DNA of 64,000 nt. Source: Gemmatimonadaceae bacterium (GTDB lineage Bacteria > Gemmatimonadota > Gemmatimonadetes > Gemmatimonadales > Gemmatimonadaceae). Location of the stretch: the NCBI GenBank assembly GCA_020846935.1, contig JADLCY010000002.1:1-64000 (forward strand). Direction: 5' to 3'. Numbering within the stretch: the stretch's first letter is position 1; every line of letters begins with the position of its first letter. This document shows positions 1-64,000 of the stretch, in pieces. The notes under the pieces are model-generated. The model did not search any database. It had not been told where the DNA came from and worked only from the letters and a program-made list of their open reading frames with translations. The translations under genes were made by a program, and so were the position numbers.

Positions 1-1046
1 CACGACCAGCCCGGCCCCGTCGCGGACACGAACGCCAGACCCGCGGGCAGCAGGTCGGTGACCGTGGTGGGCCCGGTGGTCGGGTTCGCCGACGGGTTGC
101 TCACCGTCAGCGTGTAGCTCGCGTTGGAACCTACCGTGAAGGAGCCGGTGGCGACCTTGGCGATCGCGAGATCCGGATTGCCCGGAGGAGGGCCGGGGCT
201 GACGGGCACGGTCACCGATGACGTGTCGTTCAGCGGATTCTCGTCGCGCTTCGTCGACACACGCGCGCGGTTGCGTACCGAGGGCACGGCCGCTGGCCCG
301 ACGTTGACGGTGAGGATCACCGACGACGTGACGCCAAGCGGGATCGGGGTGGTCGTCGAGCAGGTCACGATGTTCCCCGCCGCGGAACAGCTCCAGCCCG
401 CACCTGTTGCCGATTGGTAGGTGAGGCCCGGGGGCAGCGTATCTCGCACCGTGACCGTGGCGCCGGTGCGCACCGTGCGGTTCTGCACGGCGAGCGTATA
501 CGACGCGGTGCTCCCCACGGCGAACGGGCCGTTTGCCGTCTTGGTGATGCCGACGTCGGCCACGATCTCGACCGCTCCCGCATCCACCGCGTGGTCATTC
601 GACGGAACGCCGTCGCCCGGCATGCTCACGTGCGCCCGATTGGTCACCGCGGGCGCGGCCGGAAGGTCCACGTAGACAACAAGCGAAATGGAACTCGAGG
701 CCCGGGCACCCAGCGGCGTGGAACGCTGGCAGGTCACCACCTGCCCCGTGGCACTGCAGGTCCAGCCGCTCCCGGTGGCGCTCACGAATCGGAGTCCAGC
801 TGGGAGTGTGTCGACGACCGTGATCGGGGCCGGCGTCGGCGACGCGGTGGTGTTCGTGACACGCAACCGGTAGGTCTTGTTCCGGAACGTCACGAGGTTG
901 CCGCTGTGCGACTTGTCGATCGCAACGTCGGGCACCGGGCCCTGGAGCGGCGGAACGATATTGGCGGCCGGTTCGGCGCCAGCCGCGGGCGCGAGCGCCA
1001 CGACAGCCAGCAGCAGTTGGACGAAACGGCGGAGCGAGCGGGACAT
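1..1046 (-). CDS. DUF11-repeat surface protein, C-terminus beyond the window
   Basis: Secreted repeat protein, cut by the window edge: about 348 codons are present and no stop is reached. The N-terminus has a short basic stretch followed by a hydrophobic segment (LLLAVVALAPAAG), as expected of a signal peptide. Three copies of the DUF11/conserved-repeat (Ig-like beta-sandwich) follow. Each carries the pattern TVxDTLPxGLxxxSATGxGWxCS and ends with a N-R-A-x-V-S strand. DUF11 repeats are common in large cell-surface or secreted proteins with adhesive or structural roles. The start at 1046 was chosen because it puts the signal peptide at the N-terminus; no clear Shine-Dalgarno sequence is visible. 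Substrate and partner are unknown. Confidence 0.85.
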   Translation of the reverse strand, partial: MSRSLRRFVQLLLAVVALAPAAGAEPAANIVPPLQGPVPDVAIDKSHSGNLVTFRNKTYRLRVTNTTASPTPAPITVVDTLPAGLRFVSATGSGWTCSATGQVVTCQRSTPLGARASSSISLVVYVDLPAAPAVTNRAHVSMPGDGVPSNDHAVDAGAVEIVADVGITKTANGPFAVGSTASYTLAVQNRTVRTGATVTVRDTLPPGLTYQSATGAGWSCSAAGNIVTCSTTTPIPLGVTSSVILTVNVGPAAVPSVRNRARVSTKRDENPLNDTSSVTVPVSPGPPPGNPDLAIAKVATGSFTVGSNASYTLTVSNPSANPTTGPTTVTDLLPAGLAFVSATGPGWS

Positions 1047-1298
1047 TGAGGCGGTCGACGAGACGAAGGTGCGGCACGGTCGCGGATCTCCGCGCTGGCC
1101 GAACTCGGCCCCCCTGTTCGGAGGGTACCGCCGATCACCTGAGGAAAGTCTCGTGCCACACGCTCGGTGCGGCCGTGCCCGTCAAACGGTCAACGTGCCC
1201 GGTCAGAGCGTCCCTGGGACCTGCGCAATGAGGCCGAATGCCGGTGAGCACGCTCCAATCGCTGCGCGCCCACCGACGTCCCACGCTGCCTGCTGCCT

Positions 1299-1706
1299 CT
1301 ATGCTGCGAGGGCCAGCGACACGGCTCGGCGCGCGCCGCGCTTGAGGGCCCGATGAACAGCCCGCGCGTACCGCACAAAGTTGGCGCCGGCCCACGGGTA
1401 TCGGAAAAAGAACTCGATGGGCAGCAGGTCGCCCTTCAGTCGATTGCAGCGGGCGCACGCCGAGACCAGGTTGCCGGGCGCGCTCGTCCCTCCGTGCGCG
1501 AGCGGATGGACGTGGTCGAGCGTTGCGACGTCGAGGGCGAGGCAGGTACCGCAGTAGACGCATCGCCGGCCGCAGTCGCGCATGGTGGCGTGCTTCAGCG
1601 CGCGCTTGTGGTCACGGAGTCGCACGTGGTGGGGGGTGGTCGCACGCGCGCGCTTGGCGCGCGGGGGCCGTGGGCGGAAGACCCGCAGGACACCGCGCTG
1701 GGACAT
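1299..1706 (-). CDS. HNH endonuclease
   Basis: Small (135 aa) HNH-family nuclease. The zinc-binding/HNH core runs from about residue 49: CVYCG, then LDHVHPLAHGG, then N-L-V-S-A-C-x-x-C-N. These give the two CxxC pairs and the D-H catalytic motif of the McrA-like HNH fold. The N-terminal 40 residues are strongly basic, consistent with nucleic-acid binding. GAGGTG lies just upstream of the ATG as a plausible ribosome-binding site. Stand-alone HNH proteins of this size occur as host nucleases, homing relics or defence effectors. No methylase or mobile element is adjacent here, so the biological role is open. Confidence 0.85.
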   Translation of the reverse strand: MSQRGVLRVFRPRPPRAKRARATTPHHVRLRDHKRALKHATMRDCGRRCVYCGTCLALDVATLDHVHPLAHGGTSAPGNLVSACARCNRLKGDLLPIEFFFRYPWAGANFVRYARAVHRALKRGARRAVSLALAA

Positions 1707-1727
1707 GGCACCTCACGTGAAACGACG

Positions 1728-1760
1728 ACACCCCGCACCGGGCAGGCCGGAGCGGGGTGT
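1728..1760. terminator. Inverted repeat between HIT and HNH genes
   Basis: Perfect 9-bp arms (1728-1736 and 1752-1760, ACACCCCGC/GCGGGGTGT) with a 15-nt loop. It lies after the HIT gene and just before the HNH gene, both on the minus strand. No T-run follows, so a terminator role is only possible. It could also be a 5' leader structure of the HNH mRNA. Confidence 0.35.
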
Positions 1761-1949
1761 TGGGAGGAGGGGAGGCGATGCCACGGCCGCCTGGTGGCGG
1801 CAGTCGACGAGGGGCGTGGATGTGTCGATCCGACGCGTGCATTCGCCTCCGGTTGCCTGACGACCCCGTTAGGTGCCTGACGCGCACCACGGAGCCTGCT
1901 TAGTTATGCAGTCAACCTCCGGATTGCGCAAGGGCATGTTGCATCCGCG

Positions 1950-2435
1950 TTATGCACCGGCGGGCGCGTGTTCGCGCGAGCCCCGCTTCACGGGATCGTG
2001 CAGCTCCCCGATGATGCGGGCCGCCATCGCGTCCAGCAGGGTGCGATCGGGCATCTCTGAGCCGGCGAATGGCAGCGGCACGTCAAAGCCGTCGTCGGGG
2101 CGCCGCGGAATCAGATGCACGTGATAGTGAAAGACGTTCTGCCCGGCCGCTTCGCCGGAGTTCACCACCACGTTCAGGTCGTGCGATCGGGACAAACGCC
2201 GCACCACCGGGCCAAGGCGGAGCGCCACATCGAAGAGGTGCATCGCGAGCGCGTGCGGCACGTCATTCAGCGACTCGTAGTGCTCTCGCGGGACGATGAG
2301 CACGTGCCCGGGGTTCACGGGCTGGATGTCCATGAACGCAATGGCGCGATCGTCCTCGTAGCAGATACTGGCTTCACCGGCCCCGTGGACGATCTCGCAG
2401 AAGATGCAGTGGCGTGTGGCAGTGACGACTCCCAT
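1950..2435 (-). CDS. HIT family nucleotide hydrolase
   Basis: Histidine-triad protein of 161 aa. It carries the N-terminal C-x-x-C pair (CIFCEIV) and the catalytic triad HYHVHLIP near residue 110, in the HxHxHxx form of the Hint/HinT branch. The conserved G-x-V-L-I-V-P-R-E-H-Y segment is also present. HinT enzymes hydrolyse nucleoside phosphoramidates and AMP-lysine type adducts in the cytoplasm. The start at 2435 (MGVVTATRHCIF) was chosen because family members begin a few residues before CIFC; an in-frame start 28 codons upstream exists but adds unconserved sequence. It is divergent from the E1 gene. Confidence 0.9.
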   Translation of the reverse strand: MGVVTATRHCIFCEIVHGAGEASICYEDDRAIAFMDIQPVNPGHVLIVPREHYESLNDVPHALAMHLFDVALRLGPVVRRLSRSHDLNVVVNSGEAAGQNVFHYHVHLIPRRPDDGFDVPLPFAGSEMPDRTLLDAMAARIIGELHDPVKRGSREHAPAGA

Positions 2436-2672
2436 CGGGCCCTCGAAGGCAACGGATACGTGGATGGTGCATTCATGGATGGTGCCAGGCGACCCGGCAC
2501 CGCGAACCCCATCAAGCAATTGCGCTGACGGGCTTTACGTTCGGCCGATGCGCCTCCCCGCGGCGCTGGTGCCACAACAAGGGCCCACCCTGTGGGAACC
2601 GAACCACGAGCGCCGGTCGCACGAGCCCCGACAATAAAGGTTCCACGGGCCCACGATCAGGGATGCCCATGG

Positions 2673-2678
2673 CTATAC
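2673..2678 (+). promoter_or_regulatory. Possible -10 element (TATACT) for the E1 gene
   Basis: TATACT stands out in very GC-rich surroundings about 45 bp upstream of the GTG start at 2724. No convincing -35 element was found, so this is a weak suggestion based on composition and position. Confidence 0.3.
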
Positions 2679-2723
2679 TTACCTCCGCCGCCCGATGTCC
2701 GCGCGCCCCCTCTCCCCGTCCCC

Positions 2724-4832
2724 GTGGCCACTCAGACCAATCCCGAGCGCAGCACCACCGCCGGCCTCGACCGTGACCAGCTCGTCAATGCCTACCGCGT
2801 CATGTACCTCTCGCGACGCATCGATGACAAGGAGATCCAGCTCAAGCGACAGAACAAGATCTTCTTCCAGATCTCGGGCGCGGGCCACGAAGCGGTGCTG
2901 GCGGCGGCTGGCCTGGTCCTGCGCCCGACCTACGACTGGTTCTACACTTACTACCGCGACAGAGCCCTCTGCCTCTCCCTCGGGATGACGCCCGAGGAAA
3001 TGCTGTACGAGGCGGTTGGCGCCGCCGTGGACCCGAATTCGGGTGGCCGACAGATGCCATCGCACTTCGGGCACAAGGCGCTCAACATCGTGAGCGCGTC
3101 GTCGCCAACCGGTACACAGTTCCTCCAGGCAGTTGGCTGCGCTGAAGCCATCCATCGCGCCGCCTCGCTTGGCATGTCCGAGGGCTTCCGTGGCGACGAG
3201 ATCGTCTACGTCTCCTCCGGCGATGGCACCACGAGCGAAGGCGAGTTCTGGGAGTCGCTCAACACGGCGTGCAATCTCCAGCTCCCCGTCATTTACGTCA
3301 TCCAGGACAACCAGTACGCGATTTCGGTCCCCGTCGAGGTGAACACGGCGGGAAGCTCGATCTCGAAGCTGGTCGCGTCGTTCCCGGGCCTCTTCATCCA
3401 GGAGGTCGACGGGTGTGACTTCCTGGCGTCCTACGAGGTGATGCAGCGCGCCGTGCAACACGTGCGCGACCGAAAGGGGCCGGCCTTCGTGCACGCCCAC
3501 GTGATTCGGCCGTATTCGCACTCGCTCTCCGACGACGAGGTGCTGTACCGGCCCGCCGAGGAGCGCGAGGCGGACGCCAGGCGCGATCCGCTGACGACTT
3601 ACCCTGCCTGGCTCGTGGCCAACGGCCACGCGACCGAGGCCCAGCTTGCCGCGCTCCGCGAGGAGGTGGACGCGCAGGTCATGGCCGCCACCGATGACGC
3701 GCTCGCCCAACCGCAACCGGACGAGAGCACCGTCTACTTTGGCGTGTATTCGCCGGACGTGGATCCGACGAGCGAGCAATTCGACACCGAAGACGATCCG
3801 CAGTTCTCGGGCAACGAGACGACCATGGTCGACCTGCTCAACGCCTGCATGAAGGACGAAATGCGCCGAGACCCGCGCATCGTGGTCTTTGGGCAGGACG
3901 TTGCCGATGTCTCGCGCGAGCAGTACCTGGGCAAGGTCAAGGGCAAGGGCGGCGTCTTCAAGGTGACGCACGGCCTGCAGAAGGAGTTTGGCTCGGATCG
4001 CGTCTACAACACGCCGCTCGCGGAAGCCAACATCGTCGGACGGGCGATCGGCATGGCGCAACGCGGCTTTGTACCGGTGGTCGAGATCCAGTTCTTCGAC
4101 TACATCTGGCCGGCCTTCATGCAGATCCGCGACGAGCTGGCCACGATGCGCTGGCGGTCGAACAACAACTTCGCCGCCCCGGTCGTCATCCGCACCACCT
4201 ACGGCGGCTACATCCGCGGGGCGATCTACCACTCGCAGACCGGCGCCTCGCTCTTCACGCACAACCCCGGGCTCCGCGTCGTCTGCCCCGCCACCGCCCT
4301 CGATGCCAATGGGCTGCTTCGCACGGCGATCCGCTGCGAGGATCCGGTGATCTTTCTCGAGCACAAGCACCTGTACCGACAGACCTACAACAAGGCCGCA
4401 TATCCGGGCGCGAATTTCATGATCCCGTTCGGCAAAGCGCGCATCGTGCGCGCCGGGACCGACGTGACGCTCGTGACCTATGGGGCCACGCTGCAGCGCG
4501 CGTTTGCCGCGGCCAACCAGATCGCCGACGAGGGCATCTCCGTCGAAGTCATCGACCTGCGCACGCTGTCGCCATGGGACCAGGAGACGGTGTACGCCTC
4601 GGTCCGGAAGACGAGCCGGGTGATCGTGGCCCACGAAGACTCGCTTTCCTGGGGCTACGGCGCCGAGATCGCCGCGCGCATTGCCGACGAGTGTTTTCCG
4701 TGGCTGGATGCCCCGGTTCGGCGCGTCGCGTCAACAGACACCTTCGTCGGCTACGCTCCACGACTCGAAGACGCGATCCTTCCCCAGATCGACGACTTTC
4801 TTTCGGCCTACCGCGAAATCGCGCGGTATTAG
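2724..4832 (+). CDS. Fused alpha/beta 2-oxoacid dehydrogenase E1 component
   Basis: Thiamine-diphosphate enzyme in which the E1-alpha and E1-beta subunits of a branched-chain/pyruvate-type dehydrogenase are joined in one 702-aa chain. Residues about 1-355 are E1-alpha, with the ThDP motif starting [13 protein letters not shown] at about 166 and ending in N. Residues about 364-702 are E1-beta, with [16 protein letters not shown] and the VVxHE segment near the C-terminus. It would decarboxylate a 2-oxoacid and reductively acylate a lipoyl E2. No E2 or E3 gene is nearby, so the substrate (2-oxoisovalerate or pyruvate) cannot be fixed. The GTG at 2724 was preferred because the upstream in-frame extension is proline-rich and unconserved. 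Fused E1 proteins are known in several environmental phyla. Confidence 0.9.
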
Positions 4833-4967
4833 CCCACCGCAACTCGGCGCCTGTGAGTCTCCCGGGGCAGCGTACGCGCTTCCCCGGGGCAGACGTGTGA
4901 CCTGACGCACCGACGCGTTGCCGCGGTCGGTTCGTATCGTCGGTGGTGGATCCCCACCACCGCCCCC

Positions 4968-7073
4968 ATGCGTTCCATCCGACACGCCGTCCCCGCCATC
5001 CTTGCCACCGTCGTTGCGTGCAGCGGTGGCGCGGATAGCCCCTCCGGCCTCCAGTGCTCCGTGGCCTCGGTCAGCGTGGCCCCTGCCACGCAATCGGTCG
5101 TGGCCGGGTCGACCGTCGGCTTCGTTGCCTCCGTCGCGCAGTCGAACTGCGCCAACGTCGTCGTCGCGTGGACCAGCTCCAACGCCGCCGTCGCCACCGT
5201 CGCTTCCGACGGAACGGTGAGCGGGATCGCTCCCGGACAAGCCACGATATCCGCGGCGTTCCAGGGCTCCACCGGTACCGCCTCGATCACCGTGCTCGCC
5301 ACCGCCACCTCGGTCACGCTCACCCCGGCGACGGTCTCGGTCCGTCAGGGCGCCAGCGTACAGCTCATCGCCACACCACGTGACGCAGCGGGCGCCGCCA
5401 TCGCCGGGCGCACCGTGCAGTTCAGCTCCGGCGACGCCGCCGTCGCCTCGGTTAGCACCACCGGGCTGGTTACCGGCATCTCCGCCGGCGACGTCACTGT
5501 GACCGCTTCGATCGACGGCAAGGTCGCGACATCCCGCGTCAGCGTGCTCGGCGCGGTCGATCGCATCACCGTCGCCCCGGCCTCGGCGACCCTGCCCGTG
5601 GGTGGATTCCAGAATCTGAACGTTGTGATCCATGACGCGGCCGGCCATTTCCTCACCGATCGGACGGTCAGCTTTGCCACGAGCGACGCGTCGATCGCGA
5701 CCGTGAGCCCGGCCGGACAGGTGACCGGCGTCGCGCCCGGTGGCCCCGTGACGATCACCGTCAGCGCGGAGGGCCGGAGCGCCTCTATGCAGATCACCTT
5801 CACCCCGGTAGTCGCCTCGGTCACCGTCGAAGCCGCCGCGACCGGACTCATGGGCGTCGGCGAGACTCGCACCTACTCGGCGGTCGTGCGGAACGCTGCC
5901 GGGACTGTGATTTCGTTTCGGCCGGTCACGTGGAGCACGTCGGACACGGCGATCGCGGTCGTGTCGTCGAGCGGCGTGCTGACACCGCGTCGGACCGGGA
6001 CTGTCACGGTGCGCGCGGCGTCCGACGGCGTGCAGGGCACGCTCGCGCAGCAGATCGTCATCGCCCGTCCCGCACAGCGCGTCGCGTGGGCGCTCGTCCC
6101 GCTCGATGCCGCGGGCCAGACCCTCACGGCCTCTGCGCTCAATGCCACCGGCGGCGCCGTGCGGGCGGTTCGTACGGCGACGGGTGAGTACACCGTGACC
6201 TTCGCGCGGATGGCGCGACTCGATGCGACGTACGTCGACGTGACGATGATCTCGATGCTGGAGGGCGGCGGTGCGGCCACGCGGTGCCACGCGAACAGCA
6301 CCCAGAACGCGCCGAACGGCGAGGACCTCGAGGTGCGGCTGACCTGCTATGCGACCGACGGCACCAGGCAGGACTCCTACACGTATGTGCTGGTCGTCGG
6401 CAATGGATCGCTCGACGGGCGCCACAGCTTTCTCACGTCGAGCAACGCGAGCGCGAGTCACACACCACCGGCGTCGCAGTCGTGGAGCAGCGCGGGAGCG
6501 ACCAACAGCGTGTCACGCAGTGCCGCGGGCACCTACTCCGCGGCGGTGAACAACCCCCGGCCGGCGCAGAACACGCCCGAGAACTACTTCGTCTCGACCG
6601 TCGGCGATGGATCGACCACGTGCTGGAACGCCGGCTGGTCGTTCGGGACCTTCGTCAACGTGAGCTGCGACAACCTCTCCGCAGCGGGCGACGCCCTCTT
6701 CTCCGTGCTGATGCTCGAAGCGGGACGTCCCGGAGCGCGCTACGGCTTCATGTGGAGCCAGGACGCGGCCGGCACGCTCGATACCGATTTCACACCGAGC
6801 CTGACGTACCAGCGCACGTCGTCTGGCCAGCCGATCGCCATGCGGCGGACGGCCACGGGTCGGTATCGCGTGAGCGTTCCGGGTCTGAGCCCGGACGTGA
6901 ACGGCCGGTACGCGCACGTGCAGATCACGCCGTACGGCCAGGAGAACGTGTATTGCAAGGCATCAGCGCCGGCGCCAGGGGGCGGTGACATCGCGATCGT
7001 CACGGTGAGCTGTGCCAATCGGGGGTCGCATGCGCCGGTGAACAGCCGTTTCACCCTCCTGCTGATCGACTGA
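4968..7073 (+). CDS. BIG2-repeat lipoprotein
   Basis: Predicted surface lipoprotein of 701 aa. The signal peptide ends in a lipobox (TVVAC), with acylation expected at Cys18. About four bacterial Ig-like group 2 (BIG2) domains follow over residues 30-375. Each shows the strand pattern VxVxPATxSVxxG, then W-x-S-x-N/D-x-x-V-A-T-V-x-x-x-G-x-V-x-G. The C-terminal 320 residues are different and contain two similar halves, each with YTVTFARM- or YRVSVPGL-like strands, an aromatic/VDV strand and paired cysteines. They have no family I can name. BIG2 domains usually act as stalks or adhesins. The start fits the signal peptide. Confidence 0.85.
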   Translation: MRSIRHAVPAILATVVACSGGADSPSGLQCSVASVSVAPATQSVVAGSTVGFVASVAQSNCANVVVAWTSSNAAVATVASDGTVSGIAPGQATISAAFQGSTGTASITVLATATSVTLTPATVSVRQGASVQLIATPRDAAGAAIAGRTVQFSSGDAAVASVSTTGLVTGISAGDVTVTASIDGKVATSRVSVLGAVDRITVAPASATLPVGGFQNLNVVIHDAAGHFLTDRTVSFATSDASIATVSPAGQVTGVAPGGPVTITVSAEGRSASMQITFTPVVASVTVEAAATGLMGVGETRTYSAVVRNAAGTVISFRPVTWSTSDTAIAVVSSSGVLTPRRTGTVTVRAASDGVQGTLAQQIVIARPAQRVAWALVPLDAAGQTLTASALNATGGAVRAVRTATGEYTVTFARMARLDATYVDVTMISMLEGGGAATRCHANSTQNAPNGEDLEVRLTCYATDGTRQDSYTYVLVVGNGSLDGRHSFLTSSNASASHTPPASQSWSSAGATNSVSRSAAGTYSAAVNNPRPAQNTPENYFVSTVGDGSTTCWNAGWSFGTFVNVSCDNLSAAGDALFSVLMLEAGRPGARYGFMWSQDAAGTLDTDFTPSLTYQRTSSGQPIAMRRTATGRYRVSVPGLSPDVNGRYAHVQITPYGQENVYCKASAPAPGGGDIAIVTVSCANRGSHAPVNSRFTLLLID

Positions 7074-7074
7074 T

Positions 7075-7545
7075 CGAGGCTCTGCACGAGGCGCGCGAAG
7101 GCCCGCGCATCGACGAAACCCGCGTGTCGCGCACTGCATGCCGTGCTTGTTTGCCGATGGCTAGGCCAACGACAACCCCGATCGGCAACGTGTTGTCATC
7201 CTGCTGAACTTCGAATCCAACCGGCCGCGCCAGCGGAGCGAGGCGCAAGTCGAAGACAAACCGATCTCGTTCGTCTGTGGACAGGCGCCGCAGGGCATCG
7301 AGCTGGGTATCGGCAACGCCCAGGTGAAGCTCCATGCTCAGGCCCCTGAGGCGGCTTGCGCCGATGGGCGACCAGAAACTGGTAAGGCCCGCCCTGGACG
7401 ACAAACGCCCAGGAGACCTGCGCGTCATCCACGCCATCAGCGGCTTCGAAGGCGATGCCTGCCTCGTCGAGCCACGACGACACCTGCGTCCGAAGCAATT
7501 CCGCGGTTACGCCTTCAGGCACCTGAACCGCTCGATGACTGCTCA
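7075..7545 (-). pseudogene. Frameshifted relic resembling DUF2299
   Basis: Three minus-strand frames join into one sensible protein. The 5' part (about 7545-7370) reads LLRTQVSSWLDEAGI and WAFVVQGGPYQFLVA. Near 7365 the reading continues in another frame as IGASRLRGLSMELHLGV and DERDRFVFDLRLAPL, the latter like the DUF2299 core. Near 7130 it shifts again to ARHAGFVDARAFARLVQSLDQ. Two frame changes argue for a decayed gene more than for a single sequencing error. The 3' end is not defined and runs against the BIG2 gene. The DUF2299 link rests on recalled motif similarity only. The function of the intact family is unknown. Confidence 0.5.
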
Positions 7546-7940
7546 CGCTACCAAGGCCTGACAAGGGACCATTGTGGCATCAAGGGTCTCAATCGCCCTC
7601 GTGGACATCGCCCTCGCCGGCCCGTGACAGCGCGACGCTGGCCTCGCCGTATCGAAAGGACACCGTCCGACCCGGGACGCAAACGCGTCGTGATGCAGGT
7701 TCGGGTGCGTGCGCTTATTCCCCTCCTGGCGACGCTGATGCGCCAGCGTGGCCTGGTCCTCGACCACGTATACGACTACTGGGGAGCGCCTCCCGGCGCC
7801 GGGGAGCGTACCGCCCGTCCTCACCCCTGTCGCAGAGGCCCGTCACTCGGGGTTCCCCGAGTTTCCCGCCGCGCGAGGGCTCCCCATCGTGAATGCGTTG
7901 CGGGACGCGACTTTGACGCGAGAACCGGGAGGATCGGGGC

Positions 7941-8147
7941 ATGGAGCCGCAGGGGGCACGAGGTATGCAACGGACGACTGGCATGTGGGTGAATGAGGCG
8001 CAGCGCGAGCGGATCTTCGAGATGATCGGGACGCACACGGTCACGTATCATCGCGTCCGGAACGCGCGTTTGGAGTTCCAGCGGCGGGTTGCCATGGGCG
8101 TTCTGCTCGGCGGGGCGCTCCTCTGGGTCGTCGTCCGGGTCGCGTAG
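7941..8147 (+). CDS. Small single-pass membrane protein
   Basis: 68-aa protein with a polar, charged N-terminal half (QRERIFEMIGTH) and a C-terminal hydrophobic helix (VAMGVLLGGALLWVVVRVA), as in small tail-anchored membrane proteins. GGAGG at 7928-7932, 8 nt before the ATG, supports translation; an internal ATG nine codons in is an alternative. I do not recognise a family. The 380 bp before it (about 7560-7940) show no convincing gene. Confidence 0.5.
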   Translation: MEPQGARGMQRTTGMWVNEAQRERIFEMIGTHTVTYHRVRNARLEFQRRVAMGVLLGGALLWVVVRVA

Positions 8148-8266
8148 GCCCGAGCGGCCGAAGTCCCGCGGACTGCCGCCCCTCGAATCGTTAGGCGGCG
8201 CCGGCGACTCGCGCCCCACCCCCGCCAGCGCTTAGAATCCGGGCTGACCACCCTCGGCCCTCCCCG

Positions 8267-9301
8267 ATGACCGGCCCCTCCCGGCTACGCGCGCTCCTCA
8301 GCGGCATCATCGCTCGGCTCACCCTGTACTACGCCGCCCTCTTCGGCCTCGTCTGGGTCGCGTGGAACGTCATGCCGGCCCCCGTGCGCGACTTTCTCGC
8401 CCGGAACCTCGGGCCCGTGATGGGAGAGACGCGCATCTCCCGCGACCTCACCGCGCCGCTCCCCTCGGCTCTCCCCTCGATGGAGAGCAGCCACGAGATG
8501 GCGATGCTCGCCATTCTCGTTGGCGTGAGTGCCCTCGCCCTCGCCCTCCCCATGGCCTGGGTCTACATGCACACACGACAAAAGAAGGGGTACCAGCAGT
8601 CTGTCGTGCATACGATCGTCCTGCTGCCGGCGGTTGTGGCGGCCGTGGCCCTGCTGGTGCGCAACAACATCGGCCTGGCGTTTTCCCTGGCCGGCATCGT
8701 CGCCGCCGTGCGCTTCCGCACGACGCTCGATGATTCCAAAGACGCCGTCTTCATCTTCGCGGTCAGTGCGCTCGGCCTGGCGTGTGGCGTGCACCTGGAG
8801 TTCGCCGCCGCGCTTTCGCTGATCTTTACGGCGTTGGCTCTCGGGCTCTGGTACACGGACTTCGGCCGCACGCCGCCGGGGCTCGAGGACGCGCGCGCCG
8901 AGCAACATTTGCAGCGCGCCTTGCAGATCGCGAACAGGACGAGTCAGTTCGTGGCGCGCATCGACCGCGAGATCCTGGAGGGCATGGCGCCCGCCCAGCT
9001 GGAAGCGCTGGCGCAGCGCGTCAAGCGTCGAAAGAACGAAGTTTCGGACGGCACGACGGAGCGATGGGACGCGACCATGCTGATCACGATATCGGACGAC
9101 GCCGGCCGGCCCGCGGTCGAGCGCATCCTGCAGGAGCGGGCCAAGCGCCATGAGTTTGCCCGTGCGGAGTTTCTCCCCGGTGGGACGCGCCTTACCTATC
9201 AGGTGCGGGCGCGACGAGCCATTCCCATTGCCGACCTCGCGACGTTCATCGAGAACGACGCCAGTGAACACGTGACCTCCGTCGAGGTGACCGAGACATG
9301 A
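8267..9301 (+). CDS. DUF4956 membrane protein
   Basis: 344-aa inner-membrane protein. It has an N-terminal membrane segment (LYYAALFGLVWVAWNVM), a further four or so segments between residues 85 and 205, and a cytoplasmic C-terminal domain of about 130 aa. The hallmark is the DUF4956 stretch VAAVRFRTTLDDSKDAVFIF at about 144-163. DUF4956 genes often sit beside CotH-like kinases and VTC-type polyphosphate polymerase domains, which fits the next gene. The stop overlaps the start of that gene (ATGA, 9298-9301), so the two are translationally coupled. The biochemical function of DUF4956 is not known to me. Confidence 0.85.
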   Translation: MTGPSRLRALLSGIIARLTLYYAALFGLVWVAWNVMPAPVRDFLARNLGPVMGETRISRDLTAPLPSALPSMESSHEMAMLAILVGVSALALALPMAWVYMHTRQKKGYQQSVVHTIVLLPAVVAAVALLVRNNIGLAFSLAGIVAAVRFRTTLDDSKDAVFIFAVSALGLACGVHLEFAAALSLIFTALALGLWYTDFGRTPPGLEDARAEQHLQRALQIANRTSQFVARIDREILEGMAPAQLEALAQRVKRRKNEVSDGTTERWDATMLITISDDAGRPAVERILQERAKRHEFARAEFLPGGTRLTYQVRARRAIPIADLATFIENDASEHVTSVEVTET

Positions 9302-10479
9302 CAGATCACACCGTGGTTCGCGCGGGGCACTTGAGCCGAGCATGGCTCCTCGCGGCGTGCATCGGCGCCGGCTTCCTGCCGGCGGTGTTGCTGGGACAGT
9401 CGGAAAAGGGCGCCGGAAAGGGCAAGAAGGACGACAAGCCCATGACGGCGGCGGACAGCGCGCGCGCGGAGGAGGAGAAGCGCATCGACCGCGCCCGCAA
9501 GGCGGCATCGCGAGCGCTCTTTGCCAGCACGGATCCGGTGGAGTTCACGCTCATCGCGAACTACGGCGCCATCTCCCGCGACCGGGACACGCTGAGTACC
9601 AAGCGGTTCGACGGCGTGGTGGTCGTGAAGGACTCCTCGGGGGCAGACCGGCGAATTCCGGTGCGGCTGCGCACGCGCGGCCACTTTCGTCTGATGGCGC
9701 GCAATTGCCGCTTTGTGCCGCTGCGCATCGACTTCCCCGACTCGGGGCTCAAGGACACACCATTCGCCGGACAGAAGGGGATCAAGCTCGGCACCCACTG
9801 CCAGAACAACGACGACCGGTACGACGAATACACGCGGCGCGAGTACCTCGCCTATTCGCTGTTCAACGCCGTCACCGATCAGAGCTTCCGGGCGCGGCTC
9901 GCCATGGCCAACTACGTGGACTCCGCGTCGGGAAAGAGCGTGGCACGGCGCGTGGCCCTGTTCATCGAGAGCGAAAACGACGTCGGCCGCCGACTGCAGG
10001 CCAACGTGCGCGAGATGCGGGGCGCGCTGTTCGACGATCTCGACCTCGACCAGCTCATGAACGTCTCGTTCTTCGAATACGCCATCGGCAACACCGACTT
10101 CTCGATCTACTCACTGCACAACATCCGCGTTGCAGCCACAACGACGGGCAGGGTCATCCCCCTGGCCTATGACTTTGATTTCTCCGGGTTGGTGGGGGCG
10201 CATTACGCCACGCCGGACCCGCGCATGGGGCTACGATCGGTACGCGAGCGCCGCTATCGCGGCCCGTGCCGACCAATCGAAGCATACCAGGCCGCCGCCG
10301 CCCGCTTCATCGCGAAGAAGCCGGCGATGTTTGCGGCCATCGAGGCGGTGCCGGGTTTTTCACGCGATGAACAGAACAACGCACGCAGCTACCTGCAGGA
10401 TTTTTTCTCGGTGATCGAGAACCCGGGTCGCCTCAAGCGCGAGCTGTTCGATCAGTGCGAGAAGAAGGCCGGCGTGTAG
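9298..10479 (+). CDS. Secreted CotH-like protein
   Basis: 393-aa protein. The N-terminus contains a hydrophobic export segment (LLAACIGAGFLPAVLLGQ) followed by a lysine-rich linker. The body has the LRTRGHFR...NCRFVPLRIDF region, then NTDFSIYSLHN and YDFDFSGLV. These resemble the N-x-D and Y-D-x-D catalytic elements of the spore-coat CotH kinase fold, though divergently. CotH proteins phosphorylate secreted proteins. The coupled DUF4956 gene upstream is the usual neighbour of such kinases, which supports the assignment. Kinase activity is inferred; a structural homologue with another role is possible. Confidence 0.6.
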   Translation: MTDHTVVRAGHLSRAWLLAACIGAGFLPAVLLGQSEKGAGKGKKDDKPMTAADSARAEEEKRIDRARKAASRALFASTDPVEFTLIANYGAISRDRDTLSTKRFDGVVVVKDSSGADRRIPVRLRTRGHFRLMARNCRFVPLRIDFPDSGLKDTPFAGQKGIKLGTHCQNNDDRYDEYTRREYLAYSLFNAVTDQSFRARLAMANYVDSASGKSVARRVALFIESENDVGRRLQANVREMRGALFDDLDLDQLMNVSFFEYAIGNTDFSIYSLHNIRVAATTTGRVIPLAYDFDFSGLVGAHYATPDPRMGLRSVRERRYRGPCRPIEAYQAAAARFIAKKPAMFAAIEAVPGFSRDEQNNARSYLQDFFSVIENPGRLKRELFDQCEKKAGV

Positions 10480-10548
10480 CCTCTCGCAGGAGCGCCATGC
10501 AGCCCGCCACGATACGGCGCACGCCGGCGGGCACTTCGCTGTGAGGCG

Positions 10549-10582
10549 CGAGGCGCCACCCTCTTCCGTTGGCGGCGCCTCG
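10549..10582. terminator. Hairpin between convergent genes
   Basis: Perfect 9-bp arms CGAGGCGCC/GGCGCCTCG at 10549-10557 and 10574-10582 with a 16-nt loop, in the 105-bp gap between the convergent CotH-like and TPR genes. It is likely to end one or both transcripts. The T-run is poor (GCTTATTC). Confidence 0.4.
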
Positions 10583-10584
10583 GC

Positions 10585-11085
10585 TTATTCGAAGCTCGGT
10601 TCGTAGGCCTCGGCCGCGCGCGGGCGCATGTTGCCGTGGCGCTCGAGCGTTCGGACACAGGTGTTCCAGCGCAGGATCGACTCATCGTTCCCGGCCGGCC
10701 GGATCGACTCCGCCTTTTCGTACCAACCCAGCGCGCGGTCGATCCACTCCCAGGCCATCTCTTCGGCGCGCGGCAGCGCGCGGTGCTGGATGCCCTTGGC
10801 CCACCGTTCGCAGATGATGCCGCTGTAGTACGCCTGGCGATACGGATCGGTGAGTCGCGCGACCGCGTCGTTGGCGCGTTGCAGGTCCGCGCCCCGGCCC
10901 TCGCCAAACTGGTCCGTGATGGAGAGGACGTGCATGACGATCGCATCGGCGTTGTCGGGCTCGACCGCCAGAACGTCGAGGCAGATGCTCTCGGCCGCAA
11001 CCGAGTCGTTCAGGACGCGATACCGATGCGCTTTCTGCAGCGCCATCGGCACGCCCTCGCGGGTGATCGGCTTGAGGTGAGGCAC
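10585..11085 (-). CDS. TPR-type helical protein
   Basis: 166-aa cytoplasmic protein with helical repeats. An N-terminal pair reads ALQKAHRYRVLNDSVAAESI and CLDVLAVEPDNADAIVM. A second unit reads RALGWYEKAESIRPAGNDE. These match the spacing of tetratricopeptide repeats with the conserved small residues and terminal proline. TPR proteins are scaffolds; no partner is evident. The GTG start at 11085 is the longest start that keeps the conserved composition; the ATG at 11046 (MALQKAHR) is equally possible. The 145 bp between it and sdhB hold no gene. Confidence 0.65.
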   Translation of the reverse strand: MPHLKPITREGVPMALQKAHRYRVLNDSVAAESICLDVLAVEPDNADAIVMHVLSITDQFGEGRGADLQRANDAVARLTDPYRQAYYSGIICERWAKGIQHRALPRAEEMAWEWIDRALGWYEKAESIRPAGNDESILRWNTCVRTLERHGNMRPRAAEAYEPSFE

Positions 11086-11230
11086 GGCGTTATTCGGTGA
11101 GAGTGTGGTCAGTCGATGGGCCGATGCGGCGTTCTGTTTCGGCGCAGCCCGCGTGCTCGCCGCGCAACGCGCGTGGTAAACGCGAGCCGCCCGATCCGAG
11201 TGAGCAGCGGAGCAGACATCAGTTCCGGAT

Positions 11231-11995
11231 TCACCCTCGAGTGCCCTTGGCCGACTTGCCCCTGAACAGTCGCACCAGCTTGACGACGGGATCGTAGAAC
11301 TCGTCGACCACACGCTCCTTGAGCGGAATGATCGCGTTGTCGGTGATCGTGATGTGCTCCGGGCAGACCTTCGTGCAGCATTTCGTGATGTTGCAGTAGC
11401 CGATGGCCTGGTCTTCCTTGAGGTCCGCGAGCCGGTCTTCGGTGTCGAGCGGGTGCATCTCGAGCGCCGCTGAGTACACAAAGAAGCGCGGCCCGATGAA
11501 CTCGTCGTGCTTGTGGTGATCGCGCAGGACGTGGCACACGTCCTGACAGAGGAAACACTCGATGCACTTCCGGAACTCCTGCACCCGGTCGACGTCGACC
11601 TGCTGCATGCGCCAGGTGCCGTCGGGCGCGTCCGGCGTTCGCGGTCTGAACTTCCTGATCTTCTTCTTGACCTCGAAGTTCCACGACACGTCGGTCACGA
11701 GGTCGCGCACGTGCGGAAACGCACGCATCGGCTCGACCGTGATCGGCTTGTCCGTCGGCAGCTCATCCATGCGCGTCATGCACATGAGCCGCGGGCTACC
11801 GTTGATCTCCGCCGAGCATGACCCGCACTTGCCGGCCTTGCAGTTCCAGCGGATCGCCATGTCGTTGGCGTGCTCGGCCTGGATCTGGTGCATGGCGTCG
11901 AGCACGACCATGCCTTCGGTGACCTCGGTGGTGTAGTCCCTGAAGCCACCGTTCCCGCGTTCGCCCCGCCAGATCCGGAACTGAGTGTTCGGCAT
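11231..11995 (-). CDS. sdhB: Succinate dehydrogenase/fumarate reductase iron-sulfur subunit
   Basis: 254-aa electron-transfer subunit of complex II. The plant-type [2Fe-2S] ligands are C52, C57, C60 and C72 (CKAGKCGSC...MC). The two C-terminal clusters use CIECFLCQDVC (144-154) and C201/C206/C207/C211 in the CNITKCCTKVC segment. It carries electrons from the flavin in SdhA to quinone at the SdhC membrane anchor. It is the last gene of a minus-strand sdhC-sdhA-sdhB set, 70 bp after sdhA. The single larger anchor subunit suggests a cytochrome b558-type complex. Confidence 0.96.
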   Translation of the reverse strand: MPNTQFRIWRGERGNGGFRDYTTEVTEGMVVLDAMHQIQAEHANDMAIRWNCKAGKCGSCSAEINGSPRLMCMTRMDELPTDKPITVEPMRAFPHVRDLVTDVSWNFEVKKKIRKFRPRTPDAPDGTWRMQQVDVDRVQEFRKCIECFLCQDVCHVLRDHHKHDEFIGPRFFVYSAALEMHPLDTEDRLADLKEDQAIGYCNITKCCTKVCPEHITITDNAIIPLKERVVDEFYDPVVKLVRLFRGKSAKGTRG

Positions 11996-12065
11996 GGTGA
12001 CCAGTGATTGAGCGTCTCCCCGTCCCTCCGCTACCCCGCCGTCCAGCTGACTATCCGTCCATCCG

Positions 12066-13880
12066 TCACGCTTTCTGTTCCTCGATGATCGCCTTCAGCT
12101 CATCCGGCATGGGCGGAATGGGCCGCCGCTCGAGATGCATGGACCCGTCCGCCCCTCGCTTCACCACGATGTTGAAGCTCGCGTATGCCGGGTCCTTCTC
12201 GGGATAGTCGTCACGAAAGTGGCCACCGCGACTCTCCTTGCGCTCGATCGCCGCACGGCCGATGGCTTCCGAGATGATGAGGAGGTTGTCCAGGTCGAGC
12301 GCCGTGTGCCATCCGGGATTGTACTCACGGTTCCCCTGCACGCCCACGCGGGCGGCGCGTTCGCGGAGCCGAGCCACGCCAGCCAGCGCGCGTGCCATTT
12401 CGTCTTCGGTGCGCACGATGCCCACCAGTTCCTGCATCATGTCCTGCAGCTCGTGCTGGATCTGGTAGGGCGCTTCGCCGCCCGCGCCACGATCAAAGGG
12501 CGCGAGCGCGGCGGAGACGGCGGCGTCGACCTCTCCCTGGTTCACTCGCGCCCCCGGATTCTCCCGGGCGAACGTAGCCGCGTGTTCTCCGGCTCTCCTG
12601 CCAAACACGAGAAGGTCGGAGAGGGAGTTTCCGCCGAGCCGGTTGGCCCCGTGCAGGCCGGCCGCGCACTCGCCGGCGGCAAAGAGCCCGGGCACCGTGC
12701 TCATCTGTGAATCGCCATCCACTCGCACGCCGCCCATGACGTAGTGGGTCGTCGGTCCCACCTCCATGGGCGTCGTGGTGATATCGATGTTCGCCAGTTG
12801 CATGAACTGGTGGTACATCGACGGCAGCTTCTTGCGGATGTGCTCTGGGGCGTTCGGGATCCGCTCCTTGATCCACGCGATGTCGAGGAACACGCCGCCG
12901 TGTGGGCTCCCGCGCCCCTCGCGCACCTCACGCTGGATGCACCGCGCCACGTGATCGCGGGTGAGGAGTTCGGGCGGGCGACGCGCCGCCTTGTCGCCCT
13001 GGGTGTAGCGCCACCCCTCTTCTTCGCTGTCGGCCGTCTGGTTCCGGTAGTTCTCGGGGATGTCCTCGAACATGAACCGTTTGCCCTGCGAGTTGCGAAG
13101 CACCCCGCCTTCGCCGCGCACGCCTTCGGTCACGAGGATGCCCCGCACGCTCGGCGGCCAGACCATGCCCGTCGGGTGGAACTGCACGAACTCCATGTCC
13201 ATCAGTTCGGCGCCCGCGCGCCAGGCCAGCGCGTGGCCGTCGGCCGTGTATTCCCAGCTGTTGCTCGTGATCCTGAACGCACGGCCCACGCCGCCGGTGG
13301 CGAGTACGATCGCCTTGCAGGCAAACACGCGAAAGCGGCCTCGCTCACGATCGTACGCGAGTGCACCGGCCACGCGACCGCCGTCCATCAACAGCGCGCT
13401 GACCGTGACCTCCATGTGCACGTCGATTGCCTGGTGGATCGCGTGGTCCTGCAGCGTGCGGATCATCTCGAGACCGGTCCGGTCGCCAACGTGGGCCAGC
13501 CGCGGGTATCGGTGTCCTCCAAAGTTGCGTTGCAGGATGCGCCCATCCGCCGTCCGATCGAACACCGCACCCCAGGCTTCGAGTTCGCGCACGCGATCCG
13601 GCGCCTCCTTCGCGTGCAGCTCGGCCATGCGCCAGTTGTTGAGGTACTGTCCGCCGCGCATCGTGTCGGCGAAGTGCACCCGCCAATTGTCGCGATCGTC
13701 GACGTGACCCATCGCCGCAGCCATGCCTCCCTCCGCCATGACCGTGTGCGCCTTGCCGAGCAGCGACTTGCACACGAGGCCGACGCGCACCCCGGCATCC
13801 GCGGCCGCGATCGCCGCACGCAACCCTGCGCCACCCGCCCCGATGACCAGCACATCGTGCTCAATGCGCTCGACCGACAT
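12066..13880 (-). CDS. sdhA: Succinate dehydrogenase/fumarate reductase flavoprotein subunit
   Basis: 604-aa catalytic subunit that oxidises succinate to fumarate in the TCA cycle. The dinucleotide-binding loop GAGGAG is at 14-19. The KAHTVMAEGGMAA segment supplies H45, expected to bind FAD covalently. The substrate-site motif QFHPTG and the late HGANRLGGNSLSDLLVFG flavin-binding block are present. The C-terminal domain ends with REYNPGWHTALDLDNLL and a RGGHFRDDYP motif typical of the family. It begins immediately where sdhC ends (no gap), so the three genes form one transcription unit. Confidence 0.97.
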   Translation of the reverse strand: MSVERIEHDVLVIGAGGAGLRAAIAAADAGVRVGLVCKSLLGKAHTVMAEGGMAAAMGHVDDRDNWRVHFADTMRGGQYLNNWRMAELHAKEAPDRVRELEAWGAVFDRTADGRILQRNFGGHRYPRLAHVGDRTGLEMIRTLQDHAIHQAIDVHMEVTVSALLMDGGRVAGALAYDRERGRFRVFACKAIVLATGGVGRAFRITSNSWEYTADGHALAWRAGAELMDMEFVQFHPTGMVWPPSVRGILVTEGVRGEGGVLRNSQGKRFMFEDIPENYRNQTADSEEEGWRYTQGDKAARRPPELLTRDHVARCIQREVREGRGSPHGGVFLDIAWIKERIPNAPEHIRKKLPSMYHQFMQLANIDITTTPMEVGPTTHYVMGGVRVDGDSQMSTVPGLFAAGECAAGLHGANRLGGNSLSDLLVFGRRAGEHAATFARENPGARVNQGEVDAAVSAALAPFDRGAGGEAPYQIQHELQDMMQELVGIVRTEDEMARALAGVARLRERAARVGVQGNREYNPGWHTALDLDNLLIISEAIGRAAIERKESRGGHFRDDYPEKDPAYASFNIVVKRGADGSMHLERRPIPPMPDELKAIIEEQKA

Positions 13881-14660
13881 CTACAGGATCCTCAGGTCGG
13901 TGATGACGCCCATCGAGCACAGCCGCACGTACACGTCGGTGAGGGCTACGGAGAACAGGCTCGCCCAGGCCCAGTTCATGTGGCTCCGGTTGCAAACGCT
14001 CGAACAATCGTACGCCAGCTTTCGCACCGGTGACCCCGAGATCCGGTTCAGCATGCCGCCGACCACGTGCCGCATCGAATGGCATCCGATCGTATAGCCG
14101 GTGAGCAACACGACGTTCGCGACGAGCACGATCGAGCCCACGCCGATGCCAAAGGTCGTCTGTCCGCCGGGCGTGGCAAACCAGAAGCCCTTCCACGCAT
14201 CGTGCCAGAGGAAGATCAGGAAGATGAACGCGAGGAGCAGGCCATAGCGATGGACGTTCTGCAGGACGAGCGGGAAGTAGCGCTCACCGAGATAGCTCCG
14301 GCGCGGCTCACCGACCGCACATCCCGGCGGATCCGCCCAGAACGCCTTGTAGTACGAGCCGCGGTAGTAGTAGCAGGTGAAACGGAAGAGCGCCGGAATC
14401 GGCAGGATGATCAGCGCGGGTGAAAACGGGAGCCACACCGGCCACCACCCCGGCTTTGGACCAAACCAGGCGTGCGGCGAGTCTCCCCACAGCTCGGGCG
14501 AGTAGAAGGGCGAGAGGTAGGGCCCGTGGGTGTAGTGCGCGTTCTGGAAGGCGGCCCACGTCGCGTACACGAGAAAGCTCGTGAGGATCGTGACGATGAA
14601 GACGTTGGGCACCCACCAGGCGTCGCGGCGGAGCGTCTCTCCGAATCCGCGCGGTTCCAT
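13881..14660 (-). CDS. sdhC: Succinate dehydrogenase cytochrome b subunit
   Basis: 259-aa di-heme-type membrane anchor of complex II. About five hydrophobic helices are visible (starting VFIVTILTSFLVYATWAAF, PALIILPIPALFRFTCYY, YGLLLAFIFLIFLWHDAW, IGVGSIVLVANVVLLTGYTI, and the last near the C-terminus). Conserved histidines in NVHRYG, WHDAW and GCHSMRHVVGG are likely heme ligands. It would pass electrons to menaquinone or ubiquinone. The start MEPRGFGETLRRD at 14660 was chosen because the in-frame extension upstream (to 14936) is arginine-rich and unconserved. The intergenic region before it contains the 77-bp duplicated fragment. Confidence 0.9.
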   Translation of the reverse strand: MEPRGFGETLRRDAWWVPNVFIVTILTSFLVYATWAAFQNAHYTHGPYLSPFYSPELWGDSPHAWFGPKPGWWPVWLPFSPALIILPIPALFRFTCYYYRGSYYKAFWADPPGCAVGEPRRSYLGERYFPLVLQNVHRYGLLLAFIFLIFLWHDAWKGFWFATPGGQTTFGIGVGSIVLVANVVLLTGYTIGCHSMRHVVGGMLNRISGSPVRKLAYDCSSVCNRSHMNWAWASLFSVALTDVYVRLCSMGVITDLRIL

Positions 14661-14936
14661 CACCGGCAACGACCGCTGAGGCAGGGTCACGAGCGAGGAC
14701 AGTGTGAGGGATTGTGGGCAGCAACCGGCAAGGCGCCGCAAAACAAGCATGGGGACGGCGCGCGGGTAAGAGGGCGTGGGGACGAAGCCTCGGGTCGAGC
14801 GCGCTCGAGCCCGTGACCACGCGATCGCACCACGCGACGCCTGGCGGCCACGCCCGTCCTGGCGCGGCGGCTTTCGCAGGGGTTCACGTACTCGCCTCGT
14901 CGGAAATACCGCGGCAATGCCATTGGCTGAGGGCAC

Positions 14937-15013
14937 CCGCGGCCAGGCCCTTGCCCACCCGTTCCAGTCCGGCGTCCTTGAGCCGCACGGGAATCCCGGC
15001 CTGCGCCGCGACG
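14937..15013 (-). repeat. 77-bp perfect copy of an internal fadJ fragment
   Basis: Identical base for base to 39836-39912, inside the fadJ gene. Both are in the same orientation relative to the window. Read on the minus strand it would encode residues of the NAD-binding domain (AAQAGIPVRLKDAGLERVGK), but here it lies in the 517-bp gap between sdhC and the LigD-type polymerase gene. It has no start and no continuing frame homologous to fadJ. The sequence diverges abruptly at both ends. A CGTTAGGC octamer lies 18 bp beyond it. Confidence 0.95.
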
Positions 15014-15165
15014 CGGTCGATGAGAGGGGTCGTTAGGCTCCGGCTACCCCTCGGCATGTCCTTCCGTCACGCCAGCAATGTCTGGTCGCGGGTACGCGAT
15101 GACAGCGCGCTTCGAGGGCTCGGAGAACCGCGGCTGTTGAACTCGCCCCGTGTCACCGAAGGGCG

Positions 15166-15171
15166 TACTAT
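15166..15171 (+). promoter_or_regulatory. -10-like TACTAT just before the polymerase start
   Basis: TACTAT is followed by six bases and then the ATG at 15178, so transcription would begin at or next to the start codon. No Shine-Dalgarno sequence is present. This arrangement suggests a leaderless mRNA. No good -35 was found. Confidence 0.35.
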
Positions 15172-15177
15172 CTCGAC

Positions 15178-16533
15178 ATGCCTCCCCGAAGACCTGCGCC
15201 CGAATCCCCGGACGGCGAGCCACACGGCGCGGGTGACGCCGGCAGAGGACGCCGCGCACGGTCGCGCGCGCCCGAGGAGCTGATCGTCGTCGAAGGCCGC
15301 GAGGTCCGCCTCTCGAATCCCGACAAGATCCTCATCCCCGACGCGCGCGTCACCAAGCGCGCCCTCGTGGAGTACTACCTCGCCGTCGCGCCCGGGGCCC
15401 TCCGCGCCGCCGGTGGCCGGCCGAACGTGATGGTGCGCTATCCCAACGGTATCGGCGGCGAGTTCTTCTATCAGAAACGCGCACCCGGCAACCGGCCAGA
15501 CTGGATCGACGTCGTAACGCTTCGCTTCCCCTCCGGACGCAGCGCCGAGGAGGTCGTCCCGCGGGACGCGGCGGCGCTGGCGTGGATGGCCAACCTCGCG
15601 TGTCTCGAGCTGCACCCGCACTCGGTGCGCGCCGATGACGTCGAGCATCCCGACGAGCTGCGCGTGGACCTGGATCCGGTGCCGGGCGTGCCGTGGGCAC
15701 ACATCCTCACGGTCGCGGCCGTGGTGCGAGAAGCCCTCGCGGACCTCGGCCTCGTCGGATGGCCCAAGACCTCCGGGTCGCGTGGCCTCCACATCAACGT
15801 CCGCATTCACCGCCAGTGGACGTTCGAGCAGGTCCGTCGCGCCGCGCTTGCCCTCGCGCGGGACGTCGAGCGACGCGCGCCGACGCTCGCCACGTCGAAA
15901 TGGTGGAAGGAGGAGCGGCACGGCGTCTTCGTTGACTACAACCAGAACGCGAAGGATCGCACCGTGGCGGCGGGCTATTCGGTGCGACCCACTCCGGACG
16001 CTCGGGTGTCGGCGCCGCTCGCGTGGGACGAGGTCATGGAGTGTGACCCGGCGGACTTCACGCTGCACACCATGCCGGCGCGCTTCGCTGCGATCGGGGA
16101 CCGACACGCCGGGATCGACGAGGTCGCCGGCTCCATCGAGCGGTTGCTGGAACTGTCGGCGGTCCACGAGCGTGCAGGCCACGGCGACGCACCCTGGCCA
16201 CCGCACTATCGCAAGCAGGAGGGCGAACCACCGCGTGTGCAGCCGTCGCGGCGTCGGGTGCCGAGCAAGCCGCTGATCGAGATCGGGCGCGCGAAACGGA
16301 AAGTCGACGCGCTCGCGGGCCTCGATCGATGGAAGGCGCGACATCCCGCGGTGGCCACGCTGCTGCAGCCTTCCGACGTGCTCGTCGATGCCATGCGCGG
16401 TCGCTTTGCCACGTGGACGCGGATCCGCGTGAACCTCGAACATGTGCCTGACGAGTTGCGACCTCCTCAGGAACCGCTGGATCCCGACGAGAAGATCCTG
16501 CCGAGTTCGTACGACGGTACCACCTCGAGCTGA
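15178..16533 (+). CDS. LigD-type polymerase/primase (non-homologous end joining)
   Basis: 451-aa protein of the archaeo-eukaryotic primase fold used in bacterial end joining (PolDom of LigD). Diagnostic segments are VEGREVRLSNPDKILIPD near residue 37, FFYQKRAPGNRPDW, the catalytic DELRVDLDPVPG (paired Asp near 164-166) and the SGSRGLHINVRI segment. The late DYNQNAKDRTVAAGYSVR block is also typical. It fills gaps with (ribo)nucleotides at breaks before ligation. It stands alone, with its ligase partner as a separate convergent gene whose 3' end overlaps this one by 67 bp. No Ku gene is in the window. Confidence 0.93.
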   Translation: MPPRRPAPESPDGEPHGAGDAGRGRRARSRAPEELIVVEGREVRLSNPDKILIPDARVTKRALVEYYLAVAPGALRAAGGRPNVMVRYPNGIGGEFFYQKRAPGNRPDWIDVVTLRFPSGRSAEEVVPRDAAALAWMANLACLELHPHSVRADDVEHPDELRVDLDPVPGVPWAHILTVAAVVREALADLGLVGWPKTSGSRGLHINVRIHRQWTFEQVRRAALALARDVERRAPTLATSKWWKEERHGVFVDYNQNAKDRTVAAGYSVRPTPDARVSAPLAWDEVMECDPADFTLHTMPARFAAIGDRHAGIDEVAGSIERLLELSAVHERAGHGDAPWPPHYRKQEGEPPRVQPSRRRVPSKPLIEIGRAKRKVDALAGLDRWKARHPAVATLLQPSDVLVDAMRGRFATWTRIRVNLEHVPDELRPPQEPLDPDEKILPSSYDGTTSS

Positions 16534-17561
16534 TCGTACCGGCAGTCCGCCGGCGTCCGGTCGTGCCGCCAGCGGATGAACGTCGTCGCGTGGCGAAAGC
16601 GGCTCCCCTGCAGGTGGTCGTACTTCACCTCGACGACGCGCTCGACACGGAGCGGCTCCCACGAGAGATCCTTGCCTGCGGTCCAGCGACTCTGCCCTCC
16701 GGGCATGCGGCCGGTGGCGTGTGCCTGGGCGTCCGCCCAGGCGCGCCAGGGATGGTTCTCGAGCGCGTGCTCGCGCAGCGGCGCGAGTTCGGCCGCCAGC
16801 GCTCGCCGCGTCTGCATGGTGAACGAGGACGTCACCCCCACGTGGTGCAGCGTGCCCGCGTCATCATAGAGTCCCAGGAGCAGCGAACCAACCGCGTCGG
16901 TCGAATCCTTGTACCAGCGGAACCCGGCGACGGCGCAGTCGGCGGTTCGCGCGTGCTTGATCTTGAACATCGCACGCTTGCCGGGTGCATAAGGCGCATC
17001 GATCGGTTTGGCCATGACACCATCGAGTCCCGCGCCCTCGAACTCCTGGAGCCAGCGTGCGGCGAGGCCGCGATCACGCGTTGCCGGAGTGAGGTGGATT
17101 GGAGGCGCCGCCGTGGCCAGGAGCAACTCGAGCCGACGACGCCGCTCGCCCTGCGGTACCGCGCGCAGGTCGGACCCTTCGGCGGCGATGAGGTCGAATG
17201 CCACGAAGGAAGCCGGGGTCTCTTTCGCGAGTTTGGCCACGCGCGAAGCGGCGGGATGCAGGCGCGTCTGCAGCGCCTCGAAGTCGAGGCCACGTTCGCC
17301 GACGATCACGATCTCGCCATCCAGCACGCACCCGTCAGGCAGGTTGGTAAGCAGCAACTCGCGCAGTTCAGGGAAGTACCGGTCGAGCGGACGCAGGTCG
17401 CGGCTCTGGATCATCACGTCGCCCCGGCCACGGAACACGAGCGCACGAAAGCCGTCCCACTTGGGCTCATAGAGGTACTCGCCCTCCTCCGGCAGCGATT
17501 CCGCGGCCTTCGCGAGCATGGGCTCCAGCGGCGGCGGAACGGGGTACGTCTCATCGCTCAT
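16467..17561 (-). CDS. ATP-dependent DNA ligase (LigC/LigD ligase type)
   Basis: 364-aa ligase. The adenylation motif I is YEPKWDGFRAL with the nucleotidyl lysine at about residue 33. Motif III is CVLDGEIVI, followed by ASFVAFDLIA, then GLDGVMAKPID (motif IV) and FKIKHARTADCAVAGF (motif V). An OB-fold C-terminal domain completes the core. It seals nicks with ATP and probably works with the convergent polymerase gene. The start at 17561 (MSDETYPVPPPLEPML) fits family N-termini. The last 67 bp encode protein on both strands. Confidence 0.93.
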   Translation of the reverse strand: MSDETYPVPPPLEPMLAKAAESLPEEGEYLYEPKWDGFRALVFRGRGDVMIQSRDLRPLDRYFPELRELLLTNLPDGCVLDGEIVIVGERGLDFEALQTRLHPAASRVAKLAKETPASFVAFDLIAAEGSDLRAVPQGERRRRLELLLATAAPPIHLTPATRDRGLAARWLQEFEGAGLDGVMAKPIDAPYAPGKRAMFKIKHARTADCAVAGFRWYKDSTDAVGSLLLGLYDDAGTLHHVGVTSSFTMQTRRALAAELAPLREHALENHPWRAWADAQAHATGRMPGGQSRWTAGKDLSWEPLRVERVVEVKYDHLQGSRFRHATTFIRWRHDRTPADCRYDQLEVVPSYELGRIFSSGSSGS

Positions 17562-17808
17562 GGCCGGAAATCCCGCGTCGGCCGCTCCGCGCACGCAACG
17601 CCGTGGGGCGCGGAGCCAGTCTGGCGGTGCAGAGGATCGTTCTGAGGCATACGGGACAGCTTGTCACGGGGAGGATCCCTGACGCCAGCTGGCCGGGACG
17701 ACACGTGAGTGCGACGCATCCGCGCGGAACCGACCGGGGAAGGCACCGGGCTCGCAACCTCCTCGCCCGTCCGAGGTACAACGAAATCCTACCGGACGCG
17801 AGGCTCCC

Positions 17809-18768
17809 GTGCAGGCCGTTCGTTGTGAGGCATGCGGACACAAGGCTCTCGTCGCCGCGTCTCAATGTCCGTTGTGCGGCCACCTGTTCGACTTGCGCGA
17901 CAGCTTCGGCGAGCTGCTGCCGCTCGCGCACTGTGAGTCGTGCGGCTGCGACTACCCGCGGCGTGACGGTGCCTGCAAGTGGTGCGGCACCACGCCAGCA
18001 CCGCGCCGTGTGACCGGTGCGGTGGTGCTCAAGGCAGGGGGCGCGCTTGCCTTTGTTGGTATGGCCATCGGCGTGTGGGCCACCCGAGACGCGGCAGAGG
18101 AATCTCCCGTGCCCGACGAGCGCGGGCGCGTCGCGGCGCTGGTCAACGCGCCACGGCTGGTAACACCGAAGAGCGAGGCATTCACACCCGCGGTTGTCTC
18201 GCGCGACACTTCCTCAACACGCACGCTCGACGCGCTCTCGCCGGGAACACGCGACACGTCCTCCGCAGGGGCACTCGAGGTTTCCTCGGCGCGAATGCCC
18301 TCGACGGGCGCGCCTGACACAACCTCCGCGACCGCGCTCGACGCGATCCCGCGAGCGCGTCCGGCGACCGCCGCCGCCGCTGAACCTTCGCTGCGTGCGA
18401 CCCCTGTCCCGAGCGCGCCCGCAGGAGACACCGCCGCTCCTGCGCCGGCGGCACCGCTGCCCGTGCGACCTGCGACGCCCTCACGAGCCGCACGAAGCGG
18501 CGTCGCAGCCCGGGCACCAACCGCGGCGCCACGCACCTCGGCACGCACACCCGCGCGACGTTCGACCACGCGATGGCGAAGCGTGGTCGCGCGCGACTGG
18601 CTGATCGTGCGCGCGGCCCCCGCCCGGACGGCCCGCCTGCTCGGCTCACTCGGCCCGGATACACGCATCCAGCTCGGGGAATCGCGGGCGGGATGGGTGC
18701 GGGTGCGGATCCGCGGTCTTGCCGGCTGGGTGGATGAGTCGAGGTTGCTCGCGCGGGGTGCGCCCTAG
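17809..18768 (+). CDS. Zinc-ribbon, single-pass membrane protein with C-terminal SH3b domain
   Basis: 319-aa modular protein. The cytoplasmic N-terminus has two zinc ribbons: CEACG...CPLCG at about 6-24 and CESCG...CKWCG at about 42-60. One hydrophobic helix follows (AGGALAFVGMAIGVWA, about 76-92). Then comes a long low-complexity Ala/Pro/Thr/Ser/Arg linker. A bacterial SH3 domain forms the C-terminus (WLIVRAAPARTARLLGSL and GWVRVRIRGLAGWVDESRLL). SH3b domains often bind peptidoglycan, so this may link an internal sensor to the wall; that is inference. The stop shares the CTAG tetranucleotide with the convergent amidohydrolase stop. Confidence 0.75.
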   Translation: MQAVRCEACGHKALVAASQCPLCGHLFDLRDSFGELLPLAHCESCGCDYPRRDGACKWCGTTPAPRRVTGAVVLKAGGALAFVGMAIGVWATRDAAEESPVPDERGRVAALVNAPRLVTPKSEAFTPAVVSRDTSSTRTLDALSPGTRDTSSAGALEVSSARMPSTGAPDTTSATALDAIPRARPATAAAAEPSLRATPVPSAPAGDTAAPAPAAPLPVRPATPSRAARSGVAARAPTAAPRTSARTPARRSTTRWRSVVARDWLIVRAAPARTARLLGSLGPDTRIQLGESRAGWVRVRIRGLAGWVDESRLLARGAP

Positions 18769-20423
18769 CGCCGCGCAGCATCTGCACGATACACCACCTT
18801 TCCGCCCACGATGGTCAGCATGACCTGCGCGTCGCGCAGCGCGGCCGGCGGCGTGGTAGTCAGGTCACGATCGAGCATCACGAGGTCGGCCAGCTTCCCC
18901 ACTTCGATCGAGCCCTTGTCCTTGTCCTCGAACGCGGCGAACGCCGACCCCATGGTGTGCGCCCGCAGGGCTTCCTCCACGGTGATCTTCTGCGCCGGCA
19001 CCCACCCCTCGGGGTTTCGGTCATCGAGGGTCCGGCGCGTCACCGCGGCGTAGATCGCGAGCAACGGTTTGGGAGGCGCGACGAACCAGTCGGAGCCGAA
19101 GGCGAGCGTCGCGCCGCTGTCGATCAGCGACCGGAACGCGTACGTGCGCGACGCCCGCTCGGGACCGATGACCTGCTCGGCCCAGCGCCCGTCGTCGATC
19201 GCATGGTAGGGCTGCATGGAAGGGAGGACGCCGAGCGAGGCAAAGCGCCCCATGTCGTTCGGTCCGATGTGCTGCGCGTGTTCGATGCGAAAGCGTCGGT
19301 CGTGCGGACCGTGTTCGCGGGTCACGCGCTCGAAGAGGTCGAGTTGCGATCCGATCGCGCGGTCACCGATCGCATGCACGATGACGTGAAGTCCCGCGGC
19401 GTCTGCGCCTTTCACGTAGGCGTACATCGAATCGGGAGGTGTGACGAGGAGTCCGGTGTCCGAGGGCGCGTCGGTGAAGCCCTCGTACATCGCCGCGGTG
19501 TGCGACCCCAGCGATCCATCGACGAAGCCCTTGAGCGCTCCCCAGCGCAGCCATTGGTCACCGCGGCCCGCGGCAGCGACCGTGTCGCGGAGCTGTTCCC
19601 AGGTGTCGAGCGGCACGGCGGCGTAGATGCGCGTCGAAAGTCGGCCGCTCGCCGTGGCCCGCCTGAAGATCGCCAGGTCGTTCCAGCTCCCCATGTGGTG
19701 CACGCTCGTCACGCCCTGCGCCGCCACGAACGCCATGGCGGCATCGAGCGCGCGGTCTTCCATCTCGGGCGGAGGCGCCGGCATCACGCGCGTCACCAGA
19801 TCCCCGGCGTTGTCCTTCAGCACACCGGTAGGCTCGCCACGGTCGTCACGAACGATCTCGCCACCCGGTACCTCGGCGGTCGCGCGACTGATTCCCGCCG
19901 CGCGCAGCGCCGCCGAGTTCGCGAGGTGCATGTGCCCGTCGAGTCGGTTGAGCCAGACCGGATTGTCCGGCGTCACCGAATCGATCCAGTCCGCCCGTGG
20001 GAGTTCACCACCCCACAGGGTATGGTCCCAGTCGCCGTTGGTGATCCACGCGCCCTTCGGGATGCCACGGGCAAAGTCGCGGACCCGGGATACGAACTCC
20101 GCCTTCGTCCCTGCGTCCCGAAGTTGGACCGACGAGAGCGCGAACCCCCCGAGCACGAAGTGCACGTGCGCGTCGACGAAACCCGGGACCACCATCTGCC
20201 CCTTCGCGTCGATCACCTCCGCCGCGCGTGCCGACTTGCGCACCTCCGCGCTCGATCCCACGAGCACGATGCGATCGTTGCTCACCGCAATGCCGTCGGC
20301 CCAGGGTCGCTGTGCGTTCCCGGTCCACACGCGCGCATTCACGATGGCGAGCGTGACCGGCGCGTGTTCGGGCATGGCGCAGGCAGTGAGGAGGAGAACG
20401 ATTGTGAGGACCGCGCGCATCAT
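18765..20423 (-). CDS. YtcJ-like amidohydrolase lipoprotein
   Basis: 552-aa metal-dependent hydrolase of the amidohydrolase superfamily. A lipobox (LLLTAC) near residue 15 predicts export and lipidation. Metal-binding residues are seen in GFVDAHVHF (HxH), HVIVHAIGD, RIEHAQHI and FGSDW. The C-terminal GKLADLVMLDRDL belongs to the composite beta-sandwich. YtcJ-like enzymes hydrolyse N-substituted formamides or related amides; the substrate here is unknown. The start at 20423 places the signal sequence first and avoids overlap with the small upstream gene. Confidence 0.88.
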   Translation of the reverse strand: MMRAVLTIVLLLTACAMPEHAPVTLAIVNARVWTGNAQRPWADGIAVSNDRIVLVGSSAEVRKSARAAEVIDAKGQMVVPGFVDAHVHFVLGGFALSSVQLRDAGTKAEFVSRVRDFARGIPKGAWITNGDWDHTLWGGELPRADWIDSVTPDNPVWLNRLDGHMHLANSAALRAAGISRATAEVPGGEIVRDDRGEPTGVLKDNAGDLVTRVMPAPPPEMEDRALDAAMAFVAAQGVTSVHHMGSWNDLAIFRRATASGRLSTRIYAAVPLDTWEQLRDTVAAAGRGDQWLRWGALKGFVDGSLGSHTAAMYEGFTDAPSDTGLLVTPPDSMYAYVKGADAAGLHVIVHAIGDRAIGSQLDLFERVTREHGPHDRRFRIEHAQHIGPNDMGRFASLGVLPSMQPYHAIDDGRWAEQVIGPERASRTYAFRSLIDSGATLAFGSDWFVAPPKPLLAIYAAVTRRTLDDRNPEGWVPAQKITVEEALRAHTMGSAFAAFEDKDKGSIEVGKLADLVMLDRDLTTTPPAALRDAQVMLTIVGGKVVYRADAARR

Positions 20424-20448
20424 TGGCGACTGCACGAGGGCGCGCGGC

Positions 20449-20772
20449 TCAGCGCCGCTCCATCGCATCCCGGATGTCGAGCAGGATCTCGAAGTACAGC
20501 TGCTCTCGCCGATACGCAAAGTCGAGGCTCTGCATCTGGCCGTCGTCGCCTCCGGCCTTGGCGCGCTCGAAAGCGTCGCGGTACATGTCGTCGAGGTTGG
20601 CGAGGACGCGTTCGCGGGAACGGGACATACGGGTTCTCTCGATGGCTCGGGAAGTCAATCGGGGCGGCTCATCCCGTGCCTCCGGGCGATCGTCCTTCTT
20701 GTCGATCGCATCCAGGAAGTACTTCTTGGCGGCCCCCATGAAGAGGCGGCGAGGACTGAGCGGCTCGGGCAC
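20449..20772 (-). CDS. Small conserved-looking charged protein
   Basis: 107-aa protein with no family I recognise. The C-terminal half (residues 50-107) is rich in charged helix-forming residues, with MSRSRERVLANLDDMYRDAF and FAYRREQLYFEILLDIRDAM, and looks like a helical hairpin or coiled coil. The stop lies 25 bp before the amidohydrolase start, so the two may be co-transcribed. Codon use in the C-terminal half looks native; the first 48 residues are less convincing and a start at the internal Met49 is possible. The 350 bp upstream (to 21124) contain no convincing gene. Confidence 0.5.
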   Translation of the reverse strand: MPEPLSPRRLFMGAAKKYFLDAIDKKDDRPEARDEPPRLTSRAIERTRMSRSRERVLANLDDMYRDAFERAKAGGDDGQMQSLDFAYRREQLYFEILLDIRDAMERR

Positions 20773-21124
20773 GGCGAGAATCTAGGCGACTGGCGGCGTG
20801 GGCGGGCGGTGGGACCTTCGCGTCTGGGCTCCACGACGCATTGACCGACGGCAGCGCGGGTCAGGCCAATCCAACAGGGGTGTCCCGGGCGGCGCGGGCC
20901 CCCGCCCGTCTGGAACTTCGACGAACGACGGCGTATTCATTGACGCAGAAAGGGAGTAGCCACGCGGAACCACTACCGCGCGGCCGGTTCGTCAGGACTG
21001 CGTCCTCCGGGACGCACGGACCGGTCGGGTCCCCCTGGGATTCGGCGAGACTTTCGTACCCGCACGCGGCGGGGCGAATGGTCTCGCCGTCGTGTTAGCC
21101 AACCTGCCTTCCCAGGAGTCTTTC

Positions 21125-21949
21125 GTGAACAACGTCAAGGTCTTCGTCCTCATGGCGGGGATGACGGCGCTCTTTGCGGCCATCGGCCAGGCGCTCGGTG
21201 GCGCCGGAGGCGCCGTCATGGCGCTCGGTCTCGCCGCGGTCATGAACCTCGTCATGTATTGGGGGTCCAGCTCGATGGTGCTGCGCGCCTACCGCGCGCA
21301 GGTCGTCACCGAGCAGCAGGCCCCCGAGCTGTACGGCATGGTCGACCGACTCCGCCAGCGCGCCGGACTCCCCATGCCTACAGTCGCCATCGCGCCACAC
21401 GAGCAGCCCAACGCGTTCGCCACCGGTCGCAGCCCTGACCACGCGGTCGTCTGCGTGACCGAGGGCCTGGTGCGCCTCGTCTCGCGCGAAGAACTCGAGG
21501 GCGTCATCGCGCACGAGCTGGCGCACATCAAGAACCGCGACATGTTGCTTCAAACCCTGACGGCCACCATGGCCGGTGCGATCAGCAATCTGGCCCATTT
21601 CGGGCTGTTCTTCGGTGGCAGCCGCGATGACGACGGCGGGAGCCCGGTGGCCGGCATCGCCATGGCGATCCTCGCACCGATCGCCGCGATGCTGATCCAG
21701 TTTGCGATCAGCCGTCAGCGCGAGTTCAAGGCTGATGCCGTCGGCGCCGAGATCGCTGGTCGACCCGACGGACTCGCGAACGCGCTGCGCAAGCTCGACG
21801 CGTATTCGAAGCGCATCCCGATGCAGGTGAGCCCAGCGGTCGCGCCCCTCGCCCAGGTGAATCCGCTCGCCGCCCATCGCGGCGGTGTGGCCTCGCTGTT
21901 CAGCACCCACCCGAGCACCGACGAGCGCGTGGCGCGGTTGATGGCGTAG
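21125..21949 (+). CDS. htpX: HtpX-like membrane zinc metalloprotease
   Basis: 274-aa M48-family protease that degrades misfolded membrane proteins. Two N-terminal membrane helices (about 5-25 and 30-50) precede the HELAH zinc motif at 130-134; the third ligand is in SRQREFKADAVG (Glu about 200). Two further hydrophobic segments lie between residues 145 and 195. The FSTHPSTDERVARL C-terminus is typical. The GTG at 21125 was chosen because AGGAG (21114-21118) sits 6 nt upstream; an in-frame GTG at 21092 exists. No heat-shock operator was recognised. Confidence 0.95.
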   Translation: MNNVKVFVLMAGMTALFAAIGQALGGAGGAVMALGLAAVMNLVMYWGSSSMVLRAYRAQVVTEQQAPELYGMVDRLRQRAGLPMPTVAIAPHEQPNAFATGRSPDHAVVCVTEGLVRLVSREELEGVIAHELAHIKNRDMLLQTLTATMAGAISNLAHFGLFFGGSRDDDGGSPVAGIAMAILAPIAAMLIQFAISRQREFKADAVGAEIAGRPDGLANALRKLDAYSKRIPMQVSPAVAPLAQVNPLAAHRGGVASLFSTHPSTDERVARLMA

Positions 21950-22030
21950 CGAATGTGGGCGCGGGTGCCGATGGTTGGCGCCAGCGCCCACCGATTGCGC
22001 CGCCCGTCGACACCGGCTTGGTGTTCTTGC

Positions 22031-22381
22031 TCAGGGATCGCCGATGGCGTCCTGACCGTGACGGAAGAACACCGCGTCCTCGACCACGCGTCCCAGCTTG
22101 AGGTGTTCCGTCACGATGCGTTCCAGGAGCGCCGGGGTCACGTGCGCGTACCAGACGCCTTCGGGATAGACCACGACGATCGGCCCGCCGACGCACACTC
22201 CGAGGCACGGCGTTTCCCCGCGTTTGACGCGCGTGGGCCCAAAGAGCAGCCCCTCACGCTGAAGCAGCGACGCCAGCAGCGCATACAGCTCGCGGCCGCG
22301 GCGATCGGGTGAGCAGAAACCGCCCGTACAGACGAGCACGTGTCGCTCGTATGGCTCCATCCATGGCTCGCCGATCTTCAT
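22031..22381 (-). CDS. Thioredoxin-like (2Fe-2S) ferredoxin
   Basis: 116-aa thioredoxin-fold ferredoxin. Cluster ligands are seen as C-x-G-G-F-C near the N-terminus (CTGGFCSP) and CLGVCVGG about 40 residues later, the pattern of stand-alone NuoE-like ferredoxins. It would shuttle electrons in the cytoplasm; the partner is unknown. The start [18 protein letters not shown] at 22381 leaves a short leader before the first Cys. It is divergent from the sulfurtransferase gene. Confidence 0.85.
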
Positions 22382-22548
22382 CGGGGGCACACGACGGCTT
22401 CGATGTCGCGCCGGGAGCGCGATCTGGCCGGAACAAGGCTCATGTGCGATTGCTGGGGGAAGGCGCCGCTCGGCTCCGCTCTGCGTCCGCAGTGACTGAA
22501 GCCGGAGGTGTATCTTACCCAAGCCTACGTCCCGGTACCGAGGTCCCC

Positions 22549-23439
22549 ATGACCACACCATCCGTCGCACCAGAAATCGCCGCAAAGGGGTACGTGCACC
22601 CGGAGATTCTCGTGTCGACCCAGTGGCTGGCCGACCACCTCGACGACCCGAAGATCCGCATCCTCGAGAGCGACGAGGATGTGTTGCTCTACGACATGGG
22701 GCACATCCCCAATGCGCAGAAGATCGACTGGCACGCCGACCTGAACGATCGCGTCCAGCGCGACTACATCTCGCGAGAGGACTTCGAGCGACTCCTCCGC
22801 GCTCGCGGCATCGACAACTCCACCACGGTCGTCTTCTACGGCGACAAGAACAACTGGTGGGCCTGCTATGCGTTCTGGGTCTTCCAGCTCTTCGGCTTCA
22901 CCAACGCCCGCGTGCTCGACGGCGGTCGCGTGAAGTGGGAGGCCGAGGGTCGTCAGATGGTCACGACGGTGCCGACGTACGCACCTTCGTCGTTTGTCGC
23001 GCAGGAACGCCACGATGATCGCATTCGCGCGTTCTACGTCGAAGTGCGTGCACACCAGGCGGCTGGAAGGCCGCTCGTCGACGTGCGGTCGCCGCAGGAA
23101 TACACCGGCGAGCGCACGCATATGGTCGACTACCCGCAGGAAGGCACGCTCCGCGGTGGGCACATCCCGGGCGCGCGGTCCATCCCCTGGGCACGCGCCG
23201 CCAATCCTGACGGCTCGTTCAAGACAGCCGACGAACTGCGCGCCATCTACGAGCGCGAACACGGACTCACGCCGACAGATGATGTCGTCGCCTATTGTCG
23301 CATCGGCGAGCGCTCGTCGCATACGTGGTTCGTGCTGACGTACCTCCTGGGCTACCAGAAGGTCCGCAACTACGACGGCAGCTGGACGGAATGGGGCAAC
23401 ACCGTCCGCAGCCCGATCACCCTTGGAGCTGAACCGTGA
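22549..23439 (+). CDS. Thiosulfate/3-mercaptopyruvate sulfurtransferase
   Basis: 296-aa tandem-rhodanese enzyme. The first, inactive rhodanese domain spans about 17-140 (with [13 protein letters not shown] and [18 protein letters not shown]). The second contains [13 protein letters not shown] and the active-site loop [12 protein letters not shown] with catalytic C250. It transfers sulfane sulfur from thiosulfate or mercaptopyruvate to cyanide or thiols. It overlaps the downstream OsmC gene (GTGA), so the two are coupled. The ATG at 22549 follows a possible -10 (TATCTT at 22511-22516). Confidence 0.92.
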
Positions 23440-23897
23440 GTGAGTTGACCACCCTCCCCGACATCCCCGTCGCCTTTCACAACAACGTCGCGATCTCGTG
23501 GCGCGGTGAGCATCGATTCTCCGCCGCCCGTCCCGGCTCGCCCTCGGTCACGATCGACGCCAGCGCAAAGGAAGGTCCGAGTCCGGTGGATGCGTTGCTC
23601 ATCGGCCTGGGAACCTGCACGGCCGTGGACGTGGTCGACATCATGGCCAAGCGCCGCACGCCAGTGGCTTCACTCGACGTCGACATCGTGGCGGCCCGCG
23701 CCGACGCCGTTCCCAAGCGCCTCATCGGCGTCCTCATCACATACCGGATCACCGGAGAGGGCATCGAGCGCGTACACGCCGAGCGCGCGGCAGAGCTGGC
23801 GGTGGACAAGTACTGCTCGGTACGCATGTCGCTCGACCCGAACATGCCCGTGACCTGGCGTGTGGTGCTCAACGGTGAGGCGGCGGGCCCGGCGTAG
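23436..23897 (+). CDS. OsmC family protein
   Basis: 153-aa OsmC/Ohr-fold protein. The two redox cysteines are present: C61 in LGTCTAVDV and C126 in [10 protein letters not shown], the positions used by Ohr/OsmC peroxidases. It would reduce organic hydroperoxides or act on sulfur compounds. Translational overlap with the sulfurtransferase gene favours a role in sulfane-sulfur or persulfide handling, which is inference. About 240 bp without a gene follow before the convergent copper operon; only a weak 7-bp hairpin (23972-23991) was seen there. Confidence 0.9.
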
Positions 23898-24137
23898 ACG
23901 CAGGAGATTCGTCTCGAGTCAGACCAAACAGACGAAATCCCTGCCTTTCGATACTCGAGTGCCATCCGTTGCTCGCCCGACATGGGGCGAGGGGCTCGCA
24001 GGAGGGATTTCACAAGGGTGCCTGAGCGGAAATGGGGGACGGGAGCGCGCGGCATGTTGGTGCCGGTAGCTCCCACCCCCCATCACTTCAGTTGCTCACT
24101 CCGCACCTCCGCCCGTCCCGACGACCCGCGGCGCACC

Positions 24138-25637
24138 CTACCAACGCACAGCCATCAGCTTCCACTCGCCGTTGCGGCGCTGAAGCACGGCCAGCTCCCC
24201 GCTGCGTGAGTTGATAGCACGACCGTTGTAGGTCCCTGTTGCCGTGTTCGTGCTGGTGACCCACGCGACGTCGCCCACCACCCGAACGTGCACGGGCCCG
24301 CGCACGCGCGGTACCGCGCGCGCAAAGGCCATGTCCGAGCCCAGGTGGCCTGCACGATACTCGGCCTTGGTCTGGCGCGCCCCTCCCTCGAGGATCTCCA
24401 CCTCGTCATCGAGGAGCGTCAGGGCCGTCGCGCTGTCTCCGGACGCCAGAGCGGCGTGAAAGCGATCGAGCACGGCCAGCACGTCGGCGGTATCCGGCGC
24501 CGCGGCCGGCATCACGTGACCCGCGTGTGGATTGGCCTGCTGGGCCGCCGGAGTCGCCTGGTGCGCGGCGTGATCGCCACCCACCATCTCGCCGTTTGCG
24601 TCGTGTCGCATCACGACACCGCGTGTGACGGTGGGCGCGGGCAGCTCAGGCAGGAAGCCCACAGACGGGCCACCCTGGTTCTCGATGCCCATCGCCTGCG
24701 ACATACGCTGCCAGCCTGCGACCGTCATCACTTCGGTGCTGTCGTCACGGTACCGCTGCGCAGCACGCAGGATCTCCGCACGCTTGCGATCCTTTGGCAC
24801 CGACGGATTCGCCAGGATGTCAGAAATCACGTCGTGCATCGAATGCAGGTTGTCGAAAATGATGGCAAACTCGGGGTAGCGCGCTGCGAACATCGGCGCG
24901 ATCGCCGCGGTCATCGGCATGACGTACGGCATGCGATCCGGCGCCTCGACGAGCATCTGCCGGAAACGCGTGACCGTGGCCTGCACCGCCACGCGGCGCT
25001 CGACGGGCTCGCGGGCCTCCATCAAGGGCTCGTACAACCCAACCTGAAGCCAGTGATACGCCCAGATGAGCCCATTGAACTTCGGGAAGTTCTCCCGGAA
25101 CGCGAGCGAATACGGCTGCTCCTGCATCAGCGCCATGGACTTGGGCTGCTCGCTGAAGCGCAGGTCGCGCCGCGTGCGATAGTACGCGAGGATCTCCGCC
25201 ATGCGCGCATCGCGCTCACGTTCGCTGAGGCGAGTATCGGCGAGGACGTCGTACGCCTGACGATGGAGAATGTGCGCCCATTCGAACATCGCCTTGGCCT
25301 CGGGCGCCAGCCGCGCGTAGCTCGGCTCGATCGCCATCTCCTCCAGCGGCACGCGTGGAGGCTTCACGAGGAGCTGCTCGGTGAGATACCTGTACTCGCG
25401 ATCCTCGAGGCGAGCCACGTCGCCCGGGCGTGTCCAGAGCGTTTCGTAGAGGATCGCGTGGCCGTAGTCGAACGCGTTGAACAGCCGGTCGGCCTCGGGA
25501 TACGTGTTGCGGAACGTCCAGTTGTGGCTCGCCGGGAGATAGAACGAGTCCCAGACCCGGGACCACTGCGCCTCGCCTGGGCGTGCCACGGCGAGAGCGA
25601 CAACAGCCACCGCGAGGCGGCCAACGGTGCGCGTCAT
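24138..25637 (-). CDS. Secreted protein with His-rich linker and NTF2-like C-terminus
   Basis: 499-aa exported protein (signal sequence LAVAVVALAVARPGEAQ). The first 330 residues are helical and aromatic-rich (SHNWTFRNTYPEADRLFNAF and FNGLIWAYHWLQVGLYEPL are landmarks) and match no family I recognise. A linker near 355-385 is rich in His and Met (GGDHAAHQAT...NPHAGHVMP), suggestive of metal binding. The last 115 residues look like a DUF4440/SnoaL NTF2-like fold. GGAGGT precedes the ATG. The start overlaps the stop of the upstream gene (ATGA). As last gene of the copZ-csoR operon it is probably metal-related. Confidence 0.75.
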   Translation of the reverse strand: MTRTVGRLAVAVVALAVARPGEAQWSRVWDSFYLPASHNWTFRNTYPEADRLFNAFDYGHAILYETLWTRPGDVARLEDREYRYLTEQLLVKPPRVPLEEMAIEPSYARLAPEAKAMFEWAHILHRQAYDVLADTRLSERERDARMAEILAYYRTRRDLRFSEQPKSMALMQEQPYSLAFRENFPKFNGLIWAYHWLQVGLYEPLMEAREPVERRVAVQATVTRFRQMLVEAPDRMPYVMPMTAAIAPMFAARYPEFAIIFDNLHSMHDVISDILANPSVPKDRKRAEILRAAQRYRDDSTEVMTVAGWQRMSQAMGIENQGGPSVGFLPELPAPTVTRGVVMRHDANGEMVGGDHAAHQATPAAQQANPHAGHVMPAAAPDTADVLAVLDRFHAALASGDSATALTLLDDEVEILEGGARQTKAEYRAGHLGSDMAFARAVPRVRGPVHVRVVGDVAWVTSTNTATGTYNGRAINSRSGELAVLQRRNGEWKLMAVRW

Positions 25638-26446
25638 TTCACACCTCCAAACCGATGAAGTAAGCCAAATGAGAGGGCACTCCCTGCAGTCACGAACCAT
25701 TCCCCTTCGCCCGTGATTCGACGACCCATGCCGAGATCGATCGCGGAACGCGGGCCCAGCTGACGGCGCATGCCGAGCGCCGCACTCCATTGCACATCGC
25801 CGCCGCCCAGCGGCCGTTCGGCGACCAGGTCGGCACCAACGAGCGTGGACTGCACGACGAACGTCCGGTCCCCGGCAATGCCGACCCGCCAGCGGCTCGC
25901 CTCGTCTGGCACGCGACCGCTTGCACTCCCGGGCGTCGCCGCCACGTTCACATGGATCCGCCCCGCGCGCAACGTTCGCGTCGCGATCGCACCAACGGTC
26001 GCCAGCGTCCGGTCCGGCCCGTACGGACCCGCGGGCGTGAGCGCGCCCAGCGAAATCGCGAGCGCGGGCCAGGTGATGGTCTCCGCGTTGAGCGCATGAA
26101 GGACCGAAACGTCTACGCCGGCGGCCCCGATCACGTGACCCGGGCCAGCGCCCCTGACCACCGGGACGCCGATCTCGACCTGCGTGCGAGGCAGCGCTCC
26201 CCACGCGAGTTCGGGCTCGACGGCGAGGCCGGTGCCACGCCAGCGAATCCCGCTGAACCGCAGCGGCGCCACCTGCCACTCGAGGGCGTGACGCTCGATC
26301 ACGAGTGCGTCCTCGACACGGAGTGGTCGCCCGGCATCGAGGTTGTAGTAGTCGGTCTGCGCGTTTGCGGCACCGGGAGCAACCGTCGCCAGCACGGCGA
26401 CCGCTCCCGCGGCCCACCACGAGACGCGTCTGAAAGTCCAGAACAT
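25634..26446 (-). CDS. Outer-membrane beta-barrel-like protein of the copper operon
   Basis: 270-aa exported protein. A long signal peptide ends in PGAANAQ. The mature part is made of alternating short strands with Gly turns (e.g. PLRFSGIRWRGTGLAVEPEL, ALGMRRQLGPRSAIDLGMGR) and ends ALSFGLLHRFGG, as expected for a barrel of the transporter/MetA-pathway phenol-degradation type. The start at 26446 fits the signal. It is coupled by ATGA overlap to the next gene and lies about 100 bp after a small secreted protein gene. Metal efflux or sensing at the outer membrane is inferred from context only. Confidence 0.65.
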   Translation of the reverse strand: MFWTFRRVSWWAAGAVAVLATVAPGAANAQTDYYNLDAGRPLRVEDALVIERHALEWQVAPLRFSGIRWRGTGLAVEPELAWGALPRTQVEIGVPVVRGAGPGHVIGAAGVDVSVLHALNAETITWPALAISLGALTPAGPYGPDRTLATVGAIATRTLRAGRIHVNVAATPGSASGRVPDEASRWRVGIAGDRTFVVQSTLVGADLVAERPLGGGDVQWSAALGMRRQLGPRSAIDLGMGRRITGEGEWFVTAGSALSFGLLHRFGGVK

Positions 26447-26546
26447 GAATGTGAGATGGAATCGGGGTCGCCACCCGGCCATCAATGCGACGGCTGGCGC
26501 ACGACCTGACGCAGCTTCACGCAACGCCAGTGGCGCTGCGGAGGCG

Positions 26547-26885
26547 TCACCCCCTCGGAGGAGGCAGCTCCGGTACCCTCGTCACCGACGCCCACGCCGA
26601 CGCGGGCACCGCGATCCGCGGGTCACTCGCCGTCACGCTCGCATCGACCGCGGCGCTCGACGGCATCAGCATCACGACCAGGCACATGGACGTCCCCGCA
26701 CAGCCGGGAAGGCGCTGATGTTCCGGCGCCGAAGGCACGCCGTGCGAGGCGCCGTGTCCGGCTACGTCGTGCGTCGCCGCGACGCGCACGCCCGACGTGG
26801 ACAACACGCAACGCGTCGCCGCCCCGACCAATGAGAACTGGGCGAAGAGCACGAGGACCAGCATGGAAGCCACGCGGCGAGACAT
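26547..26885 (-). CDS. Small secreted Cys/His/Met-containing protein
   Basis: 112-aa predicted secreted protein. The N-terminal hydrophobic segment (ASMLVLVLFAQFSLVGAATR) is a signal peptide. The mature part contains C, H and M in copper-ligand-like clusters (THDVAGHGASHGV, then CAGTSMCLVVMLM). It resembles small DUF2946-type or copper-handling proteins in layout, but I cannot name a family. It lies 26 bp after csoR and is probably translated from the same mRNA. An upstream GTG (26888) is an alternative start. Confidence 0.6.
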   Translation of the reverse strand: MSRRVASMLVLVLFAQFSLVGAATRCVLSTSGVRVAATHDVAGHGASHGVPSAPEHQRLPGCAGTSMCLVVMLMPSSAAVDASVTASDPRIAVPASAWASVTRVPELPPPRG

Positions 26886-26911
26886 CACGACCGGAAAGCT
26901 ATCGGTGCAGA

Positions 26912-27268
26912 TCAGCGGACGCTGCGGTACATCAGGTTGATCAGCTCGTCGTACATCTCCTCGGCTTCTTCACTCTTCCCGGAGCGGATGGCCGAGGTCG
27001 CACAGTGCTTGAGGTGGTTGCGCATGAGTTCGCGGCCCACCGAGCGCAGGGCCTCCTGCACGGACGAGAGCTGCGTCATGATGTCTGCGCAGTATCGGTT
27101 TTCCTCGACCATGCGCTGCAGGCCGCGCACCTGACCCTCGATGCGACGGAGCCGTGTGAGATTGGCGGCCCGGATGTCGGCATCCACCGCGACCGCCGTC
27201 CGACCCTCTCCGGCTTCGACACCGCACCCGCAATGCGCGTGATCCGCCGTCGTCGAATCTGGTTCCAT
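26912..27268 (-). CDS. csoR: CsoR-type copper-sensing repressor
   Basis: 118-aa four-helix regulator. The Cu(I) ligand set is C60 (NRYCADI), H85 and C89 (NHLKHC), with the 25- and 4-residue spacings of CsoR. The RLRRIEGQVRGLQRM helix before it carries the family signature. An N-terminal extension has an additional His/Cys cluster (HAHCGCG), which is unusual and could help metal capture. Apo-CsoR binds operator DNA and is released by Cu(I). It lies 4 bp after copZ, and a CsoR-like operator overlaps the operon promoter, so autoregulation is likely. Confidence 0.93.
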   Translation of the reverse strand: MEPDSTTADHAHCGCGVEAGEGRTAVAVDADIRAANLTRLRRIEGQVRGLQRMVEENRYCADIMTQLSSVQEALRSVGRELMRNHLKHCATSAIRSGKSEEAEEMYDELINLMYRSVR

Positions 27269-27272
27269 CGGG

Positions 27273-27476
27273 CTACGCCTCTTCGGCTTCGTAACCGGCG
27301 TCAGCGACCGCGTCGATCAGCGCGCCAACGGGAACCCCTTCGGCGAGTTGAACGCGAGCCTGGCCGACGACCACCGACTCGACCTGCGCTCCCTTCACCT
27401 CGCGCAGCGCGCGCTCGACCGCGCTCACGCAGTGTCCGCAGCTCATGCCTGCCACTTTCAGTGTCACTTCTGTCAT
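27273..27476 (-). CDS. copZ: CopZ-like copper chaperone
   Basis: 67-aa heavy-metal-associated (HMA) domain. The metal site MSCGHC has C13 and C16, and the babbabb fold pattern is complete, ending GYEAEEA. It carries Cu(I) in the cytoplasm to exporters or to CsoR. First gene of the operon; translation starts about 30 nt after the predicted transcription start. No CopA ATPase is within the window, so its delivery target is elsewhere or replaced by the unknown downstream proteins. Confidence 0.93.
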   Translation of the reverse strand: MTEVTLKVAGMSCGHCVSAVERALREVKGAQVESVVVGQARVQLAEGVPVGALIDAVADAGYEAEEA

Positions 27477-27493
27477 ACCATTCCCCGAGGCCT

Positions 27494-27510
27494 ATACCTA
27501 TGGGGGGTAT
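27494..27510 (-). promoter_or_regulatory. CsoR-like operator
   Basis: ATACCTATGGGGGGTAT is an imperfect palindrome with ATACC and GGTAT ends around a G-rich centre, the pattern of CsoR operators (TACCC...GGGTA). It overlaps the -10 element and the predicted transcription start of copZ-csoR, so bound repressor would block RNA polymerase. Confidence 0.75.
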
Positions 27511-27538
27511 TATACAAGATAGGACCCAGGGGTATCAA
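27509..27538 (-). promoter_or_regulatory. Promoter of the copZ-csoR operon
   Basis: On the minus strand, TTGATA (27538-27533) and TATAAT (27514-27509) are separated by 18 bp, a near-consensus housekeeping promoter and the clearest one in the window. The -35 begins 2 bp after the anti-sigma gene stop (27541). Confidence 0.85.
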
Positions 27539-27540
27539 GC

Positions 27541-27798
27541 CTAGGCCATCAGGCCGGCGTTCCGGAGCGTGTCCATCACGCGCCGGCGGAGCGTGTCTGG
27601 CATGGGGTCGGCGCAGCGGCATCGCCTCAGGGCTCCCAGGAAGTGCTCGGCGAAGGCCGCGTGCGGGTGGCAGGACTTGCAGCCAGCGAGGTGGGAACGG
27701 ATCTCCACCATGTGCTCTTCGGTGAGTTCCTGGTCGAGGAAGTCCCAGAGCTGCGCCATCGCCACGCGACAGTCGACGTGTCCCGTGCCTCTATGCAT
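27541..27798 (-). CDS. Zinc-finger anti-sigma factor
   Basis: 85-aa protein with the ZAS motif: HLAGCKSC gives the HxxxCxxC of zinc-binding anti-sigma factors, about residue 37-44. It has no membrane helix, so it is a soluble, probably redox- or metal-responsive anti-sigma. Additional cysteines lie in CRCADP. The start (27798) overlaps the end of the ECF sigma gene by 8 bp, the usual sigma/anti-sigma coupling. It ends 2 bp before the copper promoter. Confidence 0.85.
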   Translation of the reverse strand: MHRGTGHVDCRVAMAQLWDFLDQELTEEHMVEIRSHLAGCKSCHPHAAFAEHFLGALRRCRCADPMPDTLRRRVMDTLRNAGLMA

Positions 27799-28396
27799 CG
27801 TCGCCTCCGGTTTGCGGCGCGCGAGCGCCCGCGAAGCCGGCATCCCGCGCGTATTCGGCCAGCATTTCCTGCAACTGCCGCCGGCCGCGGAAGAGCCGGG
27901 AGCGAACCGTGCCAATCGGGACCTCGAGCACGGCGGCGGCCTCTTCGTACGACTGGCCTTCGACGTCGACCAGGACCACCGCCGAACGGAAGGGCTCGTT
28001 GAGCTGGCCAATGGCCTCGGTCAGCGCCGGGGCGAGGTCGACCCGCGCGAGCAACTGGTCGGTGCCGTCGGAGGCGAGCCCGGCGTAATGCTGGATCGCG
28101 CTCATGGCATCCGGGTCGCCGTCGTCGAGCGACACGTGGTGTCGCTCGCGCTCCAGATTGCGCAGGAAGGCATTGCGCGCGATGGTGAACAACCAGCGGC
28201 GTGCATCACTCCCCGGCTGAAAGGTCAGCCATGAGCGGAACGCGCGCAGGTAGGTCTCCTGCACAAGATCCTCGGCCTTGCCTGCGTCGCGCGTCAGGGA
28301 CATTGCAAAGCGATAGACGTCATCCATCCACGCAAGGACTTCGCGGTCGAAGTCCTCACGCACCGGAGAAGCGGCGGGCTGGCTGCCTGTCTCCAT
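27791..28396 (-). CDS. ECF RNA polymerase sigma factor
   Basis: 201-aa ECF sigma factor. Region 2 contains DVYRFAMSLTRDAGKAEDLVQET and WLFTIARNAFL; region 4 contains LNEPFRSAVVLVDVEGQSYEE and IPIGTVRSRLFRGRR-like residues of the helix-turn-helix (VPIGTVRSRL). It directs polymerase to its own regulon. The overlapping soluble ZAS anti-sigma suggests the ECF11/RpoE-like or SigR-like mode of control. Its targets cannot be read from the window; the copper operon behind it has its own housekeeping-type promoter. Confidence 0.95.
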   Translation of the reverse strand: METGSQPAASPVREDFDREVLAWMDDVYRFAMSLTRDAGKAEDLVQETYLRAFRSWLTFQPGSDARRWLFTIARNAFLRNLERERHHVSLDDGDPDAMSAIQHYAGLASDGTDQLLARVDLAPALTEAIGQLNEPFRSAVVLVDVEGQSYEEAAAVLEVPIGTVRSRLFRGRRQLQEMLAEYARDAGFAGARAPQTGGDDA

Positions 28397-28497
28397 CGTT
28401 GACGTAGTCGCGAGGGGCGTGGCGGGTTCCGCGTCGGAGAATAACCGACAGGGCGCGCGAGGGACACCGCCCGGAGTTGACGATACATTGCCGGATC

Positions 28498-29133
28498 ATG
28501 GATCTCTTCGACCTCCGCCGCTCGTACGCGCTGGCCACGCTGGACCTCGCCGACGTCGACGCGAATCCGATCGTGCAGTTCCGGGCCTGGTTCGATCAGG
28601 CCCTGGGCGCCGGCGTGATCGAGCCCAACGCGATGACCCTGGCCACGGCCACGCCCGACGGCGTGCCCTCGGCGCGCATCGTCCTGCTCAAGACCGTCGA
28701 TGACGACGGCTTCACCTTCTTCACCGACTACCGCAGCGCGAAGGGCCGGGAGCTGGACGCCAATCCCCACGCCGCCGTCGTCTTCCTCTGGAAGGAGATC
28801 GAGCGACAGGTGCGCATCAAGGGCCTGGTGGCGCGCACGAGCCCGGAGGAGTCGACGCGCTACTACGACGCTCGCCCGTTAGGCAGTCGCTACGGCGCGT
28901 GGGCGTCGACGCAGAGCGCGACCGTCCCCGATCGCGCGGCGCTCGAAGCCGCCATGCAGCACGTGGAAGCCAGGTATGCCGGCAGCGATCCACCGCGGCC
29001 GGAGCACTGGGGTGGCTACCGCCTGGTGCCTGACGCGGTCGAGTTCTGGCAGGGTCGTCCGAATCGCCTGCACGACCGGCTGCGCTACCGACGTGTCGGC
29101 AGCGCGTGGCAGCTCGAGCGCCTCTCGCCCTGA
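28498..29133 (+). CDS. pdxH: Pyridoxamine 5'-phosphate oxidase
   Basis: 211-aa FMN enzyme that oxidises pyridoxamine/pyridoxine 5'-phosphate to PLP. Recognised segments are [58 protein letters not shown] and the C-terminal [17 protein letters not shown] with the RPNRLHDR substrate/FMN motif. The ATG at 28498 fits the family N-terminus; a TACATT at 28484-28489 ends 8 nt before it. A CGTTAGGC octamer at 28877 encodes Leu-Gly with a TTA codon. Confidence 0.96.
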
Positions 29134-29220
29134 CCCCTTCGGCCTTCGCGGTCCGTCAGTGGTGCACGCGACCGACTGCCCGGTGCGCCGCCTCGAGCAG
29201 CGCACGCATGCCCCGCGGCG

Positions 29221-30144
29221 TTACCACTCCTGCTCCGTCACCGCGACCTCTTCGCGCAGCTTGACGTAGCTCGCATACCGATCCGCGGTGATCGTGCCCT
29301 CGTCGACCGCAGCCCGCACGACGCACCCCGGCTCCGCGAGGTGCCGACAGTCGCCAAAGCGACACGCGCCGAGTCGCACCTTGAACTCGGGAAAGCACTG
29401 GTCGAGACTCGCCGAGGGCAGCCCCCAGAGCCCGACCTCGCGGAGGCCCGGCGTGTCCATCACATAGCCGCCATCGGGGAGGGGATGCATGTGGGCACCT
29501 ACCGTCGTGTGACGGCCCTTGTTCACCGACTCGCTGATCGCGCCCACCCGCAGATCGAGCCCGGGATACATGGCATTCATCAGGGACGACTTTCCCACAC
29601 CGGACGGGCCGGTAAACGCCGAGGTGGCTCCACGAAGCACGTCGTGCAGCGCGTCGAGGCCGACGCCCGTCACGATGCTCGTGAGGTGCAGCGGGTAGCC
29701 GAGGGCTTCGTAGTGGCCAAAGCGACGCCGCGCTTCCGCCTCGCTCTCGAGATCCGTCTTGTTCACGACGATTCGCGCCGGCAGGTCGTCGGCCTCGGCA
29801 ATCACCAAGAACCGGTCCAGCATACGCTCGTTTGGCTCCGGCTTGACCATCGCGAACACGATGATGACCTGGTCAAGATTCGCCGCCACGATGCGCTCGC
29901 CGCGTTGCCCGCCGGGGTTGCGACGCGCGAGCTGCGTGCGGCGTGGTTCGATGCCCACGATCGCCAGCGCCGAGTCGCGGGAATCGCGCTCGACTTCCAC
30001 GCGATCACCCACGGCCAGCTTGCGTTCCCCGTCGTGCTTCACGCGGCCACGCAGGGCGGCGATCGCGATCCGGCCGTCGTCGAGGTGCACGCGCCACTGC
30101 CCACCGGTCCCGGCGAGCACCACCGCACGCTGTGGATCGCTCAC
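29221..30144 (-). CDS. rsgA: Small-subunit ribosome biogenesis GTPase RsgA
   Basis: 307-aa circularly permuted GTPase that assists 30S maturation. The motif order is G4-G1-G3: NKTD (128-131), GPSGVGKSS (179-187) and DTPG (230-233). An N-terminal OB-fold precedes it. The C-terminal zinc site uses C261, C266, H268 and C274 (CRFGDCRHLAEPGC). The GTG at 30144 overlaps the stop of the upstream gene (GTGA), so the two are translationally coupled. Confidence 0.95.
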   Translation of the reverse strand: MSDPQRAVVLAGTGGQWRVHLDDGRIAIAALRGRVKHDGERKLAVGDRVEVERDSRDSALAIVGIEPRRTQLARRNPGGQRGERIVAANLDQVIIVFAMVKPEPNERMLDRFLVIAEADDLPARIVVNKTDLESEAEARRRFGHYEALGYPLHLTSIVTGVGLDALHDVLRGATSAFTGPSGVGKSSLMNAMYPGLDLRVGAISESVNKGRHTTVGAHMHPLPDGGYVMDTPGLREVGLWGLPSASLDQCFPEFKVRLGACRFGDCRHLAEPGCVVRAAVDEGTITADRYASYVKLREEVAVTEQEW

Positions 30145-30530
30145 TCCTCCTCCCGCATCACGTCCCACCAGCGACGACCGGTGCCGCCACCGGCGGCGAG
30201 GATGGCGGCATCGAGCGCGACCCTCACCTCGGCGAGCGGCCACGCGCCGAGCGCGGCGCGAGCCGCGGCCGCGGTGGCGCCGTAGACGAGGAAGTCCGTT
30301 TCGACGTGCCCTTCGACCCCCTGACCACCCATGCGTCGCCAGCGCAGGAACAGGAAGTACGCCCCCCAGGGCCGAGCCTCCTCGCCGGTCGCCTCCACGT
30401 CGAGCGACACCGAATACGACATGCCGTCACGTCCCTCGAACGCTGCCGGGCGGCCGTGGACCGCCTCGTAGCCACCGATGGTGTTGGCGTCCCCGCGGTC
30501 ATGATCGGGCGGGAGGTGCCGACCGGGCAT
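30141..30530 (-). CDS. Hypothetical protein between PRODH and RsgA genes
   Basis: 129-aa cytoplasmic protein with no family I recognise. It has mixed alpha/beta composition, with central strands SYSVSLDVEATGEEARPWGA and AYFLFLRWRRMG and a helical stretch rich in Ala. It is locked between the proline dehydrogenase gene (2 bp gap) and rsgA (GTGA overlap), so it is expressed with them. The start MPGRHLPPDHD at 30530 directly follows the PRODH stop. A GCCTAACG octamer spans the junction. Confidence 0.6.
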   Translation of the reverse strand: MPGRHLPPDHDRGDANTIGGYEAVHGRPAAFEGRDGMSYSVSLDVEATGEEARPWGAYFLFLRWRRMGGQGVEGHVETDFLVYGATAAAARAALGAWPLAEVRVALDAAILAAGGGTGRRWWDVMREEE

Positions 30531-30532
30531 GC

Positions 30533-31468
30533 CTAACGCGTGCGGCGCAGGGACTCCTTGACCACGCTCCCCACCATGAACGCGAGGTTCGCCGGCCGCT
30601 CGGCGAGGCGGCGCATGAGGTACGGATACCACTGGGTGCCGAACGGCACGTACACGCGCATGCGATAGCCGTCGCGCACGAGGGCCTGCTGGAGGTCGCG
30701 ACGCACGCCGTAGAGCATCTGGTACTCATACCGGTCGGCCGCGATCCCCTGCTCGGCGGCGTAGCGCTTCGCCGCGTCAATCAGGGCCTCGTCGTGCGTC
30801 GCGAGGCCGGGATAGTTGCCCGCCGACATCAGACGCTGCATGCAGGTCGCATAGTTGGCGTCGACGACCGACTTCTCCGGAAACGCGACCGTCTCCGGCT
30901 CCTTGTAGGCGCCCTTGCACAGTCGCACGCGACACTGGAGCGTGATCGACTGCTCCACATCCGCCGCGGTGCGCCGCAGGTAACTCTGCAGCACGATGCC
31001 TACGTTGGCCGGGTAGGCCGGGTAGAGTCGCCGGGTGAACAGGTCGAGCGTGCGCTCGGTATAGGCACTCGACTCCATGTCGAGCCGGACGAACGTGCCA
31101 TGGTGCTTTGCCCGCTCGAGCACACGCGTGATGTTGGCGACGCACAGCTCCTCGGAAATGTCCTGACCCATCGCCGTGAGCTTGAGCGAGACGTTGGCGT
31201 CCAGCCGCTCGGCCGCGATGCGGTCGAGCATCTCCACGTATTGGTCGGCGGTCGCGGAGGCTTCGGCCGGACTGCTGACGCTTTCGCCGAGCAGATCGAG
31301 CGATGCCGTGATCCCCTGTGCGTTCAGGGCGCGGACGGCGGCGATCGCCGTCTCGAGCGTTTCACCGGCGACGAAGCGGGACGCGAACTTTCGTGCGAGA
31401 CGGTTGTTGCGGATGAACCGGAAGACGCCATGCCGGTTGGAGAGCCACAGGAACGATTGTCGGAGCAT
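30533..31468 (-). CDS. Proline dehydrogenase
   Basis: 311-aa FAD-dependent monofunctional PRODH that oxidises proline to pyrroline-5-carboxylate at the membrane. The (beta/alpha)8 barrel is marked by ASLDLLGESVSS, LTAMGQDI, VRLDMESSAYTERTLDLF, GIVLQSYLRRTA, RLCKGAYKEP, LATHDEALI and YEYQMLYGVR, ending VPFGTQWYPYLMRRLAERP. All are typical of the single-domain Thermus/Bacillus-type enzyme. The ATG at 31468 was chosen; an in-frame ATG at 31513 is possible. The separate P5C dehydrogenase is not in the window. Confidence 0.93.
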   Translation of the reverse strand: MLRQSFLWLSNRHGVFRFIRNNRLARKFASRFVAGETLETAIAAVRALNAQGITASLDLLGESVSSPAEASATADQYVEMLDRIAAERLDANVSLKLTAMGQDISEELCVANITRVLERAKHHGTFVRLDMESSAYTERTLDLFTRRLYPAYPANVGIVLQSYLRRTAADVEQSITLQCRVRLCKGAYKEPETVAFPEKSVVDANYATCMQRLMSAGNYPGLATHDEALIDAAKRYAAEQGIAADRYEYQMLYGVRRDLQQALVRDGYRMRVYVPFGTQWYPYLMRRLAERPANLAFMVGSVVKESLRRTR

Positions 31469-31710
31469 CGAACGGGGAGCGGTGGGGTCGGGCGTGCGTC
31501 GCGGCATCGGCACACGCCCTCACACCGCGACGCCGAAAGATATACGCCGGTCATGACCAAGCCCCGGCCGTTCCGGCGGTACGTGATTGCCTGATGACGG
31601 CCCGGCGGTCGCCCGCCCACCTGCCGCGCCGACCCGAACTTCGGGTGGGCGACACCGGCGAGAGGCGATTCGCCGATCACCAGCCCCTTGAACACACGGC
31701 GACCGCCGGC

Positions 31711-33399
31711 TCAGGGTCGCGGCGACACCCGGTCCATCGGCGCGCCGGGATCACGTGCGAGACGCGTCATGAGGAGGCCCGCCGGGTCGCTGGTGGCGCG
31801 ACCACTCACGTCCCATGTCACAATGCCGTCGTCGCTCTCCGGCTCCAGCAGCACCATCGCCAGCACGCCGAGGGGCTGTGCGACCGGCACGATGATCGTG
31901 CCCGCAGCGAGCGAAGTCGCACGCGGCACCTGCCGAACCACCAGGCGGACCTCTCGACGACCCTGGAACGGCCGAGGCGCGATCACCGTCGAATCGATCG
32001 CGTATTGCGGACCCGCGTCTCCGCTCCACGGCGAGCGCAGCCGGTGCATCTCCACGCCGTGGCGTGCGAGCAGGTCGATGACGGCGGTATCCGTGGCCGG
32101 AATCGCAAATCCCCATGGCGCGGGGCGTGCGATCGTGGGCGTGAACCGATCGAAGATCGGCATCGTTTCGGTGACAAACCGCCCCGTGCGTCGCATGCCT
32201 GCGCGCACGCCAGGTTCGCGGCGTGTGGTGTCGGTCGTGCGCTCGAGCACCTCGTACACGACGTCGCCGGTCCACGGTGTCTTCGTCATCTCGGCGCGGA
32301 GCGGCACCCGGGTGCCGCCAGCACGCCAGGCGCGGAGTGCGGCATCGCTCCGCGCCGCGATGCCGCGGAGTGCGGCACCGCGCTCGGCGGCCAGCGACAG
32401 GAGTTCACGAACGAACGCATAGGTCGCGCGCACCCGCGTCTCGAACGGGTCGTGCGAATACGCCTCGGAGAGCACGGAGACGCGCCCTCGCAGGGCGTAG
32501 TAGTTGGTGCCGAAGCGAGGTCGGTGGTCGTACGTGAGCCACCCCTTCGGCACCGAGGCGCCTTCGTCCTGCGCAAAGTTGCCATAGGCAAACGTCGCGA
32601 TGTTGTGGCGGGCCCTCACGCGACGCTGGACTTCCGGGAGGAGCGAGTCGCGGGCCCAGGCCGCCCCGAATGTCGCACCTTCCAGCTCCGCTGCGGGGTG
32701 CAACGATGGCGCGTACGTCAGGGCGTAGCCGTGGTAGCTCCCGTTGGTCGTGTGCAGATCAACGAAAAGGTGTGGATCCCAGGCATTGAACATCGCGAGC
32801 GAAGCTCGCGTCTCGGGCGCCTCGGCCTTGATGTAGTCGCGATTCAGGTCGAGCCCACGAGCATTGGGGCGCTGGCCGACCATCTCCGGACCGTTCTGGG
32901 CTCCGCGGTTTTTTGCCTGGTGATCGAAGCGCTCGTTCCCGTCGCCGTTGTAGATCGGCACGGCGATGAGCACAATCGAATCCAGCACGTTGGGTCGGCG
33001 ATCGAGCAGCAGATCACGGAGGAGCGCCTGCAGCGCTTCCTTTCCCTCGACCTCACCCGCGTGGATGTTGCCCTGCACGTAGACGATGGGACGCCCGGAG
33101 CGTCGGGCAGCCTCGGGTGTGTCGTAGAGCGGTCGCGAGGCGATGACGTAGGGGATGTCCCGACCCTCGGTGGTCGTGCCAATCGACCCTCGGTGCATCG
33201 GGGCGCCCATCGTGCCCAGCGCATCCAGGAACGCGAGGACACTCGCATGCGTGGACGTCTCGGTGAAGCCCGAACGCTCCGCCTGCGTGCGCGGCGGAGA
33301 GGCCGCAGTGCGCAGCGTGGTCGATGGGGCGCAGGCAGTGACGACCGCCACGAGGACGGTGGTCAGGCGGCGGACGGAGGCGGGGCGCGATGAGGGCAT
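31711..33399 (-). CDS. M14 family zinc carboxypeptidase-like lipoprotein
   Basis: 562-aa exported peptidase. The lipobox is VVTAC near residue 20. Zinc ligands lie in GNIHAGEVEGKEA (HxxE) and FVDLHTTNG (His). LDLNRDY and a later SEAYSHDPFE segment complete the M14 active site region. The C-terminal 200 residues form beta-rich domains of unclear role. M14 enzymes trim C-terminal residues from peptides or cell-wall fragments; the substrate is not evident. The start at 33399 puts the signal peptide first. Confidence 0.88.
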   Translation of the reverse strand: MPSSRPASVRRLTTVLVAVVTACAPSTTLRTAASPPRTQAERSGFTETSTHASVLAFLDALGTMGAPMHRGSIGTTTEGRDIPYVIASRPLYDTPEAARRSGRPIVYVQGNIHAGEVEGKEALQALLRDLLLDRRPNVLDSIVLIAVPIYNGDGNERFDHQAKNRGAQNGPEMVGQRPNARGLDLNRDYIKAEAPETRASLAMFNAWDPHLFVDLHTTNGSYHGYALTYAPSLHPAAELEGATFGAAWARDSLLPEVQRRVRARHNIATFAYGNFAQDEGASVPKGWLTYDHRPRFGTNYYALRGRVSVLSEAYSHDPFETRVRATYAFVRELLSLAAERGAALRGIAARSDAALRAWRAGGTRVPLRAEMTKTPWTGDVVYEVLERTTDTTRREPGVRAGMRRTGRFVTETMPIFDRFTPTIARPAPWGFAIPATDTAVIDLLARHGVEMHRLRSPWSGDAGPQYAIDSTVIAPRPFQGRREVRLVVRQVPRATSLAAGTIIVPVAQPLGVLAMVLLEPESDDGIVTWDVSGRATSDPAGLLMTRLARDPGAPMDRVSPRP

Positions 33400-33675
33400 T
33401 CGGGACGCGTGGGGATGTCGCGGAAAATGCCCGTCGTGCCGGGCGCGCACCAGCGCCGGTGCCGATCGATCGCTCCGGGGGCGACCGAGGGGGAGTCGCC
33501 AACGGTGCCCTGGCGCCACGCCTAACGGTGATCTGCATCGCATCGACGGGGTGCATCAGGCACGCGCGATGTGGCTCGGATCAACGCGTGCGCGGCGTCA
33601 CCGACATTTCGCGCGCGCTGTGACAGACTCCCGCGCTGCAATCGTCCGTCCTTCCGCAATCCTCCTCAGCACCCG

Positions 33676-34656
33676 ATGCCCCGTTCCCGTTTCGCGGCAC
33701 ACCTCGTCGCCGCCCTTGTTCTTGCTGCTACCGCGTGCGTCGATCCTTCTGCCCCGACCGACGCGCGCTCGCCGGCCGACGTGGCGTCACCTTCGCTCGA
33801 GGTCGCGCTGGCGCCCGCGCCGGCGCCAGCGAGCGTCCTCAACCTCGCGTACGCCACGCGTTCCACGGCTGAAAAGCTCGACCTCTATCTCCCAACGGGC
33901 AAAGGCCCCTTTCCCGTCGTGCTCTGGCTGCACCCCGGTGGCTGGCAGACCGGCGACAAGAAGATCTCGAGCACGTCCGTCCAGATGAAGCTCCTGGCGA
34001 ACGGCTACGCATTGGCGAGCGCCAACTACCGACTGTCTGGCCAGGCGAGATACCCGGCGCAGATCCAGGACGCCAAGGCGGCGGTTCGGTGGCTCCGCGC
34101 GAACGCGGCACTGTACAAACTCGACCCAAAGCGCATCGGCGTCTGGGGCCTTTCGGCGGGTGCTCACCTGGCCGCCCTGCTCGGCACCACCAGCGGTGTC
34201 ACAGCCCTGACCGATCTCTCACTCGGCAACGCGGGGCAGTCGGACGCCGTCAAAGCCGTCGTCGCCATGGCCACGCCGGTGAACTTCCTCACGCTCGACG
34301 CGCTCCTCAAGCAGGATGGCTGCAAGCTCTACAACGGTACCGGGCACAACGCCGCCGGTTCGCCACCGTCACTGCTGATGGGCGCCCCGATCCAGACCAT
34401 TGCGTCGAAGGTCGCGACCGCAAACCCGCAGCAGTATGTGAGCGTGGGCGACGCGAAGTTCCTCATCCAGCACGGCCAGGCCGACTGCACCATCCCGTGG
34501 CAGCACGGCCAGACGCTGCACCAGCGCCTGCAAGCAGTCCTCGGCGCCTCTGCGTCGCAGCTCGACCTCTTCCCGACGGGGAAGCACGGCGGCACGCACT
34601 TCACGTCGGACGCGAACTTTGCGCGCATCCTGGCGTTCCTCAGAGCCAACCTCTGA
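33676..34656 (+). CDS. Alpha/beta hydrolase (BD-FAE/esterase type) lipoprotein
   Basis: 326-aa exported esterase-like enzyme. The lipobox is LAATAC. The oxyanion-hole motif HPGGW, the nucleophile elbow GLSAGAH, the acid in HGQADCTIP and the histidine in KHGGTHF form a complete triad. This layout matches BD-FAE/carboxylesterase enzymes that deacylate polysaccharides or small esters. It faces the ECF/CBM48 operon tail-to-tail and ends at a strong shared hairpin. It has an Ala/Pro-rich linker after the lipid anchor. Confidence 0.88.
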   Translation: MPRSRFAAHLVAALVLAATACVDPSAPTDARSPADVASPSLEVALAPAPAPASVLNLAYATRSTAEKLDLYLPTGKGPFPVVLWLHPGGWQTGDKKISSTSVQMKLLANGYALASANYRLSGQARYPAQIQDAKAAVRWLRANAALYKLDPKRIGVWGLSAGAHLAALLGTTSGVTALTDLSLGNAGQSDAVKAVVAMATPVNFLTLDALLKQDGCKLYNGTGHNAAGSPPSLLMGAPIQTIASKVATANPQQYVSVGDAKFLIQHGQADCTIPWQHGQTLHQRLQAVLGASASQLDLFPTGKHGGTHFTSDANFARILAFLRANL

Positions 34657-34682
34657 CGGCGCGCCATCACCACCGCCGTTCG

Positions 34683-34710
34683 GACGAGGCGCCCCGACGG
34701 GCGCCTCGTC
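34683..34710. terminator. Strong bidirectional hairpin terminator
   Basis: Perfect 12-bp stem GACGAGGCGCCC/GGGCGCCTCGTC with a 4-nt loop (CGAC), followed on the plus strand by TTGCGTT. It lies in the 63-bp gap between the convergent hydrolase gene and the five-gene minus-strand operon, so it can end both transcripts. Confidence 0.85.
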
Positions 34711-34719
34711 TTGCGTTGG

Positions 34720-35328
34720 TCACCGGTCGTGCGCCACCAGCCGCACGCGGCGGCCCCAGTCGGTACGATAGAGCCCGGCATACGCAAACCGCCGCCCGAT
34801 AGCCGACGCACCCACCTGCGGCGTATACGCGCCCGCGGCATCCGAGCGCAGACGGATCATGGCCTCCACGGTCCGTTGCACGCCGTCCAGGACGTATTCG
34901 CTCTCTGCATCACGAAACACGACCCACGCGTGTCGACCCTCCACCCCATCGACGCGCCGATGCATGCCGACCACGAAGTCGGCGTCGTAGCGCGCTTCGA
35001 CCAGTTTGCGCCACGCCCACAGCGAATAGTCTTCGCAGTCTCCGCTGCGCACCACTTCGAACGTGCACGGGTGCTGCCAGTAGTCGTGCTCATCGAGCAA
35101 CGCCGCGTCGTCCGCGTAGCGACATTCGAGCAGCCAGCGCGCCACCTCGTCCGGTGACTTCACCGCCACGCGTGACGTGCCCTCGAGGTAGTGCGGGAAG
35201 TCATGGCCCGCGCCGGGACCAAAAGCCGGGAGCGGTGGCGACATTGGCAGGCGAACCCACGGATCCCCCAGTGCCAATCGCTCAGGGTCCAGCCGCGGGG
35301 AGCCACGAAGCCAGCGCCAGAGTCCCAT
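34720..35328 (-). CDS. Transglutaminase-like cysteine peptidase
   Basis: 202-aa protein with a BTLCP/transglutaminase-like core. The catalytic set is Cys in GDCEDYSLWAW, His in GRHAWVVF and Asp in EYVLDGVQ. The GDCEDY motif is characteristic of bacterial transglutaminase-like cysteine proteinases, some of which act on surface adhesins. No signal peptide is obvious, so location is uncertain. It is the last gene of the ECF/CBM48 operon, 2 bp after the beta-barrel gene. Confidence 0.8.
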   Translation of the reverse strand: MGLWRWLRGSPRLDPERLALGDPWVRLPMSPPLPAFGPGAGHDFPHYLEGTSRVAVKSPDEVARWLLECRYADDAALLDEHDYWQHPCTFEVVRSGDCEDYSLWAWRKLVEARYDADFVVGMHRRVDGVEGRHAWVVFRDAESEYVLDGVQRTVEAMIRLRSDAAGAYTPQVGASAIGRRFAYAGLYRTDWGRRVRLVAHDR

Positions 35329-35330
35329 GG

Positions 35331-36530
35331 CTACTTCACGACGACGACGCCGACGGTTCCGCTGAAGTCGTCGCGCACCGTGGCCAGATTGCGCGGAACC
35401 GCCATCTCGCGCCGGTCGAGCCGGAGGTTGAGGCGATGCAGTCCCGCGCGCACGTAGTAGTAGCCGCGCCACTCCCCGTTCGGCTGCCTCACCAGCGGCA
35501 CCGGAATCCAGTCGACGAAATCGGCGAGGAGTTCCACCTCGCGCACCCCGGGCGCCCAGACGCGAATCTCGCGGATCTCGAGTGAGTCGAGTGCCGGACC
35601 GATCACGAGCGTGAGCGGTTCCGTCGTCGGCAGCTCGGGGCGCTCCGGCGCGATGGGCACGATGCGCGGTGGCGGGCTCGATCGCAGCGACGGGAACCGA
35701 CCCCCCGGGAGTCGCAGGGCGAGCGCGACGTATCGACCGCCCGGGAGTCCCTGGATCAGATCCACCGGGTAGCTCCCGATACTCGCCGTGCCGTAGAGCC
35801 CTGCGCGGAGCGGCCACGTGGCGGTAAACGTTCCCCATCCGGACGTCGCCTTGTCGGCCTCGCCGAGCCGGACGCCTAACGACACGTCGTATTCGCTGCG
35901 CCCGCGCACCCAGGACACACCGCCCTCGGTGTCGCCCAGGAGGTCGCCGAACTGCAGCTGCATGGGTCGCGTGGTCGCGTGGAGCACGGTACCCGGCTTC
36001 ACCCGCCACCAGCCTCCGGCTTCGCCGATGACCGTGGACCGCCAGCCGACCCCGTCAAAGGTGCGTGCGAGGGCGGCACCGCCACGCACCGCATGATCCC
36101 TGGCGGTGAGGTGGAGACGGACTTCACCGTTGACCTGCAGCGTGGGCATGAACCCCTGTTGCGCGGTCGCACTGCTGTTGAGCGCCAGCTCGCCCCGGAG
36201 GTCGGAGAACCAGCGCCGGAAGATCCCGCCGGGCGCCATCGGCGCCGAGAAGCGCGAGCCAGCCAGGAGGCCCTGCATGCTCCAGCGACCGTCGTCAAAG
36301 AGCGAGAGCAGACCGTTGGCGACCAGGCTCCCGGTGGAGCGCTCGATGACGGCCGTCTCGTTGAGCGTCAGCGCCGTAAAGGTGCGTCCGTTGTCGTAGG
36401 AGACCGTGGCCACGCCGACGTCGCGCGTGCGCTGCGGTACCTGGGCACCGGCCGCTGGCGACCGACTCCCGGCAGCGACAAGGACCAGAAACAGTCGCGC
36501 GGCGGGGGCAAAGGCCCCGCCGCGCAGCAA
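35331..36530 (-). CDS. Exported beta-rich protein with C-terminal CBM48-like domain
   Basis: 399-aa exported protein with a signal peptide ending PAAGAQ. Residues about 30-300 are alternating amphipathic strands with short turns, as in an outer-membrane barrel (e.g. DGRWSMQGLLAGSRFSAP, MPTLQVNGEVRLHL, RSEYDVSLGVRLGEADK). The last 90 residues resemble the glycogen-binding/early-set fold: VREVELLADFVDWIPVPL, GEWRGYYYVRAGLHRLNLRLD. The ADFVDW segment parallels the GDFNDW of the second gene in the operon. The C-terminus VGVVVVK ends abruptly after the domain. Function unknown; carbohydrate binding is inferred. Confidence 0.7.
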   Translation of the reverse strand: MLRGGAFAPAARLFLVLVAAGSRSPAAGAQVPQRTRDVGVATVSYDNGRTFTALTLNETAVIERSTGSLVANGLLSLFDDGRWSMQGLLAGSRFSAPMAPGGIFRRWFSDLRGELALNSSATAQQGFMPTLQVNGEVRLHLTARDHAVRGGAALARTFDGVGWRSTVIGEAGGWWRVKPGTVLHATTRPMQLQFGDLLGDTEGGVSWVRGRSEYDVSLGVRLGEADKATSGWGTFTATWPLRAGLYGTASIGSYPVDLIQGLPGGRYVALALRLPGGRFPSLRSSPPPRIVPIAPERPELPTTEPLTLVIGPALDSLEIREIRVWAPGVREVELLADFVDWIPVPLVRQPNGEWRGYYYVRAGLHRLNLRLDRREMAVPRNLATVRDDFSGTVGVVVVK

Positions 36531-36557
36531 AGGACGCGGAATACGGCGTGGGGGTGC

Positions 36558-37349
36558 TTACGGACGCTGCTTCGGTTTTGGCTTGCCGCGCGGACCGGCC
36601 GGACGCGCTCCGTCGCCCGCTCCGGAGACGTTGGCATTGCCCTGCACCGCGCCCACTGCCTGCGGATTCGCCAGCGGATCAGCCACACGCGACTGACCGC
36701 GCACCGAAGGTAACGCGGAGCCCGGACCGCCGCTATTGCCGCCTCGCTCGGCGAGCACCTGTGCGAGCCCCATGCCGCGCAGCGATGCTGCGGTCGCGGC
36801 CGCTACGCCACCGGCCATGTCCCGCTCGATGTCCTGTCGCAACGTGAGCAGCTGTTCCTCGTTGGCCGACGCCATCACCAGCGTCACCACGCGCGGTGCG
36901 ATGGAATCCGCCGGCACACCCTTGTTGATGAGGTAGCTCACCATGTCGAGCGCGGTCGAGACACGCACCGTGCTCCGCGCGAGGCGAAGGCGTTCGAGTT
37001 CCCGCACATTCACGCCGGCACGCAGCGCATCAGCGCCTGCGGCAATGTCGCGCGCTGTCGAAGACGGACCCAGCGCCGCGCGCGCCCGGCGCAGGTCCAC
37101 CACCAATCCGCGCACGACCTGCACGATGACCTGGCCGTTCGCCTGCTTGCTGGCGCCCTCGAGCGCCTTGTCGATCAGCGGTTCGGTGGGCAGCCCCTCA
37201 CCACGGGCCGCATCAACGACGGCAGACACCGCTTCACGCGTCCGCTCGTCGAGCCGACCCGCCAGACGGGGATCGTCACCGAGCCAGGTGTACGCACTGA
37301 GCGCGGCGACACCGGCCAACAGTGAGAGGGGACGTGTGAAGGCGCGCAT
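36558..37349 (-). CDS. Exported helical protein of the ECF/CBM48 operon
   Basis: 263-aa protein with an N-terminal export signal (LSLLAGVAALSAYTWLG). The central part is Ala/Arg/Val-rich helix with NGQVIVQVVRGLVVDLRRAR, DALRAGVNVRELERLRLAR and ISRALDMVS-like segments (VSTALDMVSYLINKGVPADS). The C-terminus is low-complexity and basic (ARPAGPRGKPKPKQRP). I recognise no family. It lies 3 bp after the regulatory CBM48 gene and 27 bp before the barrel gene, so it is a fixed member of the operon. Confidence 0.75.
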   Translation of the reverse strand: MRAFTRPLSLLAGVAALSAYTWLGDDPRLAGRLDERTREAVSAVVDAARGEGLPTEPLIDKALEGASKQANGQVIVQVVRGLVVDLRRARAALGPSSTARDIAAGADALRAGVNVRELERLRLARSTVRVSTALDMVSYLINKGVPADSIAPRVVTLVMASANEEQLLTLRQDIERDMAGGVAAATAASLRGMGLAQVLAERGGNSGGPGSALPSVRGQSRVADPLANPQAVGAVQGNANVSGAGDGARPAGPRGKPKPKQRP

Positions 37350-37352
37350 GGG

Positions 37353-37964
37353 TTACTGCGGAATCTTGACGGTGACGACGGAGTTCGGCGATCCAAAGTC
37401 GCCCGAAACCATCGGGGCACTCGGGTCGATCGAATGGCGCTTGCCGTCGACAAGGAACTGGTACTCGTGGAGCCCCGGCACCAACGGGATGGTAACGATC
37501 CAGGCGCGATGGGTCGCGTCGTACGTCATGGGCGTCGCGCCGGCGTTCCAATCGTTGAAATCGCCGATCAGCGACACGGTGGTCGCCGTGCTGTCCGAAA
37601 GGATGAACTGCACCGGCTGCGCCTCGGCGGAGCGGTCGATCGGCGCATTGGCGACAGGTTGGAGCTCCATGCCGCTCGTGGCCGCGACCTGCGGAGTCGC
37701 GTCGGACTTGCGAGTCGCAAGGACACCAATCGCAGCGATGCCGGCGAGGGCGGCCGCCGCAGCGAGCCCACCCAGCGGGGCCGGCACGGCGAACGTGCGG
37801 CGATACCAGGGCAACGGCGCCAGGGGCGCACGCCTCGTCGCGATGGAGATGACGTCCGGATCCAGGGCGGCCATGACGCGCTCGTCGAAGCGCGCATCGA
37901 ACCGCACTGGCTCCTTCAGCTCCTTCGCCAGACCATCGATGAATGGATCCTTCTCGTCAATCAC
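37353..37964 (-). CDS. Single-pass protein with extracytoplasmic CBM48-like domain, candidate anti-sigma
   Basis: 203-aa protein. The cytoplasmic N-terminus is about 60 aa (DPFIDGLAKELKEPVRFDA...). One membrane helix covers about 62-82 (LGGLAAAAALAGIAAIGVLA). The outer part, after a linker, is an AMPK-beta/CBM48-type domain with the hallmark GDFNDWN and YQFLVDGKRHSIDPSAP. The position directly behind an ECF sigma gene and the topology suggest an anti-sigma factor sensing a glycan, although no ZAS zinc motif is present. GTG at 37964 has AGGAGG 6 nt upstream and overlaps the sigma stop by 8 bp. Confidence 0.75.
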   Translation of the reverse strand: MIDEKDPFIDGLAKELKEPVRFDARFDERVMAALDPDVISIATRRAPLAPLPWYRRTFAVPAPLGGLAAAAALAGIAAIGVLATRKSDATPQVAATSGMELQPVANAPIDRSAEAQPVQFILSDSTATTVSLIGDFNDWNAGATPMTYDATHRAWIVTIPLVPGLHEYQFLVDGKRHSIDPSAPMVSGDFGSPNSVVTVKIPQ

Positions 37965-38526
37965 CCTGAACCTCCTGCAACAGGACGCGCAGCCGCTCAC
38001 AGGCCCGCTTGACCCGCATCTTCAGCGCCGAGACCCCGACTCCGGTGATCTCCGCAATCTCTTCGTACCCCAGATCCTCCACATGCTTCAGGAGGAACGC
38101 TTCCCGCTGCTCCGGTTCCAGCTTGAGCAGGGCTCGCTGGATCTCTTCGCGCCACGCATTTCGTTCCGCCGGGTGGTCGTGCGACGCGTCGAGGAGCGCA
38201 ACGTCGTCGTGAACGAACGTGCGATCTCGCCGCCCCTTGCGCCCCCCCGCCGTCCGACAACGGTTGGCCAGAATGCGAAACAACCAGGATCCGAACCGCG
38301 CCGGATCATCGCACCTCGCCAACGATCGGTAGGCTCGGACGAAGGCATCCTGCAGCGCCTCCTCCGCATCCTCCCGCGACCCGAGCATCCGCACGGCATA
38401 CCGCCCGAACTGAGCCCGGTACCGCGCCACGAGGGTGGCGTAGGCGGCAGTCTCACCTGCCAACACCCGAGCCACGATCGAAGCGTCGTCGTCGTTCTGA
38501 ATAGGGAGACCCTGCGAAGGCGTCAT
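37957..38526 (-). CDS. ECF RNA polymerase sigma factor
   Basis: 189-aa ECF sigma factor. Region 2 includes YAVRMLGSREDAEEALQDAF and FGSWLFRILANRCR; region 4 includes LEPEQREAFLLKHVEDLGYEE and the helix-turn-helix GVSALKMRVKRACERLR. First gene of a five-gene operon with CBM48-like proteins; it probably controls its own operon. The 194-bp region upstream contains no gene; AT-richer patches (AATTGTGTTG, TTGCGTAAAACG) may hold the promoter but no consensus could be fixed. Confidence 0.94.
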   Translation of the reverse strand: MTPSQGLPIQNDDDASIVARVLAGETAAYATLVARYRAQFGRYAVRMLGSREDAEEALQDAFVRAYRSLARCDDPARFGSWLFRILANRCRTAGGRKGRRDRTFVHDDVALLDASHDHPAERNAWREEIQRALLKLEPEQREAFLLKHVEDLGYEEIAEITGVGVSALKMRVKRACERLRVLLQEVQGD

Positions 38527-38720
38527 TGGTCAACGTCGCAACACAATTGGCGAGCGGAGCCGTGAGGCAGAACTTGCGTAAAACGAAGCAAATACACGGC
38601 TTACGGACAGTGACGCGGGTCACGTTATTGGAGCAGGCCCAAGGGCCAACTGGCAGGTTCACGTTGCCGAGGGGACGCTATTCGGTTGGCGCCCGTCACC
38701 AGACACCGAGCGGCCTCTCG

Positions 38721-40964
38721 CTAACCCCTGGGACCGACTACCCACTCCCGACTGATGGAATCTGGTCCATGCCCACGGTAGAAGCGCTCGCCCTTCCTTG
38801 CCATTTGTACCAGCAGCTCGCACGGCAGGAATCGCCCGGGATAACGGAACTCCAGGTCCTCGAGGTGCTGAACGATCGACGCCGGTCCGATCGTGTCGAT
38901 GTAGCGGAAGGGGCCGCCACGCATGGGCGGGAACCCGATTCCGAACACCGCACCCACGTCACCATCCCGCGGGCTGCGGATGATGCCCTCCTCCAGACAC
39001 CTCGCGGCCTCGTTCACCATCACGAGGGAAAGCTGGCGCTGGATGTCAGCGATCGGCACCTCGTGGCGCTGGGCGCCCGTCGGCAACAGCGCGTACACCG
39101 TGGTGTCGACGTCACCCTTCGCTCCGGCCTCGTCGTAGTGATAGAAGCCTGACTTTCCCTTGCGACCGAGTCGACCGGCCTCGATCACGGCGCGCAGGGA
39201 CTGCGATGGGGCCAGTCGGTCGCCAAAGGCCGCATGAAAGATCGCCCCCGACTTGCCGGCGATGTCGAGCCCCACTTCGTCCAGCAGCGTGATCGGACCA
39301 ACGGGGAAGCCGAAGGCGAGCATCGCCTCGTCGATCGCCTCGATCCTCGCGCCGATATCGAGCAGGCGACCGGCTTCATTGATGTATGGCGACAGGATCC
39401 TGTTGACATAGAACCCGGGCGAGTCGTGCACGACGATCACGGTCTTCCCCAGCGTGCGGCCGAACGCCACCGTACTCGCGATCACGCCTGGCGCGGTCTG
39501 CGGGGTGATGATCACTTCGAGCAGCGGCATCTTGTGCACCGGCGAGAAGAAGTGCATCCCGATCACGCGCTCGGGACGCACCGACGCCTCGGCGATGCGG
39601 CCGATCGGCAGGGTACTCGTGTTCGACGCGATGATCGCGTGCGCCGGGACGATGGCCTCAACCTCGCGAACGACCTTGTGCTTGGTGTCGAGATCCTCGA
39701 AGACGGCCTCGATGATCAGGTCAGTTCCGCCAAAGCCCGTGTAGTCGATCGTGCCGCCGACGAGGAGCATCTGGTCGTCGAACTGCTGGCGGGTGATGTG
39801 GCGCTTCACCAGGCGTTCCTGCAGCACGTCGCGCACCGCGGCCAGGCCCTTGCCCACCCGTTCCAGTCCGGCGTCCTTGAGCCGCACGGGAATCCCGGCC
39901 TGCGCCGCGACGGCCGCGATCCCTGACCCCATGAACCCGGCGCCGAGCACGCCTAACGCGTTCACGTCATGCGCCACGGCGACCGCACTCGCGCCGTCCG
40001 GCGCCCGCACGCCGTTGTCCTTGCGGAGCGCCGTCGTGGCGAAGAACAGGAAGATCAGCTCTCTGGAGGCGGGCGTCTCCGCCATCTCCCCGAACAGCCG
40101 CGCCTCTTCGGCGAATCCGCGCTCCCGACCCTGGTAGCCCGCCGCCACGGCGTCGATGGCGGCGAGCGGAGCCGGGTACAGGCCCCGCGTCTTCTTCATC
40201 GTGACCTCGCGCGCCCGACGCAGCACGATGGAGCGGCCGATGGGGTTGTCATCGAGCAGCAGGCTGCGCGCCGAGCGCGAACGCGCGCTGGCGTTGCGCC
40301 GACGCTGGCCGGCCGCGAGCTCGCCCGCGCGTTGCACGGCAATCGTCCGCAGAATCGCGGGATGCACGAGGTCGTGGACCAGGCCGAGTTGTGCCGCCTT
40401 TTTCGCGCGCACGTTCTTGCCCGTGAGGATCATGTCCAGGGCGGCCTGCAGACCGATCGTCCGCGGCAACCGCTGGGTACCCCCGGCGCCCGGAACCAGC
40501 CCGAGCTGCACCTCGGGCAGGGCGAGCACCGTTTTCGGGTGGTCGGTCGCCACGCGCCACGCACACGCGAGCGCCATTTCGAGCCCGCCGCCGAGACAGG
40601 CCCCGTGGATGGCGGCCACGACGGGGAGCCGCCCGCGTTCCAGGCGTGCCAGCATCGCATGGCCCTCGCTCGAAGCCGCACTCGCCTGCGCCCCGGTCGT
40701 CCACTGCACAAACTCCTCGATGTCGGCGCCGGCGATGAACGAATCGGGCTTCCCGCTGAGGATGACCGCGGCCTGCACTCGCGGATCCGCCTCGAGTCGG
40801 TCGAGCAGCGCCATGAACTCGTCCTTCACCGCGCGCGAGAACTTGTTCACCGGCTCGCCGGGGAGGTCGAACGTGATGACGGCGATACCGTTCTCGTGCA
40901 CGACCTGCAGGGCCGGTGGCATCCGGAGCGCGTGAGGGGAAGGCGAATGCCGCTCGTCAGGCAC
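38721..40964 (-). CDS. fadJ: Fatty-acid oxidation multifunctional enzyme (enoyl-CoA hydratase / 3-hydroxyacyl-CoA dehydrogenase)
   Basis: 747-aa bifunctional beta-oxidation enzyme. The N-terminal crotonase domain (1-270) has SGKPDSFIAGADI and IHGACLGGGLEMALAC, with the catalytic Glu in LPEVQLGLVPGAGGTQRLPR. The NAD-binding domain begins about 320 with LGVLGAGFMGSGIA. MHFFSPVHKMPLLEVI and the SPGFYVNRIL segment mark the 3-hydroxyacyl-CoA dehydrogenase. The GTG at 40964 overlaps the thiolase stop; the ATG at 40922 is equally plausible. Positions 39836-39912 are the source of the 77-bp duplicated fragment. Confidence 0.94.
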   Translation of the reverse strand: MPDERHSPSPHALRMPPALQVVHENGIAVITFDLPGEPVNKFSRAVKDEFMALLDRLEADPRVQAAVILSGKPDSFIAGADIEEFVQWTTGAQASAASSEGHAMLARLERGRLPVVAAIHGACLGGGLEMALACAWRVATDHPKTVLALPEVQLGLVPGAGGTQRLPRTIGLQAALDMILTGKNVRAKKAAQLGLVHDLVHPAILRTIAVQRAGELAAGQRRRNASARSRSARSLLLDDNPIGRSIVLRRAREVTMKKTRGLYPAPLAAIDAVAAGYQGRERGFAEEARLFGEMAETPASRELIFLFFATTALRKDNGVRAPDGASAVAVAHDVNALGVLGAGFMGSGIAAVAAQAGIPVRLKDAGLERVGKGLAAVRDVLQERLVKRHITRQQFDDQMLLVGGTIDYTGFGGTDLIIEAVFEDLDTKHKVVREVEAIVPAHAIIASNTSTLPIGRIAEASVRPERVIGMHFFSPVHKMPLLEVIITPQTAPGVIASTVAFGRTLGKTVIVVHDSPGFYVNRILSPYINEAGRLLDIGARIEAIDEAMLAFGFPVGPITLLDEVGLDIAGKSGAIFHAAFGDRLAPSQSLRAVIEAGRLGRKGKSGFYHYDEAGAKGDVDTTVYALLPTGAQRHEVPIADIQRQLSLVMVNEAARCLEEGIIRSPRDGDVGAVFGIGFPPMRGGPFRYIDTIGPASIVQHLEDLEFRYPGRFLPCELLVQMARKGERFYRGHGPDSISREWVVGPRG
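39836..39912 (-). repeat. Source copy of the 77-bp duplicated segment, inside fadJ
   Basis: Identical to 14937-15013. Here it is part of an intact reading frame and encodes the start of the NAD-binding fold of FadJ, so this is the ancestral copy. A GCCTAACG octamer lies 39 bp beyond it (39951). Confidence 0.95.
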
Positions 40965-42249
40965 GTTCAACGACCATGGCAAAGCCCAGTCCTCCCGCGG
41001 CGCACACAGTCATCAGTCCGAACTGGCCGCCACGACGCGTGAGTTCGTTGCAGAGGGTCGTGGTGATGCGGGCGCCGGTCGCCCCGAACGGATGCCCGAT
41101 CGCCACCGATCCGCCCATCACGTTCAGTCGGGACCGATCCACTTCGCCCACCGGGGACGAAAAACCCGCACGTTCGGCCCACGATCTCGACGCGAGCCCC
41201 CGGAGGTTGCACAGCACCTGCGCGCTGAACGCCTCGTGCATCTCCACGAGATCGATGTCGGCGAGCGTGAGCCCGGCGCGCTGCAGCGCCACCGGCGCGG
41301 CGAGCACCGGCGCCATGAGCAGCTGCTCCCCGGGATCGAGTGCGGCGTATGCGTACGAGCGAATGAATGCCAGCGGCGAGAAACCGAGGGTCCGTGCACG
41401 CTCCTCGCTCATGAGCAACACCGCCGCCGCCCCGTCGGTAAGCGGCGAAGCGTTGCCAGCCGTGACGGTACCATAACGTCGGTCGAAGACCGGTTTGAGC
41501 GCGGCAAGCTGTTCGAGGCTCGTGTCTTCGCGAATGCCGTTGTCGCTCGCCACGGGCGTGAACGCGGGTGGCACCCACATCGGCGCGATCTCGGCGGTGA
41601 GCCGTCCGTCGACCGTGCCCGCGTGTGCCATTCGATGCGAGCGCAGCGCGAACTGATCCTGCTCGTCGCGCGTGATCCCGTTGATCTTTGCCATCTTCTC
41701 CGCAGACTGCCCCATCGTCTCGCCCGTCGTGGGTTCGGCAATGGCCGGCGTCACCGGCACCAGGTCGCGCGGGCGGAGGCGTGCCAGCGCGCGCATTCGT
41801 GCAGCAAGCGTGCGCGCCCGGGACGCGGCCACGAGCGCATCCGAAAAGCCGCGCGAGTGCAGGATCGGGACGTTCGACAGCGACTCCGCGCCGCCGGCGA
41901 TGGCCACGTCCGCATGGCCAAGCACGATCTGGTCCGCGGCGTCCGTGATGGCCTGGTTGGCCGACGCGCACGCGCGGGAGACACTGTGCGCCTGCACCCC
42001 CTTGGGGAGCAGGGGAATCAGCGACACTTCGCGCGCGATGTTCGGAGCCTGCACCGAGGGGACAACCGTCCCGAACACCAGCAGCTCAATCAGGTCCGCG
42101 TCGACGCCCGAGCGGCGCAAGAGCTCTGCGACGCACTGACGACCAAGCTCGATCGCCGAGAGCGACCTGAGGATGGAACCCGACTTTGCGAACGGCGTCC
42201 TGACGCCGGCGACGATTGCCACGCGTCGCCCGTTTCCGTAGGGGGCCAT
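40957..42249 (-). CDS. fadI: Acetyl-CoA C-acyltransferase (thiolase)
   Basis: 430-aa thiolase that cleaves 3-ketoacyl-CoA. The nucleophilic Cys is in SVSRACASANQAI, the His in EMHEAFSAQ, and the second active-site Cys in TVCAAGGLGFAM. NVMGGSVAIGHPFGATGAR is the conserved CoA/His loop. With the overlapping fadJ gene it forms the trifunctional-type complex. The start was set at the second Met (42249, MAPYGNGRRVAI), close to family N-termini; an ATG four codons upstream is possible. Confidence 0.95.
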   Translation of the reverse strand: MAPYGNGRRVAIVAGVRTPFAKSGSILRSLSAIELGRQCVAELLRRSGVDADLIELLVFGTVVPSVQAPNIAREVSLIPLLPKGVQAHSVSRACASANQAITDAADQIVLGHADVAIAGGAESLSNVPILHSRGFSDALVAASRARTLAARMRALARLRPRDLVPVTPAIAEPTTGETMGQSAEKMAKINGITRDEQDQFALRSHRMAHAGTVDGRLTAEIAPMWVPPAFTPVASDNGIREDTSLEQLAALKPVFDRRYGTVTAGNASPLTDGAAAVLLMSEERARTLGFSPLAFIRSYAYAALDPGEQLLMAPVLAAPVALQRAGLTLADIDLVEMHEAFSAQVLCNLRGLASRSWAERAGFSSPVGEVDRSRLNVMGGSVAIGHPFGATGARITTTLCNELTRRGGQFGLMTVCAAGGLGFAMVVERA

Positions 42250-42262
42250 GCGCCGAAACATA

Positions 42263-42290
42263 CAGGCCCTCGCCTGAACGCGAGGGCCTG
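42263..42290. terminator. Hairpin upstream of fadI
   Basis: Perfect 10-bp stem CAGGCCCTCG/CGAGGGCCTG with an 8-nt loop. It lies between the stop of the gene at 42318 and the fadI start, both minus strand, so it probably ends the upstream transcript. The T-run is weak (TATGTTTC on the minus strand). Confidence 0.6.
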
Positions 42291-42317
42291 TGAAAAACGT
42301 GGGGCCGTGTCGGGGAA

Positions 42318-42938
42318 CTACCGGATCAACGTCTTGACCGCGGCCACGAGGCGCCGCGCATCGGCCTCGTTGAACTGTTCGAGGAGCGTTCGATCGTTGT
42401 CGCCCTTGAGCTGCTCGAGCTTGATGAGCCCCGGACCATCGCCGTGCTTGTACCTGACGACGATGCGCTTGTCGCGGTACTCGATGTCACGAATCTCCGA
42501 CACCGGCACCACGATCTCCTTCTGCATCAGTTTGTTCACGCTCGAGCGGACGACGTCTTCGATCATCGCCCCGACGTTGCCATGGCTCTCGTTCTCCATG
42601 CCGCGCTTCATCGCCGAGTCCACGTGTTCGCGAAGCGAGTCGGAAAGGCCAGCGACGAGATTGTTGTCGCGCAGGGAGAGAAAGGCAGCCCGATTGTTCG
42701 TGAAGATGCGAACCTGATGTGCGTCATCACGGGCGAGCGACACGGACGTGACGGGTGTCGAGGGGGCCAGGGGAACCTCAGGCGGTTCCGGCGGCTCGGG
42801 AGCTTCGGGAGCTTCGGGAGCTTCGCTCACGATGACACGCTCGTGCCGATCGCCGCGAAAGGCCTGGCCAATCTTGTAGACCCCGAGAACGCCGGTGAGG
42901 ACCACGGCGAACACGAAGAGCTTGGTGATGAAGCGCAT
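42318..42938 (-). CDS. Membrane-anchored protein with Glu/Pro repeat linker
   Basis: 206-aa protein with a single N-terminal membrane helix (LFVFAVVLTGVLGVYKIG). A Glu-Ala-Pro/Glu-Pro-Pro repeat follows (residues about 39-56), encoded partly by three exact 9-bp repeats (42798-42824). The C-terminal 130 residues form a mixed alpha/beta domain (NNRAAFLSLRDNNLVAGLSD, RDIEYRDKRIVVRYKHGDG) that I cannot assign. The rigid acidic linker suggests a periplasmic domain held away from the membrane. Confidence 0.7.
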   Translation of the reverse strand: MRFITKLFVFAVVLTGVLGVYKIGQAFRGDRHERVIVSEAPEAPEAPEPPEPPEVPLAPSTPVTSVSLARDDAHQVRIFTNNRAAFLSLRDNNLVAGLSDSLREHVDSAMKRGMENESHGNVGAMIEDVVRSSVNKLMQKEIVVPVSEIRDIEYRDKRIVVRYKHGDGPGLIKLEQLKGDNDRTLLEQFNEADARRLVAAVKTLIR

Positions 42939-43099
42939 AAGGCCTCGTGAGCGGGAAGGTCAGAGGGCGCCGACCCAGGTCAGCGCCCCTTGTCCTACGG
43001 TCCCTTGTACGACGGAGTGTCAGCCCAGGCTTCACGCGCTCGCCCCATCCGTCCAGCGGTCACCGGCGCGCCCGTACCCTCCCATCCCGTCCGTCGGAC

Positions 43100-43831
43100 T
43101 CAGCGGATGGAGAACCTGCTCGAGTAGACCATGACCACACCAAACCGGCTGTTGTCGAAACGACGGGTGTCCATCACCGTCGTCCCGAGCTCATTGCCGC
43201 GAATCGCCAGGACGGCCTCGACATCGGTGAGAAAGATCTGGTCGGGGCGCAGGTTCACCGGAAGCTCATCGAGGAAGAGCTGCCCGCAGTAGCCTTGTCC
43301 CGAGAACCGGACGCAGCCGCTTCCCGTCCCGTTGGGCATGCTCACACCCAGCAGGCGCCCGGTCCGGATCAGGTCGGCGAGGGTGATGTTGCGCTCGCGA
43401 AGTACGGCGAGCGAGTCCGGCCCGATCCAGCGCGACATGCCGGACATCGCTGACGCGCCAAACACGCGGCGCAGGCTCTCGTTGAGCGACTCCTTGACCC
43501 CCATCTCGGCCTGGCGTCCGGTAAGGAACACCGTATCGGTGAGCACTTCCCCTTCGGGGAGTTCGAAGGCTTCGGTGGTCATGGGGAGGAAGCCCTTGCG
43601 CCGCACCATCAGCGTGTACTTCCCGGGCTTGTCCGCCTTGACGGCGAATCCGCCAAAGACATCGGTGGTCGCCGTGTCCACCAGCGCGTCGCGCTTGCCG
43701 AGGAGGGCGACCTGAGCGCGCTGCGCCGCCACTTTACCTGCCCCGACAACGACGATGCCTTCAAAACGCTGGGCGGCCAGAGGGCCGGCGAGGGCGAGTG
43801 ACGCCGCGACGGCCAGTGAGATCGTGCGCAT
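43100..43831 (-). CDS. Secreted carboxypeptidase-regulatory-like/TonB-plug-like protein without barrel
   Basis: 243-aa exported protein (signal AVAASLALAGPLAAQ). Residues about 25-100 form a carboxypeptidase-regulatory-like beta sandwich: DVFGGFAVKADKPGKYTLMV and RRKGFLPM. The C-terminal part resembles a TonB receptor plug: CGQLFLDELPVNLRPDQIFLTDVEAVLAIRG followed by RFGVVMVYSSR. No beta-barrel follows, so it cannot be a normal receptor. The partner and role are unknown; it may dock to SusC/TonB-type systems or be a repurposed binding module. Confidence 0.7.
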   Translation of the reverse strand: MRTISLAVAASLALAGPLAAQRFEGIVVVGAGKVAAQRAQVALLGKRDALVDTATTDVFGGFAVKADKPGKYTLMVRRKGFLPMTTEAFELPEGEVLTDTVFLTGRQAEMGVKESLNESLRRVFGASAMSGMSRWIGPDSLAVLRERNITLADLIRTGRLLGVSMPNGTGSGCVRFSGQGYCGQLFLDELPVNLRPDQIFLTDVEAVLAIRGNELGTTVMDTRRFDNSRFGVVMVYSSRFSIR

Positions 43832-43905
43832 CTTGTCCGGTCCGTTGTTCGTGTACGGTGATACACCATACCCGGGCCGAGCCCTACGGTTGCCGGGCGT
43901 CGCCC

Positions 43906-44373
43906 CTATTGGCCGTGGATCGTGACCAGTTCGACGATCTTGAGGCGCCGAGTGCGGGCCGGGAGCTTGAGGAACGCGACCTCGCCGATGGCCTTCCCCA
44001 CCAGGGCGCGGCCGATGGGAGACGCCATGGTCACGTGACCGTCGTCAAAGTTGTCCGAATCGCCAAAGACCAGGTGGTAGGTCTCCACGGACCTGGTGTC
44101 CTGGCACTCCACAATGACCTTTGAGCCGAGCCCGACCTTGTCCACCGGGATCTGGGCCATGTCGACGGAGGCCAGTTTGCTCAGCCGCTGGCGGAGCTGA
44201 CCGAGCCGAGCCTGCACGAACTGCTGACGTTCGAGCGCGGCCTTGTATTCGGAGTTTTCACGCAGGTCGCCCAGCTCGACAGCCTTCCGGATCTCGTTGG
44301 GCAGCACGACGTTGAGTTCGTGCTGGAGCTTCTCGGCTTCGGCGGAGAGCTTGGCCTTGAGTTCTTCGAGCAT
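43906..44373 (-). CDS. greA: Transcription elongation factor GreA/GreB family
   Basis: 155-aa Gre factor that stimulates RNA cleavage by backtracked RNA polymerase. The N-terminal coiled coil has the acidic tip region LGDLRENSEYKAALERQQ with the conserved D and E at the loop. The C-terminal domain contains VGLGSKVIVEC, HVTMASPIGRALVGKAIGE and a basic LPARTRRLKIVEL end. The start MLEELKAKLSAEAEK at 44373 matches the family; the in-frame upstream extension crosses a strong hairpin and is unlikely to be translated. Confidence 0.93.
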   Translation of the reverse strand: MLEELKAKLSAEAEKLQHELNVVLPNEIRKAVELGDLRENSEYKAALERQQFVQARLGQLRQRLSKLASVDMAQIPVDKVGLGSKVIVECQDTRSVETYHLVFGDSDNFDDGHVTMASPIGRALVGKAIGEVAFLKLPARTRRLKIVELVTIHGQ

Positions 44374-44398
44374 CGGACGGGCACCAAATAAAAGGGGA

Positions 44399-44424
44399 GC
44401 GCCCGGCCTTTCCGGGCCGGGCGC
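44399..44424. terminator. Hairpin in the greA leader region
   Basis: Perfect 10-bp stem GCGCCCGGCC/GGCCGGGCGC with a 6-nt loop, 25 bp upstream of the greA start. On the minus strand it is followed by TCCCCTTTTATTTGG, a short T-rich tract, which gives it the look of an intrinsic terminator or attenuator before greA. Confidence 0.6.
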
Positions 44425-44674
44425 CACACGCACAAGGTCAAGCTAAGGCGTGACCCCCGGCATTTCAATTCGGTCCGCTGGGGGCTGGGGCAGCGCCGGT
44501 GTGGGGTGTCGTGCATGATCCGCACCAGTGCAATCGCGTGGACCAGTCGTGCGTGAGCACGGGGCGGGACGTGTGACCGCGACGGTCGAGAGTCGCGTAC
44601 TACCCGGGCTCGGTTCGTCCCTCCACGCAGGTTCCACCTAGCGGCCACACGGCCGCCCGGCCAATTATCTCCGC

Positions 44675-45127
44675 GTGAACCCAATCCAGCGCAGTGCCGG
44701 CCTTGCCCGGTCCCTTCTCGTCGTCTTTGGCCTGGCCGCGTGCAAACTCGACGACCTGAGTTCGTCCCTGGAGCCGGAGGTCGGTACCGGTCAGGTCTAC
44801 ACGCTGGTGACGGTGAACGAGCGTGCGATTCCGCTGACGTTGACGGAGAACGGGATCAGCTTCGAGATCCAACGCGGCGCACTGACGCTGGCGGCGGACT
44901 CTTCGTGGATCCTCTCGTTCGTGGTCCGTCAGGCAGGCGCCGGTGCCAGCCAGCGCACCGTGTCCACGCAGCGCGGCCGGTATACACACCCGCAGGTCAA
45001 TACGGTGCGGCTCACGCCATCGCCCACCGACACGGTGGCGAGGTTCCTCGGCACGTACAGCCCGACGGCGGTGGTGCTCACGGATCAGTCGGTGCCTAAC
45101 GGCGACCGGCTCGGCTTCACGAAATAG
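44675..45127 (+). CDS. Small lipoprotein
   Basis: 150-aa predicted lipoprotein: signal LLVVFGLAAC with the lipidated Cys at about 23. The mature part is beta-rich (QVYTLVTVNERAIPLTLTEN, GALTLAADSSWILSFVV, VSTQRGRYTHPQVNTVRLTP), like small eight-stranded lipocalin-type surface proteins seen in this kind of genome, but I cannot name the family. The GTG start at 44675 lies 6 nt after an AATTAT -10-like hexamer (44663-44668), with no ribosome-binding site. The roughly 250 bp before it hold only the greA-side hairpin. Confidence 0.75.
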   Translation: MNPIQRSAGLARSLLVVFGLAACKLDDLSSSLEPEVGTGQVYTLVTVNERAIPLTLTENGISFEIQRGALTLAADSSWILSFVVRQAGAGASQRTVSTQRGRYTHPQVNTVRLTPSPTDTVARFLGTYSPTAVVLTDQSVPNGDRLGFTK

Positions 45128-45151
45128 TCGTCCGGCCCGCGCGGCCGCGCT

Positions 45152-46411
45152 TCACCCGTGTGCTCCTCGGCGTGACGCCGCGGCGAACTCGTCCCGCAGC
45201 GCCTGCATGAGCGCGTTGCGGCGCTCGTAGAGCCGGCGAGGCTTCCGCTTCTTTCTCCTGGCCAGCGCGTACGACGCGAGCAGCGGCAGCGCCACGGTGG
45301 AGTCGAGGTAGCAGACCACCGCATCGGGCAGACGATCAGGGTCGATCTTCCCCCAGCTCACGGCCTCGGCAGGCGTGGCGCCGCTCAGGCCACCGGTGTC
45401 CGGGCGTGCATCGGTGATCTGCAGGAAGTAGTCGTGCCCCTTTTCGTCGATGCCGAGCACTTCCTGGATCTGCGGCTCCGTCTGGAGCGCAAAGTTCTTG
45501 GGGCTGCCGCCACCGAGGATGACGATGGCGCTGCGGCCGCCACCGCGCTTGGCGTTCAGCACGATGGCCGCGGTCTCGTTCACATCGGCGTTTGGATCGA
45601 TCACGCATTTGTTGCCGTCGAGCGAGAGCGCGGCGACGTTCATGCCGATGGAGGAATCGCCGGGAGACGACGTGTAGATCGGCACACCGTGCTTGTAGGC
45701 CGCACTCAGCAGCGACTTCTGGCCGATGCCCAGCTTGCGCTCACGTTCGGCCACGTATTTCCCGCACAGCCAGTGGAACTCGGCGCTCGACATCGACCGC
45801 TGGAACTCCTTGCCCTGGACGATCGCGCGAAAGAACGCGTCGGTGGACAGCAGCACGTCGTAGTCGAAGAAGATGTCGTAGATGCGCACGACGCCTTCTT
45901 CGCGCAACACGACGTCGGAGATCATCGGATTCCCCCGGTGCATGGAGAGGCCGAGGCCGAAGTGCGTGTCGTGGTAGAGATTGGCGCCGGTGGAGATGAT
46001 CCAGTCGACAAAGCCTGCTTCGATGAGGGGGATCACGGCGGCCATCCCGAGGCCAGCAGGCGTCAGCGCACCGGTCATCGTGAGGCCGATGGTGACGTCG
46101 TCGTCGAGCATCTTGGCGGAGAACAGCTGACAGGCCTCGCGCAGCCGGCCCGCGTTGTACGCGAGGAAGGTGCCCTCGATCAGGTCCGCGATGCGCTCCT
46201 TGCCATTGATCTTGCGCGGATCGATGCTGCCGCCACGGAGGAATCTCGAGGCCGGCGCGGTGGCTGCGCCCTTGCCCGCTGCTTCGCGGGCTTCGGCCGC
46301 GGCCTTCTGTGAGGCCTTGGGCCCGGAGGCCGAAGAGCGCTGCACATGCGTGCCCACGCGCGACGCCTTGAGTCCGAGCAAGCGGCCTCCGTTCGCCTTC
46401 TTTGGTTTCAT
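45152..46411 (-). CDS. Deoxyhypusine-synthase-like protein
   Basis: 419-aa member of the deoxyhypusine synthase family. The catalytic-lysine segment EAVSWGKI (K355) is conserved, and the NAD-binding region has [24 protein letters not shown] and [12 protein letters not shown]. The enzyme family transfers an aminobutyl group from spermidine; in bacteria, without eIF5A, relatives act as homospermidine synthases or have unknown substrates. An unusual basic Ala/Lys-rich extension of about 60 residues precedes the core. The start overlaps the LOG gene stop (ATGA), so both are made from one mRNA. Confidence 0.88.
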
Positions 46412-47340
46412 TGCGTCTCCGTCTGGGGTCGCGACGTGTCGACCAGTGCGTCGTACGCCGCGATGACCGCCGTTGCAGCTACCTGCGGGTCGTCGGTGAT
46501 CAGCATGAGGTCCATGTCCCCGGGCGAGATCTTCCGCTCACCAAGGACGCGCGACTGCACCCAGCGCACGAGACCGGCCCAGTAGTGCGTGCCGAACAGG
46601 ATGACCGGGAACTGGTTGATCTTGCCGGTCTGGATCAGCGTCAACGCTTCGAACAGCTCATCGAGCGTGCCAAACCCACCCGGGAAGATGATGAACGCGT
46701 TCGAGTACTTGATGAACATCGTCTTCCGCACAAAGAAGTAGCGGAAGTTCACGAGCGTATCCACGTACGGGTTGGCGCCCTGTTCGAACGGCAACTCGAT
46801 GTTGCAGCCAATGGATCGCCCGTTGGCGAGGCGCGCGCCCTTGTTGGCGGCCTCCATGATCCCCGGCCCGGCACCGGTGATGATCGCGAAGCCAGCCTCG
46901 GCCAGGAGTCGCGCGGTCTCCTGCGCGGCCTGGTACTGCGGATCGTCGGGCCCCGTGCGCGCCGAGCCGAAGATGGTGACGCCCTTGACGACGTCGGCTA
47001 GCACGTCAAAGCCCTCGACGAACTCCGAGGTGATGCGCATGACGCGCCACGGGTCGGTGCGGGTGAAGTCGTCGCGCGGCCCGGGCTGCTGCAGGAGCTT
47101 GGCGTCCTCGGTGATGGCGAAGGTGTCGCGGATCGAGGTGTCGATGGCGCGATGTGCACCGCTCGTCCTGGCCGTGGACACTTCCGACGGCGGCGTGCGG
47201 CCCGCGGCGCGGTGCCCCTGCTCGGTGCGCTCCTTGAGCCCCTCCACTGCTTCCTGACTCGCACTTCGGAGCGTAGATGGGTTCATCGAGCGTCCGCCGG
47301 CCGTCTTTGGGCCACGAATGCGCGGTTTCCGGTTTGCCAT
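46408..47340 (-). CDS. LOG family protein (TIGR00730 type)
   Basis: 310-aa Rossmann-like protein of the LOG/lysine-decarboxylase-like family. Landmarks are [34 protein letters not shown], and the [14 protein letters not shown] motif that in LOG enzymes binds and cleaves nucleoside 5'-monophosphates. LOG enzymes release a base from cytokinin or purine nucleotides. The N-terminal 100 residues are basic and poorly ordered. The start at 47340 leaves a 61-bp divergent region before the phosphatase gene. Coupled to the deoxyhypusine-synthase-like gene. Confidence 0.88.
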
Positions 47341-47385
47341 CGATAGCTTTGGAGTGGAGTATTGCCGTGCCCAAGCGCGCCTGAG

Positions 47386-47391
47386 TTTAAT
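47386..47391 (+). promoter_or_regulatory. -10 element of the phosphatase-family gene
   Basis: TTTAAT, with TTGCCG 18 bp upstream (47362-47367) as a possible -35. It ends 10 nt before the ATG at 47402, so the leader is nearly absent. The element lies in the 61-bp divergent region shared with the LOG gene. Confidence 0.5.
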
Positions 47392-47401
47392 CTCCCACCA
47401 C

Positions 47402-48802
47402 ATGCCCGTCATCATCCTCGTCGCGGACGGGGCGCGTCCGGACACCCTCGCCGCCGCGATGGACCGAGGCGAGCTCCCGGCGCTGACTCGCCTGCGTGCC
47501 GAGGGCGGAGCACACACGATCGTGACGGCGTGGCCTTCGGTGACGGGGGTGGCATACACACCGTTCCTGATGGGCCGCTATCCCGGCCCGGTGGGGCTGC
47601 CGGGCCTGCGCTGGTTCGACCGGAGCCGCCGCATCAGCGGGTTGTTTGGCCACTCACGAAGCTACGTGGGCTCCGAAATGCGGCAGGTCGATGGCGATCT
47701 TGCCACCGAGGCGCCGACGATGTTCGAGCTCACGAGCCCACGGCTCGGTGCGCTCGCCGTCATCCATCGAGGACTGCCGTGGCGCAGTCGGCTGGGCTTC
47801 GGTGCGCGGTTCGTGGCGAGGGCGGCGGTGACGCACTTTCGCGGGAACGTGCGCGGATGGCTGGCCATCGATCGCGATATCGGCAGCACGCTGGCGCGAC
47901 GCATCCGGCGCGAACGGCCGGAGTTCGTGTTCGCCGCCCTCACCGGCATCGACAAGACGTCGCACTCCGAGGGCCACGACTCGACCGTGGTACGTGAGGC
48001 GATGCAGATCGTGGACGGGACCGTGGCGGAGATCCGGCACGACGCCGAGCGCGCGGGCACCTGGGAGCACACGCACGTGTGGGTGGTGAGCGACCACGGG
48101 CATTCGCCGGTGAGGTTTCACGACGACCTGGCCGAGCTGTTTCGCGGCAACGGATTCCGCACGCTGGCGCACCCGTGGACGTTCGGGAACTCGCACCAGA
48201 TCGCCGTGATGGTGAGCGGAAATGCAATGGCGCACCTGTACCTCGACCTGTCCAGAAGGGATCGCCCGTTCTGGCCGCAGCTCGCAGGCAAGTGGGGCGA
48301 GCAGATCGACGCGCTCACCTCGAGGCCCTCGGTGGATCTCGTGGTGCTTCCGCTGTCACCCTCGCGATGCGAGGTGCGCGGCAACGGGCGCGGCGCGGCG
48401 ATCATTGTCGCCGAGGGGGGTCGCTACAGCTACCACCCGGAAACCGGCGACCCGTTAGGCATCGGCGACGTGGCCTTGGTCGATGCGACGGACGCGTTCG
48501 ATGCCACCTGGCAGAGCGACTACCCCGACGGTGTGGTGCAGATCGCGCACCTCGCCGCCTCCCCTCGCTGTGGCGAGGTGCTGCTTTCGGCCGCGCGCCA
48601 GTGGGACTTCAGGGAGCGCTACGAGCCGATTCCCCACGTGTCCTCACACGGGGCGCTGCATCGCGAACACATGCTGGTGCCGCTGGTCACAAGTCAGCCC
48701 GCATCGCGCGTACCGCGCCGGACCGTGGACGTGATGCCCTCGGCGTTGCAGGCGCTGGGCAGGGCCATTCCACCCGGGCTGGACGGAGCTTCGTTTCTCT
48801 GA
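47402..48802 (+). CDS. Alkaline phosphatase superfamily (type I phosphodiesterase) enzyme
   Basis: 466-aa metalloenzyme of the phosphodiesterase/nucleotide pyrophosphatase branch. The first metal site is VIILVADGARPD, the nucleophile region is AWPSVTGVAYTPFLMG (Thr or Ser), the mid site is ALTGIDKTSHSEGHDS (D...H) and the third is WVVSDHGHSP (DHG). All metal ligands are present. It has no signal peptide, so it may act in the cytoplasm on phosphodiesters or phospho-headgroups. A CGTTAGGC octamer at 48453 encodes Leu-Gly with TTA. Confidence 0.88.
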   Translation: MPVIILVADGARPDTLAAAMDRGELPALTRLRAEGGAHTIVTAWPSVTGVAYTPFLMGRYPGPVGLPGLRWFDRSRRISGLFGHSRSYVGSEMRQVDGDLATEAPTMFELTSPRLGALAVIHRGLPWRSRLGFGARFVARAAVTHFRGNVRGWLAIDRDIGSTLARRIRRERPEFVFAALTGIDKTSHSEGHDSTVVREAMQIVDGTVAEIRHDAERAGTWEHTHVWVVSDHGHSPVRFHDDLAELFRGNGFRTLAHPWTFGNSHQIAVMVSGNAMAHLYLDLSRRDRPFWPQLAGKWGEQIDALTSRPSVDLVVLPLSPSRCEVRGNGRGAAIIVAEGGRYSYHPETGDPLGIGDVALVDATDAFDATWQSDYPDGVVQIAHLAASPRCGEVLLSAARQWDFRERYEPIPHVSSHGALHREHMLVPLVTSQPASRVPRRTVDVMPSALQALGRAIPPGLDGASFL

Positions 48803-48974
48803 CGAGCGGGCCGCGACGGCCGGCGCGTGACGATCTCTTGACTGCGAGATCGAGGGACGACGTCGTGACTTCCTTCGGTGCGGATGCTGCGGTGCCGTCT
48901 TGCGGATGGGCCCAAAGCGTGAGAGGATCGATGCGTCGAGCGCGCGTCGCGCTCGGTTCACTCTGGAGACCACC

Positions 48975-49412
48975 ATGTCGATGCGTCGTGTTTCGCTCGT
49001 CCTATTCTCGCTCGCGGCTGCCTGTTCGAGCAGCGGCGGCGCTGGCGGAACCGCCTCCGCGTCGGCGGCTGCGCCTGCGCGCCGCGGCAACGCGAATCTG
49101 ATTTCGGAAGCGGAGGTGCAGGCGATCCTTGGACAGGCGACCAATGCCTACGACATCGTCGAGCGCCTGCGCCCGCAGATGCTGCGTCCTCGCGGCACGT
49201 CGATGGGCGCTCGATCCGACGGCACTGGCGCCGCAGTACAGATCGGCATCGTCGTCTACATGGACGATGTGCGCGTCGGCGAGGTCGGCAACCTGCGAAC
49301 GGTCCTGGCCACTCAGGTCCGGGAGATCCGTTTCATCTCCGCCACCGACGCCACGCAGCGTTGGGGCACGGGTCACGGAAGCGGGGCGATCCAGGTCGTC
49401 TCCAAACGGTAG
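48975..49412 (+). CDS. Lipoprotein consisting of a lone TonB-plug-like domain
   Basis: 145-aa lipoprotein (lipobox LAAAC, signal from the ATG at 48975, with GGAG 7 nt upstream). After a Gly/Ala/Ser linker, residues about 40-145 follow the plug-domain pattern: AYDIVERLRPQMLRPRG, VVYMDDVRVGEVGNLRTVLA, VREIRFISATDATQRWG, GSGAIQVVSKR. This matches the xxxLDGxxV...I..IEVLKG..A...YG..A..GVI.I.TK layout of TonB receptor plugs, but no barrel follows. Role unknown. Compare the related protein at 43100-43831. Confidence 0.78.
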   Translation: MSMRRVSLVLFSLAAACSSSGGAGGTASASAAAPARRGNANLISEAEVQAILGQATNAYDIVERLRPQMLRPRGTSMGARSDGTGAAVQIGIVVYMDDVRVGEVGNLRTVLATQVREIRFISATDATQRWGTGHGSGAIQVVSKR

Positions 49413-49435
49413 CCAACAGCGACGATAGCGAACGA

Positions 49436-49470
49436 CAGGGACTCGAGGGCCGTGTGCCTTCGAGTCCCTG
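49436..49470. terminator. Hairpin terminator between convergent genes
   Basis: Stem CAGGGACTCG/CGAGTCCCTG (49436-49445 and 49461-49470) extendable to 14 bp with one G-T wobble, in the 84-bp gap between the plug-domain gene and the LVIVD gene. Followed by TTGCG on the plus strand. Likely bidirectional. Confidence 0.75.
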
Positions 49471-49496
49471 TTGCGTATCCGGCCGTGCGACCTTCG

Positions 49497-51509
49497 CTAC
49501 GGAACCACCGCGGGCTTCGGTTCGATCTTCACGATCCACAACCCGTTGTACATGTCGTTCACGTAGGCAAGGCCGTCCTTCACCACGACACCCCAGGTCA
49601 TCGCGGTGTTCTTCACACGGCCGTCCATGTCCGCCGTGTTGAGGTGGCCGATTTCGCGCCCCTGGGCGCGGAGGTCGCCTCGCAGCTCACCGCTCACGTC
49701 AAACGCCCGGAAGCCGCCGTTGTAGGCGCCCATGTAGAGCGTGTCGCCAGCGACCCATACGTTGTGCACGCCACCGAACTCGGGCTCGTAGTGCGCCACG
49801 GACCTGGGGTTCGCCATGTCGCTCACGTCGATCACCTGGAGCCGGCCATAGGCGCGACCCGCGGCCGCGTCCTTTGCCCCCTTTACGCCGCCGGCCGGGA
49901 AGACCTCGTCGGCGATGAAGACGTAGTTCTTGTGACGCCACGCCGTGTGGGTGCCACGAATGAAGCCCGGGCCACCCGAGGCCTCGACGTCCCGATACAG
50001 CGCATTCAGGTCGTACTTGAACTGCGACACGAGCACCGGATTGCTCGGACTGCCGCCCTTGATGCCGTTGCCCACATCGAGGATCACGAGCCCGTCGTTC
50101 CACCAGCTCCCGTAGAGCAGCCCGTCCTGAACATCGATGTCGTGCAGCGTACGGCCGACATCACCGTGCGCCTTGGGCGTCTTCCACTGTGCGACTTCCT
50201 TTGGCTTGTACGGATCGGAGATGTCGAGGACGTGCAGCGCACCGGTCCCGTCGTTGGTGAGGTAGACGTGCGTCCCGTACTTTGGCTGCTGGTGAATGAA
50301 GGCCGAGTGCACACCCGAGGTGACACCGTCGGTGAACTCGCTGATCACTTTGGGGTGCGCCGGATCCTCCAGCGAGCAGATCACGATGCCGTTCTTGCGG
50401 TCACTCGCGCCTTCGCGCGTGAAGACGAGGTACCTGCCGTCCGGCGTGGTCATCACGTCGTTGACGCGACGCGTGTTGGCCACGATGGAGTCGGTCACGG
50501 TGGGCTTTGACGGATCGCTGATGTCGATCGCGTACATCACGTCACCGCCACCGCCCGAGCCAAGGTACGCGAACTTCCCGTTCGGGTGGATCCACACCTC
50601 TTCGGTGGAGAAGCGCGTACGTGGCAACCGACCAACGACCGACAGCGGGCGACGCACGTCGCGCTCGGTGAGTCGGATGACCGCCTGCGCGGTGCGCGTC
50701 CCCTGGCTCGCGGTGATCACGTATTCGCCCGGCTCATAGCCGGTGAAAGCGCCGTCCTGGCCGATCACCCCGCCACCCGGCGAAAACGACCACCCGGTGG
50801 CGAGTCCCGCCAACTCGCGCCCGCGGGCATCCCGTGCGGTTGCCTTGAGTCGGATCACATCTCCCTGCCGCGCATCCACGCGTGCGGGGAACAGCTCGAG
50901 CGTGGACACTTGCCCGTTCACCACGTCCACCGGCACGGTCACGCGGGCAGCGCCAGCCGTTCCCGTCACATTCGCGCGCCCGGCGCTGACCGATGTGAGC
51001 ATGCCGTCCTGGTCCACGCGGACGATCGACGGTGCGCTCGAGCGCCAGGAGACGCGCTCGTCTGGCCGTGGATCGCCGGTCCTTGAAAACACCTCGCCGC
51101 CCAACCGGAGCCGCTGGCCGATGGCCATGCGGACCGAGGCACTGCTGGGAGTGATCGAGGCGGCGGGCCCCGGCACCATGCGGACTTCGATGCGCTCGAC
51201 CTTGGGGCGAGCGCCCGGCGCCAGCGCCACCACCGCGACCGGAAGCGTACCGGTCGCGCCCGCGGTCACGAGCCCAAGCGAGTCGACGTCACCCTCGAAC
51301 CGAGCGCCCTGCGCCTGAAACCGCACGCGCACGCCGGGAATGGAACGCCCGGAGGCGTCGAGCGCTTGCGCCGTAAGACGCAGGGTGTCGCCCGCATTCA
51401 CGACGGGCTTGGACGGGGAAACGACGATGCGGGCGACCTCGACGGTGCCTTGGGCCTGAACGACCGATGCGGCAGCGAAGAGGAGCGCGAGCGACAGCGA
51501 CGGCTTCAT
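49497..51509 (-). CDS. Secreted LVIVD-repeat beta-propeller protein with Ig-like N-terminus
   Basis: 670-aa exported protein (signal LLFAAASVVQAQ). Residues about 20-300 are three or so Ig-like domains (VARIVVSPSKPVVNAGDTLR, PASITPSSASVRMAIGQRLR, STLELFPARVDARQGDVIR). Residues about 310-670 are LVIVD repeats that form a beta-propeller, with repeated D-I-S-D-P-x-K-P turns (AIDISDPSKP, VLDISDPYKP, VIDVSDMANP). LVIVD proteins are surface-exposed with unknown ligands. The start at 51509 fits the signal peptide. It faces the plug-domain gene across a terminator. Confidence 0.88.
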   Translation of the reverse strand: MKPSLSLALLFAAASVVQAQGTVEVARIVVSPSKPVVNAGDTLRLTAQALDASGRSIPGVRVRFQAQGARFEGDVDSLGLVTAGATGTLPVAVVALAPGARPKVERIEVRMVPGPAASITPSSASVRMAIGQRLRLGGEVFSRTGDPRPDERVSWRSSAPSIVRVDQDGMLTSVSAGRANVTGTAGAARVTVPVDVVNGQVSTLELFPARVDARQGDVIRLKATARDARGRELAGLATGWSFSPGGGVIGQDGAFTGYEPGEYVITASQGTRTAQAVIRLTERDVRRPLSVVGRLPRTRFSTEEVWIHPNGKFAYLGSGGGGDVMYAIDISDPSKPTVTDSIVANTRRVNDVMTTPDGRYLVFTREGASDRKNGIVICSLEDPAHPKVISEFTDGVTSGVHSAFIHQQPKYGTHVYLTNDGTGALHVLDISDPYKPKEVAQWKTPKAHGDVGRTLHDIDVQDGLLYGSWWNDGLVILDVGNGIKGGSPSNPVLVSQFKYDLNALYRDVEASGGPGFIRGTHTAWRHKNYVFIADEVFPAGGVKGAKDAAAGRAYGRLQVIDVSDMANPRSVAHYEPEFGGVHNVWVAGDTLYMGAYNGGFRAFDVSGELRGDLRAQGREIGHLNTADMDGRVKNTAMTWGVVVKDGLAYVNDMYNGLWIVKIEPKPAVVP

Positions 51510-51659
51510 GGGATCCAGGGTCGGATGGTGGCGGAGGCGGTGGAAGAATGGCAGGCGCGGCGCGGCGGGGCAACGCGCCGAGCCACGGATCGCCACCGAC
51601 CGCTGCTCGGACAGAGCACCCCCGCATAGGTTGCTGGAGGAATCGGATGGAGTCCGCCG

Positions 51660-51932
51660 ATGTCGCGTGCGTTTCTGAGAGATGATGCCGAAGGGGAGAT
51701 GCCCCGTCGCAACTATGCGTTGCCGGAGCGGGATGATCCCGGGTACGATCGGGCGGCGGCGCGTGCGCTGCTCGAGGCCGCGCGTGTGAACGAAACGCAG
51801 CTCGCCGAGCGCGCCACGGGGTACTACTGGGGCGAGCCGAGCCTTCGCGTGCACGTCGAGGAAGCGCTGCGCGACGCCGAGCGCGAAGGCGACGATCGAC
51901 TCGCACAGGTAGCGCGCCGCTTCCTGCGCTGA
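51660..51932 (+). CDS. Small acidic/basic helical protein
   Basis: 90-aa cytoplasmic protein rich in Arg, Glu and Ala. DPGYDRAAARALLEAARVNE is followed by a Tyr-Trp turn (ATGYYWGEPSLRVHVEEAL) and a helical end REGDDRLAQVARRFLR. The sequence looks like a three-helix bundle and is compositionally coherent, but I recognise no family. It ends 16 bp before the nuclease lipoprotein gene and may be co-transcribed. It is divergent from the LVIVD gene, with about 150 bp between. Confidence 0.65.
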   Translation: MSRAFLRDDAEGEMPRRNYALPERDDPGYDRAAARALLEAARVNETQLAERATGYYWGEPSLRVHVEEALRDAEREGDDRLAQVARRFLR

Positions 51933-51948
51933 GTGCGCGGGCGGGACG

Positions 51949-53697
51949 ATGCGAGACTTTCGCCTTCGCGCCGTTGGCTGCGCGGCCTGGATCGTTGCCG
52001 CCGCCTCGTGCGGGTCAACGAGCACCGCACCTGATCCGGGCTCCGGCGCGACGCCGGTCGGTGTCCGGATCAGCGAGGTGCACTACGACAACGCGGGCAC
52101 CGACGTCAACGAAGCCATCGAACTGAACGGTCCCGCCGGAACGAGCATCACGGGCTGGCAGCTGGTGCTGTACAACGGCAGCACCGGTGCACCGTACGAC
52201 ACGCGCACGCTCAGCGGGACGATCCCCGCCACCTGTGCAACGCGGGGCGTGCGAGTGGAAGCCTATCCGGAGAACGGCATCCAGAACGGCTCGCCCGACG
52301 CGATCGCCCTCGTGAACGCGCTGGGCGTGGTCGTCGAGTTCATATCGTACGAGGGGACGGTCACGGCGGTCGGTGGCCCAGCGGATGGCTGGCGATCGAT
52401 GGACATCGGCGTCGTGGAGCTCGGCAACGAGGCGCCGGGACTATCGCTGCAGCGCGATGCCGCCGGCGCGTGGTCGGGGCCATTCGCTGCCACGTTCGGA
52501 ACCTGCAACGGCGCGGCCCCCCCACCACCGAGCCATACCATCAGCGTCAGCGGACGCTCGGCCAGCGACCCGCCCTTGCCCGTGGGCTTCGAAGACCAGT
52601 TGTTCGCGACGGTGCGGAACGCGAGCGGTCAGGTCGTGCCGACCACGGTGACATGGCGCTCGGAGACGCCGACGTTGGCGAGCATCGACGCGAACGGTGT
52701 GGTGCATGCACTCGGCCCAGGGGAGGCCGTGCTGCGCGCGACCGCCGCGGACGGCCTCACGACCGTCGCGTACACGCTGCCGACGCGCGTTGGCCTCCTG
52801 GGCGCCGCGGCGCTCTATGCAGGCAACACGGAGTTTGGTGAACCCAACGACGCGGACGCATCGGACGACGTCGTGGTCAGGCATCTGCAGTACACCGCAT
52901 CGTACAGTCCGCGCCGCGGCACGCCGAACTGGGTGAGCTATGACCTCGAGGCGTCGCACTTCGGAGCGGAGGATCGCTGCGACTGCTTCACGTTCGATCC
53001 GGCGCTGCCGCCCGGCCTCACGCGCCTGACGACGGCGGACTACACCGGGGTCGGAGCGTTCCACGGATACGCCATCGACCGCGGGCACCTCGTGCGCTCC
53101 TTCGATCGCACGGCCGGGAGCCTCGACAACGCGTTCACCTACTACTTCACCAACATCGTCCCACAGGCCGCGGACCTGAACCAGGGACCGTGGGCGGCGA
53201 TGGAGATCCACTTGAGCAACCTCGCCCGTCAGCAGGGCCTGGAGGTCTACGTCATCGCCGGGGTGGCGGGCAGCAAGGGCACGGTGAAGGGCGAGGGACG
53301 CATCGTGATTCCGGCGAGCACGTGGAAGGTCGCCGTGGTGCTGCCGCGCGATCAGGGGCTGGCAGCGGTGGAGGAGGCGGGTGACGCGCAGGTCATCGCC
53401 GCGATCATGCCCAACGAGCCCGGCATTCGGAACGTCGACTGGAACAGCTATCGCACCACGGTCGACGCCGTGGAAGCGCTGAGTGGGTACGACCTGCTGG
53501 CGCTTCTGCCGGACTCCGTCGAGAACGTGGTGGAGGGCACACGAGCCTCAGGCAGTGACTCGGCGCTCGGACGCGGCGCTGATGCGAGCCCTCGGCCGTC
53601 AGGTGGTGCTGTGGTTGAGCGCACTTCCGGAGTCTGGATCAGGGACCAGCATATCCGGATGGAGCCGCCGACACGTCGAGGGATGCTGCGGCGGTGA
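51949..53697 (+). CDS. Lipoprotein with lamin-tail, Ig-like and DNA/RNA non-specific endonuclease (NUC) domains
   Basis: 582-aa exported nuclease. The lipobox is AAASC near residue 21. A lamin-tail domain spans about 37-180 (VRISEVHYDNAGTDVNEAIEL, ITGWQLVLYNGSTGAPYD, VVEFISYEGTVTA). A BIG2-like domain follows at about 195-280. The NUC domain begins near 285: ASYSPRRGTPNWVSYDLEAS, with the catalytic DRGH motif at 377-380 (IDRGHLVRSFDRT), then YYFTNIVPQAADLNQGPWAAME supplying the metal-binding Asn. It would degrade DNA and RNA outside the cell for nutrient release or biofilm turnover. Confidence 0.9.
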   Translation: MRDFRLRAVGCAAWIVAAASCGSTSTAPDPGSGATPVGVRISEVHYDNAGTDVNEAIELNGPAGTSITGWQLVLYNGSTGAPYDTRTLSGTIPATCATRGVRVEAYPENGIQNGSPDAIALVNALGVVVEFISYEGTVTAVGGPADGWRSMDIGVVELGNEAPGLSLQRDAAGAWSGPFAATFGTCNGAAPPPPSHTISVSGRSASDPPLPVGFEDQLFATVRNASGQVVPTTVTWRSETPTLASIDANGVVHALGPGEAVLRATAADGLTTVAYTLPTRVGLLGAAALYAGNTEFGEPNDADASDDVVVRHLQYTASYSPRRGTPNWVSYDLEASHFGAEDRCDCFTFDPALPPGLTRLTTADYTGVGAFHGYAIDRGHLVRSFDRTAGSLDNAFTYYFTNIVPQAADLNQGPWAAMEIHLSNLARQQGLEVYVIAGVAGSKGTVKGEGRIVIPASTWKVAVVLPRDQGLAAVEEAGDAQVIAAIMPNEPGIRNVDWNSYRTTVDAVEALSGYDLLALLPDSVENVVEGTRASGSDSALGRGADASPRPSGGAVVERTSGVWIRDQHIRMEPPTRRGMLRR

Positions 53698-53730
53698 GCG
53701 GCGGCGGCCGGCTGGGGGCCACGATGCGAA

Positions 53731-53765
53731 GAGGGCCGGCGATGCGCGAAGCATCGCCGGCCCTC
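53731..53765. terminator. Strong hairpin between nuclease and RiPP genes
   Basis: Perfect 15-bp stem GAGGGCCGGCGATGC/GCATCGCCGGCCCTC with a 5-nt loop (GCGAA). It lies in the 94-bp gap between the convergent nuclease gene and the lasso-leader peptide gene, so it can end both transcripts. Confidence 0.85.
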
Positions 53766-53791
53766 GTCATCAAGAATCCGCCGAAACGGAA

Positions 53792-53965
53792 TCAGGACCG
53801 GATGCAGGCCCGCGGATCTCCGGCCGGCGCATTGCCATCGCAGTCCATGCCGATGCCGGGGATGAGATCGTCGCCGATGATGCGCTTGGTCGTTGCAAGC
53901 GGGTTGCGGCCAAGGGTCAGTTCGCGGAACGATCCGAACTTTTCGAGCTTCGGGGCCTCGTACAT
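53792..53965 (-). CDS. Precursor peptide with lasso-RiPP-type leader
   Basis: 57-aa precursor. The leader MYEAPKLEKFGSFRELTL carries the YxxP motif (Y2, P5), the G-S-F-R segment (11-14) and Thr17, which would be the -2 residue of a lasso peptide. The predicted core starts at G19. It has Thr25, Thr26 and Lys27 at core positions 7-9, where a ring-closing Asp or Glu is expected, so a classical macrolactam is not possible in that register. The 39-residue tail has C42 and C54 and three Gly/Asp-rich turns. AGGAG lies a few bases before the ATG. No lasso B/C maturation genes are in the window. The family name is from leader similarity only. Confidence 0.82.
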   Translation of the reverse strand: MYEAPKLEKFGSFRELTLGRNPLATTKRIIGDDLIPGIGMDCDGNAPAGDPRACIRS

Positions 53966-54377
53966 TGGTCTCCTCTGAGTCGCGGGTGAATTCGCGATGA
54001 CACAATGCAAGTCGCGGGCCACAGCCCTCCAGATCGTCGCCCAATGGTCCCGCCCCCTACGACACGCAAGCCGTTATGCGACATGATGTTGGCGGCACGA
54101 TACATCGTGGCAAACCGGAGACCGGGCAGGGCGTGCAAGGGGACCTTGTGCCCTGCCGTGCTGTGGCATGGAGCGACCCGGCGTGTGGTGCGTCGACAAC
54201 ACAGGGTGTGCGCCAGGTGCCTAACGGATTCTGGTTGTTGGCCTTGCGAGGGCGAGGGAGTACCCTCTGCGCGGTGGATTGCCTGACGAGAACTTCGACG
54301 GCCTCAATGGTCCGGTGGCTAGATTCGCGTCAGCAGCGGCCTCCTCGCGCCGCCGGCGCGCCTCTTTCCTCTTTATC

Positions 54378-55664
54378 GTGACCGCCTTTCCACGCTCCCT
54401 TCGTCGGTTCGGACTTCCTGCCCTGTTGGGCCTCGTTTCCGTCACGACGGGCTTCAACCCGCCCCCTGACGAGGCGGGCGCCGCGAGGGTTGTGGTCGGC
54501 GCGGACCGACTGCTCGGCGAGTTTTCACACCTGCTTCGCGGCAAGCGGGTGGCCCTGGTCTCGAACCACAGCGGCCGGCTCGCCGACGGGACACACCTCG
54601 CGGATGCCCTTCACGGGTTCCGCGAAACCACGCTCGCCGTGCTGTTCGGCATGGAGTACGACATCCGCTCGAACGACTACGCGGCCACACGGGATGGCGA
54701 TCGGGCCATCGATCGGGCCACCGGACTCGTGAAGTACAACCTCTACGGCGAGCACCATCGGCCGACGGCAGACATGCTCCGCGGCGTCGACGTGATCGTC
54801 TTCGACATCCAGGAAGTCGGCGCGCGCTTCTACGAGCACATCAACATTCTCGGGTTTGTCATGGACGCGGCGGCGGAGTCGGGCATCGACGTGATCGTGC
54901 TCGACCGCCCGAACCCGATCACCGGCCTCAAGGTGGAAGGATTCGTCACCGACCCCGAGGCGCGCTTTCGATTCGGCTCCTACGCGCGCGTTCCGGTGGT
55001 CCACGGGATGACGATGGGAGAACTGGCCAGCATGTACAACGGCGAGCGGATGCTGCAGGGCGGGCGCACACCGCGCCTGCACGTGGTCCCGATGCAGGGC
55101 TGGAGCCGTGCCATGTGGTACGACGAGACCGGCCTCACATGGCGCAAGCCATCGCCAAACCTCCTCACGCTCGGATCAGTGCTTGCCTACGTGGGCACGT
55201 GCCTCTTCGAGGCCGTGAACGTCTCGGAGGGACGCGGGACGGATCACCCGTTCGAACTGATCGGGGCGCCGTGGCTCGATCACGTGCGCGCCGCCGAACT
55301 GCTGCGCGGCCTGGCGCTTCCCGGCGTGTCGATCGACACGGCATCGTTTGTCCCCGAGCAGAAGCCGTATCACGGCCGGCCGCCGGAGCTGGCGGGAGAA
55401 AGGCTCCGTGGCCTGCGCGTGCGCGTGACCGATCGCGACGCGTTCGAGCCCTACCGGACGGGCGTTGCGCTGCTGTGGGCGGTGCACCGCCTGCACGCGG
55501 ATCGGCTCGTGTGGAACGACACCGTGCTGGACCGGCTCGTGGCGACGCCACGACTCAAGGCGATGCTCGTTGCCGGGCGAACGCCGGATGAGATCGTGGC
55601 CTCATGGCGCGAAGAGGTCGCGTCGTTCCAGCGGCTGCGTTCGCGGTACCTGATGTATCGTTAG
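54378..55664 (+). CDS. namZ: DUF1343 exo-beta-N-acetylmuramidase (NamZ-like)
   Basis: 428-aa secreted enzyme of the NamZ family, which removes N-acetylmuramic acid from the non-reducing end of peptidoglycan fragments. Typical blocks are ALVSNHSGRLADG, LFGMEYDIRSNDYA, DVIVFDIQEVGARFYEHI, VIVLDRPNPITG, FGSYARVPVVHGMTMGELA, KPSPNLLTLGSVLAYVGTC and EGRGTDHPFELIGAPW. A signal-like segment (FGLPALLGLVSVTTGF) follows the GTG at 54378. The TAG stop lies in a CGTTAGGC octamer. The roughly 310 bp between the RiPP gene and the region before this gene contain no convincing coding sequence. Confidence 0.88.
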   Translation: MTAFPRSLRRFGLPALLGLVSVTTGFNPPPDEAGAARVVVGADRLLGEFSHLLRGKRVALVSNHSGRLADGTHLADALHGFRETTLAVLFGMEYDIRSNDYAATRDGDRAIDRATGLVKYNLYGEHHRPTADMLRGVDVIVFDIQEVGARFYEHINILGFVMDAAAESGIDVIVLDRPNPITGLKVEGFVTDPEARFRFGSYARVPVVHGMTMGELASMYNGERMLQGGRTPRLHVVPMQGWSRAMWYDETGLTWRKPSPNLLTLGSVLAYVGTCLFEAVNVSEGRGTDHPFELIGAPWLDHVRAAELLRGLALPGVSIDTASFVPEQKPYHGRPPELAGERLRGLRVRVTDRDAFEPYRTGVALLWAVHRLHADRLVWNDTVLDRLVATPRLKAMLVAGRTPDEIVASWREEVASFQRLRSRYLMYR

Positions 55665-55720
55665 GCCCGCGTCAGGCGGGTCGCACGCTCGGCGCTCCGC
55701 CGGGCCGGCGTGCCGTCGGC

Positions 55721-56242
55721 CTACGGCAGCGGAATCCTCAGGTCGACCTGCGCGGTCGGGGGCACGGCTCCGTTGGGCGCGAAGCGCAGCGTCACGCGCA
55801 TCGTATCGAAATAGGCGGACCCGGTCACGTGCCGCGGGTACTTGGGCGCACTCGCCAGGACGACCACCGTGCCCGTCGCCGTGTCGGTGAACGCGCCCGG
55901 GCGCGCCAGCCGATACACCGTGGTGGTATAGACGCCGTTGTCGTCGCCTTCGATCCGCGAGAGTGAACACACGCACGCGTCGCTCAGGCGGACGAATCCC
56001 TCGATGGAGTCCAGGACGACGCCGCGCGTGCTGGTCACGCGGCCGGACACGTGGGCGCATCCGATTGCGTTCGGGTATCTGGCCGTCGCGGTGCACACGC
56101 TGCTCCCCGTTGGAGGGCCCTGGCTGTCGAAGCAGGCCATCACGACGATCGCTCCCGACCCGACCAGCATGCGACCAATGGACCGTCGAAGGCGCAACGG
56201 GGCGCTGAGGCGACGCTCCGCGGTCGACGGGCCACGACTCAT
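55721..56242 (-). CDS. Hypothetical lipoprotein
   Basis: 173-aa lipoprotein. A basic N-terminus with a lipobox (VVMAC) near residue 37 precedes a beta-rich mature domain of about 130 residues. It has cysteines in VCTATARYP, GCAHVSGRV and DACVCSLS, and a run of strands ending RVTLRFAPNGAVPPTAQVDL. No family recognised. It lies 8 bp after the uvrA stop, so it is probably co-transcribed with uvrA. An internal ATG (56170) is an alternative start. Confidence 0.65.
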   Translation of the reverse strand: MSRGPSTAERRLSAPLRLRRSIGRMLVGSGAIVVMACFDSQGPPTGSSVCTATARYPNAIGCAHVSGRVTSTRGVVLDSIEGFVRLSDACVCSLSRIEGDDNGVYTTTVYRLARPGAFTDTATGTVVVLASAPKYPRHVTGSAYFDTMRVTLRFAPNGAVPPTAQVDLRIPLP

Positions 56243-56250
56243 GGCACGGC

Positions 56251-59205
56251 TCACGACCGCGCGCGCGGCCGCACCTGGCGCTGCGCCCTGGCCAGGTGCG
56301 CCTTGAGGAACTGCCCGGTGTGCGAGGCGCGGCACGCGGCGACGCACTCCGGCGTACCGGTCACCAGCACGCGGCCTCCCGCGTGGCCGCCCTCCGGACC
56401 GAGGTCGATGACGTGATCGGCGGTCTTGATGACGTCGAGGTGATGCTCGATCAGGATCACGGAGTGCCCGGCGTCCACCAGCTGATTGAGTGAGGCGAGC
56501 AGGCGCTCCACGTCCGCGAGATGCAAACCGGTCGTAGGCTCGTCGAGGATGTACACGGTGTGCTTCGCACGCTGCAACTTGCTCAGCTCGGTCGCGATCT
56601 TCACCCGCTGGGCCTCGCCCCCGGACAACGTGGTCGACGACTGCCCAAGCGTGATGTAGCCAAGTCCGAGCGTGTGCAGCACCTCGACCTTCTTCGCGAT
56701 CGCGGGGTCGGCAGCAAAGAACGTCACCGCCTCCTCGACGGACATGTCGAGGATGTCGGCGATCGTCTTGCCGCGCACGGAGACGTCGAGCGTCTCGGGG
56801 TTGAATCGCGCGCCCTTGCAGGCCCCGCAGGTGACCTCGACGTCGGGCATGAAGTAGAGTTGCGTGGTGATCACGCCTTCGCCCTGGCACTCCTCGCATC
56901 GCCCGCCCTTCACATTGAACGAGAACCGGCCGGCCCTGTACTCACGTTCCACGGCAAGCGGCGCCGTCGTGAAGAGGTCGCGGATGGTGTCGTAGAAACC
57001 GATGTAGGTCGCGGGATTGGAGCGGCTGTTCCGACCGATGGGCGACTGGTCGATATTCACGACCTTGTGCACGTGCTCCATGCCGTCGATGCGGTCGTGG
57101 GCGCCGGGCAGGGTGCGCGTGTCCTCGAGGCGTTTCCAGAGCGCCTTGTAGAGCACGTCGTTGATGAGCGTGCTCTTCCCCGAACCCGACGCACCGGTGA
57201 TCGCCACGATGACGCCGAGCGGGATCGTCACGTCCACGGACTTGAGGTTGTTCTCGCGAGCGCCGCGGATGACGAGCGAGTGCCCGTTGCCGGTGCGACG
57301 GCGAGCGGGCAGCGCGATCGCGCGTCGGCCGGAGAGGAACTGTCCGGTGGGTGATGTCTTGCAGGCGATCAGGTCGTCGATCGTTCCCTGTGCGACGACG
57401 GTGCCACCATGCACCCCGGGCCCCGGGCCCATCTCCACGACGTGGTCCGCGGCGCGCACGGTGTCCTCGTCATGCTCCACCACGATGACGGTGTTGCCCA
57501 CGTCGCGCAGGCTCTCGAGCGTCGCGATCATCTTCGCGTTGTCCCTGGGGTGCAGGCCGATGCTGGGCTCGTCGAGCACATAGAGCATTCCCATGAGCCC
57601 CGATCCGATCTGCGTGGAGAGCCGGATGCGCTGCGACTCGCCACCCGAAAGCGTGCCGGCGCGTCGATCCAGGTTCAGGTAGTCGAGGCCGATGCCGAGG
57701 AGCAGGTCGAGCCGCGCCCGCACTTCGTGAAGCACCTGGCGACCGGCCGCGGCGCCGCGCCCCACCGGGCGGAGCGTCCCGAGGAACCGGTGCAGTTCGT
57801 CGAAGTTGAGCAGCCCCACCTCGCGGGTGGTCTTTCCCCCAACCGTGAACAGCAGGCGCGTTGCCCGCAAGCGGGCGCCCTGGCAGTCGGGACAGGTGTG
57901 CTCGACCATCACCTTGTCCAGCCAGGCCTCCATGCGCGAGTCCGCCTCGCCACGCTGGCGATAGCGACGGTAGTGTCGCTCGATCCGCCGCGCGATGCCG
58001 CCAAAGCCGACCTCGTGGCGATCCCAGTCCTCGCGCTTCACGGCGGCCTCGGGCGGCGCTTCGGTCCGGAAGCGCTTCTCCGCGCCGTACAGCACAGCGT
58101 TCCGCGCCGAGTCGCTCAACTCCACCCACGGCGTGTCGAGCGAGAAGCCGAGCTGCCGGGACAGCGTGTACATGATGCGGCCGTCCCAGGTCTCGGGGTT
58201 GTAGCGGAAGGCCTCCCTCACGAAGCAGCCCGCGCGAATGCTGCGCTGGGGATCGGGGATCAGCAGTTCGGGATGCGTGAGCTTGTCGATGCCGAGTCCA
58301 CCGCAGGTGCGGCATGCCGACTCGGGGTTGTTGAACTGGAAGTAGTCGGGCTGGATGTCGACATAGACAAACCGGTGGGTGCGACTCACGTGAGCAGCGA
58401 GCACCCTGGCGACCTCCGCCTTTTTCGATCCGGTGATCGCGGTGAGCTGCACGAGCCCATCGCCCACCAGGAGCGCGGCGGCGATGGCCGCCTTGATCGC
58501 CTTTTCGCTCGATCGCCGCACGATGAACCGGTCGACCACCGCATCCATCTCGCGCACCACGCTGTCGTCGACCGTGAACTGGTTCGCGAGGTCGTGCGTC
58601 GTGCCGTCGATGACGATGCGGCGGATCCCCTTCTTGCGCACTTCCTGGAACACGACATCGAGGTCCTCGCCGTACACCCTGGAGACCGGCGCTCGCAGTT
58701 CGAGTTCGGTGCCGGCCGGGAGCGACAGGATGGCCTCGAGGACCTGACTGGCCGAGCGCGATGGCACGGCCTCACCCGTGCGCGGGCAGTGTGGATCGCC
58801 GATGGTCGCGAAGAGCAGGTTGAGGTAGCTCGCGATGTCGGTCATCGTGCCGACGGTCGACCGCGGGTTGGCGGCGATCGTTTTCTGCTCGATCGAGATC
58901 ACCGGAGAAAGCCCGAAGACGTAGTCGACGTCCGGTTTGGTCACCTGTGAAACGAAACGCCGCGCGTAGCTGGACAACGACTCCATGTATCGCCGCTGGC
59001 CCTCGGCGTAGATCGTGTCGAAGGCCAGGCTCGATTTACCGGAGCCCGAGAGGCCCGTGAACACGACGAGGCTGTCGCGCGGAATCTCGACGGAGATGTT
59101 GCGGAGGTTGTGGACCCTCGCGCCCTGCACCGCGACCGTCGTGCGCGGCGCGGTGGTAGCGGCTGAGCGAGCGGGTCGCGCGTTGTTCGTGCGTCGAATC
59201 GACAC
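56251..59205 (-). CDS. uvrA: UvrA excinuclease subunit with incomplete zinc module 1
   Basis: 984-aa DNA-damage sensor of nucleotide excision repair. Two ABC modules: Walker [10 protein letters not shown] (51-59) and GASGSGKST (about 671), signatures [11 protein letters not shown] (about 520) and [11 protein letters not shown] (about 861), and [18 protein letters not shown] Walker B. Zinc module 2 keeps both CxxC pairs (CEECQGEG...CGACKG). Zinc module 1 has only its second pair (ACRTCGGLG, about 298): the first CPxC pair that usually precedes FNNP is replaced by [18 protein letters not shown]. It may be a UvrA paralogue or a lineage variant. It partners with UvrB and UvrC, which are not in the window. 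Confidence 0.95.
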
Positions 59206-59325
59206 GGCGGGCGGGTCACGGGAACGATACGAATTCTGCCGCGTCGAGCCGGCTCTGCCAGTGGGGTAAGGCGAGTCCCGCGACCGCTCACCCGGCGCGC
59301 CGGGGGGCGAAGGAGAGGCGGCGCC

Positions 59326-60267
59326 CTATCGATCCCCGGGAGGGGGCGACAGCGCGTAGAACGCCAGCTCCTGCACGTCCGCCGTGCTCTTCTTCGTCAG
59401 GCGCGCGGCGATCGAGGCCTTGCCGATGATGCCCTGATCCGCGAGGTACTCGCAGGTTCCGCTCACCTGCCCGATGCCCGTGGTGCGCGCGAAGTGTGCA
59501 TCGAGCTCGGTCGCCGAACGCGCCTCGCCTGCACCGATGAGGTAGGCGATGACCGGCGTCGCAAAGCCCGGGATCCTGGCGGCGACATACGCATCCATCG
59601 CTTCCAGCGTCGCCTGCACGTTTGCGCGCGTCTTGGGTTCGTTCAGCAGCCTGGTGTACGCGAGGTCGAAGAACACCGGGTTGAGCGTGAGGGCCTGCGG
59701 GAGGACCTCGCGATCGGCGAGAAGGCCGTGGCCGATCACCTCGATGCGGGCGAGCGGTTCGGCCGCGTGGAGCATCCAGAGCGCGGTGTAGTCCAGGTCG
59801 GCGCGCGTGATGAACCACTTGTGCGCCTTGTACAGGCAGGAGAGGGCGCCGGTCGCGGCGCCCAGCAGGAGGACCTGCGCGTCGCGATCACCGAGTTCCC
59901 CGAGGCGCGCGACGATGGCGGTGATCGACTCGTCGTGCGAATACAGCAATCGCCCCTTGGCGAGCAGCGAGTGCATGAACGAGTTGCGAATCGCGCCTTC
60001 GGCGAGTCGGCGGAACGTCGCGCGCGGATAGAGGATCGCGTGCACGTTGATGCCGTCCGCATCGATGGCCATCCCCGTGCTCTCGACCCTGGGGTCGTCG
60101 ATGGTGATGAGCACGAGGTCGATGTCGCTGCGCGCCCACACGGTGTCGTGCGCCAGACTGCCGCACAGGATCGCCGCGAGGACGGCGCGGTCCGCCCTGA
60201 TGCGGTCGACCAGGGCGTCGAGTGCCCGGGTGAAGCGCTCTCGCTCGTCAGGAGCCCTGGGCGTCAT
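59326..60267 (-). CDS. Nucleotidyltransferase domain protein
   Basis: 313-aa protein. The N-terminal NTP-transferase motif is CGSLAHDTVWARSDIDLVLI (GS-x9-12-DxD) with the catalytic Asp pair in SDIDL near residue 48. The C-terminal 200 residues are mostly helical (ALSCLYKAHKWFITRADLDYT and further segments), as in MNT/HEPN-like or substrate-binding extensions. It could adenylylate a protein or small molecule; no partner toxin is adjacent. It lies 12 bp after the M28 peptidase gene. Confidence 0.75.
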   Translation of the reverse strand: MTPRAPDERERFTRALDALVDRIRADRAVLAAILCGSLAHDTVWARSDIDLVLITIDDPRVESTGMAIDADGINVHAILYPRATFRRLAEGAIRNSFMHSLLAKGRLLYSHDESITAIVARLGELGDRDAQVLLLGAATGALSCLYKAHKWFITRADLDYTALWMLHAAEPLARIEVIGHGLLADREVLPQALTLNPVFFDLAYTRLLNEPKTRANVQATLEAMDAYVAARIPGFATPVIAYLIGAGEARSATELDAHFARTTGIGQVSGTCEYLADQGIIGKASIAARLTKKSTADVQELAFYALSPPPGDR

Positions 60268-60279
60268 GCACTCAGGGGG

Positions 60280-61620
60280 TTACCGGACCACCTTGACCTC
60301 GGTCATCCGCCGCGTCGGCGATACGTACGCGCTCACGAGGCTCTCCGAGCCATCGGCCCCGATCGCCGCGACGCCAAAGACCCAGTCGTCGATAGACAGG
60401 CCGGGGAAGGTGAAGCGCGTCACGTTCCCGACACCCTGCGATCGCTCCCATGAATTGCTCCACGTGTCGCGCCAGTAGACGCGATACGCGATCGCGCCCG
60501 GCGAAGCCTGCCACTGGAGCGTGGCGTCGTAGCCACTCGGGTTGCGCGACACGAGCGCCTGACCGCGATCGCCGGTGACGGCGGGCGCCGGCGGTGCGAG
60601 GGCCAGCGAGGCCGCGGCGGCCGCGTTGACTCGCGCGTTCTGCGCCAGGTATGCGAAGTCGACGCCCCCGAGGGTGTCGTTCGCCGTGTGCTGTCGCGAG
60701 TAGTTCTCGTTGGCTTCGCGGAATACGACGGCAGGAAAGTTGAACGCCGTGAATGACGAGTGATCGCTCCCTCGCCCAAAGCGGTCCTCTCTCGCCATGA
60801 GGCGGACGTGATGCGCGGGCACGTAGAGAGCGGCAACACGCTGGACGTAGCGGGCCAGCGCGCGGTTCATCGAATCCTCGGGACCCAGGGAGTAGACGCG
60901 CACGCTCTCGCCGTCCACCAGGCCACCACCCCCGTGGATGTTGCCCACGATGTCGTTGTTGAAGTTTGCCTCGACGACGATGCGATCGGCCGCGAGCTGC
61001 TGGGCGTGCACGCTCGAGCCGATCAGTCCCTGCTCCTCCCCAGCCCACGTCATGAACACCAGCGTGGCGTCGAACGTGATGCCGCTCTCGGCGAACACGC
61101 GGGCCAGCTCCATGGTCAGCACGGTTCCGCTGCCGTCGTCGTTGGCGCCGGGCGCATCGACGTCGTGGTTGAAGTCGCGGTTGGCCTGCGGGTTGGCCCC
61201 GGCCGCGTTGAGTGCGAGCTGACCGCCGCCGCCGAGGTTCACCGTGTCGTAGTGCCCCGTGATGTAGATCCGCCGCGGCGAGCGCCCAGGGAGCACGGCC
61301 ATGACGTTGCGCAGCTCAACGTCCCGCGTGATGCGCCCTTGCTGTGCAATGCGATGCGTGTCGAAGGAGACCTGCAACCTCGGACTCGATCGCCGGAGTT
61401 CGTCGTGGATCCATTGCCGGGCGGCGCCGATCCCCCGCGTCGCCGAGGTGGCGTCGGAAAGCGTCGATCGCGTGTGGAAGGAGACGAGCTTTGCCGTGAG
61501 ATCATGAAGGCGCTGTTCGGACACCGACGCCACGAGCCTGGCGATCCGGGAGTCCACGTCGGCAGCCGGCGATTGCGCCGACAGCGGGAGCGCCAGGGCG
61601 AGAAGCAGGAGGACACGCAT
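60280..61620 (-). CDS. M28 family metallopeptidase with C-terminal fibronectin-like domain
   Basis: 446-aa secreted aminopeptidase-like enzyme (signal LLLLALALPLSAQ). Zinc ligands: His in YITGHYDTV, Asp in GANDDGSGT, Glu in WAGEEQGLIGS, Asp or Glu in NFNNDIVGN, and His in QHTANDTLGG. The C-terminal 100 residues (LVSRNPSGYDATLQWQASPGA to the end) look like a fibronectin type III module. It would degrade peptides outside the cytoplasm. The nucleotidyltransferase gene follows in the same direction. Confidence 0.92.
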   Translation of the reverse strand: MRVLLLLALALPLSAQSPAADVDSRIARLVASVSEQRLHDLTAKLVSFHTRSTLSDATSATRGIGAARQWIHDELRRSSPRLQVSFDTHRIAQQGRITRDVELRNVMAVLPGRSPRRIYITGHYDTVNLGGGGQLALNAAGANPQANRDFNHDVDAPGANDDGSGTVLTMELARVFAESGITFDATLVFMTWAGEEQGLIGSSVHAQQLAADRIVVEANFNNDIVGNIHGGGGLVDGESVRVYSLGPEDSMNRALARYVQRVAALYVPAHHVRLMAREDRFGRGSDHSSFTAFNFPAVVFREANENYSRQHTANDTLGGVDFAYLAQNARVNAAAAASLALAPPAPAVTGDRGQALVSRNPSGYDATLQWQASPGAIAYRVYWRDTWSNSWERSQGVGNVTRFTFPGLSIDDWVFGVAAIGADGSESLVSAYVSPTRRMTEVKVVR

Positions 61621-61753
61621 GCAGAGTGGGGTTGGCTGAACCCTGAAGGTACTGCGAGCTACTCACTCACGGAGCGGGAGCGTGCATTGCGGTGCGACAC
61701 ACGCCGGCGTCGTCGGTCGAACGCCCCGGAAAGCCCGGGCCGACTGAGTGGCG

Positions 61754-62947
61754 CTAGGCACCCATGCGTCCGATCCAGCCCGGTCGCCACCCGGGGCATG
61801 CGCCCGGCCGGAGCGGCGTCACGATCGATGCGAATCCCCCGGCGCCGAACCGGAGGTCGTAGAACTCCACCCGGTCGTTGCCCAAACGGCGCCACGCAGG
61901 GACGCGCATGAATTCGAGGGCCGCGTCGATGGCGCAGTTGGACTCGGCGAACGTCCGCAGCTCCTCGGTCGTCGCCGACCACGCAGTTCCCCATCGAATC
62001 CCGGCGGTGTCGGCGCGGCGTGATGGCACACCATCGACCAGCCCACGCACGGCGGGCCCGCATCGCCCGACGGGCACGAGGCCGGGAACGGCGGCGACGA
62101 CAGCACTCGTCGCCTCGTAGGTGCTCGCGGCATCGGTGACGACGATCGCCGAAAGACAGAAGGGGTTTCCCGGGCCCGGCGTGATTACGACGTCGCGCAG
62201 GCCCACCGCAACGGCACCTTCGACCGACCGCCTGGCGAGGCCCGAGGTGGCGAACGACAGGGCTTCGAACGCCATCCATGCCGTGAGCCCCATCGCGACC
62301 CGCCGACCTGGAGGCGCCCACCACACCAGCGCCGCCCACGCGGCCATCGCCACCGTCAGGGTGATGGCGAGTGCCGGCCCCACCAGCTCAACGCGCCACA
62401 CGGCCGCCAGGATCGCCCCGGCGACGAGGAGGCACAGAGTTCGTGCCCCCACACTTCGGGCCACGAAGAACAACGGCGGGATCGCGGCAACAAAGAGCCA
62501 GGGCTCGATGATGAACACCGCGTCCCCGTAGAACCAGCGATTGTCGATCGGCCACCACGGGTGCACGCCGTAGCTGTTCGTGAAGTCGAGGGCGATGTGG
62601 GACAGGCTGCCGACGAGCGCGAGGCAGAGGAGAGGGCGTGCGTACGCAGGCTCGCGCAGCCCGCGGCGCCAGGCGAGGGCGATGCCCCACACAAGAAATG
62701 CTGCCAGCACGGCGAACACCACGGTATGGGTGTGGCCCCGGTGGTGCAGCATGTAGCCCAGCGTCCCGATGCCGAGCCGATCGCCCGCGTACACCAGGTC
62801 CGCGTCAGGCAGCTCGGCGGTGACGATGCCGATCGCATACGCCGCGCGACGCAGCCCGATGGCGGGTTCGCCGTGGTGACGCCTGACGATTTCGATGGTC
62901 GCGGCGCCAAGGAGCGCGCCGGCGAGAGCGTGGGTGATGTTGTCCAA
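61754..62947 (-). CDS. YdjM-like metal-dependent hydrolase (LexA-regulated-family inner-membrane protein)
   Basis: 397-aa polytopic membrane protein. The start segment DNITHALAGALLGAA and the pair HHRGHTHTVVF (histidines near 85-91) and SLSHIALDFTNSYGVHPWWP (Asp/His) are the hallmarks of the YdjM/DUF457 membrane hydrolase family. About seven hydrophobic helices are visible up to residue 265. The C-terminal 130 residues are a soluble domain of unknown function. The TTG at 62947 fits the family N-terminus; the upstream in-frame ATG at 63061 adds a low-complexity extension. Confidence 0.82.
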   Translation of the reverse strand: MDNITHALAGALLGAATIEIVRRHHGEPAIGLRRAAYAIGIVTAELPDADLVYAGDRLGIGTLGYMLHHRGHTHTVVFAVLAAFLVWGIALAWRRGLREPAYARPLLCLALVGSLSHIALDFTNSYGVHPWWPIDNRWFYGDAVFIIEPWLFVAAIPPLFFVARSVGARTLCLLVAGAILAAVWRVELVGPALAITLTVAMAAWAALVWWAPPGRRVAMGLTAWMAFEALSFATSGLARRSVEGAVAVGLRDVVITPGPGNPFCLSAIVVTDAASTYEATSAVVAAVPGLVPVGRCGPAVRGLVDGVPSRRADTAGIRWGTAWSATTEELRTFAESNCAIDAALEFMRVPAWRRLGNDRVEFYDLRFGAGGFASIVTPLRPGACPGWRPGWIGRMGA

Positions 62948-63088
62948 GCGAGCCGACGAATGGGTGAGCGGGGACGACGCTGGCGACGGGGAGGCTATCG
63001 TGCGCGCGGGCGGCGCGAAACCGGGGTGCGCGTACGGCACCCCGGTGTCTCGTCCCGACAACGGCGAGCCCGAGCCACCGGCCCCGCG

Positions 63089-64000
63089 CTACTCCGCCCG
63101 CAGCGCCACGATCGGGTCGACGGCCGTGGCGCGCCGGGCGGGGATCCAGCTGGCGACGACGGCCACGACCGCGAGGAACAGAGGCACGGCCACAAAGGTG
63201 ATCGGGTCGGTCGGGCTCACCGTCAGGATCGAACGCAGGGCGCGCGTCACGCCCAGGGCGCCCGCGAGACCGATCGCGATGCCGATGGCGGCGAGGGTCA
63301 CACCGTGCCGCACCACCATCTCCATGACGCCGCGCCGTTGCGCGCCGAGTGCCAGTCGGACCCCGAACTCCCTGGTGCGTTGCGACACGCCGTACGCAAT
63401 CACCCCATAGACGCCGACCGCCGCGAGGATGAGCGCCACCACGCCAAACACGCCGAACATCGCGCCGAAGAGTCCGTATTCCCAGAAACCCAGCCGTCGC
63501 ACCTCCTCCATGGACAGGGCGGCGAACACGGGCAGGGCGGCGTCCGACGCACGAACCTGATCGCGAATCGTCGCGGTGAACGACGCCGGATCGCCGGCCA
63601 CGCGGACCATCAGGGCGATCGTGCGCGGCACATGGTACGCGAACGGCACGAACACCGATGGCGGGTCTTCATCGCGGTCGCCCAGTTCGCCCTGACGGTA
63701 GTGTTTCACGACGCCAACGACCGTGAACCACGGCAGGGTGCTGTCCCCGGCCACGCGGAACTGCCTGCCTAACGCATCTTCGCCGGGCCAATGGACCGCC
63801 GCCATGCGTTCGTCGATCACGGCCACCGGCGTCCTCCCCTGCCGCTCGGCGGCCGTCAGGTCGCGACCGGCGACGAACTGCAGGCCAAGCACCTGAGCCC
63901 ACTGCCCTGTGACGCCGCTCCACCACATGAGCGGCGCCTCGTCAGCGCGCACGTCACGGCCCGACACCTCCACCCGGTCCATGCGACCGCCGCCATCGAG
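63089..64000 (-). CDS. MacB/FtsX-type ABC transporter permease, N-terminus beyond the window
   Basis: The last 304 residues of an ABC-transporter permease are present; the 5' end lies outside the window. A periplasmic MacB-type core (VVGVVKHYRQGELGDRDEDP, VFVPFAYHVP) is followed by four-helix FtsX domain segments: FGVFGVVALILAAVGVYGVIA with the YGVSQRTREFGVRLALGA loop, then GVTLAAIGIAIGLAGALGVTR and VPLFLAVVAVVASWIPARRAT, ending DPIVALRAE. These permeases drive efflux or lipoprotein/peptide extrusion. CGTTAGGC at 63767 encodes Leu-Gly with TTA. Confidence 0.88.
   Translation of the reverse strand, partial: LDGGGRMDRVEVSGRDVRADEAPLMWWSGVTGQWAQVLGLQFVAGRDLTAAERQGRTPVAVIDERMAAVHWPGEDALGRQFRVAGDSTLPWFTVVGVVKHYRQGELGDRDEDPPSVFVPFAYHVPRTIALMVRVAGDPASFTATIRDQVRASDAALPVFAALSMEEVRRLGFWEYGLFGAMFGVFGVVALILAAVGVYGVIAYGVSQRTREFGVRLALGAQRRGVMEMVVRHGVTLAAIGIAIGLAGALGVTRALRSILTVSPTDPITFVAVPLFLAVVAVVASWIPARRATAVDPIVALRAE

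Follow-up and report, generated by a model that had tools for sequence, protein, structure and literature searches.

A stand-alone second precursor of a variant lasso-leader RiPP lineage in Gemmatimonadaceae, with a conserved K-x3-G-x-D core block that suggests an unusual ring

The precursor gene and its surroundings

The window analyzed here, a 64,000-nucleotide stretch from the genome of a Gemmatimonadaceae bacterium (assembly G000; 15 contigs, with completeness rated at 100%), carries on its minus strand a small gene that runs from ATG to TGA and encodes a peptide of 57 amino acids, MYEAPKLEKFGSFRELTLGRNPLATTKRIIGDDLIPGIGMDCDGNAPAGDPRACIRS (Table 1). The strong ribosome-binding site noticed in the original prediction is present, and no B1, B2 or C maturation genes lie within the window, as had been stated there. 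The gene is followed by a strong hairpin, and a similar one (z -5.9) is found 3' of L006, a stand-alone relative in another genome. These hairpins are consistent with transcription of both genes as single-gene units. No sigma-70 consensus promoter was found at the window gene. Its neighbors encode a DNA/RNA non-specific endonuclease (51949-53697), which shows weaker matches to lamin-tail and Big_2 domains and is missing at the matching locus of G395 (L089, see below), and a NamZ muramidase. Plasmids and phages were searched for a mobile origin of the precursor, and no match was obtained. Its close relatives of the same family and the low dN/dS place it well above chance, and the predicted peptide gene is regarded as real.

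Table 1. Positions of the precursor gene and of predicted features within the window.
Feature	Position	Strand	Basis
Precursor gene	53792..53965	-	ORF; homologs; dN/dS about 0.07 relative to the C11 paralog
Ribosome-binding site AGAGGAG	53970..53976	-	4 nt 5' of ATG; sequence
Hairpin, probable terminator	53728..53768	-	3' of the stop codon; 18-nt arms; z -6.7
Leader, residues 1-18, YxxPxL ... GSFRELTL, Thr at -2	53912..53965	-	NF033521, residues 2-20; Tyr-Thr spacing
Predicted core, residues 19-57, if cleaved after Leu18	53795..53911	-	Canonical lasso cleavage rule (PMC10368454)
K27-R-I-I-G-D-D33, K-x3-G-x-D block with probable acceptor Asp33	53867..53887	-	13 family and near-family cores
Cys42 codon, possible tail disulfide partner	53840..53842	-	Invariant in alignments A2 and A3
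Cys54 codon, possible tail disulfide partner	53804..53806	-	Invariant in A2, nearly invariant in A3
Ser57, C-terminal, probable kinase target	53795..53797	-	Ser invariant at the C-terminus in A3; HprK-like kinase encoded in the C11 cluster

Leader peptide and predicted cleavage site

The assignment of a lasso leader is borne out by the NCBIfam model NF033521 ('lasso RiPP family leader peptide-containing protein'), which matches the peptide with an E value of 2.5e-8 and 33.5 bits at a curated cut-off of 19. The leader harbors YxxPxL and a Thr at position -2, and the canonical cleavage rule for lasso peptides places Tyr at -17, Pro at -14 and Leu at -12 (PMC10368454). The spacing from Tyr to Thr is 15 residues in the window leader and in all tabulated related precursors, and the Thr is invariant. 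An alternative Bradymonas-like cut with Ile at -2 (PMC10368454; DDLIP-G/N start), which would yield a 7-residue ring on Asp43, was rejected because Asp43 is not conserved in the homologs from G101 and G155.

A paralog within a complete cluster

The peptide had been described as an orphan. This holds for its immediate surroundings, where enzyme genes are absent, but not for the genome, since a paralog that is 88% identical to the window precursor lies in a complete cluster on another contig (C11:422281-422448). The genes of this cluster are arranged on a single strand in the order B1-B2-C-A-K-ABC-permease-NT, where A is the paralogous precursor. Matches to Pfam and NCBIfam identify a PqqD-like RRE (B1), NF033537 (B2), Asn_synthase with GATase_7 (C), an HprK_rel kinase (K), an ABC ATPase, an ABC-2 permease and an NTP_transf_5 nucleotidyltransferase (NT). 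B2 is the only Transglut_core3 protein of the genome and C is its only lasso-like Asn_synthase. Thus, C11 is the one place in the genome where enzymes for maturation of the window peptide could be identified. The whole-genome check called for in the original prediction recovers B1, B2 and C together, in keeping with its proposal of enzymes encoded elsewhere, and maturation of the window peptide in trans by the C11 enzymes is the likely route. Only two leaders in the genome score above the NF033521 cut-off, and the core of the paralog is essentially the same as that of the window peptide. Between the two precursor genes dN/dS is 0.065 and synonymous sites are near-saturated, which indicates two old copies that have both been retained. 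The window gene is thus best explained as a second, stand-alone precursor of a predicted lasso-type RiPP, a homolog under selection of the precursor in the only lasso cluster of the genome.

Relatives in other Gemmatimonadota

Close homologs adjoin C and K in G257 (L008) and K at a contig edge in G354 (L007), and lie in complete clusters in G101 (L043), which belongs to another genus, and G155 (L044). G395, which belongs to the same genus, carries two copies that stand alone (L006 and L089) and a contig with B1 (81% identical) and B2 (73% identical) that ends where C starts. L089 is located approximately 100 bases from an ORF that is 84% identical to the one at 51660-51932 of the window, which suggests a shared locus that lacks the endonuclease in G395. 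L089 and the window gene are not put forward as strict orthologs, because the window peptide is closer to L006 than to L089. Precursors that share the K-x3-G-x-D block but are more distant occur in G130 (L045), G199, G362 and G416 (L046, L047 and L135), G142 (L049) and G139 (L048b). Both features whose absence had been said to argue against a RiPP, the enzymes in the genome and a leader conserved among relatives, are present.

The K-x3-G-x-D block of the core

With numbering from the canonical cleavage site, T, T and K occupy core positions 7-9, and the core contains two Cys, as observed earlier. An Asp or Glu at these positions is missing from the cluster-borne paralog as well. The absence of the acid was correctly noted, but the core is no lone oddity: the missing 7-9 acid is a trait of the lineage and common to the relatives, and conserved core acids are present. 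The first acids of the core are Asp14 and Asp15 when G19 is taken as residue 1; in the full precursor they are Asp32 and Asp33. Asp33 ends a K-x3-G-x-D block, which a pattern search located in each of the 13 cores of the family and near-family and in 0 of 76 other distinct cores. Shuffling of the 89 distinct cores gave an expectation of 0.49 with this block compared to 13 observed, most of which share ancestry. The automatic alignment A3 sets L048b in a different register, and the motif of this core was taken from the direct pattern search.

The spacing from Lys to Asp is constant (i+6) in the 13 cores, while the N-terminal arms preceding the Lys comprise 1-8 residues; within the close family, the ring region varies in length in the stretch from core residue 1 to the Lys. 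The motif Asp is located at core position 8 in L046, 9 in L044 and L049, 10 in L045, 11 in L007, 12 in L089, 13 in L008, 14 in C11, L006 and L043, and 15 in the window peptide and L048b, a series that is continuous from 8 to 15. Ordinary ring closure is possible in L044, L046 and L049, which have the Asp at position 8 or 9. The block common to the relatives suggests an unusual ring; conservation of the Lys may also reflect something besides ring closure.

The cyclase and the acid at positions 7-9

The phylum-wide comparison covered 67 distinct cluster-borne precursors from Gemmatimonadota, 60 in clusters with C and seven in clusters without it. An acid at positions 7-9 was found in 54 of the 60 precursors with C and in none of the seven without (Fisher 2e-6, an optimistic value, as shared ancestry of the relatives overstates their independence). 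This indicates that acid and cyclase occur together. Five of the six C-bearing exceptions (L012, L008, L043, L045 and L048b) harbor K-x3-G-x-D. Their cyclases keep the SGGxDS and DGxGGD motifs, C of L008 being truncated by the contig end and left unscored. In the cyclase tree L012, L043 and L044 form a group (99/95), which is joined by L048b (92/99). As the lineage retains C and an invariant Asp33, this residue is the probable substrate of C. The earlier statement that the core cannot form the usual ring is valid only for a 7-9 residue ring closed by the alpha-amine from the canonical cut.

The cyclases of L012 (10594-12591), L043 and L044 carry SGGADS; the majority of the remaining lasso-type cyclases in Gemmatimonadota have SGGWDS or SGGYDS. 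This replacement of W by A is no proof of a wider pocket, because it also occurs in L044, which has its Asp at position 9. A search among sequence relatives of C revealed no lasso cyclase of solved structure. The second precursor of a two-precursor cluster (L182, 4841) has Asp6 and lacks both an acid at positions 7-9 and K-x3-G-x-D.

Five lineages of clusters lack C and have a leader peptide, B1, B2 and a kinase, namely L085 (3594), L086 (8904), L090 (1608), L106/L109/L121 (6743, 4875 and 2379) and L189 (8342). A lasso-type C elsewhere in these genomes was found only in G419, on another contig; the remainder yielded either no match or generic amidotransferases at approximately 25-32% identity. 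Possible products of these clusters are linear peptides with the leader cleaved and a phosphate attached. The loss of the cyclase together with the acid in these five other lineages serves as an internal control.

Comparison with known systems

Proteins of NF033521 share the leader with the window peptide, which scores above the curated cut-off, but this model spans the leader only and is silent on the core. In the paeninodin/pseudomycoidin type an HprK-like kinase phosphorylates the C-terminal Ser, a modification known from paeninodin (PMC9266682), and pseudomycoidin adds a nucleotidyltransferase. The C11 cluster resembles this type by its A, B1, B2, C, K and NT genes, and the C-terminal Ser is conserved; kinase gene and Ser together point to the phosphorylated subgroup. 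Unlike in this type, the ring acid is located at 14-15 within K-x3-G-x-D instead of 7-9, and the window precursor lies away from the cluster. Class IV lasso peptides, which have a tail-tail disulfide (e.g. pandonodin), share a pair of conserved Cys C-terminal to the presumed ring, whereas the putative ring of the window peptide is non-canonical and its disulfide is putative. Lariocidin B resembles the proposed product in having a Lys side-chain amide, formed by a second isopeptide bond to Lys2. However, this amide joins the C-terminal carboxylate, needs the clostripain-family peptidase lrcF and occurs besides a normal ring (PMC11451635). Macrocycles between side chains, a similar outcome, are also present in graspetides, but these are made by ATP-grasp enzymes, none of which was seen among the scanned genes of the C11 cluster. 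Due to the missing 7-9 acid, the window peptide is not classified among the canonical lasso peptides. It is better described as a lasso-leader RiPP precursor of a variant lineage, whose maturation is probably lasso-like up to the ring step.

Proposed maturation and ring closure

According to the proposed pathway, B1 of C11 would bind YxxPxL of the window leader, B2 would cleave after Leu18, with the Thr at -2, the HprK-like kinase would phosphorylate Ser57 and C would adenylate Asp33. The ring would then be closed on the heptad from Lys27 to Asp33, with the amine provided by the Lys side chain, or by its alpha-amine after a second cut. Use of the side chain would leave the N-terminal arm free and thus able to differ in length, as it does across the relatives. 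A disulfide may form between the two tail Cys, and the ABC transporter of C11 would export the product. That the peptide matures in trans and that Asp33 serves as the substrate of the cyclase, irrespective of the attacking amine, is considered slightly more probable than not. A Lys-based heptad ring, with Lys27 as the source of either amine, falls a little short of an even chance, and the specific case of a 7-residue lactam from the Lys side chain to Asp, formed by a lasso-type cyclase with the N-terminus unused, is by itself doubtful.

Published lasso cyclases activate an Asp or Glu at 7-9, which is attacked by the N-terminal alpha-amine (PMC9266682), and an engineered change in ring size by one residue already lowers production (PMC13352647). 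Among the papers surveyed on ring size and larger rings, none described a natural lasso ring whose amine comes from Lys or one with more than nine residues. Papers combining lasso peptides and Gemmatimonadota, judged by titles and term counts, offered passing mentions.

Alternatively, C might join the alpha-amine of residue 1, generated by the canonical cut, to Asp33, which would result in rings of 10-15 residues held by the tail disulfide instead of a tight ring. The invariant Thr at -2 and its fixed distance from the Tyr, the invariant Asp33 and the continuous cut-to-Asp series all fit this model, as does the single clade of the cyclases from L012, L043, L044 and L048b, three of which deviate from the usual SGGWDS. 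However, the known cyclases accept 7-9 residues (PMC9266682), and the fixed Lys-to-Asp spacing would be left unexplained despite a ring size that drifts between close relatives. The heptad ring is tentatively favored over this larger ring, since a drift from 8 to 15 would break the 7-9 rule and a fixed heptad would not; the larger ring is possible but on the unlikely side.

Removal of the arm after B2 cleavage, or by a shifted B2 cleavage, would lead to an ordinary ring of 7-9 residues, for instance a ring of seven with Lys27 as the first residue. Such rings are known (PMC9266682), Lys27 is exactly the seventh position from Asp33 (inclusive) in 13 of 13 cores, and a core starting at Lys27 would have 31 residues, within the reported range of 13-33 (PMC13352647). 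However, the three alternative cuts leading to a ring of 7, 8 or 9 residues show no conserved P2 residue, whereas the Thr at -2 of the ordinary site is invariant, and no extra protease was identified in the C11 cluster. This route is regarded as unlikely.

The same judgment applies to a peptide that is merely cut, phosphorylated and exported, and stays linear or disulfide-bonded as proposed for the C-less clusters. Five lineages indeed combine B1, B2 and K with acid-less cores, lasso-type C was not found in the checked genomes of C-less clusters apart from G419, and the tail of the C-less L090 is similar, GDCGPNVPVGDPSACGRS. The window lineage, however, keeps a motif-intact C beside its cluster-borne precursor, and also Asp33. 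A decaying duplicate without product, as might be suspected from the missing enzymes nearby and the missing sigma-70 consensus promoter, is very improbable in view of dN/dS values of 0.065-0.21 relative to the own-genome and same-genus copies, the intact ribosome-binding site and 3' hairpin, and the stand-alone copies of another species, one of them beside the same neighbor ORF.

Implications and other stand-alone precursors

Reviews describe lasso rings as 7-9 residues long and closed by the N-terminal amine, whereas this lineage places the Asp 10-15 residues from the canonical cut. With the machinery kept whole, the Asp displaced and the heptad between Lys and Asp fixed, the lineage constitutes a natural test of the requirements of the cyclase. 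Searches that demand a 7-9 acid beside enzymes would overlook this core type and remote copies alike. The papers surveyed on orphan precursors yielded no precedent. Lasso-type precursors that stand alone, away from any enzyme genes, and carry an ordinary Asp8 or Asp9 were also observed (L088, L097, L098, L100, L105, L108, L120, L122, L136 and L181). Several of their genomes hold a cluster elsewhere, and remote second precursors are recurrent in Gemmatimonadaceae.
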